Positions 1 through 44,733 of a stretch of DNA of 44,733 bases are shown piece by piece (positions within the stretch are counted from its first letter, which is position 1; each line of letters begins with the position of its first letter). The DNA is from Clostridia bacterium (GTDB lineage Bacteria; Bacillota; Clostridia; UMGS1883; UMGS1540), in the NCBI GenBank assembly GCA_017620205.1, contig JAFZQX010000028.1, forward strand, positions 1-44,733. Reading direction: 5' to 3'. The notes beneath the pieces are model-generated. The model had not been told where the DNA came from. It searched no databases and was given only the letters and a program-made list of their open reading frames with translations. A program made the translations under genes and the position numbers.

Positions 1-501
1 GAAGAAGTTTCTGTCAATATTGCTTTTGATACAGCCGTGTGTGCCGACGGAAACGGTTTTGTTTTTTTCTATGCCGTTAAAGCAAAATTCATAGGTGCGT
101 TCATCGTTAAATCTTACATTTGGAATAACCTCTATGCCGCTGCGCTGAAGCCAAACAGCTAATGCTCTGCCTCTGTATGTATTCCATATCTGCATGGGAA
201 GAGGCATGTTTCTGTATAAACTGAAGTCCGGAGAAATAACACCCTTGAATTTTTTCAGCTTATTCAAATACTGTTTTGGGTTATTCCATAATCTTTCAAA
301 GTATTTGTCATGCTCGTAAAATACAACCCAACAGTCATAGTCGCTGAACGCTTTTGACATTGCCTTTGAAAATGTAACGACTTTGCACGGCAGTTTATCG
401 CTTGTTTTTACTTTTGGCATTTCAAAATAACCGTCATAGTCGGCGCCCTGCACTAAAAATGCATGGAATACATCATAATTATTAAATTGGCCATCTTTCA
501 T
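1..501 (-). CDS. DUF4417 family protein, 3' end cut by window edge
   Basis: The frame is open from an ATG at 501 to the window edge, giving the first 167 residues. Recognisable stretches are SPDFSLYRNMPLPMQIWNTY near residue 85, then GRALAVWLQR, RFNDERTYEFCF and GTHGCIKSN, which I recall as the conserved core of DUF4417. That family is common in phages, plasmids and integrative elements of Firmicutes; its biochemical role is not known to me. A ribosome binding site (CAGGAGGG) lies about 12 nt upstream of the ATG. The gene points away from tRNA-Lys, from which it is separated by repeated tRNA 3'-end fragments. That placement and the family's usual company suggest it belongs to an integrated element, which is inference. 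Family assignment is fairly secure; the C-terminus is not visible. Confidence 0.8.
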   Translation of the reverse strand, partial: MKDGQFNNYDVFHAFLVQGADYDGYFEMPKVKTSDKLPCKVVTFSKAMSKAFSDYDCWVVFYEHDKYFERLWNNPKQYLNKLKKFKGVISPDFSLYRNMPLPMQIWNTYRGRALAVWLQRSGIEVIPNVRFNDERTYEFCFNGIEKNKTVSVGTHGCIKSNIDRNFF

Positions 502-520
502 ATAATGATTTACCCTCCTG

Positions 521-549
521 ATTATATTATATATTTCAGAAAAATTCAA
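521..549 (-). promoter_or_regulatory. possible SigA promoter for the DUF4417 gene
   Basis: On the minus strand TTGAAT (544-549) is followed after 17 nt by TATAAT (521-526). The match is good, but transcription would begin inside or just before the ribosome binding site, so the true -10 may be the overlapping TATAAT at 526-531 with another -35. A 17-nt near-palindrome (563-579) lies just upstream. Confidence 0.4.
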
Positions 550-744
550 CGCCTTTTCTTATAACAAGCAAATTGCTTGTTTCAAAAAAGTGTACCTCCA
601 TGCCCCCAAGATGGGGGTCAGGGGGTTATGCGATGAAAACACTTTTCTTAAATATATAATGCATCATTTTCGCACTGACAAACAATGGTCAAAATAATGG
701 ACAATAATGGACAAAAGCAGTTTTTGAGGAAAAATAAAAAGCCC

Positions 745-772
745 TATAAACCGCGTGGTTATGCGGTTTATA
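745..772. other. hairpin left of a tRNA-Lys 3'-end copy
   Basis: A 10-bp perfect inverted repeat (745-754 with 763-772, 8-nt loop) stands 12 nt left of a 14-nt copy of the tRNA-Lys 3' end. Read on the minus strand it could end transcription as the A-rich block at 730-740 becomes U-rich RNA. The rest of 580-745 holds no gene I can support. It contains a tandem ATAATGGACA pair near 695-712 and a short C5/G5 hairpin at 603-617. Confidence 0.5.
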
Positions 773-784
773 AGACTTTGGAAA

Positions 785-798
785 TGGTGCGCCATCAG
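785..798 (-). repeat. tRNA-Lys 3'-end fragment, outer copy
   Basis: The 14 bases TGGTGCGCCATCAG are identical to 1120-1133, the last 14 bases (including CCA) of the tRNA-Lys gene on the minus strand. There is no anticodon arm or 5' half nearby, so this is a fragment and not a tRNA. The next 3'-end copy starts 124 bp away at 913. The pattern resembles an attachment-site remnant. Confidence 0.75.
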
Positions 799-912
799 AC
801 GAGGGCGCTTGGCAAAATAGTCCTGCGGACTGTTTTGTAGCCCGAGAGTCCCTGCGAGGCGAAAACGAGCATGCGAAGTTTGAGCCCGTCGAACGATAGT
901 GAGAAAGCGCAC

Positions 913-1123
913 GCGCCATCAGGGACGCATCTTGCTTCGCAATCTGCACTGCTTGGCGACCGAAAGCCGAGGCTTTCAGCACCCGCCTGCGCACCACTCA
1001 CCTAAAAAACAGTCCCCCGGACTGTTTTTCTTAACGGTTCGTGCCCCCTCGGGGTGCGAGTCCCAGATGGGTAACCGCACGCAAAAAAAACAGCTACCCG
1101 AATCGGGTAGCTGTTTTTTTGGT
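913..1123 (-). repeat. 211-bp multi-hairpin unit bounded by tRNA-Lys 3'-end copies
   Basis: The unit begins with GCGCCATCAGGGAC (913-926), identical to 1124-1137 inside the tRNA 3' arm, so the spacing from copy to copy is 211 bp. Within it lie hairpins at 932-942, 962-977, 1005-1029, 1041-1057 and 1062-1071, then the tRNA terminator. The linker GCTTGGCGACCGAAA at 951-965 and the series of hairpins recur in the 212-bp unit beside tRNA-Ser (44461-44672), with changed but still paired stems. Open frames here are antisense noise over structured DNA. Confidence 0.7.
1082..1119 (-). terminator. Rho-independent terminator of tRNA-Lys
   Basis: A perfect 10-bp stem (1091-1100 with 1104-1113, loop AAT) is flanked by A and T runs on both sides. 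It begins immediately after the encoded CCA of the tRNA on the minus strand and could work in both directions. Confidence 0.85.
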
Positions 1124-1195
1124 GCGCCATCAGGGACTCGAACCCGGGACCCACTGATTAAGAGTCAGTTGCTCTACCAACTGAGCTAATGGCGC
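1120..1195 (-). tRNA. tRNA-Lys (anticodon CTT)
   Basis: A 76-nt gene with CCA encoded. The acceptor stem is GCGCCAT paired with ATGGCGC, the discriminator is A, the D arm is GCTCAGTTGGTAGAGC, the anticodon stem is ACTGA/TCAGT with loop CTCTTAA (anticodon CTT), and the T arm contains GGTTCGAGTCC. It stands upstream of and divergent from the gat cluster. Fragments of its 3' end recur at 785-798 and 913-926. Confidence 0.97.
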
Positions 1196-1284
1196 ATTTA
1201 TAAGCGACTTTGATAGTTTAGCATAAAAAGCTGATTTTGTCAACAGTTTTTCCTAAAAAAAATACGATTTTTTGTAAATTTAAC

Positions 1285-1313
1285 TTGATATTGTCTTTTG
1301 TTTGTTATATAAT
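1285..1313 (+). promoter_or_regulatory. SigA promoter of the gatCAB cluster
   Basis: TTGATA (1285-1290), a 17-nt spacer and TATAAT (1308-1313), a near-consensus vegetative promoter. Transcription would start near 1320 and leave a leader of about 135 nt before gatC. Confidence 0.8.
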
Positions 1314-1400
1314 AAACGCAAACATGTTTTGAAACTCTTTGGGGTTTCAATTTATGCGTTTATTGAATCTGTGTGAAACAAACCCGACAAGCGGGTTTGT
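1311..1400 (+). promoter_or_regulatory. structured leader upstream of gatC
   Basis: A 10-bp perfect inverted repeat (1311-1320 with 1354-1363) encloses a 7-bp hairpin (TTGAAAC with GTTTCAA). It is followed by a second hairpin at about 1378-1400 (ACAAACCCG with CGGGTTTGT). No T-box signature, U-tract or known riboswitch core is seen. The outer arm overlaps the -10/start region, so part of it may be a DNA site and not RNA. Confidence 0.4.
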
Positions 1401-1454
1401 ACTTATGATTTAATAGAATAAGTTTATTATAGTTTAGTGTAATTGGAGGTTCCT

Positions 1455-1742
1455 ATGAGCATTACAATTAAGGAAATTGAACATCTTGCAAAGCTTGCAA
1501 GGCTTAATCTTTCCGATGAAGAAAAGGAGAGACTTACCGGTGAAATGAGTGGTATTCTGGATTTTGCACACAAACTCAATGAGCTTGATGTTTCCGATAT
1601 TTCTCCTACAATGCATGTTGGCGCGGACTCAAACGTTTTCCGTGAAGACGTTGCGCGTGAGTCTTATCCCACATCCGAAATCTTGAGAAACGCGGCAGAA
1701 GCGGACGAAGGCTGCTTCCTCGTGCCGAAAACAGTTGAATAG
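1455..1742 (+). CDS. gatC: Asp/Glu-tRNA(Asn/Gln) amidotransferase subunit C
   Basis: A 95-residue protein beginning [20 protein letters not shown], the standard GatC N-terminus. GatC wraps around and stabilises the GatA-GatB complex, which converts Glu-tRNA(Gln) and Asp-tRNA(Asn) to the correctly charged tRNAs in the cytoplasm. The ATG at 1455 is chosen because GGAGG lies at 1446-1450. An in-frame TTG at 1443 sits at the edge of that ribosome binding site and cannot use it. It is the first gene of the cluster and ends 11 bp before gatA. Confidence 0.95.
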
Positions 1743-1753
1743 GAGGAAGAAGA

Positions 1754-3223
1754 ATGAGTAATTTATATGAGCTTACCGCGCACGAACTCGCGGACAAGCT
1801 GGCTAAAAAAGAAGTGTCCTCTGCCGAAATATGCGAAAATCAGTTTAAACGTATTGATGAAGTTGAGGGCGACGTTGAGGGCTATATAACGGTGCTTCAT
1901 GACGAAGCTATGGCAAAAGCAAAAGAAATTGATACAAAGCGCGCAGCAGGGGAGCGTCTTTCGCCTCTCGCGGGTATTCCGATTGCCGTTAAAGATAATA
2001 TCTGCACAAAGGATATAAAGACAACGTGCGCTTCGCACATGCTCTATAACTTTGTGCCGCCGTATAACGCAACGGTTTCCGAAAAGATTTCGGACCTTGT
2101 CATTATCGGCAAAACAAACATGGACGAATTCGCTATGGGTTCTTCAACTGAGAATTCATACTTTAAAAAGACTAAAAACCCATATAACCTCGGCTGTGTG
2201 CCGGGCGGCTCTTCGGGCGGCAGCGCGGCTGTTGTGTCTGCCGACGAAGCAATTATCGCTCTCGGCAGCGATACGGGCGGTTCTATCCGTCAGCCCGCGT
2301 CCTTCTGCGGCGTTGTAGGCTTTAAGCCTACATACGGCAGAGTTTCGCGTTTCGGTCTTGTGGCGTTCGCGTCATCTCTTGACCAGATAGGTCCGTTTAC
2401 AAAGGATGTAGAAGACTGCGCATTGCTTTTAAATCAGATAACGGGACATGACGTAAAAGACTCAACCTCTTTAAACGTGCCCGATGAAGATTTTACTCAG
2501 TATTTAAATGCCGACATAAAAGGCATGAAAATCGGTATTCCGAAAGAATACATGGGCGAAGGCATAAGCGAAGAAGTGAGAAATGCTGTGCTCTCTGCCG
2601 CAAAGCTTTATGAAAGCATGGGCGCGGAGGTTGAGCAGTGTTCGCTTCCCATGACGCCTTATGCTCTCGCGGCTTACTACATGATCTCTTCCGCTGAGGC
2701 AAGCTCAAACCTCGCAAGATACGACGGTATCCGTTTCGGTTTCCGCGCTAAAGACTGCAAGGACCTTGAGGACGTTTACTTTAAGACAAGAAGCGAAGGC
2801 TTCGGCAAGGAAGTTAAAAGACGAATAATGCTCGGAACTTTCGTTTTAAGCTCCGGCTATTACGATGCTTATTATAAAAAGGCACAGCAGGTAAGAACGC
2901 TTATCCGCGAAGACTTCGGCAAAGCGTTTGAAAAATATGATTTGCTTTTGGCGCCGACAGCTCCCGACACGGCTTGGAAGTTTGGCGAAAAGAGCGCAGA
3001 CCCCGTTCAGATGTACGCGGCTGATATTTGTACAGTTTCTTTAAACATCGCGGGTCTCCCGGGTATGTCGTTCCCGTTTGCACTCGACAAAAACGGTTTG
3101 CCGATAGGCGTTCAGCTTATAGGCAAAGCTATGCACGACGGCGATATTATCCGCGCGGGATATGCTCTTGAGAAAAACAGCGCTTATACAAAAACAAAAC
3201 CCCAGCTGGGAGGTGCAAACTAA
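1754..3223 (+). CDS. gatA: Asp/Glu-tRNA(Asn/Gln) amidotransferase subunit A
   Basis: A 489-residue amidase-signature enzyme, the usual GatA length. It frees ammonia from glutamine for the GatB kinase/transamidase site. The Lys-Ser-Ser triad is visible: Lys80 in IAVKDNI, the cis-Ser near 154 in [10 protein letters not shown], and the nucleophile Ser177 in [12 protein letters not shown]. The start ATG follows AGGAGG. Its TAA stop shares one base with the gatB ATG (TAATG), which points to translational coupling and matched subunit amounts. Confidence 0.97.
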
Positions 3224-4656
3224 TGAAATACGAAACCGTCATAGGTCTTGAAATACACGCAGAACTTGCGACAAATACTAAAATCTACTGCAGCTGTGCA
3301 AACGAATTCGGCGGCGAGGAAAACACACGCTGCTGTCCCGTTTGTATAGGTCTGCCGGGCGTTTTACCGGTACTTAACAAAAAGGTTGTTGAATACTGCA
3401 TCAAAGCGGGTCTTGCCATGAACTGTGAGATATCGCACTTCTCAAAGCAGGACAGAAAGAACTATTTCTATCCCGACCTTCCCAAGGCATATCAGATTTC
3501 ACAGTTTGACCTGCCTATATGCAAAAACGGCTATGTGCCGATAGAAACGAAAAACGGAACTAAAAATATAGGTTTAACGCGTATTCATATAGAAGAAGAC
3601 GCAGGTAAGCTTATGCACGCGGAGTTTGGCGACTATTCGCGCGTTGACTATAACCGCGGCGGCGTTCCGCTTATAGAAATCGTTTCGGAGCCCGATATGA
3701 GCTCTCCCGAAGAAGCTTTGGCGTTTTTAGAGAGCGTTCGCGCAATCCTCAAGTGCGTCGGCGTTTCGGACTGCAAAATGCAGGAAGGCTCGCTCCGCTG
3801 CGATATAAACCTTTCAATCCGTCCCGAAGGACAGAAGGAATTCGGCATAAGAAGCGAACACAAAAACGTAAACTCTTTCTCTGCGGCATACAGAGCTATG
3901 CAGTACGAAGAAAAGAGACAGAAAGCCGTGCTTGACGCAGGCGGCGTTATAGAACAGGAAACAAGACGTTGGGACGACGTTAAAGGCGTTTCAACCATAA
4001 TGAGAACAAAAGAAGAAGCACAGGACTACAGATACTTCCCCGAACCCGATTTAATGCCCGTTATAATCTCGGACGAATGGGTTGAGGAAATCAGAAAGAC
4101 TCTGCCTGAGCTTCCGAAAGAAAAATTTGCAAGATACACGGGCGAACTCGGCCTCTCCGATTACGACGCGGGACTTTTAAGCGGCAATACGGGCCTTGCA
4201 AATCTCTTTGACAGCAGTATAGAAAACGGCGCGGGCGCGAAAGAAAGCGCAAACTGGATTTTGGGCGATATTTCAAAAGAGCTTAATGAAAGAAATATGG
4301 AAGCCGACGATATCCCGTTTGACGGCGCGGCTTTAGCAGAGCTTATCGCGCTTATCGGAAAAGGTACAATAAGCGGCACGATAGCTAAAAAAGTTCTTCC
4401 CGTTATGTTTGAAGAAAACAAAAAGCCTTCCGTTATAGTTGAGGAAAAAGGCCTTGTACAGATAACGGACGAAGGCGCTATAAAGAAAATAGTTGAAGAA
4501 GTTATTGCGGCAAATCCGCAGGCAGTTTCGGACTTTAAAGTGGGCAAGAAGCAGGCTATGGGCTTCTTGACAGGTCAGATAATGCGTGCTTCAAAAGGCA
4601 AGGCAAACCCCGCGGCAGTAAACAAACTGCTCTCCGAAATACTTCCTACACTCTAA
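3223..4656 (+). CDS. gatB: Asp/Glu-tRNA(Asn/Gln) amidotransferase subunit B
   Basis: A 477-residue GatB. It binds the mischarged tRNA, activates the Glu/Asp side chain with ATP and transfers ammonia delivered by GatA. The N-terminus YETVIGLEIHAELAT and the cysteine-rich CSCANEFGG and CCPVCIGLPG stretches (residues about 22-45) are typical. The HKNVNSF motif lies near residue 214, and the C-terminal YqeY-like tail ends with ASKGKANPAAVNKLL. It overlaps gatA by one base and is followed after 19 bp by purB. Confidence 0.97.
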   Translation: MKYETVIGLEIHAELATNTKIYCSCANEFGGEENTRCCPVCIGLPGVLPVLNKKVVEYCIKAGLAMNCEISHFSKQDRKNYFYPDLPKAYQISQFDLPICKNGYVPIETKNGTKNIGLTRIHIEEDAGKLMHAEFGDYSRVDYNRGGVPLIEIVSEPDMSSPEEALAFLESVRAILKCVGVSDCKMQEGSLRCDINLSIRPEGQKEFGIRSEHKNVNSFSAAYRAMQYEEKRQKAVLDAGGVIEQETRRWDDVKGVSTIMRTKEEAQDYRYFPEPDLMPVIISDEWVEEIRKTLPELPKEKFARYTGELGLSDYDAGLLSGNTGLANLFDSSIENGAGAKESANWILGDISKELNERNMEADDIPFDGAALAELIALIGKGTISGTIAKKVLPVMFEENKKPSVIVEEKGLVQITDEGAIKKIVEEVIAANPQAVSDFKVGKKQAMGFLTGQIMRASKGKANPAAVNKLLSEILPTL

Positions 4657-4675
4657 ACCGAAAGGAATTATCAAA

Positions 4676-6106
4676 ATGAACGATACGTATGAAAGCCCTT
4701 TAAGTTCGCGCTACGCAAGCCATGAAATGAAATATCTCTTTTCTCCCGATAAGAAATTCAAAACATGGAGAAAGCTTTGGATCGCGCTTGCGGAGGCGGA
4801 GCATGAGCTCGGTCTGCCCGTAACTCAGGAGCAGATAGACGAACTTAAAGCAAACGCGGACGATATAAATTATGACGTTGCGAAGGCGCGCGAAAAAGAG
4901 GTTCGCCACGATGTTATGAGCCACGTTTATGCATACGGCATGCAGTGCCCAAAGGCAAAACCGATTATCCACCTTGGCGCTACAAGCTGCTACGTCGGCG
5001 ATAACACTGACCTCATTATTATGCACGAAGGCCTTCTGCTTATAAGAAAGAAGCTTATAAGCGTTATAGCAAGCCTCTCTAAGTTTGCGGACAAATATAA
5101 AGAACTGCCGACAATGGGCTTTACACATTTTCAGCCCGCGCAGCTTACAACGGTAGGAAAGCGCGCATGCCTCTGGATTCAGGAGCTTTTAATGGATTTA
5201 GAAGAGCTTGACTTTGTAATAAGCACCGTAAAGCTTCTCGGCTCAAAGGGCACAACGGGTACGCAGGCAAGCTTTTTGGAGCTTTTCCATGGCGACCATG
5301 AAAAGGTTAAAAAGCTTGATAAGCTTATTGCCGAAAAGATGGGCTTTGACAAGGTTTTCCCCGTATCGGGACAGACGTATCCGAGAAAATTTGACAGCCG
5401 CGTTTTAAACGTTTTAAGCGCAATCGCACAGTCGGCATATAAGTTCGGAAACGATTTAAGACTTTTACAGAACTTAAAAGAAATAGAAGAGCCGTTTGAG
5501 AAAAAACAAATTGGCTCATCGGCTATGGCGTATAAGAGAAACCCGATGCGAAGCGAAAGAATTTGCTCGCTCGCAAGATATGTCATCTCTTCCGCTTTAA
5601 ACCCCGCTATAACAGCTTCAACGCAGTGGTTTGAAAGAACGCTTGACGATTCCGCAAACAAACGCCTCTGTGTTCCCGAAAGCTTTTTGGCGGTTGACGC
5701 TATACTTTCTATTTACTTAAACGTAACAAGCGGACTTGTCGTATACGATAAGGTTATTACGGCGCGCATCATGCGCGAGCTTCCGTTTATGGCAACCGAG
5801 AATATAATGATGAACGCGGTGCTCCGCGGCGGCGACAGACAGGCGCTTCACGAAAAGATACGTGTGCACTCAATGGCGGCGGGCGCAGTCGTCAAGGAGC
5901 AGGGCGGAGAAAACGATCTCTTAGAGAGAATTGCGGCGGACAAAGATTTCGGCTTAACCCTCCGGGAGCTTCAGGGCATTATGAACCCGAGAGATTACGT
6001 AGGCCGTGCGCCCGAACAGACGGCGGAATTCCTCGCGGAATTCGTAAACCCCGTTCTGGAAGCCAATAAAGACGATATCGTTTTGACGGAAGAACTTTCC
6101 GTTTAA
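4676..6106 (+). CDS. purB: Adenylosuccinate lyase, long ADSL type
   Basis: A 476-residue fumarase/aspartase-superfamily lyase. It cleaves adenylosuccinate to AMP and SAICAR to AICAR, each with release of fumarate. The signature GSSAMAYKRNPMRSER lies near residue 282. Other landmarks are HLGATSCYVGDNTDL, GFTHFQPAQLTTVGKR and QWFERTLDDSANKR. From memory these match the long vertebrate-type ADSL closely, unlike the roughly 430-residue Bacillus PurB. The signature Pro common elsewhere is Ala here. The start ATG follows GAAAGGA. It lies between gatB and valS in the same direction, so it is probably co-transcribed, separate from other purine genes. Confidence 0.95.
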   Translation: MNDTYESPLSSRYASHEMKYLFSPDKKFKTWRKLWIALAEAEHELGLPVTQEQIDELKANADDINYDVAKAREKEVRHDVMSHVYAYGMQCPKAKPIIHLGATSCYVGDNTDLIIMHEGLLLIRKKLISVIASLSKFADKYKELPTMGFTHFQPAQLTTVGKRACLWIQELLMDLEELDFVISTVKLLGSKGTTGTQASFLELFHGDHEKVKKLDKLIAEKMGFDKVFPVSGQTYPRKFDSRVLNVLSAIAQSAYKFGNDLRLLQNLKEIEEPFEKKQIGSSAMAYKRNPMRSERICSLARYVISSALNPAITASTQWFERTLDDSANKRLCVPESFLAVDAILSIYLNVTSGLVVYDKVITARIMRELPFMATENIMMNAVLRGGDRQALHEKIRVHSMAAGAVVKEQGGENDLLERIAADKDFGLTLRELQGIMNPRDYVGRAPEQTAEFLAEFVNPVLEANKDDIVLTEELSV

Positions 6107-6135
6107 TATATTAGATAGTTTAGTAGGTGATTTTC

Positions 6136-8751
6136 TTGAATACAAATTTGGAAAAGACATATAATCCGTCCGATATAGAGGACAGATTATACGAAAAATG
6201 GGTTTCAAACGGTTACTTTAAGGCTACACCCGATAAAAACAAAAAACCGTTTTCAATAGTTATCCCGCCCCCGAACGTAACAGGTCAGCTTCACATGGGC
6301 CACGCCCTTGACGAAACGCTGCAGGACATTCTTGTCCGCTTTAAAAGAATGCAGGGCTACAGCGCGCTTTGGGTACCGGGTACGGACCACGCGGGTATCG
6401 CAACGCAGATAAAGGTTGAGGAAAACCTCCGCGTAAACGAAGGCTTAACGCGCTATGACTTGGGCCGCGACAAGTTCCTTGAAAGAGTTTGGGACTGGAA
6501 AAATAAGTTCGGTGACAGAATTATAAACCAGCTAAAAAAACTCGGCTCTTCCTGCGATTGGGACAGAGAACGCTTTACAATGGACGAAGGCTGCTCAAAA
6601 GCGGTACGCGAAGTTTTCGTAAAGCTTTACGAAAAAGGTCTAATCTATAAAGGCCACAGAATTATAAACTGGTGTCCCTCCTGCGCAACGGCACTCTCGG
6701 ACGCCGAAGTTGAATACGGCGAACAGCAGGGACATTTCTGGCATATTAAATATCCCATTAAGGGCGAGGACGGTTATGTAACTATTGCTACAACACGTCC
6801 CGAAACGCTTCTCGGTGATACGGCAGTTGCCGTAAACCCCGAAGACGAAAGATATAAAGAACTCGTCGGCAAAACGCTTATTCTCCCGCTTGTAGGCAGA
6901 GAAATTCCCGTTATTGCGGACGAATATGTTGACAAAGAGTTTGGAACGGGCTGCGTTAAGATCACGCCCGCGCATGACCCGAACGACTTTGAAGTGGGCC
7001 TCCGTCATGATTTAGAGCAGATCAAGATGCTAAATGATGACGCCACGATAGCAAAAGGCTTCGGAAAATACAGCGGTCTTGACAGATACGAAGCAAGAAA
7101 AGTAATGGTAGAAGACCTTGAAAAAGAGGGCCTTCTCATTAAGGTTGAGGAACACGTTCATAACGTCGGCGGCTGCTACCGCTGCAAAACAACGGTTGAG
7201 CCTATTATTTCAGACCAGTGGTTTGTTAAAATGGGCCCGCTTGCCGAACCCGCGGTTGAAGTTGTTAAGAACGGCACAATTAAGTTCGTTCCCGAGCGTT
7301 TCTCAAAGATATATTTAAACTGGATGGCAAATATACACGATTGGTGTATTTCGCGTCAGCTCTGGTGGGGACACAGAATTCCCGCTTTCTACTGCGAAGA
7401 CTGCGGCGAGATGGTAGTTTCAAAAGAAGACTTAACTGTTTGTCCCAAGTGCGGCGGCAAAATGAAGCAGGATAACGACGTTCTCGATACGTGGTTCTCA
7501 TCGGCTCTCTGGCCGTTTTCAACACTCGGCTGGCCCGACAAGACGGAGGATCTCGAATATTATTACCCGACAAGCGTTTTAGTTACGGGCTACGATATAA
7601 TCTTCTTCTGGGTTGCGAGAATGATATTCTCGGGTATGGAGCACGTAGGCAAAGAGCCGTTTAAGCACGTGTTTATTCACGGCCTCGTGCGCGACAGCCA
7701 GGGCAGAAAGATGTCAAAATCTCTCGGCAACGGCGTAGACCCCTTGGAGGTTATAGAGCAGTACGGCGCGGACGCGCTCCGCTTTACCTTAGCTACAGGC
7801 AACTCACCCGGAAACGATATGAGATACTATCCCGAAAGAGTTGAAGCGTCGAGAAACTTTGCAAACAAGCTCTGGAACGCGGCAAGATTTGTTTTGATGA
7901 ATTTGAATTTAGATAAAATAGAACTGCCCCAAAATCCGCAGCTTGAAGATAAATGGATACTTTCAAAATACAATAACGTTGTCAAAGAAGTAACCGAAAA
8001 CCTTGAAAAATTTGACGTTGGTATTGCGGTTTCAAAGATATATGATTTTACATGGGACGTTTTCTGCGATTGGTATATCGAGCTTGTAAAACCGCGTCTT
8101 TACGATGAAAACTGTGAAACAAGAGTTGATGCGGAAAAAACGCTTTCATACGTTTTGCAGGGCATCTTAAAGCTTTTGCATCCGTTTATGCCTTTTGTAA
8201 CGGAAGAAATTTTCTGCGCGCTTCCCACGGGTGAAGAGAGCATTGTAATTTCAAAATGGCCCGAATACTCGGATAAGCTCGTATTCACCGAAGAAGAAAA
8301 CGATATGAGCGTTATCTGCGAAGCTATCCGCGGTCTTCGTAACATAAGAGCAGAGAGAAATATTCCGCCGTCAAAGAAATCAAGACTTATCGTGGTTACG
8401 GAAAACGCAGAGCTTTTCCAAAAGGGCATAAGCTTCTTCCAAAAGCTTGCGTCTGCTTCGGAAGTTGAAATTACAAGCGTAAAACCCGAAGAAAACGCAA
8501 TTTCCGTTATCGCACCCGGCGCGGAACTTTTACTGCCACTCGATGAACTCGTTGACAAAGAAAAAGAAACGGAAAGACTTTTAAAGGAAAAGAAAAACCT
8601 TGAAGGCGAGATTAAGCGAAGCGAAGGCAAGCTTTCAAATCAGGGCTTTTTAGCTAAAGCTCCGCAGAAGCTTATCGATGAAGAGAAGGCAAAATACGAA
8701 AAATACAAAGAAATGTATCAAAAGGTTTGTGAAAGCCTTAATAATATGTAG
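6136..8751 (+). CDS. valS: Valyl-tRNA synthetase
   Basis: A class I aminoacyl-tRNA synthetase of 871 residues from the chosen start. The ATP-binding HIGH motif appears as [11 protein letters not shown] and the KMSKS loop as [11 protein letters not shown]. Two zinc-binding Cys clusters (CEDCGE and CPKCGG) lie between them. An editing domain fills the middle with [18 protein letters not shown], and the C-terminal arm is a charged coiled coil ([20 protein letters not shown]). The start is taken as TTG at 6136, 5 nt after AGGTGA. An upstream in-frame GTG at 6127 is part of that ribosome binding site. Confidence 0.96.
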
Positions 8752-8761
8752 GTGAAAAAAA

Positions 8762-10045
8762 ATGAATTATGATGAAGCGCTTGATTTTATACACAGTGTT
8801 TCAAAAATAGGCACGAAATTAGGCCTTGAAAACATTAAAAGACTACTCATGCGCCTCCATAATCCGCAGAAGGATTTAAAATTCATTCATGTAGCCGGAA
8901 CTAACGGAAAGGGTACTGTTTGCAGTACCCTTTCCGAGATTTTAATAAGTGAAGGCTACAGGGTAGGACTATACACGTCCCCCTTTATTTATGACTTTTG
9001 CGAGAGGATGCGCGTAAACGGTAAAAATATAGAAAGAGACGATTTGGCGCGCATTACGGAAACTGTCAAAAAAACGTGCGAAGAAATAGTCGCGGACGGT
9101 TTTGCGCACCCTACGGAGTTTGAAATAGTTACGGCTATCGGTATGTGCTATTTTAAAGAGCAAAAGTGCGACTATGTCGTTTTGGAGGTCGGTCTCGGCG
9201 GCAGACTTGACGCGACAAACGCGATTGACGCACCGCTTGTATCGGTTATAACCTCAATTTCGTTTGACCATACGGAGTATCTCGGAAATACGCTCTCAGA
9301 TATAGCTTATGAAAAATGCGGCATAATAAAAAAGGGGAGCAGGGCGGCTGTATATCCTTCGCAAAACCCCGAAGCGCAGGCTAAAATTGAAGAGATATGC
9401 CGGGAGCGCGGCGTTCCCTTTGAAAACGCGAAAGAGCCCCAAGTTTTAAGTGCGGATTTGGACGGCACAGAGTTTTTATACGACGGCGTAAAATATAAAA
9501 CTCATCTTAAAGGCGGGCACATGATAAAAAATATCGCGACTGCCCTCTGCACAGTGAAGCTTTTAAGAGAAGCGGGCGTGAAAGTCTCAGGAAAAGCCGT
9601 AAAAGACGGCATAGAAAACGTAGTATGGAGTGGAAGGTTTGAAGTTATAGGGAAAGAGCCACTCTTTATAATAGACGGCGCGCACAATTTAGAGGGTATA
9701 TTGGCGCTTAAAAATGCAATCCAAACTTATCTTCCGGGTATGCGCCTTATCTTTGTTATGGGCATGCTCCGCGATAAGGAATATGAAAACGCGCTTGCCG
9801 AAATAGCGCCTATGGCGGATAAGTTTATTTCATGCACGGTTCCGTCTCCCAGAACGCTTAAAGCTGAGGAGCTTTCGGAGTGCGCAAAGAAATATAATAA
9901 GAATATTTATACTTCAAAGAGTATTGATGAAGCGGTTAAAAAAGCATTTAGCGAAGCTGATGAAAAAAGTGCAATAGTTGCGTTCGGCTCGCTTTACATG
10001 CTCGGCGACATCCGGGCCGCTTTTGATAAAATAAAGGAAAACTGA
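8762..10045 (+). CDS. folC: Folylpolyglutamate/dihydrofolate synthase
   Basis: A 427-residue Mur-ligase-family enzyme that adds glutamate to dihydropteroate and/or reduced folates. The P-loop is [15 protein letters not shown] near residue 43. [15 protein letters not shown] and [11 protein letters not shown] are typical FolC core motifs, and the second domain starts near [11 protein letters not shown]. The ATG at 8762 follows TAGGTG. The stop is one base before the uvrB start. valS-folC adjacency is common in Firmicutes. Confidence 0.95.
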
Positions 10046-10046
10046 T

Positions 10047-11993
10047 ATGTTGTTTGATTTAAAGTCGGAATATAAGCCTGCCGGCGATCAGCCGCAGGCA
10101 ATAGAGAAGCTTTCGGAAGGCGTTTTAAGGGGAGACCGCGAGCAGACGCTTTTGGGCGTTACGGGATCCGGCAAAACGTTTACGGTTGCAAACGTAATAG
10201 CGAAAGTGCAGAAGCCTACGCTCGTTTTGGCGCACAACAAAACGCTTGCGGCACAGCTTTGCTCCGAGCTTAAGGAGTTTTTTCCGGATAACGCCGTTGA
10301 GTATTTTGTTTCCTACTACGATTATTATCAGCCCGAGGCGTATATTCCGCAGACAGATACGTTTATCGAAAAGGACGCGTCTATAAATGATGAAATAGAT
10401 AAACTGCGTCACAGCGCAACGTCCGCGCTTTTTGAAAGGCGCGATGTTATAGTTGTTTCAAGCGTTTCGTGCATATACAGCTTGGGTGACCCCGTTGACT
10501 ATGCAAAGCTCGTAATTTCGCTTCGCACCGAGATGGAAATAGACCGCGAAGAGGTTATAAAAAAGCTTGTCGAAGTTCAGTATGAGCGAAACGATATAGC
10601 GTTTGAGCGCGGCAGGTTCCGCGTCCGCGGCGATGTTTTGGAAATTTTCCCGTCATCGCAGGATAAACACGCTATAAGAGTTGAGTTTTTCGGAGATACT
10701 ATTGAGAGGATCTGCGAGATAGACGTTTTAACGGGCGAGATTGTCGGAAACCGTTCGCACGTTGCTATATACCCCGCGTCGCACTATGTTACAACGGCGG
10801 CAAAAATGGAGAGAGCCATTGAAAACATAAGAAAAGAGCTTGAAGAGCGCGCGGCGTGGTTTGAAAAAGAGAATAAAATACTTGAAATGCAGCGCATTAT
10901 AAGCCGCACCAATTACGATATTGAAATGATGAAGGAAGTGGGCTTTTGCAGCGGCATTGAGAATTATTCGAGATATATAAACGAGCGCCCTGCGGGCAGC
11001 GCGCCCTATACGCTTATGGACTATTTTCCCGACGATTTTCTGCTCGTTGTGGACGAGAGCCATGTTACGATTCCGCAGGTTCGCGCAATGTATGCGGGCG
11101 ACAGGGCGAGGAAGGATTCGCTTGTCACATACGGCTTCCGGCTGCCCTCGGCATACGATAACAGACCGCTGAATTTCGAAGAATTTAACGAAAGAATAAA
11201 TCAGGCTATTTATATTTCCGCAACGCCTGCGGAATACGAAAGAGAGAGAAGCACGCAAATTGTTGAGCAGGTAATAAGACCTACGGGTCTTTTAGACCCC
11301 GAAATAATAGTCCGTCCCATAAAAGGTCAGATAGACGATCTTTTGGGCGAGATAAATGAGCGCGCCGCGAAAAAAGAGCGCGTTTTGGTAACTACTCTTA
11401 CCATCAAAATGGCGGAGGATCTGACTGAATACCTGCGCGAAGCGGGCGTTGCCGTTAAATATATGCATCACGATGTTGCGACAATTGAGCGTATGGAAAT
11501 AATAAGAGATTTAAGGCTCGGTATTTTTGACGTGTTGGTCGGCATAAACTTACTGCGCGAAGGTCTTGATTTGCCTGAGGTTTCGCTTGTCGCGATTTTA
11601 GACGCCGATAAAGAAGGCTTTCTCCGAAGCGAAACTTCTCTTATTCAGACGATAGGCCGCGCCGCGAGAAACGCGGAGGGCAAGGTAATAATGTATGCCG
11701 ATACGATAACCGGCTCAATGGACAGAGCAATTAAAGAGACGGAGCGCCGCCGCAAGCTTCAGACTGAGTTTAACGAAAAACACGGCATAGTTCCGAAGAC
11801 CATCAAAAAGTCGGTAAGAAACGTAATTGAAGCGACCACAAAGCCCGACGAAAATCCCGAAACGCAGGAAGAGACTGACGAGCTTATCTTAAGGCTTCGC
11901 GAGGAGATGCTGCGCGCGTCGCGCGAGCTCCGCTTTGAGGACGCGGCAAAGCTGCGTGACAAGATAACGCTTCTTGAAAGAGGTATGGAATGA
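10047..11993 (+). CDS. uvrB: Excinuclease ABC subunit B
   Basis: A 648-residue helicase-like damage verifier of nucleotide excision repair. Walker A is [13 protein letters not shown] (residues about 34-46). The damage-probing beta-hairpin region reads [18 protein letters not shown], and DEXX appears as VVDESHVT. The C-terminal helicase motif includes QTIGRAARN. The UVR domain that binds UvrA/UvrC is at the end ([19 protein letters not shown]). It overlaps uvrA by 4 bp (ATGA), so the two are translationally coupled. Confidence 0.97.
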
Positions 11994-14821
11994 AAGACAA
12001 GATTGTAATTAAAGGCGCAAGAGAGAACAATTTAAAAAATTTAAACGTTGAGATACCGCGCGATAAATTTGTCGTTTTAACGGGGCTTTCGGGCAGCGGA
12101 AAAACCTCTTTGGCGTTTGATACGATTTACGCGGAGGGGCAGAGAAGATATATAGAAAGCCTTTCGGCATACGCGAGACAGTTTTTGGGGCAGATGGAAA
12201 AGCCCGATGTAGACTATATAGGCGGTTTATCGCCCGCTATATCAATAGACCAGAAAACAACGGGCAAAAACCCGCGTTCAACTGTCGGCACGGTTACGGA
12301 GATTTACGATTATTTAAGGCTTTTATACGCAAGATGCGGCGTGCCGCACTGCCATAAATGCGGCAAGGAGATAAAAAAGCAGACGATCGACCAGATCGTT
12401 GACAGCGTCCTCTCGCGCGATGAGGGTACGCGCGTTCAGATCATGGCGCCCGTTGTCCGCGGCAAAAAGGGCGAGCACAAACAGATTTTCGAAAGAGCGA
12501 AAAAGGGCGGCTTTGTAAGATGCCGCGTAAACGGCGAAATGCGCCTTTTAGAGGAAGAAATTTCGCTTGAAAAGACGAAAAAACACAATATAGAAATTGT
12601 AGTTGACAGAATTATTATAAAAGAGGGCATACAGCAGAGAGTTACGGATTCGCTTGAAACTGCTTTAAAGCTTGCAGGCGGACTTGTGTCCGTTTTGTTT
12701 GGCGATGAGGAAGTCATATATTCCCAGAATTTTGCCTGCCATGACTGCGGCATAAGCCTTGAAGAACTTTCGCCGCGCTCGTTTTCGTTTAACAGTCCGT
12801 TCGGCGCGTGCCCTACGTGTACGGGTCTCGGCGTTTTGATGGATATAGACCCTAAGAAGGTTTTGCCGGACGACTCAAAAAGCATATTTGAGGGTGCTTT
12901 TAAGGGGCCGGGCTGGAGCGTTAAGCCGAATGAGTTTACAATGGCGAGAATGTATTTTGAAGCTCTCGGCAGACGCTACGGCTTTGACCTTAACACCCCC
13001 GTGCGCGAGCTTGACAAAAAGATTGTGGATATTATCCTTTACGGGTCGGGAGACGAAAAAATAAAGGTTGAATATATAAGAGACTACGGCAGCGGCTATT
13101 ATAACACAACTTATGAGGGCATAATCCCATGCCTTCAGAGAAGATATAAAGAGACCACTTCGGAGTGGTCAAGAGGCGATATTGAAAGATATATGTCAGA
13201 CAGCCGCTGCCCGGACTGCAAAGGCGCGCGTCTGCGCCCTGAAATACTTGCGGTTACCATCGGCGGTGTTAATATCGCGGATCTTACAAATTACTCGGTT
13301 GCGGAGCTTTCGGAGTTTTTTGAAAACTTAAAGCTGTCTGATAAAGAGGCAATAATAGCACAGCAGATTTTAAAAGAGATAAACGCGAGAGTAGGCTTTT
13401 TAAAATCCGTAGGACTTGACTATTTAACGCTTTCGAGAAGCGCCGCAACGCTCTCGGGCGGCGAGGCGCAGAGAATACGCCTTGCAACGCAGATAGGAAG
13501 CGGTTTGGTGGGTGTGCTCTATATCCTTGACGAACCGTCGATAGGCCTTCACCAAAAGGACAACAAAAAGCTACTCAAAACGCTTAAAGATCTGCGCGAT
13601 CTCGGAAATACGCTTATTGTCGTTGAGCACGACGAGGAGACAATTCTCGAAGCGGACCACGTTGTTGATATCGGACCCGGCGCGGGCATAAACGGCGGCG
13701 AGGTCGTTGTAAGCGGTACGGTAGAGGACGTTTTAAAATGCAAAAAAAGTATTACGGGACAGTATCTTTCGGGAAAAAAGAAGATACCCGTGCCGTGTGA
13801 GCGCCGCGAGGGAAACGGCAATTTTATTAAAATTTGCGGCGCAAAGCAGAATAACCTTAAAAATATAGATGTTTCTATCCCTCTCGGAAAGTTTGTTTGC
13901 ATAACGGGCGTTTCGGGAAGCGGTAAATCGTCTCTTATAAACGAAGTGCTTTATAAAGAGCTTGCAGTTAAATTAAACGGCGCGCAGTGCGTTCCGGGCG
14001 AGTGCGACGGGGTTGAGGGACTCGAAAATCTTGACAAGGTAATAGATATAAGCCAGAGCCCGATAGGCAGAACGCCGCGTTCAAACCCTGCAACATACAC
14101 GGGCGTGTTTACCGATATACGCGAGGTTTTCGCAACTTCTAACGAGGCTAAAATGCGCGGATATACGGCAAGCCGTTTCAGCTTTAACGTAAAAGGCGGC
14201 AGATGCGAAGCGTGTTCGGGCGACGGCATTATTAAAATCGAGATGAACTTTTTGGCCGACGTTTACGTTCCCTGCGACGTCTGCAAGGGTCATAGATACA
14301 ACAGGGAAACGCTTGAGGTTAAATACAAGGGCAAGAATATTTACGAAGTTCTCGATATGACGATAGAAGAAGGCCTTAAGTTTTTTGAAAACCAGCCGAA
14401 AATAAGGCGTAAGCTTCAAACGCTTTGTGATGTAGGCCTCGGATACGTAAAAATAGGCCAGCCGTCAACGCTTTTATCGGGCGGCGAAGCGCAGAGGGTA
14501 AAGCTTGCGACAGAGCTTTCAAAAAGGCCTACGGGCAGAACCGTTTATATCCTTGACGAGCCTACAACGGGACTTCACACGGCGGACGTTCATAACCTTA
14601 TAAACGTTTTACAGCGCCTTATAGAGGGTGGAAATACTGTTATCGTTATAGAACATAATTTAGACGTTATAAAAACGGCGGATTATATAATCGATTTAGG
14701 ACCCGACGGGGGAGATCGGGGCGGCACAATAGTTGCCTGCGGCACGCCCGAAGAGGTCGCAAAGGTTAAAAAATCGTATACGGGACAGTTTTTAAAAGAA
14801 ATCTTTAAAAAGACAAAATAA
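11990..14821 (+). CDS. uvrA: Excinuclease ABC subunit A
   Basis: A 943-residue double ABC ATPase that finds bulky DNA lesions and loads UvrB. Walker A motifs are [13 protein letters not shown] (residue about 32) and [14 protein letters not shown] (near 640). ABC signatures are [12 protein letters not shown] and [12 protein letters not shown]. Zinc modules include [15 protein letters not shown] with CPTCTGLG, and CEACSGDG with CDVCKGH. It is the last gene of the housekeeping cluster; no hairpin terminator is evident in the 108 bp before the next gene. Confidence 0.97.
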
Positions 14822-14856
14822 CCAAATACAAACCGCAAAAATCGACATTTGCAATA

Positions 14857-14885
14857 TTGACTTTAACCCTAAAAGACAGTATAAT
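14857..14885 (+). promoter_or_regulatory. SigA promoter of the SLH/pilin-like protein gene
   Basis: TTGACT (14857-14862), a 17-nt spacer and TATAAT (14880-14885). The leader is about 40 nt and carries TTGGAGGG before the ATG. The gene therefore probably has its own strong promoter. Confidence 0.8.
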
Positions 14886-14929
14886 AAAAATAAGGACACA
14901 AAATTTTAAAACATTGGAGGGTAAAAAAT

Positions 14930-17317
14930 ATGAAAAAAACATTACACTTTAAAGCGCTGGCGTTATTACTTTGCTTAATGCTTGTTTTAACGCTGATTCC
15001 CGCAACGGCTTCGGCAGCGGCGATTTTCGGCGTTCTTGAAATTCCCGTTTATAAAACGGTTACTGCGGAAAACGGCGCAAACCCCGGCGAAGCTACGTTT
15101 GAGTTTGAGCTTTCAGACTTTTTCGCAGACGACAGCGGTATAACCGTTGTCGGCAACACCGTTGAAACAGACGGCGAAGGCACGTTTAACGACACAATAA
15201 AGCTTGCTATAGCTACAGAGAGCGATTTCTACAACTTAACAGAAGGCTTTAAGGTTACAGAGAAAAACGGCGGCGAAGACGGCTGGACATACGACACCAC
15301 AGAGTGGCTGGTGCTTCCCTATATGGTGGAAGGCACAACAGCATCCCCGGCCGCTATCCGTTTGGCATACTACAATTTGTCAAATGACGAAGAGCCCGAT
15401 TATCAAAGCCACATAACACGTTACCGCGCTCTTTACTTTGAAAACAAATACGCAGGCGAAACAAAAGAGACAGACCCCTCGGAGCTTGAACTTGACATTG
15501 ACTTTATAAAACACGTAGAAGTTGAAAATGACGGCGTTACGGCTCCCGATAAAGAATTTAATCTCGTAATGAGCGGCGTTTCGGAAAACGTTTTGGCGGA
15601 CCTCGAGACGGACGGCTTTAATATTCCTACAAAAGGCGAAGGCAAATATAAAGGCACGATAAGACTTATCCCCAAAAATGAAGTTGTTTTTGAAGGCATG
15701 GGCAACGGCTTCATGCTGCAGGAAGATAACGACGGCGACGCGGATTGGGAATTTGACGATACAAAATACAGAATCATCCCGAATTATAACGCGGCAGGCG
15801 GCGTAGACTACGAGATTTATAAAGAAGAATTGTCGGAAGGCGCCGTGGCTGTTGAACTTCAGCCCGTTAAAACGATTGAATTTACAAATATATATACGGG
15901 CGACGGCACCACCGATAAAGATAAGGATAAAGACAAAGATAAGGATAAGGATAAGGAAACAAACGAATATACAATTAGTATTCCGCTTACAAAGGTAGTT
16001 GTTCAGGGCGGCGACAAAAAGGCTCCGTCAACGGAATTTGCGTTCGGTATTTCAAACTATGACGTGCCGCAGGAAAATCTCCATATAAATCTTGATACTA
16101 TAAAGACAAACGGCAAAGGCAGCTACGAAGGCGCAGTAATTATCACTCCCGTAGACGAAGAAACATTTGAAGGCCTCGCTAAGGGCTTTATGGTATTTGA
16201 AAAATCACCTGTTGATTTGGGCGATTGGGAATATGACAGCACTGAATGGTATATAGTTCCTTCAAAAGACGATGACGGCGAAGTTACCGTGACATGCTAC
16301 GAAAATACACAGGGAGGAGAAGACAACCCCTCAAACGGCATTAAATTTACAAACACATACACGGCGTTTGACGGCTCTACCACAACTCCACCCACAAAAG
16401 ATCCTGACGATCCCGGAGAGGATCCCGATGACCCCGGCAAAACAGGCAGCAAGGTAACTCTTACGTATGACGCAAACGGAGGCTCTGTATATGATCCTAT
16501 AGAAGAGTATGAAAAGGGCACAAAGGTTGAGCTTAAAAAGACAGCATCGCGTGACGGCTTTACATTCAAAGGCTGGTATACGGACGCAGAGGGCTCAACA
16601 AAGGTAGCTGAAATTACAATTAATGAGGACACAACGGTTTATGCCGGTTGGGAACAGACGCCCATTCCTCCGATGCTTGACGGAAGCGACCATACGGCAT
16701 ACGTTATAGGTTATGAAGACGGAACGGTACGTCCCGGAAATAATATAACACGTGCAGAGGTTACAATGATATTCTACCGTCTGCTCAAAGAAGAAGTAAG
16801 AAATGCAAACCATACAACGGAAAACGTTTTTGAAGACGTATCCTCTGACCAGTGGTATAACGAAGCTGTTTCAACAATGGCAAAAGCAGGTATAATAAAG
16901 GGCAGATCCGCAACAGAGTTTGCTCCTAACGCTCCCATAACACGTGCGGAATACGCTACGATCTGCGCAAGATTTGACTCAAGCGTTGCATACGGCACAA
17001 GCGACTTTACCGATATCAGCGGTCACTGGGCTGAAAGCTATATAAACCGCGCGGCTATCCTCGGTTGGGTTAAAGGTTACGAAGACAAGACATTCCGTCC
17101 CGACAAAGAGATTACGCGTGCCGAGGCTATGACACTTACAAACAGAGTGCTCCAGCGTATCCCCGATGAGATAGAAGATCTCCTCACAGGCATGAGAACG
17201 TTCTCTGATAACTCCGACCCGACGGTTTGGTACTACATTCCCGTTCAGGAAGCTACAAACAGTCATGATTACACAAAGAAATCAAGCGGTCACGAGAAAT
17301 GGACATCTCTTAAATAA
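14930..17317 (+). CDS. Secreted SLH-anchored protein with three Spy0128/FctA-like domains
   Basis: A 795-residue surface protein. The signal peptide (residues 1-29) ends in ATASA. Three repeats at about 36-150, 185-315 and 347-475 start with xPVYKTV, IDFIKHVEV and IPLTKVVV. They close with ENKY, FTNIYTG and FTNTYTA, the layout of Spy0128/FctA pilin domains that form Lys-Asn isopeptide bonds. A lysine-aspartate linker (about 329-342) precedes the third repeat. A Listeria-Bacteroides (InlB B) repeat at about 510-573 (TLTYDANGGS, GFTFKGWYTD) is followed by three SLH domains to about 745, which bind secondary cell-wall polymer. No sortase motif or sortase gene is near, so attachment is probably non-covalent. 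The ligand is unknown. Confidence 0.88.
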   Translation: MKKTLHFKALALLLCLMLVLTLIPATASAAAIFGVLEIPVYKTVTAENGANPGEATFEFELSDFFADDSGITVVGNTVETDGEGTFNDTIKLAIATESDFYNLTEGFKVTEKNGGEDGWTYDTTEWLVLPYMVEGTTASPAAIRLAYYNLSNDEEPDYQSHITRYRALYFENKYAGETKETDPSELELDIDFIKHVEVENDGVTAPDKEFNLVMSGVSENVLADLETDGFNIPTKGEGKYKGTIRLIPKNEVVFEGMGNGFMLQEDNDGDADWEFDDTKYRIIPNYNAAGGVDYEIYKEELSEGAVAVELQPVKTIEFTNIYTGDGTTDKDKDKDKDKDKDKETNEYTISIPLTKVVVQGGDKKAPSTEFAFGISNYDVPQENLHINLDTIKTNGKGSYEGAVIITPVDEETFEGLAKGFMVFEKSPVDLGDWEYDSTEWYIVPSKDDDGEVTVTCYENTQGGEDNPSNGIKFTNTYTAFDGSTTTPPTKDPDDPGEDPDDPGKTGSKVTLTYDANGGSVYDPIEEYEKGTKVELKKTASRDGFTFKGWYTDAEGSTKVAEITINEDTTVYAGWEQTPIPPMLDGSDHTAYVIGYEDGTVRPGNNITRAEVTMIFYRLLKEEVRNANHTTENVFEDVSSDQWYNEAVSTMAKAGIIKGRSATEFAPNAPITRAEYATICARFDSSVAYGTSDFTDISGHWAESYINRAAILGWVKGYEDKTFRPDKEITRAEAMTLTNRVLQRIPDEIEDLLTGMRTFSDNSDPTVWYYIPVQEATNSHDYTKKSSGHEKWTSLK

Positions 17318-17328
17318 AACACTGCATT

Positions 17329-17366
17329 AAAAAACGGGTGCACAAAATGTGCACCCGTTTTTTTAC
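17329..17366 (+). terminator. Rho-independent terminator after the SLH/pilin-like gene
   Basis: The stem ACGGGTGCAC/GTGCACCCGT (10 bp, loop AAAAT) is followed by seven T. A second A/T-rich hairpin (ACTTTATAGG with CCTATAAAGT, about 17365-17398) abuts it and may help end the convergent spoIIIA transcript. Confidence 0.9.
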
Positions 17367-17388
17367 TTTATAGGGAATTACGCATTTC

Positions 17389-17523
17389 CTATAAAGTAAA
17401 AACATTAATTTTATGCCCGTGCGAAATTTTCATCAGCCTTGCTTCGGAAACGCACATGGGCGTAAACAGTGCGTTTGGCCTTCTCTGCCCGCTGTTGGCG
17501 AGCGCCGAAGATGCTTTGTTCAT
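17389..17523 (-). CDS. possible 44-residue ORF after spoIIIAH
   Basis: A minus-strand frame begins at ATG 17523, 4 bp past the spoIIIAH stop, and encodes a basic 44-residue peptide. It contains LANSGQRRPNALF and ends in SHGHKINVFTL. There is no ribosome binding site of its own beyond coupling to spoIIIAH. The DNA contains inverted repeats (AACGCAC with GTGCGTT; ATGCCCGTGCG with CGCACATGGGC), so it may be a structured repeat instead of a gene. No family recognised. Confidence 0.2.
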   Translation of the reverse strand: MNKASSALANSGQRRPNALFTPMCVSEARLMKISHGHKINVFTL

Positions 17524-17527
17524 CTCA

Positions 17528-18028
17528 TTATTCTCTGCCGGTCACCGTAATTTCCGATACCGGTATTCCCGTTTGCTCCGTTATAATCCCCGCGATGGCG
17601 GTCGCTTCTTCGCTTGTCATATTCTGAGATTTTATAACGGCGTCCGCTTTGCCGTCCGATATAAACAAAACGGCGTCCTCGTAGCCTTTGGCTTTTATTA
17701 TGTTTTCAAGTTTTATTTCGTCATCACTCTGTTTCGCGACCTTAATCTTTTCTTCTTCGGCCATTATTTTTGACTGTGTTTCGCTGTTTTCGTCTTCAAT
17801 AATATTTGCGAGCGTTTCCTGAACCTCGGCGCGGCTTATCTCTCTTTCGAGCTTTGCGCTTTCAAAATAATCTTCCGGTGTGTTTTCTACTAAATGGATC
17901 TCTCCGACCGTTTCACGTGCTGTTTCGGCTTTGTCTTCGCTTTTGTATGAAAAATTAAGATAACCTGCCGTAGCAAATAAAACGGCCAGGCATATTACTA
18001 TTATACGGTTTCTTTTAATAACTATCAT
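17528..18028 (-). CDS. spoIIIAH: Stage III sporulation protein AH
   Basis: A 166-residue SpoIIIAH. It is the mother-cell channel component whose extracellular domain meets forespore SpoIIQ and links the two membranes during engulfment. One N-terminal membrane segment (RIIVICLAVLFATAGYLNF) is followed by a Glu-rich helical stretch (about 40-110) and a ring-forming domain (VLFISDGKADAVIKSQ, TGIPVSEITV). The ATG at 18028 follows AGGAGG 5 nt upstream; an in-frame start 9 codons earlier lacks such a site. It is the last gene of the operon. Confidence 0.93.
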   Translation of the reverse strand: MIVIKRNRIIVICLAVLFATAGYLNFSYKSEDKAETARETVGEIHLVENTPEDYFESAKLEREISRAEVQETLANIIEDENSETQSKIMAEEEKIKVAKQSDDEIKLENIIKAKGYEDAVLFISDGKADAVIKSQNMTSEEATAIAGIITEQTGIPVSEITVTGRE

Positions 18029-18038
18029 TTTACCTCCT

Positions 18039-18539
18039 TTATCTCGGAAAAACACCTATGTTGGCAGCCGATGCACCCGTTAGAGCTCTTACGGCATCCG
18101 TTATTTCCTTTTTTACAGCGGCGTTTTCTGCGCCTTCGGCAACAACGACAACGCCTTGAATTTTCGGCATATCCTCGCGGATAATAAACGGTGATGAACT
18201 GCTGCCGCTGCCGAGGATCACATTTTCTTCGCTTAATTTGCTTATATCCCCGCTTGTTTCTAAAGTCTTGTTTTTTGCAGTAGCTTTCATAGCGCTGCTT
18301 TTATATGTTATCATAACATGTACATCACCTACACCGCTGATTTTTGACAGAATATCCGAAATCCTTTTTTCAAGGTTTTCGTTTATATTTGCCGTATCAC
18401 CTGATTTGGGAGCACTTTTCTGCGGCGTAAAACTGCCTATGCAAAGAAAAAGCACTCCAATAATAACTATTACGTAAATTACGGTAATATTCTTGTTTTT
18501 TCCTTTAAATATGTCATTTAGTCGAAAATTCAATTTCAT
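18039..18539 (-). CDS. spoIIIAG: Stage III sporulation protein AG
   Basis: A 166-residue protein with a short cytoplasmic N-terminus, one membrane helix (TVIYVIVIIGVLFLCIGSF) and an external domain. The family forms a large ring in the mother-cell side of the SpoIIIA-SpoIIQ channel. The typical sequences ISKISGVGDVHVMITYKSS and GVVVVAEGAENAAVKKEI are present. The ATG at 18539 is preferred over a TTG three codons earlier because GGAG lies 9 nt before it. The start overlaps the end of spoIIIAF by 26 bp. Confidence 0.92.
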   Translation of the reverse strand: MKLNFRLNDIFKGKNKNITVIYVIVIIGVLFLCIGSFTPQKSAPKSGDTANINENLEKRISDILSKISGVGDVHVMITYKSSAMKATAKNKTLETSGDISKLSEENVILGSGSSSSPFIIREDMPKIQGVVVVAEGAENAAVKKEITDAVRALTGASAANIGVFPR

Positions 18540-18921
18540 TTTCCGCAACTCCCATCTGATCCATTAAAAATGATATATTATCAGGCTTGCCGCAGAATAA
18601 AACGTGTGTTATTCTGCCGCTTTCATCAACTGTTATTTCGGGTTTTGCACCGCAGTTTTCTTCTATCATATCTTCCGCCCTTTTTTTGTAATCGGCTAAA
18701 ACATCTTCTCTGAAGGTATCGTTTATCTCTGTTTCAATTTCATCCGCAAAATCCGGAATGTCAAACCGCAGATTGCCGCATATGGCTGAAACCATGCTGA
18801 GACAGACTATTGCCGATAATAAAACGGACGTGTATTTCTTCATATTGCCTTCGGGTAAGACGCTTTCTCCTAAAAATGCAATCATTAAAACTGCCATAAC
18901 TCTAAGTGTTATTTCACGCAC
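18514..18921 (-). CDS. spoIIIAF: Stage III sporulation protein AF
   Basis: A 135-residue protein, short for a family that is often near 200 residues and variable. Two N-terminal hydrophobic segments (VMAVLMIAFLGESVL and YTSVLLSAIVCLSMVSAI) are followed by a soluble ring-building-like domain. The GTG start directly follows the spoIIIAE TGA stop, and GGAGGTG lies 10 nt upstream inside spoIIIAE. The call rests on position and topology more than on motifs. Confidence 0.85.
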   Translation of the reverse strand: MREITLRVMAVLMIAFLGESVLPEGNMKKYTSVLLSAIVCLSMVSAICGNLRFDIPDFADEIETEINDTFREDVLADYKKRAEDMIEENCGAKPEITVDESGRITHVLFCGKPDNISFLMDQMGVAENEIEFSTK

Positions 18922-20004
18922 TCACAGAGCACCTCCTAAATTTGAAGCGCCAAGCAAAACCGAAAGTGATATTATGCAAGATACGGAGCACGCTATAATA
19001 AAACCCGTTATCGCGGACAAAACGCCTGCCATATTGTCGAGCACGGACGTGATTCGCTTATCTCCGAAAGTACCTATAAGAGCTGAAGATATTTTGTATA
19101 TGAATATAACAGAGGCTATTTTAATAACGGGGAAGAGCACGGAGAAGAATATAAACAAAATGCCCGCTGAACCGATTATGTTTTTGATTACTACAGCGCC
19201 TCCTGCAACGGCTTCTATGCTGTCTGTCATAAGAGAGCCGAGGACCGGCACAAGACCGCTTACGGCAAACTTGGCACTTTTGAGCGCGGCTGCGTTTAGT
19301 GAGGAGCAGCTCATGCCGCTGACCGATACCACCGCGCTGAATATAGTAACTGCTCCGGAAACTATCCATAATGCCGTACTTCGGATCACTTTTGCAAGCG
19401 ATGCCGTAGAATAGTGCGGCGACAAGTTGCCTATAAGACTTAAACCAAAAGAAAAATAAACGGCTGGCATCCCTATGCTTTTTATCAAATTGCCGCATAG
19501 GCTTGAAAAAATAAGTATCTGCGGCGAAAGAGAGGCAAATACCCCTGCGCCCGCGCTGCCTGCGATTGCCGTGCCGAGTATCGGTATCACAGAGTTTAAA
19601 AAGAGAACAGTGTTTTGAATAAGTGATATGCCGAGCTTTGATATTTCTCCGAAAGCGGACGTTATAATTCCTGTTATTATCATGTAAACCGATAAAAACG
19701 CCGCGTTTTCACCGCCTTTGAATCTATGCCTGGAAGTGCTGAAAACGGCGAGCAGAAACGAAAGGGCGAATATAACGGACACGGCGCTGAGGTTTGTATT
19801 TATTTCTGATACCGCAATCTCATAAATTTTTGGCCACATCTCATTTGCTTTCACTATCTGATGACCGTCTGTCATGGAATTTACCGCGTCTGAAAAAGTA
19901 AAGCCCGCCTCCGTTATGCCGAATGAATCGAGTTTGTTATAGTCGTCCGCACGCACGGGCGTTGTTATTAGAATAATCAGAAATAAAACGGCGGCTTTCT
20001 TCAT
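18922..20004 (-). CDS. spoIIIAE: Stage III sporulation protein AE
   Basis: A 360-residue polytopic membrane protein with an N-terminal signal-like segment (AAVLFLIILITTPVRA) and about eight hydrophobic helices. It contains PILGTAIAGSAGAG, SCSSLNAAALKSAKFAVSGLVPVLGSLMTD and VFIYKISSALIGTFGD, characteristic of SpoIIIAE. It is the multi-span part of the mother-cell channel. Its ATG overlaps the spoIIIAD stop by 4 bp. Confidence 0.95.
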   Translation of the reverse strand: MKKAAVLFLIILITTPVRADDYNKLDSFGITEAGFTFSDAVNSMTDGHQIVKANEMWPKIYEIAVSEINTNLSAVSVIFALSFLLAVFSTSRHRFKGGENAAFLSVYMIITGIITSAFGEISKLGISLIQNTVLFLNSVIPILGTAIAGSAGAGVFASLSPQILIFSSLCGNLIKSIGMPAVYFSFGLSLIGNLSPHYSTASLAKVIRSTALWIVSGAVTIFSAVVSVSGMSCSSLNAAALKSAKFAVSGLVPVLGSLMTDSIEAVAGGAVVIKNIIGSAGILFIFFSVLFPVIKIASVIFIYKISSALIGTFGDKRITSVLDNMAGVLSAITGFIIACSVSCIISLSVLLGASNLGGAL

Positions 20005-20387
20005 GGTATTATTCCTTCTGTCAGCTTAAACAGCGCTTCGGCTATCGGAAGGCTTAAAGCGAGCATTATTATTTTTCCGCAGACCTCTATGCATGAGGCA
20101 AGCGCGTTTTCACCTGCGTCACGGCACATTTCCGAAGAAAACTGCGTTATATATGAAAGCCCCATGATTTTTACTGCCGTTTTTATATAAACGGTGTTTA
20201 CGTTTGCTTTACGCACAAAAGAGTCTATGCTCTTAAAAACGTTTGACAAAGCCGGTAAAGCGTATAAAAGGATAATGATACCCGAAACAATGGATACGGC
20301 AAAAGAGTAATCGGGTCTGTATTGCCTGAGTAATATGCATAACAGACATGAAGGAAGAGCAAATACAACTATTTTAAAAATGTCCAT
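20001..20387 (-). CDS. spoIIIAD: Stage III sporulation protein AD
   Basis: A 128-residue membrane protein with three to four helices, beginning MDIFKIVVFALPSC. It carries LRQYRPDYSFAVSIVSG and CRDAGENALASCIEVCGKI, conserved in SpoIIIAD. SpoIIIAC and SpoIIIAD are related small membrane proteins of the channel base. It lies 7 bp after spoIIIAC and overlaps spoIIIAE by 4 bp. Confidence 0.95.
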   Translation of the reverse strand: MDIFKIVVFALPSCLLCILLRQYRPDYSFAVSIVSGIIILLYALPALSNVFKSIDSFVRKANVNTVYIKTAVKIMGLSYITQFSSEMCRDAGENALASCIEVCGKIIMLALSLPIAEALFKLTEGIIP

Positions 20388-20394
20388 ATATACC

Positions 20395-20589
20395 TCACAA
20401 TCCGAAAACAGATTTTATCGTGTCAAAAAGGCGGCTGACTTCGCGCACTATTACGCCCAAAACAACTATGAGTCCCGCAAGCGTTGTAAGCATTGCCTGC
20501 TCGTCCCGCCCGGATTTTATCAAAAGCTGGTTTAAAACCGCTACGATTATACCGACCGCTGCTATTTTAAATATCAAATCAACGCTCAT
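20395..20589 (-). CDS. spoIIIAC: Stage III sporulation protein AC
   Basis: A 64-residue protein with two membrane helices, the usual size. It contains LIFKIAAVGIIVAVLNQLL and KSGRDEQAMLTTLAG, the strongly conserved SpoIIIAC core. It is membrane-embedded and part of the SpoIIIA complex, set 15 bp after spoIIIAB. Confidence 0.96.
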   Translation of the reverse strand: MSVDLIFKIAAVGIIVAVLNQLLIKSGRDEQAMLTTLAGLIVVLGVIVREVSRLFDTIKSVFGL

Positions 20590-20604
20590 TGTTTTTCCCT
20601 TTCT

Positions 20605-21096
20605 TTAAATGATAAGCAGCAGCAGTGCCGCGCCCGAAATGCCGCCCGATATGCAGTATAGCTTATAAAGACGCGCGCGTCTGTCTTCTGCCGATTTCAG
20701 TGTTTTACTTATTCTTTCACGGCAGAGTGCGGCGTTTTTTATCTGTCCATCTGCGTCCTCCGCCGAAAGCCCCGAGGCAAAAGAAAGAAGAGCTTCTTTT
20801 TCCCCGTCACCCAGCGTGCTTGTCCATACCGCCTGTTTCATGGCGGATACGGCGCCCGTTTTATTTAAGTTATCGGCGGCTGAGGCAAATACGCCGCTTA
20901 TGTCGGCGGAAGCGGCTGAGACGAGCGCCTCCCGCATAGGGGATAAGCGGTATCTGATTTCGTTTTCAAACAGAATCAAACCGTCCTGAAGAGCACAGAG
21001 CACTTTTACTCTGCGTGTAAGCTCATGCGCCTTTAAAATGCCCGCCGCAGTTGATGCGCAAAGCAGCATCCCGCCGCCTAAAAGTTTTATAATCAT
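20605..21096 (-). CDS. spoIIIAB: Stage III sporulation protein AB
   Basis: A 163-residue protein with an N-terminal membrane segment (LLGGGMLLCASTAAGI), a soluble helical middle (LQDGLILFENEIRYRLSPM) and a C-terminal membrane segment (LYCISGGISGAALLLLII). This is the family layout, which resembles GspF-type secretion platform proteins. The ATG at 21096 has GAGGT 7 nt upstream. An in-frame TTG at 21123 lies inside the end of spoIIIAA and has no site of its own. Confidence 0.93.
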   Translation of the reverse strand: MIIKLLGGGMLLCASTAAGILKAHELTRRVKVLCALQDGLILFENEIRYRLSPMREALVSAASADISGVFASAADNLNKTGAVSAMKQAVWTSTLGDGEKEALLSFASGLSAEDADGQIKNAALCRERISKTLKSAEDRRARLYKLYCISGGISGAALLLLII

Positions 21097-21106
21097 AAAA
21101 AATACC

Positions 21107-22036
21107 TCAATATATTTTTTCAATAGTTCCCGCGCCGTTTCTGCGGCTTAAAACTATAGTTCTTTCAAAAACGTGCGCGCTTAAAAGAGATGAGAGTATA
21201 TCACGCCTTTTTAAATCATTCAGGTCATACCCATGTGCGCTGCAAAGAAGCTTCACACCTGCGTTTATTATGTGTTTTGCGGCTTCTTCGTCCTCGCTTG
21301 TGCCTATCTCGTCTGTAATAATAATATCAGGTCCCATAGACCGCAAAAGCATCTCCATTCCCACATTCTTCGGACAGTTTGAATATACAACGCTCAGGGC
21401 GCCTATGTCGTTTTGCGGCTCGCCGCATGTGGCGGCTGCTATTTCGCCGCGCTCGTCCACTATCCCGACTTTAAAGTTATAAAGGCCGCCGCCGAGCAGT
21501 CTTGCGGCGTCGCGCAGAAGCGTTGTTTTGCCGCAGGCGGGAGGGGATATGATAAGCGTGTTATATAAGCGTTTTCCGTCCAGGATATAATCTGTTATTT
21601 TATCTGCCGCGCCCTTTATTTCCCTTGAAATTCTTATGTTTACGGCGGATATATCGGAAAGCGAAACGATTTCGCCGCCTTTTAGTGCTGTTTTGCCGCA
21701 TACGCCTACTCTGTGTCCGCCGGGTAGAGTAATAAAACCGCGGCACAAATCGTTTTGCGCCGCGTATACGGAGCTTTGACACATTTTGTCTATCATAGTT
21801 TTAAATTCGTAGGCTAAGACGGTTACGGCGCCCAAGGGGGAATCAGATAAGGTACCGTCGGGCTTTAGGTATGACACCTTGTCCCAAGTGACGGCCGCCG
21901 CGCCGCCGCGCCTTAGCCTTATTTCGCATACCGCCTGCTTTGTTTTATAAGGCAGCGAGAGAAAAGCGTTTAAAACTCCGCACGGCAGATAATCGAGATA
22001 TTCTTCGCCTTTGGGGGATTGTGATAACACATACAT
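21107..22036 (-). CDS. spoIIIAA: Stage III sporulation protein AA (ATPase)
   Basis: A 309-residue secretion-type ATPase, first gene of the operon and the likely motor of the channel. Walker A is ISPPACGKTTLLRDAARLLG near residue 160. GIVDERGEIAA, GPDIIITDEIGTSEDEEA (Walker B) and CSAHGYDLNDLKRR follow in the expected order. In Bacillus the operon is SigE-dependent in the mother cell. I do not see a convincing SigE promoter in the 59 AT-rich bases upstream, so expression control is only inferred. Confidence 0.95.
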   Translation of the reverse strand: MYVLSQSPKGEEYLDYLPCGVLNAFLSLPYKTKQAVCEIRLRRGGAAAVTWDKVSYLKPDGTLSDSPLGAVTVLAYEFKTMIDKMCQSSVYAAQNDLCRGFITLPGGHRVGVCGKTALKGGEIVSLSDISAVNIRISREIKGAADKITDYILDGKRLYNTLIISPPACGKTTLLRDAARLLGGGLYNFKVGIVDERGEIAAATCGEPQNDIGALSVVYSNCPKNVGMEMLLRSMGPDIIITDEIGTSEDEEAAKHIINAGVKLLCSAHGYDLNDLKRRDILSSLLSAHVFERTIVLSRRNGAGTIEKIY

Positions 22037-22095
22037 TCAGCTCACTCATTTCATAGTAAATCTTATTAATGAAATAAAAATTTAGAACAAAAAAG

Positions 22096-22124
22096 TTGCG
22101 TGATTTTAATAATTATGGTAAACT
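22096..22124 (+). promoter_or_regulatory. weak candidate promoter for tmcAL
   Basis: TTGCGT (22096-22101), a 17-nt spacer and TAAACT (22119-22124), in the short region between the divergent spoIIIAA and tmcAL. The match is moderate. Confidence 0.35.
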
Positions 22125-22143
22125 AAATGTTGAGGTGAAAATT

Positions 22144-23268
22144 TTGAAGGCGGTAGGTATTGTTGCGGAATACAACCCGTTTCATAACGGTCATAAATAT
22201 AATCTGGAAGCGGCAAAAAAGAAAAGCGGCGCAGACTGCGTGATAGCTGTTATGAGTGGCAGCTTCTGCCAGCGCGGCGAGCCGGCTGTTTTCTCAAAAC
22301 ACGCACGCGCCGAAATGGCGGTTTTGGGCGGCGCGGATATAGTTTTTGAATTGCCTTCATATTTTGCTTTAAAATCCGCCGGCGGTTTCGCAAAAGGCGG
22401 CATAGCTCTTTTAAAAGCTGCGGGCGTATCCTCTGTGGCCTTCGGCGCGGAGTGTGACGATATAGGTGCGTTAAAAGAAACTTCAAAGGTTATAAGGCAC
22501 GAAAGCTGCGCGTTTAAAGAAAGCCTTAAAAAGAGCTTAAAAGACGGCGCGTCTTTCGCGGCGGCAAGAGCAAACGCCTTAAGAGAATTCTCGCCTCAAA
22601 GCGCGGAAATACTAAAAAGTCCGAATAACATTTTAGCGTGCGAATACATAGCGGCAATGGAGCAGACAGGTTTTGAGGGAGAGGCGTATGCCGTAAAAAG
22701 GCGCGGCGTGTATCATGACGCGGAAGAAACGGACGGCTGCTTTGCGAGCGCTTCTTATATACGGCGTGCTTTACAGAACGGGGAAGACGTTTTGCCATTT
22801 GTTCCCGGCTTGCCGGACGAAAAGCCTGTGTTTTTGGAAGACTATGAAAAGCTTATTCTGTATTCTTTGAAAATAAAAGAAAGTATAAAAGATATTCCGG
22901 ACACATCTGACGGTCTTGCGGAGAGAATTATGTCAATCAGCGCAGGAAGCCTTAAAGAATTGCTTGATACGGCAAAAGCAAAGCGTTTTGCAATGTCAAG
23001 GATAAAGCGCGTTTTAATGAACATATTAATAAAAAACAATCTCCCGAAGGATTTGGAGCCTTCATACCTTCGCATACTTGCTTTAAATGATACGGGCACG
23101 GCATATTTAAAAGAAATTAAAGATAATTGTCCGCTGCCCCTTATAACAAAGCCCGCGCTTTATAAAACGAAAGACAGTATTTTTGAGCTTGAACTCAGAG
23201 CTTCCGGCATACGCTCGATTATAAGCGGAGGTAAGCCCGATATAACCGTGTCGCCTGTTAAAATATAG
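22144..23268 (+). CDS. tmcAL: tRNA(Met) cytidine acetate ligase (YlbM family)
   Basis: A 374-residue nucleotidyltransferase-like protein. TmcAL uses ATP and acetate to acetylate C34 of elongator tRNA(Met), which keeps AUA and AUG decoding apart. The nucleotide-binding motif is GIVAEYNPFHNGHKYNLE at residues about 5-22, followed by VMSGSFCQRGEPAVFSKHAR and DIVFELPSYFALKSA, all typical. The start is TTG at 22144, 6 nt after GAGGTG. It begins a four-gene run (tmcAL, HD protein, sirtuin, yitT) with gaps of 12, 14 and 0 bp. Confidence 0.92.
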   Translation: MKAVGIVAEYNPFHNGHKYNLEAAKKKSGADCVIAVMSGSFCQRGEPAVFSKHARAEMAVLGGADIVFELPSYFALKSAGGFAKGGIALLKAAGVSSVAFGAECDDIGALKETSKVIRHESCAFKESLKKSLKDGASFAAARANALREFSPQSAEILKSPNNILACEYIAAMEQTGFEGEAYAVKRRGVYHDAEETDGCFASASYIRRALQNGEDVLPFVPGLPDEKPVFLEDYEKLILYSLKIKESIKDIPDTSDGLAERIMSISAGSLKELLDTAKAKRFAMSRIKRVLMNILIKNNLPKDLEPSYLRILALNDTGTAYLKEIKDNCPLPLITKPALYKTKDSIFELELRASGIRSIISGGKPDITVSPVKI

Positions 23269-23280
23269 AAGGTGTTTAAT

Positions 23281-23724
23281 TTGAAGAAAGAATATGACCG
23301 TTTAATACACAGTTACGGTGAAGATATAATCAAATCAGAAGGTATGCAGATTGCTAAGGGACACATGCAGCACGGAAATATAAGCGTTTATAATCATTCG
23401 CTTTCGGTTGCGGACACTTGTCTCGGAATATCCGAACGTTTGCATATAAAAGTGAATAAAAAAGCGCTTATCCGCGGCGCGCTTCTGCATGACTATTTTT
23501 TGTATGATTGGCATGAAAAAGACAAAAGCCATAAATGGCACGGCTTTATTCACGCAAAACGCGCTCTCCGTAACGCGGAGCGTGATTTTGATTTGGGCAG
23601 TATAGAAAAAAATATGATAGAGCGACATATGTTTCCGCTTAATATTAAGCCGCCCTCATGCCGCGAGAGCATGATACTGTGCATTGCGGATAAAATATGC
23701 GCCGTAAAAGAAATGATTTCTTAA
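23281..23724 (+). CDS. HD-domain phosphohydrolase-like protein
   Basis: A 147-residue single-domain HD protein. The metal ligands of the HD fold are visible: His39 (SVYNHSLSVADT), His70-Asp71 (GALLHDYFLYDW) and Asp137 (LCIADKICAVKE). Such proteins usually act as metal-dependent phosphohydrolases on nucleotides or related phosphoesters; the substrate here is unknown. The TTG start at 23281 lies 6 nt after AGAAGGTG. A GTG at 23272 is part of that site. It lies 12 bp after tmcAL. Confidence 0.85.
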   Translation: MKKEYDRLIHSYGEDIIKSEGMQIAKGHMQHGNISVYNHSLSVADTCLGISERLHIKVNKKALIRGALLHDYFLYDWHEKDKSHKWHGFIHAKRALRNAERDFDLGSIEKNMIERHMFPLNIKPPSCRESMILCIADKICAVKEMIS

Positions 23725-23738
23725 AGGGGTGTTTTTTT

Positions 23739-24491
23739 ATGGATAATATAAAAGAACTTGCCGATATGATACGCGAATGCGGCAGGATTGTGTTTTTCGG
23801 AGGCGCGGGCGTTTCAACAGAAAGCGGTGTTAAAGATTACAGAAGCCGTGACGGGCTTTATAATACCGTACACGAATACGGCGTATCGCCCGAGGAGATT
23901 TTAAGCCACACGTTCTTTTTCAATAAAACAGACGTATTTTATGACTTTTTCAAAAAGTATTTTATAATTGAGGTAGAGCCTAACGCCGCGCATAAAGCGC
24001 TGGCAAAGCTTGAGGAGATGGGGAAGCTCTCCGCCGTTATAACGCAGAACATTGACGGACTTCACCAAAGGGCGGGCAGTAAAAACGTTATAGAGCTTCA
24101 CGGCACGGTAGAAGAATTCTACTGCGCAAAGTGCGGCATAAAAGGCGATTTTGAAAAGATAATTGATGAAATAAAAAGTGACAAGGTGCCTATGTGCTCA
24201 AAGTGCGGCGCCGTTATGAAGCCGAAAGTTGTTTTATACGAGGAGCCGCTTTATGAAGGCGTTCCCGAAAAGGCGGCTGAGACTATTGCGAATGCAGATA
24301 TGCTGATAGTCGGCGGCACGTCGCTCGCGGTTTATCCCGCGGCCTCGTTTGTAAGATATTTCAGAGGCAAATATATAGTTATCATAAACAAAACGGAAAC
24401 AGACTTTGACAGCCATGCAAACCTCGTTTTCAGAGATAAAATAGGTGAAGTATTTGATGCGGTAATGAAAGAATTACAAAAGGAGCAGTAA
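23739..24491 (+). CDS. cobB: NAD-dependent protein deacylase (sirtuin, CobB type)
   Basis: A 250-residue sirtuin that removes acyl groups from lysines using NAD. The NAD pocket GGAGVSTESGVKDYRS, the TQNIDGLHQRAG motif, the catalytic His in IELHGTVEE, and four zinc cysteines (CAKC and CSKC) are all present. The loop usually written FGE reads LYEE (KVVLYEEPLYEG), a form I recall in clostridial homologues. The ATG at 23739 follows GGGGTG. The stop directly abuts the yitT start. Confidence 0.92.
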   Translation: MDNIKELADMIRECGRIVFFGGAGVSTESGVKDYRSRDGLYNTVHEYGVSPEEILSHTFFFNKTDVFYDFFKKYFIIEVEPNAAHKALAKLEEMGKLSAVITQNIDGLHQRAGSKNVIELHGTVEEFYCAKCGIKGDFEKIIDEIKSDKVPMCSKCGAVMKPKVVLYEEPLYEGVPEKAAETIANADMLIVGGTSLAVYPAASFVRYFRGKYIVIINKTETDFDSHANLVFRDKIGEVFDAVMKELQKEQ

Positions 24492-25340
24492 GTGAAAAAG
24501 TATAAAATATTAAAAGATTATATTTTAATGACGATGGGGTGTTTCCTGCTCGCGGCGGGCGTCTATTTTTTTAAAATCCAGAATAATTTTGTAACGGGCG
24601 GCGTAACGGGTGTCGGCGTTGTTTTAGCTTCGGTAACACCCATAAGCGCGGGCATATGGATCTGGATACTGAATATTCTCCTGCTTTTGGTAGGCTTCTG
24701 CATTTTGGGAAGGGATACGGGATTTAAAACTGTTTACTGCAGCATGCTCTATTCTCTTTTCACAATTCTTTTTGAAAAGACAGTTAAACTAAACGCGCCG
24801 TTGACCGATCAAATCTTTTTGGAGCTTATTTATGCGATGATTTTAACTTCTGTCGGCTCTGCTCTTATATTCAGCCGCGAAGCGTCATCGGGCGGCACGG
24901 ATATAGTTGCGCTTATACTTAAAAAGTTTACATCCGTAAACGTAGGTCAGGCGCTGCTTGTGACAGACTTTGCGGTCGCTTTGAGCTCTTTTTGGTTTTT
25001 CGGTGTTAAAACGGGGCTTTATTCGCTTTTGGGTCTTTTTATGAAAGCATTTATAGTTGACAGCGTAATAGAGAACTTTAACACATGTAAATACTTTATT
25101 GTTATAACGTCAAAGGCGGATGAGATAAAGGATTATATAATGAATACGCTTCATCACGGCGTTACGTCAAGCAAGGTAATAGGGGAATACACAAACGAGG
25201 AAAAAACAATGCTTCATACCGTTTGCAGACGTGTTGAGGCAATTAAACTGCGTAAGGAAATAAGAGAAATAGACCCGAAGGCATTTACAATAATTACAAC
25301 AAGCAACGAAATAATAGGACGCGGTTTCCGTAGCGTATAG
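24492..25340 (+). CDS. YitT family membrane protein (DUF2179 C-terminal domain)
   Basis: A 282-residue protein with five to six N-terminal membrane helices (LMTMGCFLLAAGVYFF, NNFVTGGVTGVG, SSGGTDIVALILKKF) and a soluble DUF2179 domain from about residue 200 (HHGVTSSKVIGEYTNEEKTM, TIITTSNEIIGRGF). This is the full YitT architecture. Its transported substrate or role is not established. The start is GTG with AAAGGAG 6 nt upstream. The stop codon touches a 33-nt dispersed repeat, and the C-terminal sequence looks complete. Confidence 0.9.
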   Translation: MKKYKILKDYILMTMGCFLLAAGVYFFKIQNNFVTGGVTGVGVVLASVTPISAGIWIWILNILLLLVGFCILGRDTGFKTVYCSMLYSLFTILFEKTVKLNAPLTDQIFLELIYAMILTSVGSALIFSREASSGGTDIVALILKKFTSVNVGQALLVTDFAVALSSFWFFGVKTGLYSLLGLFMKAFIVDSVIENFNTCKYFIVITSKADEIKDYIMNTLHHGVTSSKVIGEYTNEEKTMLHTVCRRVEAIKLRKEIREIDPKAFTIITTSNEIIGRGFRSV

Positions 25341-25373
25341 TTGCGGCTCGAGAAAATGCACAGACCGCAAAAA
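25341..25373. repeat. 33-nt direct repeat, copy 1
   Basis: The sequence starting TTGCGGCTCGAGAAAATGCA is identical to 25550-25582. Its ends are inverted (TTGCGG with CCGCAA). It begins at the first base after the yitT stop. Copy-to-copy distance is 209 bp. Confidence 0.9.
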
Positions 25374-25403
25374 GGAAAAAGAATAATTATTAAACTAAAT
25401 AAG

Positions 25404-25433
25404 AAAGGAACCTGTTTTGCAGGTTCCTTTTTT
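25404..25433 (+). terminator. Rho-independent terminator after yitT
   Basis: The stem AAAGGAACCTG/CAGGTTCCTTT (11 bp, 5-nt loop) is followed by a T run. It probably ends the tmcAL-yitT transcript. Confidence 0.85.
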
Positions 25434-25456
25434 GAATTTAATCCTTTTTGCTACGA

Positions 25457-25519
25457 ACAAACGTCACCTCTCGACGTACCTTTGTACGTCTTCGGGTAAC
25501 CCCTTCGGGTTCCGTTTGT
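25457..25519. other. three-way-junction-like structured element
   Basis: An outer 7-bp stem (ACAAACG 25457-25463 with CGTTTGT 25513-25519) encloses two hairpins: GACGTAC/GTACGTC (25473-25490) and AACCC/GGGTT (25498-25511). The three stems are perfect. It sits between the two 33-nt direct repeats. Any open frame here is a by-product. Confidence 0.5.
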
Positions 25520-25549
25520 CCGTTCTGCACTGTTTTCTCTTTGCCTTGA

Positions 25550-25582
25550 TTGCGGCTCGAGAAAATGCACAGACCGCAAAAA
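25550..25582. repeat. 33-nt direct repeat, copy 2
   Basis: Identical to 25341-25373. It is followed by a further small hairpin (CGCAT with ATGCG, about 25598-25614). Copy 2 lies at the truncated end of the mobile-element protein fragment. Confidence 0.9.
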
Positions 25583-26518
25583 AGATAATACGAATTGACG
25601 CATTTTGCTTATGCGTATTAATATTATTTGCGAACTTAATGAAGAAAAGTTTTTGTCCCTTAAACTCTCATAAAGCTGTGAGTTCCTCTCGTTTATCCTC
25701 TCCGCTTCTTCGGGAGAGAGGGTTTCTTTGGAATAGCGTATGTCGGGATTTAGCGCATCAAAAAACCGAGTACCTTGTTCGGTCTCGGTTTTCTCGGTTT
25801 CTACATTTTCTCGATTTCCATTATCAAACGTTCGGCTATCCGTTCCTTCTCTTCCTCTGATTTGTCTATCAAAGGCTCGACTATCTTCAAAGCCGCTGGT
25901 TGAGACAGTCCCTTTTCCCTGCACAGCTTCAATAACTGATAGCGGTACTTGTATCGGCTGGGCACTTCGCTCTGCATCATAAATCCACTCCTTAAATTCG
26001 CTCAACAGTGTGTTGTTGTCGCAATCAATAGAAATGACTTTTGTAATTTCTGGATAATCATAGGCGCCGTCAGTATAAACAAGCTTGTTGTTTATACCGT
26101 CTTTACCTACTTCAAAAATATACTCTCCGTCTTGTGAACGCTGAAAGGTCTGATACTTATTATTCTTTAATTCAGATAATTTAGAATAGAAAGCCGCTAC
26201 TTCGTTGTTGTCTAAAAGCCCTTCCTCAACCGTCCACATTACACGGGGCTGTTCTGTATTGTTACCGTCTTTATTATACTGCATTTCGCCGTCTGATGTC
26301 AAGTCAGAGTTTGCATACCTCGTCCCCGTATCAACTCCCGGCTGTCTTGTCCCCAAAGCTCTCTCAAAGTATCTTAATCCTCTGTCGGGTTCTCTATTCC
26401 GAAAAGTCCTCTTACCTTGTCGTACCCGTCGCGGAGCTTGTCTATTATTTTATCGGCTATTGAATAGTTATGTGACATGGGGACGTGCCATTTTTGTCAC
26501 GCCGGGAAAAGCGAAAAC

Positions 26519-26551
26519 AAAAAAGTGTGAGAAGAATTCTCACACTTTTTT
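26519..26551 (-). terminator. Rho-independent terminator of the alcohol dehydrogenase gene
   Basis: The stem GTGTGAGAA/TTCTCACAC (9 bp, loop GAA) is flanked by A6 and T6 and begins 2 bp after the dehydrogenase stop. It is symmetric and could act both ways. Confidence 0.9.
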
Positions 26552-26553
26552 GT

Positions 26554-27723
26554 TTAGTAACAGCTGTCAAATATTTCTTTAATAACTTCATAGTCCATTT
26601 CAACGTAACTGTGAACTGTTCTTGTTTTAGAGAAAGTGCAAAGATACGAGAGTTCGTCCGAGCAGTTTTCTTTTATGCCGAAATCACGCAGATTTTCGGG
26701 CATTCCGATTTCCTTGAAAAATTCCGCCATCTTTTCTATGCCGCTTTTCGCCGCCGCTTTATCATCGGCTTCCGTAACGCCCCATACGCGTCTTGCAAAC
26801 TGCGCGAAGCGGGGAATATCCTTTTCATATACATATCTTGCCCAGGCGGGGAAGAGCACCGCGAGGCCTGCGCCGTGTGCAACGGAATCAAACTTGCCGC
26901 TTAAAGCGTGCTCAAGCTGGTGAACGGGCAGCGCGTTTTCGCGTCCGCAGCCGGTTAAACCGTTGTGCGAAAGACTTGATGCCCACATGATGGTTGCTCT
27001 CGCTTCATAGTTTTGCATATCATTCATAAGCACTTTTGCGGCGGATACAACGGATACCAAAAGACTTTCCGCTATTCTGTCCGTCAGATCCGTCGGCGGA
27101 TGAACCGTAAAATATCTCTCCATTGTGTGCGCCATAATGTCAACAATTCCGCAGGCTGTCTGATATTTTCCTACAGTATATGTCAGCTCGGGGTTGCATA
27201 TAGCGAAAATACATCTGTTTAAATCCGTGTTAAATCCGCGTTTCATGTCGCATTCCGTATTTGTAAGCACCGTAGATGAGCTCATTTCGCTGCCGGCCGC
27301 GGCGTGCGTTAAAATACAGCCGACGGGGAGAGTTTTTTCGGGAACAGCTTTTTTCTGCGAAAATTCCCATATATCAATATCCGTCATGGCGCCCGTGGCG
27401 GTTGCTTTTGAAGAATCTATAACGCTTCCGCCGCCTACGGCTAAAATCATCTGAACTTTCTTTTCTTTCGCGATTTTTACGGCTTCGCGCACGAGGCTTA
27501 CCTTCGGGTTTGGCTCAACTCCTCCTATTTCCGTCACCGTAATTCCGTTTTCGCTAATTGATTTTATAACCTCGTCATAAACGCCGCTTTTTTTGATGCT
27601 GCTTTTACCGTACTGCATCATTATATTGTCATAACCGAATTCTTTTATAATTTTGCCGACGTCTTTGTGTTTGTCTTTACCGAAAAAGACTTTTGTTGGT
27701 GTGTAATATAAAAAATCAAGCAT
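26554..27723 (-). CDS. Iron-containing alcohol dehydrogenase (butanol dehydrogenase-like)
   Basis: A 389-residue group III alcohol dehydrogenase. The family interconverts aldehydes and alcohols with NAD(P)H, commonly as a fermentative electron sink. The nucleotide-binding motif GGGSVIDSSKA lies near residue 97. Metal-ligand regions include DIMAHTMERYF and HGAGLAVLFPAWARYV. The N-terminus LDFLYYTPTKVFFGKD is typical of BdhA/YugJ-type enzymes. It is monocistronic, bounded by its own terminator and a divergent gene. The physiological substrate cannot be read from sequence. Confidence 0.92.
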   Translation of the reverse strand: MLDFLYYTPTKVFFGKDKHKDVGKIIKEFGYDNIMMQYGKSSIKKSGVYDEVIKSISENGITVTEIGGVEPNPKVSLVREAVKIAKEKKVQMILAVGGGSVIDSSKATATGAMTDIDIWEFSQKKAVPEKTLPVGCILTHAAAGSEMSSSTVLTNTECDMKRGFNTDLNRCIFAICNPELTYTVGKYQTACGIVDIMAHTMERYFTVHPPTDLTDRIAESLLVSVVSAAKVLMNDMQNYEARATIMWASSLSHNGLTGCGRENALPVHQLEHALSGKFDSVAHGAGLAVLFPAWARYVYEKDIPRFAQFARRVWGVTEADDKAAAKSGIEKMAEFFKEIGMPENLRDFGIKENCSDELSYLCTFSKTRTVHSYVEMDYEVIKEIFDSCY

Positions 27724-27798
27724 AATATGTTTCCTTTCTGTTTTCTGATTTTAGATTATATCACAAAAAACAACAAAATGATATAGTAAATTTGATTA

Positions 27799-27827
27799 TT
27801 TACAATTAAGAGTATATGTGATAAAAT
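27799..27827 (+). promoter_or_regulatory. SigA promoter of the M20 amidohydrolase gene
   Basis: TTTACA (27799-27804), a 17-nt spacer and TAAAAT (27822-27827), about 35 nt before the ATG. The divergent dehydrogenase has a TATAAT in the same intergenic region but no clear -35. Confidence 0.65.
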
Positions 27828-27863
27828 AATAATGTTATTTAATTTCTAAAAGGGGTGTAATTC

Positions 27864-29018
27864 ATGCAGGAATATGCAGTAGAAATAAGGCGTAAATTAC
27901 ATATGTATCCCGAAGTAGGGTTTGAGCTTCCCAGAACGCTTAATCTTTTAAGAGAAGAGCTTGATAAAATGGGAGTTTCTTATACCGAGAAATACGGTAA
28001 AAGCAGCATTGTTGCGACAATAAACGAAGACAAAAAGAATTTTACCATAGGCATCCGTGCCGATATTGACGCTTTGCCTATATGTGAGAGCAATAAAGTG
28101 TCTTATAAATCAAAAATAAATGGGCAGATGCATGCCTGCGGTCACGACGCGCACTGTGCCGTTGCGCTTACAACGTGCAGAGAACTAAATAAAATGCGCG
28201 ACAAAATAAACTGCCGCGTGAAGTTTATTTTCCAGGCTGCGGAAGAGTATGAGCCGTCGGGAGCAAAACTTATGGCTGAAGACGGCGTTATGGATGATAT
28301 AGACTGCATAATAGCGCTTCACTGCGACCCTAAATATGAAGTGGGTGAGATAGGTCTTAAAGCGGCGGAACAGGGCGCTATAAGCAACGGCTTTCTGCTT
28401 GAATTTTTCGGAAAGAGCTCGCACGTTGCGTTTCAGCAGCGCGGCGTTGACGCTAATATGATGGCGGTTAAAGCCTATACTGCTATAGAATTTATGTTCG
28501 CAAAGGAATTTTCCGCAACGGATGTGCGTATTTTTAACGTTGGTGCAATCCACGGCGGTGAGGCAAATAATATAATTTCCAACTATTGCAGTATGTACTG
28601 TACGCTCAGAACTTATACAGACGAAGTTGCCGATAAAGCAATACGCAGAATAAAGGAAATCGGCAAAGCCGTTGCAAAAGAGAGCAGCGGAAGATTTAAA
28701 TATACGCAGAAAAAATATTACCCCAACGTATATAACAACGAAATAATGACGCAGAAAATGCACGAAGCCGCATCCAAGATTGTCGGAGAGAATAAAGTTT
28801 TCCCGAAGATAAGAACTATGGGCGGAGAAGACTTTTCATACTTTGCAATGCGCAAACCCGGCTGTATGTTAAGGCTTGGCGTAAGAAACGACGAAAAAGG
28901 CTTTGTAAACGGCGTTCATGAAACAAATTTTGATATTGACGAAGATTCGCTTCAGATAGGTGTTAAAACGTTTATCCGGTTTGTTCTTGACAATATGGAC
29001 GGCATAAGCTTTGAATAA
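27864..29018 (+). CDS. M20 family amidohydrolase / N-acyl amino acid hydrolase
   Basis: A 384-residue metal-dependent hydrolase of the M20D type (hippurate hydrolase, aminoacylase, IAA-amino acid hydrolase group). Motifs appear in order: RRKLHMYPEVGFE, DIDALPI, HACGHDAHCAVAL with the metal-binding Cys and His, QAAEEYEPSGAKLM with the catalytic Glu, and MGGEDFSYFA. The start ATG follows AAAGGGGTG. It is cytoplasmic with no signal peptide. It is followed after 23 bp by the E2-like protein in the same direction. The acyl-amino acid substrate is unknown. Confidence 0.92.
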   Translation: MQEYAVEIRRKLHMYPEVGFELPRTLNLLREELDKMGVSYTEKYGKSSIVATINEDKKNFTIGIRADIDALPICESNKVSYKSKINGQMHACGHDAHCAVALTTCRELNKMRDKINCRVKFIFQAAEEYEPSGAKLMAEDGVMDDIDCIIALHCDPKYEVGEIGLKAAEQGAISNGFLLEFFGKSSHVAFQQRGVDANMMAVKAYTAIEFMFAKEFSATDVRIFNVGAIHGGEANNIISNYCSMYCTLRTYTDEVADKAIRRIKEIGKAVAKESSGRFKYTQKKYYPNVYNNEIMTQKMHEAASKIVGENKVFPKIRTMGGEDFSYFAMRKPGCMLRLGVRNDEKGFVNGVHETNFDIDEDSLQIGVKTFIRFVLDNMDGISFE

Positions 29019-29041
29019 TCTTTGTAAAAGGGTTGGTTTAA

Positions 29042-29920
29042 GTGAAAAGAAAGAGAAGGTTCGGTGACAGAAGCGACGGATACAGAATACGTTCAATGCC
29101 GCCGATAAACAAGTTGATTCCGCATATAATGAAATCGAGAGTCGGCTCGCAGAATCTTATTAAGGACTATGTTGAAGCGGACGCGATACGTGATTATATC
29201 CGCGAAAAACGCAGACAGGGCTATGATAATTTCAGCTTTCTGCATGTGCTTGTCGCGGCGTATATCAGAACCGTTTCACAAAGACCTGCCATAAACCGCT
29301 TTATTTCCGGACAAAAGATTTTCGCGAGATATGATATTGAAACGATAATGACGGTTAAAACGAAAATGGAGCTTGACGCGCCCGAAACCGAGGTTAAGAT
29401 TATTTTCAGTCCCGACGCCACAAGCACAGACGTTTATAAGGCTTTCAGCGAAAATATAAAAGAGGCAAAGGGCGAAGCGGTAAGCGATACAAACTTTGAA
29501 AAGACAATAAAGATTTTTAATCTTATTCCGAATCTTGCTCTCAGCATTACAATTTCGCTTTTGAGGTTTATTGATTATTTCGGTCTTTTGCCGAAGTGCC
29601 TTTTAAACATAAGTCCGTTTCACGGCTCGGTTGTTTTAACATCTATGGGTTCTCTCGGCATACCGCCGATATATCACCATTTGTATGATTTCGGAAACTG
29701 CCCCGTGTTTATTTCCTACGGCGGATACAGAACGGAAGAGGAAGAAGACAGAGACGGTAATCTTCAAAAGAAAAAATATGTTGATTTTACGGTTACAACA
29801 GATGAACGTATATGCGACGGATACTACTTTGCGTCGGCATTAAAACTTCTGCATACGTATCTTGAAAACCCGTCGGTACTTGACGAAAAACCGGAAAAGA
29901 TTATATATGATATAGACTAA
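29042..29920 (+). CDS. Stand-alone 2-oxoacid dehydrogenase acyltransferase (E2)-fold protein
   Basis: A 292-residue protein resembling only the catalytic domain of E2/CAT-fold acyltransferases. There is no lipoyl domain, no E1-binding domain and no E1 or E3 gene nearby. The C-terminal region has LTSMGSLGIPPIYHHLYDFG and VDFTVTTDERICDGYYFASA, which align with the E2 active-site motif DHRxxDG. Here the catalytic His is replaced by Glu (DERICDG). A hydrophobic stretch LIPNLALSITISLLRFIDYF lies at about 160-180. It probably binds an acyl or CoA ligand but may not act as a normal acyltransferase. The start is a GTG at 29042 without a strong ribosome site. Confidence 0.8.
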   Translation: MKRKRRFGDRSDGYRIRSMPPINKLIPHIMKSRVGSQNLIKDYVEADAIRDYIREKRRQGYDNFSFLHVLVAAYIRTVSQRPAINRFISGQKIFARYDIETIMTVKTKMELDAPETEVKIIFSPDATSTDVYKAFSENIKEAKGEAVSDTNFEKTIKIFNLIPNLALSITISLLRFIDYFGLLPKCLLNISPFHGSVVLTSMGSLGIPPIYHHLYDFGNCPVFISYGGYRTEEEEDRDGNLQKKKYVDFTVTTDERICDGYYFASALKLLHTYLENPSVLDEKPEKIIYDID

Positions 29921-29921
29921 T

Positions 29922-29950
29922 AAAAAGCGGCTGTATGGACAGCCGCTTTT
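29922..29950. terminator. bidirectional terminator between convergent genes
   Basis: AAAAGCGGCTGT pairs with ACAGCCGCTTTT (12 bp, loop ATGG), between the E2-like gene and the convergent chrA gene, and touching the chrA stop codon. Confidence 0.85.
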
Positions 29951-30506
29951 ATAGTTTAAGTACAATTCCCAAAACTGCGGCGATAGCTATATATACTATC
30001 GGATGCAGCTTTATTTTATATATGAGCGCCGTAAATACCGATATAAGCGCAAGCATCAGCCAATTTACGGATAAACCGCCGGTGTCGCTTCCGAAAACGC
30101 ACAGCGTAAAAACGTTTATCGCCGCGAGGAGTATAAGCGCCGTTGCGGCGGGTCTTATTCCGTAAAAAGCGGAATTTACGTAAAAATTATCGTCAAACTT
30201 TTCAAAGAATTTTGCAATTATAAGTATTATAATAAGAGATGGAAGTACAAGACCGAACGTTGCCGCAATCCCGCCCAAAACGCCGCAAGCATTAAAGCCC
30301 GCGTAGGTCGCCATATTAACGCCTATAGGGCCGGGTGTCGACTCGGATACTGCTATCATGTCAGTTATGCTTTCCTTTGTTATCCAGTCGTATCTATCCG
30401 CCATATTATATAAAAAGGGGAGAGTTGCCATTCCGCCGCCTACGGCGAAAAGACCCGTTTTAAAAAACTCCCAGAATAAAACAAGTAAGTTACTCAAATA
30501 CATCAC
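29949..30506 (-). CDS. Chromate transporter family protein, second half
   Basis: A 185-residue single ChrA domain with about six membrane helices. Family motifs are FKTGLFAVGGGMATLPFLYN and SESTPGPIGVNMATYAGF. Short ChrA proteins work as pairs of half-size subunits; the partner is the gene just upstream, with a 4-bp overlap. The family exports chromate in some bacteria, but anaerobe homologues may carry other anions, so the substrate is open. Confidence 0.9.
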   Translation of the reverse strand: MMYLSNLLVLFWEFFKTGLFAVGGGMATLPFLYNMADRYDWITKESITDMIAVSESTPGPIGVNMATYAGFNACGVLGGIAATFGLVLPSLIIILIIAKFFEKFDDNFYVNSAFYGIRPAATALILLAAINVFTLCVFGSDTGGLSVNWLMLALISVFTALIYKIKLHPIVYIAIAAVLGIVLKL

Positions 30507-31036
30507 CTTTTAAAGCATTTAATGCATATGCCGGCAATCGCGGCGGCTAAAACAAACCAAACGGGGGAGAGATTTGTAAAAAGCCCTACGGCGAGCACCG
30601 CCAAAAAGATCAAAACGCCGGGCAAATCCTTTACGCCGCTTTTAAAAAGCTTAATAACCGCGCAGAATATAAGCGCGCAAACCGCTGTTTTGATTCCCGC
30701 GAACGCGTGACGCACTGCGGGGAGTTCCGCATAGTTTTTTATAAAAGCCGCGATTACGGTAATTATAATAAGCGGAGGCGATATAACGCCGAGCGTTGCG
30801 GCTATGGCGCCGGGTGTTTTACCAACTTTGTGCCCGACAAACGTTGCGGTGTTTACCGCTATAACGCCGGGCGTGCATTGACCTACCGCGTAATAGTCCA
30901 TAACCTCTTCGTCCGTAACATATCCGCGTTTTTCAACGATTTCGCGCTGTATAACGGGCAGCATAGCATATCCGCCGCCAAACGTCGTAATACCTATTTT
31001 GAAAAAAGCGAGGTAAAGGTCGAGTATCTTTTTCAT
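30503..31036 (-). CDS. Chromate transporter family protein, first half
   Basis: A 177-residue single ChrA domain. The motifs FKIGITTFGGGYAMLPVIQRE and GQCTPGVIAVNTATFVGHKVG mirror those of its neighbour, as expected for the other half of a heterodimer. The ATG overlaps the upstream amidohydrolase stop by 4 bp (ATGA), so all three genes are translationally coupled. Confidence 0.9.
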   Translation of the reverse strand: MKKILDLYLAFFKIGITTFGGGYAMLPVIQREIVEKRGYVTDEEVMDYYAVGQCTPGVIAVNTATFVGHKVGKTPGAIAATLGVISPPLIIITVIAAFIKNYAELPAVRHAFAGIKTAVCALIFCAVIKLFKSGVKDLPGVLIFLAVLAVGLFTNLSPVWFVLAAAIAGICIKCFKR

Positions 31037-31821
31037 TCTTCAATCCCCAAAAAGTCATGAGCATTTTTCCAGAGAAGTTTGTGAAGCTCTTCGTCGGTGA
31101 AACCGAGCTCCAAGAACTTTTCTATAACCTGATCCTGATAATGCATGGGGTAGTCCGTGCCGAAAATGCACTTTTCTATACCGTGATTACGGATTATCCT
31201 TATAGCCTGCCCGGGGTCTATCGCCTGAAGTGTGCTTGACGTGTCAAAATAAACGTCTGTTCCTACCAAATACTTTTCGCTGTCGTCCCATGCGCTGTAG
31301 CCTCCGAGATGCGCCGCTATCATTTTGAGCTTCGGGAACATATCGTGAACATGGCGCAGCCTTTTGGGACTTGATGTGTCAACGTTTTCGTCTCCCGCGT
31401 GGAAAAGAATGGGGAGTCTGCCTTCGGCAACCTCATATATTTTGCATGCCTTTTTGCAGTCTACCGCAAACTCCTGAAAATCTGAATGTATTTTAATGCC
31501 GCGCAGACCGAGCGATATCATTCTTTCAACTTCGTTTTCAATATCGTCATAGTCGGGATGAATAGAGCCGAAACCGTAAATGCGCTTATCGTCTTTAAGG
31601 CTTGCTACAAAATTGTTTACGTTTTGAACCTGATGCGGAGCAGTTGCGGTTGAATGAATAAGGCATTTTTTGATTTCGGGCGACTTTGCGAGACTTTTGT
31701 TAAAGTCCTCCCAAGTGCCTTTTGAAGCCATTTTAACTTTATAATAGTTTCCGAGGTTTGTTACCGCTTTTTCCGCGACCGCGTCGGGAAAAACGTGCAT
31801 GTGAATATCAAAAATCTTCAT
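31033..31821 (-). CDS. Amidohydrolase-family (TIM-barrel) metal-dependent hydrolase
   Basis: A 262-residue PF04909-type protein. Metal-binding features are FDIHMHVFPD (HxH) at the N-terminus, LFHAGDENVD and MIAAHLGGYSAW (His residues), and FGTDYPMHY (Asp) near 220. This family holds decarboxylases and hydrolases of small aromatic or cyclic carboxylates. It is first in an operon with two half-size ChrA proteins. One possibility is that the enzyme's substrate or product is the transported anion; that is speculation. Confidence 0.85.
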   Translation of the reverse strand: MKIFDIHMHVFPDAVAEKAVTNLGNYYKVKMASKGTWEDFNKSLAKSPEIKKCLIHSTATAPHQVQNVNNFVASLKDDKRIYGFGSIHPDYDDIENEVERMISLGLRGIKIHSDFQEFAVDCKKACKIYEVAEGRLPILFHAGDENVDTSSPKRLRHVHDMFPKLKMIAAHLGGYSAWDDSEKYLVGTDVYFDTSSTLQAIDPGQAIRIIRNHGIEKCIFGTDYPMHYQDQVIEKFLELGFTDEELHKLLWKNAHDFLGIEE

Positions 31822-31835
31822 AAAATCTTTCCTTT

Positions 31836-31886
31836 GAAAAAAAATAACAAACAGAAAGCAGAAGTCTTATGACTTCCGCTTTCTGT
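31836..31886 (-). terminator. Rho-independent terminator of the second SLH gene
   Basis: 31851-31866 pairs with 31871-31886 (16 positions, one mismatch, loop TTAT), followed on the minus strand by TTGTTATTTTTTTTC. It begins about 20 bp after the SLH stop and precedes the amidohydrolase start. Confidence 0.85.
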
Positions 31887-31908
31887 GAAAACACATTATT
31901 GTGTTAGT

Positions 31909-33753
31909 TTACGGGAGTATTATTACTGCTGAAGTTTCAAACGCGCCTGTGTTCATCTTGCCTGTAACGGATACGTTCATGCCCGCTTTCAAAGCATTCT
32001 GCTGAACTTCCTTGTTGTTATTGGTGCTGTCAAGTATTTTAAGACCTGTTTTCTTTAAGAACACTTGAATCTGTGAAACTTCCTGCGTTACGGGGTCTGT
32101 TATGTTAAGTACCAGGAATCCGTAGGATGTGTTGATTGTGTCGATAGTACCGGTGAGTACCGACGATGTTGTCGGTGCGGTTGAAGTGATTTTAACTGCC
32201 GTTTCGCCCTGAACAGAAAGTGTTATCGTTGCACCGAGTCTTAAATCGTAAATTGTTGAGTCTTCTTTGCCGTCTATGCTGTATACGGCGTCGCGTGAGA
32301 TATTAACGGTTTTTGCATTTCCGCCTTCGACAACCGTAATTTTCGGCATTGTCGCGATAAGTATCGAGTCGATAGTGCCCGTAACATCGTATTTAGAGCT
32401 TGTAGCGTTTACTTTTGAAATGCGGTTGTATACGAGAGAGAGCGTAACTTTATCGCCAACCATAATGCTTCTTACGTCTGTCTCGCTGCCGTTTTTAACA
32501 GCGGTAGCGCCGCTTGCGTATGTGTATTCTTCTGTTTCTCCGTTTGAGTTTGTGATTATAAGCTTAAGTTCGGGAGAAAGCACAATATCGCTTACCGTGC
32601 CGACAGCCGTAGTTTCTCTTGCGACTGCCGCTATTGAAATAACTTCGCCGCCTTTGATGCTGAGGGTTGCGAGATATCCTGTTTTGAGAGCCGTAAACAT
32701 TGAGGGTGCGCCGTCAAATGTTACGGATACATCTTTTGAAACTTTGTATTCCACAACTTCGTCGCTGTCAATATCGCGTATTTTTATTGTGTTTCCTGAT
32801 GTTGAAGACGATGATTTTGAATTAATAACACCCACTATATCTTCGTCTGCAATAACCGTTACGGCTTCAACAGCGTAAAGCACGCCGTCTTTCTTGATTA
32901 CTAAAAGACGTGACTGCGGTTTGATTTTATCGAGAGTTGAGGAATAACCGTCAACGCTTATTTTTACATCGGTGTTTGCAAGTATGGAAACGCCCGTAGT
33001 TGTTCCGTCTTCATCGGTAAACATAATTGTCTTTGTTTTTGTATCAACAGATTCCGCGGTGCCGAAAGAGTATGTCATGTTCATTATGCTCATCATGCGG
33101 TAGAGCAGAACTGCCATCTGAGCACGCGTAACGTTTACGTTCGGAGCAAATTCGTTAACTTCGTTTGTTTTGTTCATGCCGAGCATAAGACCGATGCTGT
33201 TTACGTAATTAACATAGGGCTTTGCTGCTGCGGGGATTTCGCTTGCGTCTGTGAAAACAGATTTACCGAGGAAATCTTCTATTTTATCTTCTGCGTCCAT
33301 TACCTTTGTCATAAGCGTTGCCGCTTCATATCTCTTTAAAGGAATGTCCGCATTGTCTTCGCCTATATAAGCGGTAAGTTCTTTCGGGTTTAAAACTCCC
33401 TTATAAATAAGGTAAGCAACTTCTTTTTTATAAGGCGTATCGTATTTGTCCAAAACGTCGGTGTAAGCTTCGTAAGCCGCGTCTATAAAGCCGGTGTTAT
33501 TATTGTCGGCAAAGCCCAGTATACGGGAGCAGAGAAGCAATGCCTGTATTTTTGTGATTTCATCGGCAGGTCCGAATATGGAATCGGAGTAGCCTTTAAT
33601 AATGCCTTTTCCCGCCATTTCTTCAATTTCGTTTACGGCCCAGGGATAGTCTTGCTGTGTTACGTCTGAAAACTTGTTTGCAGCAAAAACATTTGAGCAA
33701 AGCGTAAGGCATACAATAATGCTGAGTAGTGCTGAAAATCCTCTTTTAATCAA
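31909..33753 (-). CDS. Secreted protein with three N-terminal SLH domains and a beta-rich C-terminus
   Basis: A 614-residue surface protein. The signal peptide (1-24) ends VFAAN. SLH regions lie at about 27-75 (KFSDVTQQDYPWAVNEIEEM), 106-155 (degenerate) and 165-222 (FAPNVNVTRAQMAVLLYRMM). The rest is Thr/Val/Ser-rich, low in Cys, with repeated short motifs on the pattern VxGTIDSI and IKxKSRLLV, suggesting several small beta domains (for example VGVINSKSSS, AVGTVSDIVL, VTGTIDSILI, LTGTIDTINT). The function is probably structural or envelope-linked. The TTG start follows AGGGGGT. Confidence 0.85.
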   Translation of the reverse strand: MIKRGFSALLSIIVCLTLCSNVFAANKFSDVTQQDYPWAVNEIEEMAGKGIIKGYSDSIFGPADEITKIQALLLCSRILGFADNNNTGFIDAAYEAYTDVLDKYDTPYKKEVAYLIYKGVLNPKELTAYIGEDNADIPLKRYEAATLMTKVMDAEDKIEDFLGKSVFTDASEIPAAAKPYVNYVNSIGLMLGMNKTNEVNEFAPNVNVTRAQMAVLLYRMMSIMNMTYSFGTAESVDTKTKTIMFTDEDGTTTGVSILANTDVKISVDGYSSTLDKIKPQSRLLVIKKDGVLYAVEAVTVIADEDIVGVINSKSSSSTSGNTIKIRDIDSDEVVEYKVSKDVSVTFDGAPSMFTALKTGYLATLSIKGGEVISIAAVARETTAVGTVSDIVLSPELKLIITNSNGETEEYTYASGATAVKNGSETDVRSIMVGDKVTLSLVYNRISKVNATSSKYDVTGTIDSILIATMPKITVVEGGNAKTVNISRDAVYSIDGKEDSTIYDLRLGATITLSVQGETAVKITSTAPTTSSVLTGTIDTINTSYGFLVLNITDPVTQEVSQIQVFLKKTGLKILDSTNNNKEVQQNALKAGMNVSVTGKMNTGAFETSAVIILP

Positions 33754-33785
33754 GGTGATACCCCCTTATATATTGTTATAATTAT

Positions 33786-33814
33786 ATAATACCACAATAT
33801 TTTGTATACTTCAA
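33786..33814 (-). promoter_or_regulatory. SigA promoter of the second SLH gene
   Basis: On the minus strand TTGAAG (33809-33814), a 17-nt spacer and TATTAT (33786-33791), about 32 nt upstream of the TTG start. Confidence 0.65.
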
Positions 33815-33877
33815 CATATTTTTGCATATTTTATAAGAAAATTTTTCCATTATGGTAAATCGCGCTTAATGAGCTTT

Positions 33878-34849
33878 CTAAATAAAATAGATAATATAGA
33901 TTCTGTAATTGGTATCGTCGCCGTTATATACTGTTTTCAGACACAGACTTGATTTGTCGTATACAGTAACAACGGGACCGCGCTCGTTTGAAAACGGCTG
34001 CCATTTCTTTGTTAAATCGCTCCATACATACCATACTACCGATTCGCTTTCGAAAAAGTCCCAAAGCGCAACTTCAAACGGGGGAGTGAGGTCTTTTGTA
34101 TGGAAGACCAAAGGCCCTGCCGTAGAGTAAAGCGTTTCGCTGTTTTGGGTGCAGGTTGCGGCTATTGAAGCCGATTTGGTATATATAGTTTTAACGCAGT
34201 AATTATTCGGATCACAGTTTATAACGATCTTGATGTTAATCTCGCAGCCTTTTGAGGGGAGAGTTTCTTCAAGCCCGTTGCCAAACTGCACCCAACTCAT
34301 GGAAGCGTCGTCCCAATAATACCATTCTCTTGCCTGCGAGTATTGGGACGAGTCGCAAAGATGCAGATCTCCGTCATCCACATAATAAAAGCCGTTTTCG
34401 CTTGCGTTTTTGCATGTAAAGTCTGCTTTAGACTCCGGCGTGCCCTGCATTTTCCATTCAGTTCCGTTCTCAAACTGAACTTTAAGGCTGTTTATTGAGC
34501 CGACATGCGCGGCAGACGGGAAAGCCGAAAGGCTTGTTGATACTTTTCCCGTTGTGCATCCGCCGTCTACGGAAAGATTTGTAATTTTAACTCTGCAAAT
34601 GTGTGATTTTCCGCTTTCGTCCATAGCAGGCTGGAAGTCCCTGTTATAGAGCGCTGCAGAATACTCTGCGTATACAATCTTGAAACCGGATGTGTTTATA
34701 AAATCAAAATGGATTGTAGGAGCGCCCGCGTCATCATGCGTTATGTAACAGCTGTAGTTTATTGGGCAGTTGCCGTCGGCTGAAACGGGAATCCCCAAGA
34801 AAGCCAATGATAAAGCAAGGCAAAGCAATAAAATTAAAAGTTTTTTCAT
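33878..34849 (-). CDS. Unrecognised secreted protein with a duplicated Trp/Tyr-rich module
   Basis: A 323-residue protein with a signal peptide (MKKLLILLLCLALSLAFLGI, cleaved after VSA). The N-terminal half (about 25-140) looks like a beta-sandwich with several Cys. The C-terminal half has two related units: REWYYWDDASMSWVQFGNG followed by NYCVKTIYTKS, and VVWYVWSDLTKKWQPFSNER followed by SLCLKTVYNGDD. I do not recognise the family. The ATG at 34849 follows GGAGGT. It may be monocistronic, as the gamma-carbonic-anhydrase terminator lies just upstream. No SLH, LPxTG or lipobox is seen, so the product may be released. Confidence 0.75.
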   Translation of the reverse strand: MKKLLILLLCLALSLAFLGIPVSADGNCPINYSCYITHDDAGAPTIHFDFINTSGFKIVYAEYSAALYNRDFQPAMDESGKSHICRVKITNLSVDGGCTTGKVSTSLSAFPSAAHVGSINSLKVQFENGTEWKMQGTPESKADFTCKNASENGFYYVDDGDLHLCDSSQYSQAREWYYWDDASMSWVQFGNGLEETLPSKGCEINIKIVINCDPNNYCVKTIYTKSASIAATCTQNSETLYSTAGPLVFHTKDLTPPFEVALWDFFESESVVWYVWSDLTKKWQPFSNERGPVVTVYDKSSLCLKTVYNGDDTNYRIYIIYFI

Positions 34850-34879
34850 TATAAATACCTCCATATCAAAATTGTTTTT

Positions 34880-34915
34880 TTATTTAAAAGCAAAAAGCGG
34901 CATACTATGCCGCTT
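34880..34915 (-). terminator. Rho-independent terminator of the gamma-carbonic-anhydrase-like gene
   Basis: AAGCGGCAT pairs with ATGCCGCTT (9 bp, loop ACT), then TTTTTG and a further T-rich stretch on the minus strand. The stem overlaps the stop codon of the gene. Confidence 0.85.
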
Positions 34916-35381
34916 AAATACGTTTCATGGCGAGTTTTACATACTCGTCCGCATTATTCTTGTTTGCTTTTATTTCATCTTCGGTAAGCTCGCGTTTTAC
35001 TTTGGCGGGAGAGCCTAAAACGAGAGAGCCGTCGGGCACAACTGTGCCGCCCGTAACGAGAGCGCCTGCTCCGACTATGCAGTTTTTGCCTATCTTGGCG
35101 CCGTTTAATACTATTGCGCCCATACCTATAAGGCTGTTGTCTCCGATTTCGCAGCCGTGAAGAATGGCGCCGTGACCGCATGTTATACCGTCGCCGAGCG
35201 TAAGTGGCACGCCGGTGTCAACATGAAGCGTACAGTTTTCCTGTATATTTGTATTTTTCCCGATCACAATGGGCGCGAGGTCGCCGCGAACGGAGGCGAA
35301 GTGCCAAACTCCGCTGCCTTCGCCTATGGTAACATCGCCTTCAACTACCGCTTTGGCGGAAATAAATATGTTCTTATTCAT
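34914..35381 (-). CDS. Gamma carbonic anhydrase-like hexapeptide-repeat protein
   Basis: A 155-residue left-handed beta-helix protein of the YrdA/PaaY group. Hexapeptide repeats run through the protein. The three zinc-ligand His are visible in CTLHVD and CGHGAILHGCEIG. Many members bind zinc, but carbonic anhydrase activity is proven for few. The ATG at 35381 is preferred because GGAG lies 7 nt upstream; an earlier in-frame start lies inside the upstream gene. It follows the acyl-CoA synthetase gene by 13 bp, so the two form an operon. Confidence 0.9.
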   Translation of the reverse strand: MNKNIFISAKAVVEGDVTIGEGSGVWHFASVRGDLAPIVIGKNTNIQENCTLHVDTGVPLTLGDGITCGHGAILHGCEIGDNSLIGMGAIVLNGAKIGKNCIVGAGALVTGGTVVPDGSLVLGSPAKVKRELTEDEIKANKNNADEYVKLAMKRI

Positions 35382-35394
35382 AACTTTCTCCAAA

Positions 35395-37083
35395 CTATTG
35401 AGACAGAGCGTCACCTTTGCTGAGCTCAACGTGTCTTTTTATTTTCTTGGTTGTTGTTTTTGCAAATTCATCACGGCGGATAATAACACGGCTTATGCGT
35501 TTAAAGTGCTGCATGTTGTGATTTACCTTTTCAACTTCTTCTTCGATAAGCGACTGAATCTCCGAAGACTCCGGCTGCTTGCCGAGAAGCTTTTCTAATT
35601 CCGTCATATCGGGAAGAACCTGAACGGCTATTATCATATCATTGTCTTCCGTATCTATGCCGTAAACCATGCATTCGGAAACGAGAGGACTTCTTGAAAG
35701 ATAAGTTTCAAGCTCTTCGGGGAAGATATTCTTGCCGTTTTTGGTAACTATAACATTTTTCTGTCTGCCTGTAATATGTAAAAATCCGTCGTCATCTAAA
35801 AATCCCAAATCGCCCGTTTTGAAAACACCGTTTTCAAGCACGGCACGGGTTGCAGGCTCATTTTTATAGTATCCGAGCATTACGTTGTCGCCCGAGACTA
35901 CTATTTCGCCGACACCGTCTTCTGAAGGACTGTCTATAGAGACCTTAACTCCGGGCATCGGAAGGCCTGCCGCGTCATCTTTATACTGATTAAAGCGGTT
36001 TACCGTACATATAGGAGAGCACTCCGTAAGCCCGTAGCCCTGAATGAGCACAATTCCCAAATCGCGCAGACCTTTGGCGATTTCGGGGTCGATAGCAGCG
36101 GCGCCTGAAACAACTCTCGTGAGCTTTCCGCCGAGACTCTCGTGAACATCGGAAAACAGCTTTTTGCGTACATCTATATGCAGCTTTAAGAGGAAATTGC
36201 TGAGTTTTATACCTTTTTTAAGATCTGCTTCCTTGCCCTTCTTTTTAGCCGACTGCCATATACGCTTATACATGTTTTCGGCAAGAAGCGGAACGCAGAG
36301 CATAATGGTAGCATGGCATTCCTGAAGGTTTTTTGAAATATGGCGAAGACCTTCGCAGAAAGCCACCGTGCATCCGCGGTATACCGGCGCTAAAAAGCCG
36401 CATGTACATTCGTATGTATGGTGCAGGGGCAAAACGGAAAGCAGAGTGTCGTTTTCGTCAACATAAACCATTTGGCACATGCCCATAACGTTGGAAACAA
36501 TATTTTTCTGGGAAAGCATAACGGCTTTCGAAGATGTTGTGGTACCCGATGTAAAGAGCAAAATGCTCAAAACGTCAGGATCGGGTTTAATATCCATAAA
36601 AGACGTATCGCCTTTTTCTATGAGTTCGCGGCCTTCTTTGATAAGAGCAGGAATATCTGTTTCCATGTTAAACTTGTGTTTGATTTCAGAGGCTTCCGCA
36701 ATTGCCGCGCTTTTGGGGGAATAAACTATAGCTTCAAGTTCTGCGAGCTCTATAAGCGGCGCGATCTCGTCCGCGGGCATTTCGCGATCCAGCGGCACTA
36801 TAACGCCTGCGCCGCAAACAACCGTCATATAGGTTAAAACCCATTCGTAGCGGCTTTCACCGATAACGGCAATGCGCTTATCTTTAAGGCCCATGTTGAC
36901 TAAAGCCGTTCCGAGCGCCATGCAGTCATCATAATACTGATTAAAAGTAATAGGCATGTACTGACCGGCAACCTTCGTCAAAAACGCCGTGCTGTCCGGA
37001 AACTCTTTTTTCGAGTTTTCCAATATATCTTTTATTGTATATATCTTTTTCACATCGTACAGAGGTTTTTTATAAGGTTTCAT
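35395..37083 (-). CDS. AMP-forming long-chain acyl-CoA synthetase-like protein
   Basis: A 562-residue ANL-superfamily adenylating enzyme. The phosphate loop is LLFTSGTTTSSKAVMLS near 185. The A5 motif is QGYGLTECSPI, the A7/A8 region reads TGDLGFLDDDGFLHITGR, and the A10 lysine lies in AKTTTKKIKRH near the C-terminus. Fatty acids are the likely substrates, activated to acyl-AMP and then acyl-CoA. The ATG at 37083 has TGGGGGT about 5 nt upstream; an earlier in-frame ATG at 37095 overlaps that site. Confidence 0.9.
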   Translation of the reverse strand: MKPYKKPLYDVKKIYTIKDILENSKKEFPDSTAFLTKVAGQYMPITFNQYYDDCMALGTALVNMGLKDKRIAVIGESRYEWVLTYMTVVCGAGVIVPLDREMPADEIAPLIELAELEAIVYSPKSAAIAEASEIKHKFNMETDIPALIKEGRELIEKGDTSFMDIKPDPDVLSILLFTSGTTTSSKAVMLSQKNIVSNVMGMCQMVYVDENDTLLSVLPLHHTYECTCGFLAPVYRGCTVAFCEGLRHISKNLQECHATIMLCVPLLAENMYKRIWQSAKKKGKEADLKKGIKLSNFLLKLHIDVRKKLFSDVHESLGGKLTRVVSGAAAIDPEIAKGLRDLGIVLIQGYGLTECSPICTVNRFNQYKDDAAGLPMPGVKVSIDSPSEDGVGEIVVSGDNVMLGYYKNEPATRAVLENGVFKTGDLGFLDDDGFLHITGRQKNVIVTKNGKNIFPEELETYLSRSPLVSECMVYGIDTEDNDMIIAVQVLPDMTELEKLLGKQPESSEIQSLIEEEVEKVNHNMQHFKRISRVIIRRDEFAKTTTKKIKRHVELSKGDALSQ

Positions 37084-37113
37084 ATAGACCCCCATTATGG
37101 TTTTTATTAATTA

Positions 37114-37142
37114 ATTATAACATCTTTTTCGGATAAAGTCAA
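37114..37142 (-). promoter_or_regulatory. SigA promoter of the acyl-CoA synthetase operon
   Basis: On the minus strand TTGACT (37137-37142), a 17-nt spacer and TATAAT (37114-37119), about 31 nt before the start codon. Confidence 0.8.
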
Positions 37143-37231
37143 ATTTTATTGATTGCCTTTCGGCACGCATTTTTGGCGAAACGTGTAACAATTGCGCGAA
37201 ACGGGGAATATAATGGCATGGGGTGAAGACT

Positions 37232-37444
37232 ATGATAGTACTGTTTCGAAGCGTTACGTCATCGCTTCGTGTCAAGAAAATTCTTGAGCAGAGAGGCATA
37301 AAATCTAAAAGCGTTCAGACAACGAAAAATCCGGGTATACCGTCATGCGGACACGCGCTTAAAATAGACGAAGAGTACTTGGATGATGTGCGTGCGGCGG
37401 CGGAAGGAGCAGGCGTTTATATAAAGGGTGTATACCGTGAATAG
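37232..37444 (+). CDS. DUF3343 / putative Se-S carrier-like small protein
   Basis: A 70-residue protein beginning MIVLFRSVTSSLRVKKILEQ, with the characteristic KNPGIPSCGHALKI and a single Cys in PSCG. As I recall, DUF3343 is described as a putative selenium/sulfur carrier and is often found beside class V aminotransferases, as here. The single Cys could hold persulfide or perselenide delivered by the next gene's product. The ATG at 37232 has GGGGTGA 5 nt upstream. It overlaps the following gene by 8 bp. A TATAAT lies at about 37208, with no clear -35. Confidence 0.85.
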   Translation: MIVLFRSVTSSLRVKKILEQRGIKSKSVQTTKNPGIPSCGHALKIDEEYLDDVRAAAEGAGVYIKGVYRE

Positions 37445-38582
37445 AACAATATACCTTGACAACGCCGCAACGTCATATCCAAAGCCATTGGCGGTTTTAA
37501 AGGAAGCGGAGAGGTGCCTTAGATACTATTGTGTAAACACGGGCAGAAGCAGTCATAAAAAGAGCAGATACGCAAACGAAACCGTTTTTGCCGCAAGAGA
37601 GGCCACGGCGGATTTTTTCGGCATTGACAATCCCGAACGTATTGCCTTTACGCAGAATACAACCGCGGCTTTAAACCAAGGACTTTACGGCGCGCTTCGC
37701 GCGGGCGATAAGCTCGTTATCTCGTCAATGGAGCATAACAGTATACTAAGACCTGCGGAAAATCTCCGCAGGCAAGGCGTGGACGTGAGAATCGTCAAAG
37801 CGGATAAAAACGGAGAGGTTTCTTTTAAGGAGATAGAGCCACATCTGGGGGGCGAAACCAAAATGGTCGCGCTTATACATGCGTCAAACGTGACGGGCAG
37901 GGTAAACGATATAGAAGCAATAGGCATGGAACTGAAAAAAAGAAACATTCTGTTTCTCGTTGACGCGGCACAGTCCGCGGGGTGCGTCCCCATAGACGTT
38001 AAAAAGCAGAATATAGATATTTTGTGCTTTCCCGGGCATAAAGGCCTTTTGGGACCTCCCGGTACGGGAGGTATATATGTTGCGGACGGCATAAATCCTG
38101 CGCCGCTTATGCAGGGCGGCACGGGCAGCCTTAGCGAAAGCCTTATTCAGCCTTCTGAAATGCCCGATCTTTTGGAAAGTGGAACTCCTAACGTTTTGGG
38201 TATAGCGTGTCTTTCAAAAAGCATAAAATATGTTAAAAATCGCTTTGCGGAAATCTCGGAGCGCGAAAAGTATTTATCCGGCCGACTTTGCGACAGCCTT
38301 AAGAATATAAAAGGAATAGAAGTACTCGGCAGAAACGGCGGTAAAAACACTGGTATTGTATGTGTAAAGCTTGAAGGAATTGCGCCCGCCGCCGCAGCTT
38401 TTTATCTTGATCGCGATTTCGGTATTGCGACAAGGGCGGGTTTTCACTGCGCGTATTTAGCCGCAAAAACGCTTGGCGTGGAAAAGGAGGGTTCGCTCCG
38501 CTTTTCCGTTGGACCTTTTAATACAAAAGACGATATTGACATCGCCTCTTTTGCCATGAAGAAAATTATGACAAAATACTGA
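37437..38582 (+). CDS. Cysteine desulfurase family protein (class V aminotransferase)
   Basis: A 381-residue PLP enzyme of the SufS/CsdB-like type. IYLDNAATSYPKP opens the fold. FLVDAAQSAGCVPID carries the PLP-contacting Asp, GHKGLLGPPGTGG carries the PLP Lys, and the catalytic Cys is in ATRAGFHCAYLAA near 338. It removes S (or Se) from cysteine (or selenocysteine) onto an acceptor, likely the DUF3343 protein encoded just upstream. The start is taken as GTG at 37437, preceded by AAAGGGTG. An upstream GTG at 37428 lies within that site. Confidence 0.9.
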   Translation: MNRTIYLDNAATSYPKPLAVLKEAERCLRYYCVNTGRSSHKKSRYANETVFAAREATADFFGIDNPERIAFTQNTTAALNQGLYGALRAGDKLVISSMEHNSILRPAENLRRQGVDVRIVKADKNGEVSFKEIEPHLGGETKMVALIHASNVTGRVNDIEAIGMELKKRNILFLVDAAQSAGCVPIDVKKQNIDILCFPGHKGLLGPPGTGGIYVADGINPAPLMQGGTGSLSESLIQPSEMPDLLESGTPNVLGIACLSKSIKYVKNRFAEISEREKYLSGRLCDSLKNIKGIEVLGRNGGKNTGIVCVKLEGIAPAAAAFYLDRDFGIATRAGFHCAYLAAKTLGVEKEGSLRFSVGPFNTKDDIDIASFAMKKIMTKY

Positions 38583-38636
38583 TTATTGGGTTTAATAAAG
38601 AAAAACACTTCATATATTAAATTGGGGTGTTTTTTT

Positions 38637-38882
38637 ATGCAGAAAATTTCGGATTTCAGACAAAAGGAAGTGGTTAATATTTCCAGCGGTGCGCGGCTCG
38701 GTTTTGTGACAGACGCCGTTATAGACGAGGCAAACGGCTACGTAAAAGCGCTTATAGTGCCGCAAAGAGGTAAAAAGCTCGGCGTTTTCGGAAAAGAAAG
38801 CGAATACGAAATACTGTGGGAAAACATAAGAAAAATAGGGGAGGATATAGTACTTGTTGAGGGCGTCAGAGAAGTGGAATAA
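38637..38882 (+). CDS. YlmC/YmxH family PRC-barrel protein
   Basis: An 81-residue PRC-barrel protein: QKISDFRQKEVVNISSGARL, LGFVTDAVIDEANGYVKALI, and YEILWENIRKIGEDIVLVE. Family members are common in spore-formers and linked to sporulation in Bacillus; the molecular role is unclear. The ATG at 38637 follows GGGGTG and seven T. The 16 bases ending in this ATG are identical to those ending in the sirtuin ATG. It lies 54 bp after the cysteine desulfurase gene. Confidence 0.9.
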   Translation: MQKISDFRQKEVVNISSGARLGFVTDAVIDEANGYVKALIVPQRGKKLGVFGKESEYEILWENIRKIGEDIVLVEGVREVE

Positions 38883-38991
38883 AAGTTTTTTTATTTTCTA
38901 ATCTTATTTTAATTTTGAAACAGTATAATGAACCCGTACAAAGCAAAAGCAAGTGCAATTAGTTTTTTTCATTAATATCTCCTTCCAAACC

Positions 38992-39024
38992 AAAACAGGC
39001 TGCGGCAATTCCGCAGCCTGTTTT
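38992..39024. terminator. strong hairpin with flanking A/T runs
   Basis: AAAACAGGCTGCGG pairs with CCGCAGCCTGTTTT (14 bp, loop CAATT). It lies about 110 bp after ylmC and may end that transcript. The 38883-38991 stretch is AT-rich and shows no gene. Confidence 0.8.
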
Positions 39025-39096
39025 GTTTAGTAGCTTTTGTTAAATACATCATCCGGCTTGATTATGAGTAAATAGTTCGGATAAGTTTTTGTCAAT

Positions 39097-39573
39097 ATGT
39101 TATTGGGCGATATTGACAAGAATGTGCTTGTTATGCATTATTCAGGTAGAAAATACTTTTTGAAACTACCATATAAGATAATTCAAACAGATATTGTTTT
39201 TAAAGATGAAGTAATGGAATTATATCAGGGTTCGGGATTTATTAAGGTGAAAAATAAGGAAAAAACAACAATAAAATACAGTGATATACAAAATGTCGAT
39301 GTTAAACGGTCATTGAGTTTGCCAAGTATCATTACAACGCTCCTGGTTTTCATTTTATTCATTATGACACAAAATCTTGAAGCAGTTTTGGGTGTTGTGC
39401 TTGTAGTTGCGACAATACTGTTCCTGGGCTCGAATGGAGTAACCAGAATATATTATGGCGGTCTTCTTTCTTATTATATTTTAACGGATTTCAAATCAGA
39501 AGGGTTAGAGGCAAAAAAAGCAATAGATATGGCCATGGCGCAATACGAGGGTGAGCCGATTGATGGAGAATAG
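39097..39573 (+). CDS. Small membrane protein, PH-like N-terminal domain possible
   Basis: A 158-residue protein. Residues 1-72 look like a beta-rich domain (GRKYFLKLPYKIIQTDIVF, GFIKVKNKEKTTIKYSDIQN). Two membrane helices follow (LPSIITTLLVFILFIMT and AVLGVVLVVATILFLG), then a soluble tail. The arrangement resembles small bacterial PH-domain membrane proteins; I do not recognise an exact family. No good ribosome binding site precedes the ATG at 39097, and the DNA is more AT-rich than the neighbours, so it may be foreign or poorly expressed. Confidence 0.6.
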   Translation: MLLGDIDKNVLVMHYSGRKYFLKLPYKIIQTDIVFKDEVMELYQGSGFIKVKNKEKTTIKYSDIQNVDVKRSLSLPSIITTLLVFILFIMTQNLEAVLGVVLVVATILFLGSNGVTRIYYGGLLSYYILTDFKSEGLEAKKAIDMAMAQYEGEPIDGE

Positions 39574-39631
39574 GATTGTTTAAATACACTTTTGGTTTTA
39601 GTGAAGAGTGAATAGGTAACAGTGAATAAGT

Positions 39632-39666
39632 AAAAAACGCTGATGTTTTAAACATCAGCGTTTTTT
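39632..39666. terminator. bidirectional terminator beside a tRNA-Ser 3'-end copy
   Basis: AAAAAACGCTGATGTTT pairs with AAACATCAGCGTTTTTT (17 bp, minimal loop). It lies downstream of both the 39097 gene and lysR, and directly abuts the tRNA-Ser 3'-end fragment. Confidence 0.85.
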
Positions 39667-39680
39667 GGCGGAGAAAGAGA
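39666..39680 (-). repeat. tRNA-Ser 3'-end fragment (left boundary of a 4.65-kb block)
   Basis: The 15 bases TGGCGGAGAAAGAGA are identical to 44320-44334, the last 15 bases of tRNA-Ser(GCT) including CCA. No remaining tRNA parts are present at this site. As at the functional gene, a hairpin lies immediately to the left. The two copies bracket the lysR/redox operon. Confidence 0.8.
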
Positions 39681-39786
39681 TCTGCCATCCTTATGCACAA
39701 TATTGCTAAAACCCGTATGACAACTGAACTTTGCGAGAAGTATACCGTTAAATTTGCAATGGGGCAACCGTGTTCCGGGAGTATAA

Positions 39787-40653
39787 TCATTCCAAAAATT
39801 CATCGAGCAGCCGCTGTGCAATCGGCGTAAAGACCTGATATTTTTTCCAAATCAAATACATTTTATTTTCCAGCTTCGGCTCAAGAGGGCGAAAAACGAG
39901 CCCGTTTTCTATGCTCGGCTGAATTATGTGTTCAAACGTAAGCATAAGTCCCAAGCCTTCTTTAACGAAAACACTGCCGTTATAGGCGAGATTCGTACTG
40001 CCTGTAAACCTTAGTTTGTCAACCTTTTTACCGCACCAGCGTGGAATATCAACTTCTATCGACTGTTCCGAACAAATAAGTTCTTCTCCGTATAGATCTT
40101 CTGCATGAATTGTTTTGTTTTTTGCTAACGGGTGTTCCTTTGGCATTAAAACACCCCATGTATCGGCACCGGGCAACTCAAGATATTGGTAGCGGTCAAG
40201 ATTTGGCATTTCAACAACAACACCAAAATCAAGAAGCCCTCGGTCTAACCGGTCAAGCACTACGGTTCTGTCGCCGCTTATGATGTGATAACGAAACAGC
40301 GGATAGCGGGTTTTGAAATTTTTGATTTTTCGTGCTACAGAAGAAATGAGATACGATTCTGCACAGCCGAGATAAACATCTCCGCCCTGCAAGTCGTCAA
40401 TCGCCTTGAATTCATCAGTGGTTTTATCTACCATATCCAAAATATCTTCGGCACGCCTTCTTAGCAGTATTCCCTCGTCAGTAAGCGAAACACTGCGGCT
40501 GCCTCTGCGGAACAGCTTTTTGCCGAGTTCAGCTTCAAGCTCTTTCATTTGTTTGGAAAGAGCAGACTGTGAAACATGAAGCACCTCCGCCGCCGCAGTC
40601 ATACTGCCTTCTCTTGCGATTTCAATAAAGTATCTTAAAACTCTTATTTCCAT
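39787..40653 (-). CDS. LysR-family transcriptional regulator
   Basis: A 288-residue LysR regulator. The winged helix-turn-helix spans residues 1-60 (LRYFIEIAREGSMTAAAEVL, VSQSALSKQMKELEAELGKK). The effector-binding domain follows from about 90 (GDVYLGCAESYLISSVARKI). Its gene diverges from the hydrolase/flavodoxin operon across 146 bp that hold a perfect dyad, the classic layout of a LysR activator controlling its neighbour. The effector is unknown. It has its own consensus promoter and CAGGAGTG ribosome site. Confidence 0.93.
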   Translation of the reverse strand: MEIRVLRYFIEIAREGSMTAAAEVLHVSQSALSKQMKELEAELGKKLFRRGSRSVSLTDEGILLRRRAEDILDMVDKTTDEFKAIDDLQGGDVYLGCAESYLISSVARKIKNFKTRYPLFRYHIISGDRTVVLDRLDRGLLDFGVVVEMPNLDRYQYLELPGADTWGVLMPKEHPLAKNKTIHAEDLYGEELICSEQSIEVDIPRWCGKKVDKLRFTGSTNLAYNGSVFVKEGLGLMLTFEHIIQPSIENGLVFRPLEPKLENKMYLIWKKYQVFTPIAQRLLDEFLE

Positions 40654-40677
40654 AAATCAACACTCCTGTCTGAATCC

Positions 40678-40706
40678 ATTATAATACAATATGATATTCC
40701 TGTCAA
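40678..40706 (-). promoter_or_regulatory. consensus SigA promoter of lysR
   Basis: On the minus strand TTGACA (40701-40706), exactly 17 nt, TATAAT (40678-40683). Inverted ATATGA (40689-40694) and TCATAT (40707-40712) bracket the -35, a possible autoregulation site. Confidence 0.85.
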
Positions 40707-40731
40707 TCATATCACGATATAAAATATAAAT

Positions 40732-40749
40732 ATTTGTAATTTCACAAAT
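40732..40749. promoter_or_regulatory. candidate LysR operator
   Basis: The dyad ATTTGT-N6-ACAAAT fits the LysR T-N11-A rule. It overlaps the -35 of the divergent operon promoter. Confidence 0.6.
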
Positions 40750-40762
40750 CCTGTGTTATGCT
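40734..40762 (+). promoter_or_regulatory. weak promoter of the hydrolase/flavodoxin operon
   Basis: TTGTAA (40734-40739), a 17-nt spacer and TATGCT (40757-40762). It is weaker than the lysR promoter, as expected for an activator-dependent promoter. Confidence 0.55.
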
Positions 40763-40799
40763 TTACTTGTAAAATCAAACGAAGGGATTGAGAAAGCCA

Positions 40800-41033
40800 A
40801 TGCCAAGTGCGTTAGACAAAAAAGCATTGTTTCTGCAAAATCTGAAAGACGCAGGCTGCAGTACGGAGTTAACGGAAGAATGTTTATTGTGTTACAATGA
40901 CGGTAATTACGAAAAAATGTTATGTGAGCTTTCCGCATACCGCAGAACGGTATTGCTTGAAACAAGAAAAAAACAAAAGCAAATCGATTGTCTGGATTTT
41001 TTAACAAACAAAATCAAAAAGAACGAGTATTAA
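40800..41033 (+). CDS. Small conserved-looking protein, first gene of the LysR-linked operon
   Basis: A 77-residue, highly charged helical protein (MPSALDKKALFLQNLKDAGC, CLLCYNDGNYEKMLCELSAY) ending in KKQKQIDCLDFLTNKIKKNE. I recall similar small proteins in Firmicutes with the pattern KALFxxNLxDAGC and QKQIDCLDYL beside oxidoreductase genes, but no function. The four cysteines might bind metal or sense redox state; that is a guess. The ATG at 40800 is chosen over a TTG at 40788. The ribosome site is weak for both. The next gene starts 13 bp later. Confidence 0.7.
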   Translation: MPSALDKKALFLQNLKDAGCSTELTEECLLCYNDGNYEKMLCELSAYRRTVLLETRKKQKQIDCLDFLTNKIKKNEY

Positions 41034-41046
41034 AGGAGGTCATCCT

Positions 41047-42033
41047 ATGACAAAACCCTATTTAACAAATGAATGGGATAAAACTTTCACGAAAAGCGAA
41101 AAGGTTGAACACAAAAAGGTAACATTTCATAACCGTTACGGCATAACGCTTGCCGCCGATATGTATATTCCAAAAGACGCAAAAGGTAAACTTGCGGCAA
41201 TAGCGGTAAGCGGTCCTTTCGGAGCAGTAAAGGAGCAGTGTTCGGGACTCTATGCGCAGGAAATGGCGGAAAGAGGATTTTTAACGATTGCTTTTGACCC
41301 GTCTTTTACAGGCGAAAGCGGAGGCGAGCCGCGCTATATGGCGTCACCCGATATCAACACAGAGGACTTTCAGGCGGCGGTGGATTTCCTGTCTGTTCAG
41401 GATAATGTTGATCCTGAAAAAATAGGCGTTATCGGGATTTGCGGCTGGGGCGGTATGGCACTCAATGCAGCGGCGCTCGATATAAGGATAAAAGCGACGG
41501 TTGCTTCAACCATGTATGACATGACGAGGGTAAACGCCAACGGTTATTTTGATTCAGAGGATTCGGAAGAAAAGCGTTATGAAAATAAAGCGGCATTAAA
41601 CGCACAGAGAACAGAGAATTACCGGAACGGGAGCTATAACAGAGCAGGCGGATGTCTGCCGCTTCCGGTTCCAGAAGACGCGCCGTTTTTTGTAAAAGAT
41701 TACAGCGAATACTATAAAGGTCGAGCATATCATAAACGCTCGTTAAATTCAAATGACGGCTGGAATGTTATAGGTTGTATGTCCTTTATGAATCAACCGA
41801 TTTTGAAATACTCGAATGAGATACGAAGCGCTGTTTTGATGATACATGGCGAAAAGGCACATTCCTGCTATTTCAGCCGAGACGCCTATGAAAACATGGT
41901 AAAGGACAGCAAATTTGCAGACAACAAAGAACTGATGATCATTCCCGGTGCTGTCCATACAGATTTGTACGATAATGTGAATATCATTCCGTTTGATAAA
42001 ATGGAACAATTTTTCAAAGAAAACTTAAAGTGA
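41047..42033 (+). CDS. Alpha/beta hydrolase with Cys nucleophile (dienelactone hydrolase-like)
   Basis: A 328-residue alpha/beta hydrolase. The core includes FHNRYGITLAADMYIPKD and AIAVSGPFGAVKEQ. FDPSFTGESGGEPRY follows, and the nucleophile elbow GVIGICGWGGMALNA carries Cys where Ser is usual. The catalytic His is in IPGAVHTDLYD near the C-terminus. Cys-type elbows occur in dienelactone hydrolases. A likely role is hydrolysis of an ester or lactone, cytoplasmic with no signal peptide. Strong AAAGGAGG 9 nt before the ATG. Confidence 0.87.
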   Translation: MTKPYLTNEWDKTFTKSEKVEHKKVTFHNRYGITLAADMYIPKDAKGKLAAIAVSGPFGAVKEQCSGLYAQEMAERGFLTIAFDPSFTGESGGEPRYMASPDINTEDFQAAVDFLSVQDNVDPEKIGVIGICGWGGMALNAAALDIRIKATVASTMYDMTRVNANGYFDSEDSEEKRYENKAALNAQRTENYRNGSYNRAGGCLPLPVPEDAPFFVKDYSEYYKGRAYHKRSLNSNDGWNVIGCMSFMNQPILKYSNEIRSAVLMIHGEKAHSCYFSRDAYENMVKDSKFADNKELMIIPGAVHTDLYDNVNIIPFDKMEQFFKENLK

Positions 42034-42043
42034 GGGTAAAGCT

Positions 42044-42583
42044 ATGAGCAAAGTGTTGATTATTTCCACAAGTCTGCGAGGCGGAAGCAACTCCGAATTT
42101 CTCGCAAGAGAATGTGAAAAAGGTGTAAAGGAAGCAGGAAACGAAGGTGAATTTATCAGCTTAAAACAAAAAGAAATAAAGTATTGTATTGGCTGTCTTT
42201 CCTGCCAGAAAACCGGAAAGTGCGTTATAAAAGACGATGTGCCAGAAATTATGGAAAAGGTAAAAAATGCAGATATTATTGTCTTTGCAACTCCGATATA
42301 CTATTATGAAATGAGCGGACAAATGAAAACGCTTCTTGACAGGCTGAATCCGCTTTATCCTACCGATTATAAATTCAGAAAAGTATATATGCTTGCAACG
42401 GCGGCAGAGGACGGGGATTTTGTTTTTGAAAAGGCATATTCGGGACTTGGCGGCTGGGTTGACTGTTTTGAAAAAGCAGAGCTTTGCGGTCTTGTAACAG
42501 GCGGCGAGATCGATGATCCCAATGACGCCCAAAATCATACGGATGCGGTCGAGCGTGCGTATGAAATGGGTAAAAACTTATAA
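42044..42583 (+). CDS. NADPH-dependent FMN reductase / flavodoxin-like protein
   Basis: A 179-residue flavodoxin-fold protein. The FMN phosphate loop is ISTSLRGGSNSEFLA. A compact Cys cluster, YCIGCLSCQKTGKCVIKDD, lies at about 47-65, as in iron-sulfur flavoproteins and related reductases. IVFATPIYYYEMSGQMKTLLDR is the typical FMN-binding second motif. It probably moves electrons from NAD(P)H or an Fe-S donor to a small acceptor such as a quinone or flavin. It is 10 bp after the hydrolase gene. Confidence 0.9.
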   Translation: MSKVLIISTSLRGGSNSEFLARECEKGVKEAGNEGEFISLKQKEIKYCIGCLSCQKTGKCVIKDDVPEIMEKVKNADIIVFATPIYYYEMSGQMKTLLDRLNPLYPTDYKFRKVYMLATAAEDGDFVFEKAYSGLGGWVDCFEKAELCGLVTGGEIDDPNDAQNHTDAVERAYEMGKNL

Positions 42584-42599
42584 AAGCGGAGGACATAAA

Positions 42600-43055
42600 A
42601 TGAGAATTAAAAGAACATTGGCATTGCTGACAGCCGTTATTATGCTCGCTGTTTTCCCGTCAGGCTGTTCGGCACAAAGTGGCGGTAATACAGCAATTTT
42701 AAAGATTGGAAGTACCGTCATATCCATTAACGGTACGGAAAGTGAGCTTGATACGGCTCCGATCATTCAAAATGGCAGGACGCTTTTACCCCTTCGTGCT
42801 GTTGTGGAAGGACTCGGCGGCAGCGTGGCTTGGGAAGCTGAAACAAAGACTGCCGTTTTTGCAAAGGGCGACAAAGTGATTTTTATGACTATCGGCAGTA
42901 ATACCGCATTCGTAAACACAATCGAATATACAATGGATACAGAGCCGATCATCATTGACGGAAGAACAATGCTTCCGATACGGTTTGTAGCCGAAAATCT
43001 CGGATTTAAGGTTGAATGGGACGAAAGCACTCAAACAATTACCGTTACGGAATAG
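42600..43055 (+). CDS. Secreted or lipid-anchored copper amine oxidase N-terminal-domain protein
   Basis: A 151-residue protein. The N-terminal signal ends at FPSGC, a loose lipobox, so it may be a lipoprotein. The mature part is one copper-amine-oxidase-N-like domain: APIIQNGRTLLPLRAVVEGL with a second half TEPIIIDGRTMLPIRFVAEN and VEWDESTQTITV. Despite the name, the domain has no oxidase active site; in Firmicutes it is a common extracellular module thought to bind cell wall or partners. The ATG at 42600 follows GCGGAGG. It is 10 bp before the flavodoxin fusion. Confidence 0.85.
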   Translation: MRIKRTLALLTAVIMLAVFPSGCSAQSGGNTAILKIGSTVISINGTESELDTAPIIQNGRTLLPLRAVVEGLGGSVAWEAETKTAVFAKGDKVIFMTIGSNTAFVNTIEYTMDTEPIIIDGRTMLPIRFVAENLGFKVEWDESTQTITVTE

Positions 43056-43065
43056 GAGGAAAAAT

Positions 43066-44235
43066 ATGAGAAGATTATTTATATTTGTTACTATGCTTTT
43101 GATAGTGTCTGTTTTCGGAATGACGGCATTTGCGGCAGATGCCACGATGACCGTTTCGGGTAATACCGTTACAGTCCACAATGCGCCGGAAAACAGTACA
43201 TTATTTACGGTATCGTACAAGGACGGAAAAATAACAAGCGTATCTATGGTAAAAGGCGAAGGAACGATAAACGCGGATGTTACAGCTCAAAAGACAAATT
43301 CCGATACGTTCAAAGCATTTTTATGGGATTTGAAAACATTAAAACCGCTTACGGAATCGAAAGCCATACCGCAAACAAAAATACTTGTTGCTTGCTTTTC
43401 CGCAACTGGTCATACAAAACCGCTTGCAGAATATGCGGCAAAATATCTCGGTGCCGATTTTTATGAGATCGTCCCTGAGGAACCATACACCGATGATGAT
43501 TTGAATTACAGCGATTCAAATTCCAGATCAACGAAGGAGCAAAACGACAGCTTGGCAAGACCGAAAATCAGCGGCGGTGTTCAGAATATGGACGGGTACG
43601 ACACCGTTATTATCGCTCATCCGATATGGTGGGGACAGGCACCGAAAATAATTTATACTTTCCTTGAAAGCTATGATTTTTCAGGGAAAACACTTACTAC
43701 AATGTGTACATCGGGCGGGAGCCCTCTCGGCAGCAGTGCAAATAATTTGAAAGCACTTACAGACAATTCTGTTACCTGGCTTGAAAGCAGACGTTTTTCG
43801 GCAGGCGCATCCGAAAGCGAAGTGCAGGAATGGCTTGATAAAATCGGGCTTGAAGCTGATAATAACGATACCGAGCCAAAGGAAAAAGAAATGATTATTA
43901 AAATCAATGGACAGACAATACCTGTTACATGGGAAGATAACGAAAGCGTGACAGAGATTAAACATCAAGCAGAGCAAAGCCCTATTACCGTGCAGATGTC
44001 AAAGTACGGCGGATTTGAGCAGGTCGGCTCACTCGGAAGAACATATCCGTCAAATGATACAAGGATCACAACACAGAACGGGGATATTGTTCTATACTCA
44101 TCAAATCAAATCGTGATGTTTTACGGCTCAAATACCTGGGAATATACAAGGCTTGGAAAAGTAAATCTTCCCGAAAATGAAGTTACAGGACTTCTCGCAA
44201 ATGAAAATGTAACGCTTACAATAACAATCAAATAG
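43066..44235 (+). CDS. Secreted flavodoxin fused to a cyclophilin-like domain
   Basis: A 389-residue multi-domain protein. The signal peptide (1-23) ends FAADA. A short beta domain (about 24-105) comes next. A flavodoxin domain covers about 106-265, with phosphate loop ACFSATGHTKPLAEY and the FMN-site IAHPIWWGQAPKIIYTFLE. A cyclophilin-like fold covers about 280-389 (IKINGQTIPVTWEDNESV, SKYGGFEQVGSLGRTYPSND, GDIVLYSSNQIVMFYGSNTW). The last two modules often occur as separate neighbouring proteins in gut Firmicutes. Location outside the membrane implies electron transfer at the cell surface, with an unknown partner. AGGAGG 7 nt before the ATG. Confidence 0.88.
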   Translation: MRRLFIFVTMLLIVSVFGMTAFAADATMTVSGNTVTVHNAPENSTLFTVSYKDGKITSVSMVKGEGTINADVTAQKTNSDTFKAFLWDLKTLKPLTESKAIPQTKILVACFSATGHTKPLAEYAAKYLGADFYEIVPEEPYTDDDLNYSDSNSRSTKEQNDSLARPKISGGVQNMDGYDTVIIAHPIWWGQAPKIIYTFLESYDFSGKTLTTMCTSGGSPLGSSANNLKALTDNSVTWLESRRFSAGASESEVQEWLDKIGLEADNNDTEPKEKEMIIKINGQTIPVTWEDNESVTEIKHQAEQSPITVQMSKYGGFEQVGSLGRTYPSNDTRITTQNGDIVLYSSNQIVMFYGSNTWEYTRLGKVNLPENEVTGLLANENVTLTITIK

Positions 44236-44285
44236 TAATAATAGATTAACAGAACATCATAAAACTGATAAACGATTAAAGCAAT

Positions 44286-44318
44286 AAAAAAATCGGAACA
44301 AGCGTAACTTGTTCCGAC
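44286..44318 (-). terminator. Rho-independent terminator of tRNA-Ser
   Basis: CGGAACAAG pairs with CTTGTTCCG (9 bp, 5-nt loop), followed on the minus strand by ATTTTTTTATT. It has no T run in the plus direction, so it serves the tRNA and not the flavodoxin operon. Confidence 0.85.
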
Positions 44319-44319
44319 G

Positions 44320-44410
44320 TGGCGGAGAAAGAGAGATTTGAACTCTCGCGCCGGTTACCCGACCTACTCCCTTAGCAGGGGAGCCCCTTCGGCCTCTTGG
44401 GTATTTCTCC
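44320..44410 (-). tRNA. tRNA-Ser (anticodon GCT)
   Basis: A 91-nt class II tRNA with CCA encoded. The acceptor is GGAGAAA paired with TTTCTCC. The anticodon stem is CTCCC/GGGAG with loop CTGCTAA (anticodon GCT, codons AGC/AGU). A long variable arm (about TAGGTCGGGTAACCGGC) and a T arm with GAGTTCAAATCTC follow. Its 3' end is duplicated at 39666-39680 and, in part, in the repeats to its right. Confidence 0.97.
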
Positions 44411-44432
44411 GAATTGATATATAATATATTAT

Positions 44433-44643
44433 AACCTCAATGCGAGGGATTAATTAAAATTGGCGGAGAAGGTGGGATAAAGCTTTGCTTTGCAAATCTT
44501 TCCTGCTTGGCGACCGAAAACTTCGTTTTCAGTACCCGCCTTCGCACCTGCTCGCTAAAAACAGTTCACCGAACTGTTTTATTTGCGCTCGCAGCCCTCT
44601 CAGGGTTCGAAGCACTTTGAGTGCATTTGCGTAAATATATCAA
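44433..44643 (-). repeat. 212-bp tandem unit with tRNA-Ser 3'-end sequence and five hairpins, copy 1
   Basis: The unit starts AACCTCAATGCGAGGGAT, then carries TGGCGGAGAA (the tRNA-Ser 3' end) at 44461. Hairpins follow at 44484-44496, 44516-44530, 44558-44580, 44593-44607 and 44612-44624. The same order of hairpins, with different but paired bases, is seen next to tRNA-Lys at 932-1071. The distance to the same tRNA-end sequence in copy 2 (44673) is 212 bp. Confidence 0.75.
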
Positions 44644-44733
44644 AACCTCAATGCTGAGGGATTAATTAAAGTTGGCGGAGAAGGTGGGATAAAGCATTGC
44701 TTTGCAAACCTTTCCTGCTCGGTGACCGAAAAC
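44644..44733 (-). repeat. 212-bp tandem unit, copy 2 (cut by window edge)
   Basis: Ninety bases align with 44433-44521 with one single-base indel and a handful of substitutions. They include the tRNA-Ser 3'-end piece at 44673 and the first hairpin (TTGC with GCAA). It continues beyond the window. Confidence 0.8.

What the first reader, a model, noticed from the sequence alone, without database searches (positions are those of the whole stretch)
785..1195. tRNA-Lys 3' end repeated as a ladder, defining 124-bp and 211-bp blocks
Exact 14-nt pieces of the tRNA-Lys 3' end occur at 785-798 and 913-926 in addition to the gene at 1120-1195. Copy spacing is 124 bp and 211 bp. This is the pattern left when short DNA units insert one after another at a tRNA 3' end and each restores it. 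The units carry no protein, so they would have to be moved in trans, like integron cassettes or mini integrative elements. Alternatives are remnants of duplicated tRNA genes or of one eroded island.
Basis: partly seen in the sequence, partly recalled or inferred. Interest (0 to 1): 0.72.

Follow-up and report, generated by a model that had tools for sequence, protein, structure and literature searches.

The report
Gene-less cassettes inserted inside tRNA genes
Short DNA cassettes without any gene sit inside tRNA genes of many related bacteria, each giving the tRNA back its own tail and stop signal, and they seem to come and go cleanly; this looks like an undescribed kind of small mobile DNA.

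Summary
The repeats are real and are part of something larger. Behind tRNA-Lys lies one member of a family of gene-less cassettes of about 190-215 bp. Each restores the last 18 nt of its host tRNA (positions 59-76), then brings a terminator, an inverted copy of that tRNA's T-arm and a conserved multi-hairpin core; the displaced original 18 nt follow. The own genome has 15 matches; 68 of 291 genomes of the class have some. Of 67 units with a tRNA/tmRNA upstream, 55 repeat its 3' end at 16 or more of 18 positions, over 20 gene types; in 50 of these 55 identity stops exactly at 58|59. The hairpins covary. Two empty/occupied pairs with flanks shared on both sides differ by one whole cassette. No integron integrase passes its cut-off in 10 genomes, reverse transcriptase is undetected in 8 of 12 unit-bearing genomes, and no Rfam family fits. 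Best reading: a mobile cassette joined at the T-loop by structure-guided strand exchange. Precise presence/absence is shown; gain versus clean loss, single-strand folding, guiding and the enzyme are inferred or unknown.

The parts
1120..1195 (-). Host gene tRNA-Lys(CTT); the join 58|59 lies between 1138 and 1137; positions 59-76 are 1137-1120 and count as the start of the cassette
   Evidence: edge rule
1071..1119 (-). Proximal intrinsic terminator and spacer carried by the cassette (hairpin about 1083-1119)
   Evidence: role from the empty/occupied pairs
1052..1070 (-). Left arm: inverted copy of the host tRNA T-arm, complementary to both sides of 58|59
927..1051 (-). Core with covarying hairpins: hairpin A, long hairpin about 1004-1030, hairpin 955-987, hairpin 927-947 (GCGAAGC loop)
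   Evidence: model match 909-1070 minus; covariation; DNA fold
913..926 (-). Right copy of tRNA positions 59-72; here 14 of the usual 18 nt, cut by unit B
785..912 (-). Unit B: divergent second unit ending in CTGATGGCGCACCA (798-785)
738..779 (-). Terminator behind unit B, shared with the C32 copy of unit B
44461..44672 (-). Full cassette of the same family; its right copy (44478-44461) is the 3' end of another tRNA-Ser, not of tRNA-Ser(gct) at 44320-44410; the parent gene lies off the contig
   Evidence: model match 44461-44621; sequence
44673..44733 (-). Right part of a further unit of the same array, cut by the contig end
   Evidence: L012 match cut off at 5'

Best explanation
It is one copy of a family of gene-less mobile cassettes (working name: tRNA-end cassettes). 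A cassette joins a tRNA or tmRNA gene in its T-loop between positions 58 and 59. In order it holds 18 nt that rebuild tRNA positions 59-76, an intrinsic terminator, an inverted copy of the T-arm (left arm) and a core with several covarying hairpins. The displaced original 18 nt and the original terminator follow, so the tRNA stays whole and is still terminated. Shown: this anatomy, the sharp 58|59 edge, one fixed orientation, the match of the ends to the local tRNA, tandem arrays, and presence or absence of one whole cassette at otherwise matching sites. Inferred: the core works as folded single-stranded DNA; the left arm, which can pair with both sides of 58|59, works as a splint that brings the tRNA stub to the distal 59-76 and so directs excision and insertion; an enzyme acts in trans, a host Xer-type tyrosine recombinase being the first suspect. 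How a core reaches a tRNA with a different 3' end (copying of the target, or gene conversion between cores) is open.
For: Copy rule: 46 of 67 units repeat 18/18 and 55 of 67 at least 16/18 of the upstream tRNA end, 19 tRNA types plus tmRNA; edge at 58|59 in 50 of 55; own tRNA is the best match in 54 of 55. Left arm follows the cognate tRNA on both sides of the join, e.g. position 57 0.92 against 0.51 for other tRNAs, 59 0.87 against 0.33, 63 0.84 against 0.53 (61 units). Empty/occupied pairs: G012 tRNA-Leu(aag), 169 nt upstream 93.5% and 213 nt downstream 94.4% shared, difference one 212-nt cassette; G022/G015 tRNA-Arg, 137 nt 89% and 108 nt 76% shared, difference about 204 nt. Two-sided changes in 46 of 49 pairs, score 0.446 against 0.146 shuffled. 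Loops of 3 nt in 145 of 186 unit hairpins against 5 of 30 neighbouring terminators. Cores nearly identical at Leu and Ser genes of one genome, divergence starting at the edges. Different cores with the same plan and 18-nt copies.
Against: No recombinase found. The two pairs cannot tell gain from clean loss by slippage between the 18-nt repeats. 12 of 67 units have copies below 16/18 (truncated or rearranged). By the left arm alone the cognate tRNA is unbeaten in only 24 of 61. A third empty/occupied pair proved unsafe. Within-genome likeness of cores could be gene conversion. The single-strand argument is indirect.
Confidence: 0.55

Rival explanations
1. Old, non-mobile passengers of tRNA genes: arrays grow by tandem duplication, cores are kept alike by gene conversion, and units are lost cleanly by slippage between 18-nt direct repeats that flank strong hairpins. 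No dedicated enzyme.
For: Tandem arrays with like terminators and truncated last members (27 of 51 arrays end in a repeat of their own terminator). Orthologous units at the same tRNA are most alike (same genus, same 3' end, 0.775 on 18 pairs). No recombinase correlates.
Against: Does not explain how an inverted T-arm and an 18-nt copy with a fixed 58|59 edge arose at 20 gene types, nor unrelated cores with the same plan. 21 of 51 arrays end in an unrelated terminator with no left arm, as expected of insertion.
Confidence: 0.22
2. A cis-acting or small RNA: the unit is read through from the tRNA promoter, its left arm competes for the tRNA T-arm, and the 18-nt copy is a decoy; it regulates the tRNA and is kept by selection.
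For: Strong covarying structure; left arm complementary to the tRNA itself; always same strand as the tRNA.
Against: A terminator stands between tRNA and unit; patchy presence between species of a genus, 13, 5, 4, 1, 0; copy number varies; triloops unlike those of the neighbouring RNA terminators; no Rfam match.
Confidence: 0.12
3. Retroposition: cDNA ending at T-loop position 58 would give an 18-nt copy of the tRNA 3' end, as in tRNA-primed retroelements (recalled).
For: The copy is exactly positions 59-76, the length known from tRNA-primed reverse transcription (recalled); the edge is sharp.
Against: Reverse transcriptase (PF00078) undetected in 8 of 12 unit-bearing genomes, the own genome among them; the left arm runs past position 58; same edge in tRNA genes without encoded CCA.
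Confidence: 0.05
4. Remnants of duplicated tRNA genes or of one eroded island.
For: Islands do sit in these tRNA genes; several of the 22 units without an upstream tRNA lie behind tRNA 3' fragments or gene ends in CCA.
Against: Only 18 nt are copied, the core is conserved and covaries, and it recurs at 20 gene types.
Confidence: 0.02

Closest known systems
Integron gene cassettes with attC sites (features recalled)
   Same: Small cassettes in one orientation, tandem arrays, folded imperfect-repeat site with conserved ends and variable middle, join at a fixed point of the receiving site
   Different: No integron integrase over the cut-off in 10 genomes; receiving site is the T-loop of many tRNA genes; normally no coding cargo; ends match the local tRNA
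Genomic islands, ICEs and prophages integrated in tRNA genes (PMC9897764, passages read; Williams 2002 recalled)
   Same: Restore the tRNA 3' end and leave a partial copy at the far end
   Different: About 200 bp, no integrase or cargo, own terminator, inverted T-arm, tandem ladders, always the same 18-nt copy at many tRNA types
Non-autonomous IS200/IS605-type and REP elements (recalled)
   Same: Hairpin DNA; base pairing of a guide with the cleavage site is known for the transposase family
   Different: Y1 transposase undetected in two unit-bearing genomes; 18-nt copy and long left arm not of that kind
Group I/II introns and IS110 bridge RNAs (recalled)
   Same: A guide strand that spans both sides of the target join
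   Different: No Rfam match, no coding sequence, reverse transcriptase undetected in 8 of 12

Membership tests
Integron gene cassette | integron integrase (IntI) in the genome | tested here: not met
   TIGR02249 over its cut-off in 0 of 10 genomes; matches split around model positions 192-240
Integron gene cassette | attC with RYYYAAC / GTTRRRY ends (recalled) | tested here: not met
   Ends are the local tRNA's own sequence, read; no dedicated motif search was run
Integron gene cassette | recombination of a folded single strand | not testable with these tools
   only indirect: triloops, DNA fold z -3.61
tRNA-integrated island, ICE or prophage | own integrase and cargo between the repeats | tested here: not met
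   about 190-215-bp units without such genes; one 3.3-kb spacing with two ORFs at tRNA-Ser is an exception of unclear meaning
tRNA-integrated island, ICE or prophage | partial tRNA copy at the distal end, empty site elsewhere | tested here: met
IS200/IS605 or REP element | Y1 transposase available in the genome | tested here: not met
   PF01797 in 7 of 10 genomes, undetected in unit-bearing G012 (89% complete) and G113 (92%)
Retroelement or group II intron | reverse transcriptase available in the genome | tested here: not met
   PF00078 undetected in 8 of 12 unit-bearing genomes
Known structured RNA family | match to an Rfam model | tested here: not met
   only tRNA at the gathering score; weak chance matches below it
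Decayed duplicate tRNA gene | similarity to tRNA beyond the last 18 nt, same strand | tested here: not met
   identity stops at 58|59 in 50 of 55

The most novel reading that the evidence does not exclude
A new class of mobile DNA: a gene-less, self-folding cassette that finds tRNA genes through a built-in inverted T-arm pairing across the 58|59 join, ends up with the target's last 18 bases so the tRNA survives, brings its own terminator, and is moved in trans by a host recombinase. Unrelated cores with the same plan would mean that the ends, not the core, carry the addressing.
Probability: 0.35. Interest if true: 0.92.

Novelty: categorically new. Interest (0 to 1): 0.8.

Why it matters
If right, tRNA genes of many bacteria of this class host a small mobile DNA without genes that matches its target by sequence. 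It would show how DNA can enter an essential gene again and again without harm, give a compact target-matched cassette to study, and pose a testable question: which host enzyme joins DNA at the T-loop. Even if it is not actively mobile, it is an unlisted covarying element beside 20 kinds of tRNA/tmRNA gene in stretches that look like empty spacer.

Tried and rejected
Decayed tRNA genes and one eroded island: rejected (only 18 nt copied, sharp edge, conserved covarying core). Integron membership: rejected. Reverse transcription: made unlikely. Y1 transposase: undetected in two unit-bearing genomes. A dedicated tyrosine recombinase: none stood out; all 10 genomes have some, unit-free G182 has 8 and unit-bearing G103 has 2. 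Phage or plasmid carriage: no match (one unit each), 1 stretch in viral contigs.

An empty/occupied pair at tRNA-Lys in G086/G242 looked decisive, but its distal terminator proved to be a dispersed palindrome behind many tRNAs, so I do not count it. My note gives the G012 cassette as 186 bp; the alignment shows 212, which is used here.

Literature: eight full-text searches of an open-licence library found no description. Passages of PMC8040213, PMC9897764 and PMC11352879 were read; none describes it. Most subscription papers and all preprints are outside that library, so an earlier description is possible.

Dropped rows: of 90 model matches one antisense low-scoring match (L097:902-1059) was left out; one search dropped 4 of 90 rows with short cores; one search used 61 of the 67 units with an upstream tRNA. 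Of 31 pattern matches printed, several are neighbouring tRNA genes (L234, L235, L249, L250, L255) and not units. In one search the loop of hairpin A was set one pair too wide; a tighter triloop reading fits better but was not recounted.

Full report
Observation. The two 14-nt repeats of the tRNA-Lys 3' end are present and far beyond chance. The region 600-1119 has 24 further matches in the own genome of 2.34 Mb, many next to other tRNA genes: Glu, Arg, Trp, Lys(ttt), Ser. No Rfam family other than tRNA reaches its gathering score, and the weaker matches look like chance.

Anatomy. The stretches printed behind eight tRNAs of the own genome show, at seven of them, one plan: tRNA, terminator, inverted T-arm, conserved core, a copy of the tRNA's last 18 nt, another terminator. 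At the eighth, tRNA-Ser(gct) of the window's right end, no unit lies behind the gene; two units with another tRNA-Ser end lie on its 5' side. The copy begins at tRNA position 59. Ten aligned units mostly fold alike as single strands (SerX and C37o depart in part): a closing stem of left arm and 18-nt copy around several hairpins. In them 21 of 50 pairs changed on both sides against 9.9 in shuffles. The window unit folds better than shuffles with DNA parameters, z -3.61, 0 of 200 shuffles as good.

Spread. A covariance model from these ten gives 15 matches below E 1e-5 in the own genome and matches in 68 of 291 genomes of the class. Five species of one genus have 13, 5, 4, 1 and 0 matches. Viral contigs gave 1 stretch, phage and plasmid records none.

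Rule of the ends. Sixty stretches from 24 genomes plus ten own loci gave 90 model matches. Of these 89 were used: 67 with a tRNA or tmRNA upstream on the same strand, 22 without. The gap from tRNA to unit is 25-53 nt in 49 of 67. The right copy is exact in 46 of 67 and at 16/18 or better in 55 of 67, over 19 tRNA types and tmRNA. The edge is exactly at 58|59 in 50 of the 55, and 54 of 55 match their own tRNA better than every other end in the set. The 12 of 67 below 16/18 include truncated, rearranged and insert-bearing units. The left arm follows the cognate tRNA at variable positions on both sides of the join, but by the arm alone the cognate is unbeaten in only 24 of 61. Over 89 distinct rows 46 of 49 pairs show two-sided change, with covariation score 0.446 against 0.146 in shuffles and at most 0.078 when slid (this alignment leans towards the model). 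Unit hairpins have 3-nt loops in 145 of 186, neighbouring terminators in 5 of 30 (the ranking used favours short loops equally in both). GNA triloops such as GCGAAGC are described as unusually stable DNA hairpins (titles of Hirao 1994 and Yoshizawa 1997 seen in the reference list of PMC11352879).

Other cores, same plan. A pattern for a tRNA end followed 25-55 nt later by an inverted T-arm hits 57 of 291 genomes, with no hit of the reversed control. Some of these have no model match (G032, G070, G124, G170) yet show the inverted arm, another core and an exact 18-nt copy. Not all 31 printed matches are units; some are neighbouring tRNA genes.

Presence and absence. In G012 two tRNA-Leu(aag) genes 1.14 kb apart share 169 nt upstream (93.5%, E 9e-72) and 213 nt downstream (94.4%, E 6e-93). 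One is followed directly by the distal terminator; the other has exactly 212 nt more: 18 nt, terminator, left arm and core. In another genus G022 (empty) and G015 (occupied) at tRNA-Arg(acg) share 137 nt (89%) and 108 nt (76%) around the same join and differ by about 204 nt. So the distal terminator is the original one and the cassette brings the proximal one. These pairs cannot tell gain from clean loss. Of 51 arrays, 21 end in an unrelated terminator without a further left arm, 3 in an unrelated terminator with one, 19 in a repeat of their own terminator plus a left arm, and 8 in a repeated terminator alone.

Movement between tRNAs. Cores at different tRNAs of one genome average 0.60 identity (209 pairs) against 0.53 between genomes of different genera (3205 pairs); same-genus same-tRNA units average 0.775 (18 pairs). 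The nearest core lies in the same genome at a tRNA with another 3' end for 25 of 86 units, and in another genus for 37 of 86. In G217 the Leu and Ser units are nearly identical over the core, and divergence starts at the 18-nt edge and at the left arm. This means either recent copying between tRNA types or gene conversion of cores.

Catalyst. Integron integrase: 0 of 10 genomes over the cut-off. Tyrosine recombinases: all 10 genomes, G103 only two, unit-free G182 eight. Y1 transposase: 7 of 10, undetected in unit-bearing G012 and G113. Reverse transcriptase: 5 of 13, undetected in 8 of 12 unit-bearing genomes. Absence from incomplete assemblies is weak evidence.

Orphans. Units without an upstream tRNA gene often lie behind a tRNA 3' fragment (L108, L109, L110, L113, L137), as expected after an island joined the tRNA. 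On viral contig L196 the unit follows directly on a 522-aa large serine recombinase (Resolvase, Recombinase, zinc ribbon) whose frame runs through a TCCACCA just before the terminator.

Verdict. The layout is like an integron cassette array and, in restoring the tRNA, like a tRNA-integrated island, but the element fails tested defining features of both. I rate it a real, widespread and, as far as the searched library shows, undescribed element. Mobility by a T-loop strand exchange is the best reading; enzyme, single-strand step and retargeting are unproven.

Noticed in passing
L263, L265, L277, L278, L285, L286: A dispersed palindromic terminator (AAAAAGACAGATTTCG...), often followed by AGCTAAATTCGC-type repeats, starts directly behind the CCA of tRNAs or of 18-nt copies in several genera; a second kind of tRNA-end-associated repeat.
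   Followed up: partly
L196 5151-6839 (IMGVR_UViG_3300032167_002428): A large serine recombinase gene whose frame runs through a TCCACCA, with an orphan unit right behind; suggests islands that integrate at the CCA end of tRNA genes.
   Followed up: partly
L185, L187, L189, L190: tRNA-Leu genes cut short within or after the anticodon loop region by foreign DNA that carries its own complete tRNA-Leu a little further on.
   Followed up: no
L188 401-824 and L192 start: The 5' half of tRNA-Pro repeated twice about 200 bp apart at a contig end in G222, followed by the same foreign sequence; one such half also in G137.
   Followed up: no
L021 6018-9629 (G000:C33): Two units with tRNA-Ser(gga) ends are 3.4 kb apart with two genes between them in the same orientation: 437 aa (HTH, AAA_28, CYTH) and 402 aa without Pfam match; possibly a cassette with cargo.
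   Followed up: partly
L027 about 4800-5400; L022 units beyond the first: Later units at tRNA-Trp and tRNA-Arg carry a homologous insert of about 200 nt (CTCGTCGGAGC...) in one hairpin; a further element with ends CCTAACAGTA/TACTGTTAGG is nested at Trp.
   Followed up: no
G000:C14:10374-12266: Two adjacent diverged tyrosine recombinase genes (463 and 398 aa) in the own genome.
   Followed up: no
L238-L240, L242 (genomes of about 0.9 Mb, family f8): Miniature units with an unrelated short core but the same inverted T-arm and an exact or near-exact 18-nt copy.
   Followed up: partly
L142 (G008) and L274 (G012): tRNA-Leu(aag) is duplicated in tandem in two species, with different unit content behind each copy.
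   Followed up: partly

Follow-up and report, generated by a model that had tools for sequence, protein, structure and literature searches.

The hairpins of the window (the whole 44,733-nucleotide stretch of Clostridia bacterium DNA that was analysed; contig JAFZQX010000028.1 of assembly GCA_017620205.1) belong to a Clostridia-wide repeat family in which the core is common to the family and both ends are specific to the tRNA; this combination is new here. The tRNA-specific ends are the main point of the analysis. Neither they nor RtT, the nearest relative in layout, figured in the sequence-only reading of the window, which had described five successive hairpins at 932–1071, shared with a tRNA-Ser locus, as a structure under selection. 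The family is interpreted, tentatively and at somewhat less than even probability, as an RtT-like RNA repeat with a tRNA-tracking guide and tail that spreads among tRNA 3′ ends without a gene of its own.

Window elements and covarying core

All features of the two window elements lie on the minus strand. The first element follows its cognate tRNA, tRNA-Lys(ctt) (1120–1195; located with ARAGORN and the Rfam tRNA model), and is separated from it by a terminator hairpin (1083–1119; an inverted repeat and then a T-run). It begins with a 5′ antisense arm, the putative guide GGGACTCGCACCC (1052–1064), which was assigned from the sequence and a family-wide rule (see below) and pairs with tRNA-Lys 51–63 with one mismatch. 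The 3′ part of the arm is overlapped by the structured core (949–1060), which scored 113.7 bits with covariance model R1 and is supported by covariation. A final hairpin (927–948), comprising the TTGC/GCAA region that was the first stem of the sequence-only reading, precedes the tail copy GTCCCTGATGGCGC (913–926; direct repeat D4); this contains the first 14 of the 18 nt of tRNA-Lys 59–76, the ACCA being gone. Next comes a degenerate second unit (785–912; direct repeats D2 and D3), the terminal GTCTGATGGCGCACCA of which (785–800) is another tRNA-Lys tail copy with CCA.

The second element is part of a tandem array of 212-bp units (direct repeat D1, spacing 212) that lies near the far end of the window and continues past the contig end. 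Its structured core (44503–44611) scored 116.5 bits with R1, its antisense arm GTGCTTCGAACCC (44603–44615) has diverged and its tail copy ATCCCACCTTCTCCGCCA (44461–44478) is that of a Ser-type tRNA. The preceding array unit (44673–44733), made up of a tail (44673–44690), a hairpin and the linker, is cut at the contig end. The array had been assigned to the tRNA-Ser locus. A search of the assembly found ATCCCACCTTCTCCGCCA on none of its tRNAs, so that tRNA-Ser(gct) (44320–44410; ARAGORN), which lies 3′ of the array and mismatches the tail, is not the cognate; for the same reason the true cognate is presumably located past the end of the contig.

The stems, the linker and the CTC loop are present where the sequence-only reading placed them. 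They are structured on the minus, tRNA-sense strand and not on the strand on which they had been read, and the interval 932–1071 is too short: the element measures ∼150 nt from the antisense arm through the tRNA-tail copy. The linker TCGGTCRCCRAGCAG (minus-strand reading) occurs three times in the window versus 0.15 times expected, a count reached in none of 100 shuffles of the window, and the two copies in the window fold better than their dinucleotide-shuffled versions (z of about −2.9 and −2.6).

Read along the tRNA strand, the order of parts in the family is the tRNA with its CCA, a terminator hairpin, the 5′ arm, CCC-TGAG-GGG as a small hairpin, a stem around a hairpin that resembles a terminator (AAAACAGTTC/GAACTGTTTT), after that stem a domain TGC-GAA-GGCG-GGTA-[hairpin]-T-CGCC-GA-GCA, the last hairpin, the copy of the tRNA 3′ end and a second terminator. 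The distance from the CCA to the arm is 39–64 nt (median 50) and that from the arm to the CCA of the tail copy is 146–166 nt. Linkage to tRNA genes holds: the usual placement is behind a tRNA or tmRNA gene and its terminator, and the tRNA is usually the last of its operon.

Model R1 describes the core; in the seed alignment (A2) an assumed CT was prefixed to the contig-start copy C39. The covariation alignment (107 copies, 102 distinct) was fitted to R1 and is therefore biased towards structure; in it 96.7% of the cells are paired and 27 of the 32 pairs differ on both sides. The covariation score was 0.418, compared with 0.153 ± 0.005 in shuffles (0 of 500 reached it), and fell to 0.04–0.08 when the partner was slid by 1–3 columns. 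In a separate comparison of the second stem, an element's own arms gave 4.5 paired bases and swapped arms at most 3.1. The compensatory changes first noticed between the two window loci are thus borne out across 102 distinct sequences, selection on structure holds in this much larger alignment and the covariance-model search of Clostridia genomes returned both covariation and linkage to tRNA genes. Some internal-loop bases of the core are also conserved.

Aligned pairs include 169 G·T cells versus 13 A·C cells, and by this excess the structure was assigned to the tRNA-sense strand. The same excess suggests that the structure is formed as RNA. The original wording, RNA or single-stranded DNA, can accordingly be narrowed as to strand, and the G·T bias is RNA-like.

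Matched ends and distribution

Across 58 distinct element–tRNA combinations, the 5′ arm reads as the reverse complement of positions 51–63 in the cognate tRNA. With the arm offset picked by best fit to the element's own tRNA, the match was 97–100% at positions 51, 52 and 54–63, 76% at position 53 and at chance level (14%) at position 50. The variable position 59 matched in 58 of 58 combinations, and position 57 in 97% as against 49% with the tRNAs permuted. Because this offset had been picked on the own tRNA, a permutation test with re-optimised offsets is fairer; it gave 14.2 of 17 for the own tRNA and at most 12.3 in 10,000 permutations. Arm positions 59–63 can pair with the tail inside the element. 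Positions 54–58 pair with nothing within the element, and the agreement there is therefore not due to the internal fold.

The 3′ tail corresponds to positions 59–76 of the cognate tRNA, with an agreement of 0.98 for the own tRNA versus 0.58 for other tRNAs. Its identity starts at position 59 in most copies, and in 48 of 63 all 18 nt are copied exactly. An unusual tRNA-Thr(cgt) with the T-stem GCG…CGC is accompanied by an equally unusual matching arm (L298), and tmRNAs with three different T-loops have three corresponding arms.

The 2.34-Mb genome of the window contains 15 occurrences of linker TCGGTCRCCRAGCAG (reversed control, 0), one of which, within coding sequence, looks like chance; model R1 finds 14 copies. 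A tRNA scan of this genome placed same-strand copies behind tRNA-Trp, Lys(ctt), Lys(ttt), Ser(gga), Glu(ctc), Glu(ttc) and Arg(acg). Overall, the targets are the Leu, Arg, Lys, Trp, Ser, Pro, Met, Glu, Thr, Gln and Ala tRNAs and tmRNA. Among the genomes sampled, mostly metagenome bins, the element is carried by 59 of 391 at the class level (40 of 223 genera) and by 13 of 28 at the order level, and the named matches are bins of gut Clostridia and Oscillospiraceae. One genus has it in none of eight genomes and another genus of the same family in seven of seven; within one genus, what follows the same tRNA can be intact, arrayed in tandem, reduced to a broken half or built on a different core, and can also be missing. 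Elements at one tRNA across the genomes of a genus have a similarity of 0.86, and those at different tRNAs within one genome 0.82, which indicates that the pattern is partly one of vertical inheritance. Phage and plasmid records contained no element. Four pattern matches in viral contigs were rejected, none being confirmed by the covariance model, and high-GC matches of the pattern scan, likewise unconfirmed by the model, were taken as chance.

No protein family recurs beside the elements, nor does a recombinase or integrase gene recur next to them. The reverse-transcriptase family RVT_1 has no member in the window's genome (100% complete, 14 copies), which speaks against a reverse-transcriptase-driven retroelement there. 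This genome does contain a RAYT-like transposase (L254; G000:C37:1500-6000) flanked by repeats of type AAAAGGGGACGTACACAAATTGTC; a REP/RAYT system was nevertheless rejected, as these repeats are unrelated to the tRNA elements. The analysis saw no element in the act of moving, nor did it yield a clean pair of occupied and empty sites.

Related systems and possible explanations

Rfam gave no match at the elements with curated or permissive thresholds, and the earlier statement that no described family fits stands in this respect. The RtT model (RF00391) gave no match in six genomes including that of the window and none on six loci at a permissive threshold. A literature search found no description of such an element, and the passages retrieved from Weinberg 2010 name no such motif.

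RtT of E. coli tyrT nevertheless resembles the Clostridia element in lying directly behind a tRNA and in having a structured core and tandem units. Its 5′ arm GGGGAAGGAT complements tRNA-Tyr 59–68, whereas the Clostridia arm complements 51–63, and its complementarity to the T-loop positions is interrupted, unlike that of the Clostridia arm. The RtT tail ATCCTTCCCCCACCACCA is an exact copy of tRNA-Tyr 59–76 with CCA; the Clostridia tail also copies 59–76. The cores differ (the Rfam RtT model does not match), RtT has no terminator between itself and the tRNA whereas the Clostridia elements do, and RtT is described at tRNA-Tyr whereas the Clostridia family was seen at about a dozen tRNAs and tmRNA, but not at Tyr. 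Since the layout is common but the core is different, filing the Clostridia elements as RtT is not justified; by analogy of layout, 'works like RtT' would be a justified description.

Other systems share single features. Integrative elements in tRNA genes (attL/attR) likewise carry, at the distal boundary of the insertion, a second copy of the 3′ end of the tRNA, but the Clostridia element is ∼150 nt long, has no integrase and possesses an antisense arm, a conserved fold and ends fitted to many tRNAs. A guide antisense to its target across a junction, and then a copy of the 3′ exon, is found in bacterial tRNA group I introns too, and the Clostridia arm, which spans tRNA 58/59, could be such a guide; however, the Clostridia core is far smaller, the Intron_gpI model does not match at the elements, the T-loop rather than the anticodon loop is addressed and the upstream tRNA is already complete. 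REP/RAYT repeats are also dispersed gene-less hairpin repeats, but lack the tRNA-specific ends, and the layout with a multi-branched core differs from that of integron attC sites.

In the RtT-like reading that we favour, the element would be a non-autonomous repeat that moves among tRNA 3′ ends. The 5′ arm would act as a guide, pairing, either in RNA form or as single-stranded DNA that is exposed, with the target's T-arm, and the tail would preserve the tRNA gene upon insertion and provide a mature-looking CCA end. Core and machinery would be common, guide and tail would be fitted to each target and the mobilising factor would act in trans. This reading is supported by the covarying structure, by the matched arm and tail at about a dozen kinds of tRNA and tmRNA, and by the patchiness, the tandem arrays and the existence of other cores with similar ends. 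It is weakened by the failure to catch movement, by the want of a recurrent neighbouring protein or of RVT_1, by the unrelated RAYT repeats, by the partly vertical pattern and by the empty phage and plasmid records. Transcription is uncertain because a terminator precedes each element.

The main rival, which we regard as possible but rather unlikely, is an RNA that serves the host. After read-through of the terminator and trimming at the CCA of the tail, the arm would pair with the precursor of its own tRNA at the T-arm and thereby control the maturation, quality or level of that tRNA; alternatively, the element would be a small RNA of the kind suggested for RttR in E. coli. The arm stays complementary to T-loop positions 54–58, which are unpaired inside the element, the G·T bias indicates RNA, there is some vertical signal and the annotated RttR RNA stops precisely with the CCA of the tail copy. 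Against such a role, the elements are patchy even at the same tRNA inside a genus, the terminator lies upstream of them and the 18-nt tail copy is left unexplained.

The 3′ ends of tRNA genes and tmRNA are classic integrase targets. The location of the elements at these targets, together with the fixed structured strand and the resemblance of the tail copies to attR-type duplications (the principle is given in PMC9897764), would fit a single-stranded-DNA site for a recombinase, either resembling attC or acting as satellite to a tyrosine integrase with tRNA 3′ ends as its targets, with arm and tail as outer stem and target duplication. This is distinctly unlikely: no recombinase gene recurs beside the elements, one integrase would not account for a dozen targets with matched ends and the G·T tolerance is above that expected for DNA.

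An RNA-guided element, in which the guide pairs with the T-arm and the core transfers the 3′ exon (59–76) onto tRNA 1–58, appears quite improbable, and the same holds for its two conceivable uses, namely self-insertion into any tRNA gene via a retargeted guide or repair of tRNAs that had been cleaved within the T-loop or the acceptor arm. Highly improbable, in our estimate, is a ribozyme or RNA–protein machine that joins the tail to tRNA 1–58 by guide and 3′ exon (cf. group I trans-splicing), so repairing cleaved tRNAs or inserting itself. An arm that spans the 58/59 junction and a tail that starts at 59 fit the anatomy of a guide with an exon, and conserved internal-loop bases are consistent with it; however, the core is just ∼110 nt and the Rfam models of group I and other ribozymes stay below threshold at the elements. 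That tRNA tails and terminators were passively duplicated in tandem and that the structure arose by chance is barely credible: tail and terminator are repeated exactly in some units (L001, L040 and L042), but this idea is largely refuted by the sharp borders of the antisense arm (51–63), the strong covariation and a core common to many families.

Until now RtT was an isolated, puzzling repeat at one tRNA of E. coli. The finding of its guide-plus-tail layout in a class-wide family, with tmRNA and about a dozen tRNAs as targets, makes this a general phenomenon, and the rule (antisense to 51–63, copy of 59–76) is directly testable. What would follow is either retargeting of a mobile element by base pairing, which would be new, or an RNA layer on the biogenesis of tRNA that would be new as well.

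Variant and broken elements

One orphan copy in the window's genome has a tail that matches tRNA-Ala(cgc), which is located on another contig and has unrelated, apparently inserted sequence immediately after its CCA (L300, G000:C32:35174; L301, G000:C37:11302); a later insertion, apparently of an integrated element, that separated this tRNA from its structured element would account for the orphan.

Three broken elements (L189 at a tmRNA of G024; L217/L264 at a tRNA-Leu of G014; L006/L270 at C33:22952) stop in the apical hairpin of the fourth domain and are fused to unrelated sequence, for example an NAD kinase gene or a metallo-β-lactamase-fold gene. No right halves were found within 13–15 kb, and cargo-bearing forms of the element were rejected on this ground. 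In three copies of the window's genome (L034, C16:103122; L035, C43:28535; L036, C41:3279) the apical hairpin is swapped for one common segment of ∼180 nt.

Element L044 (G022:C176) is a chimera that combines a tRNA-Arg arm with a tRNA-Leu(caa) tail and a Leu-type terminator, a combination that either misassembly or recombination between two elements would be expected to give. The window also contains a hairpin AAGCCCTATAAACCGC/GCGGTTTATAAGACTT (738–779), which was assigned to another repeat family because similar sequence lies 3′ of the elements at loci L008 and L014.

Other cores with the same location and the same types of end are found 3′ of tRNA-Pro(tgg) (L224, L225 and L240), at tRNA-Arg (L237 and L238) and at tRNA-Leu (L231). 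The tRNA-Pro elements also contain the anticodon arm (positions 25–36) in both antisense and sense copies, which suggests a second type directed at this arm.
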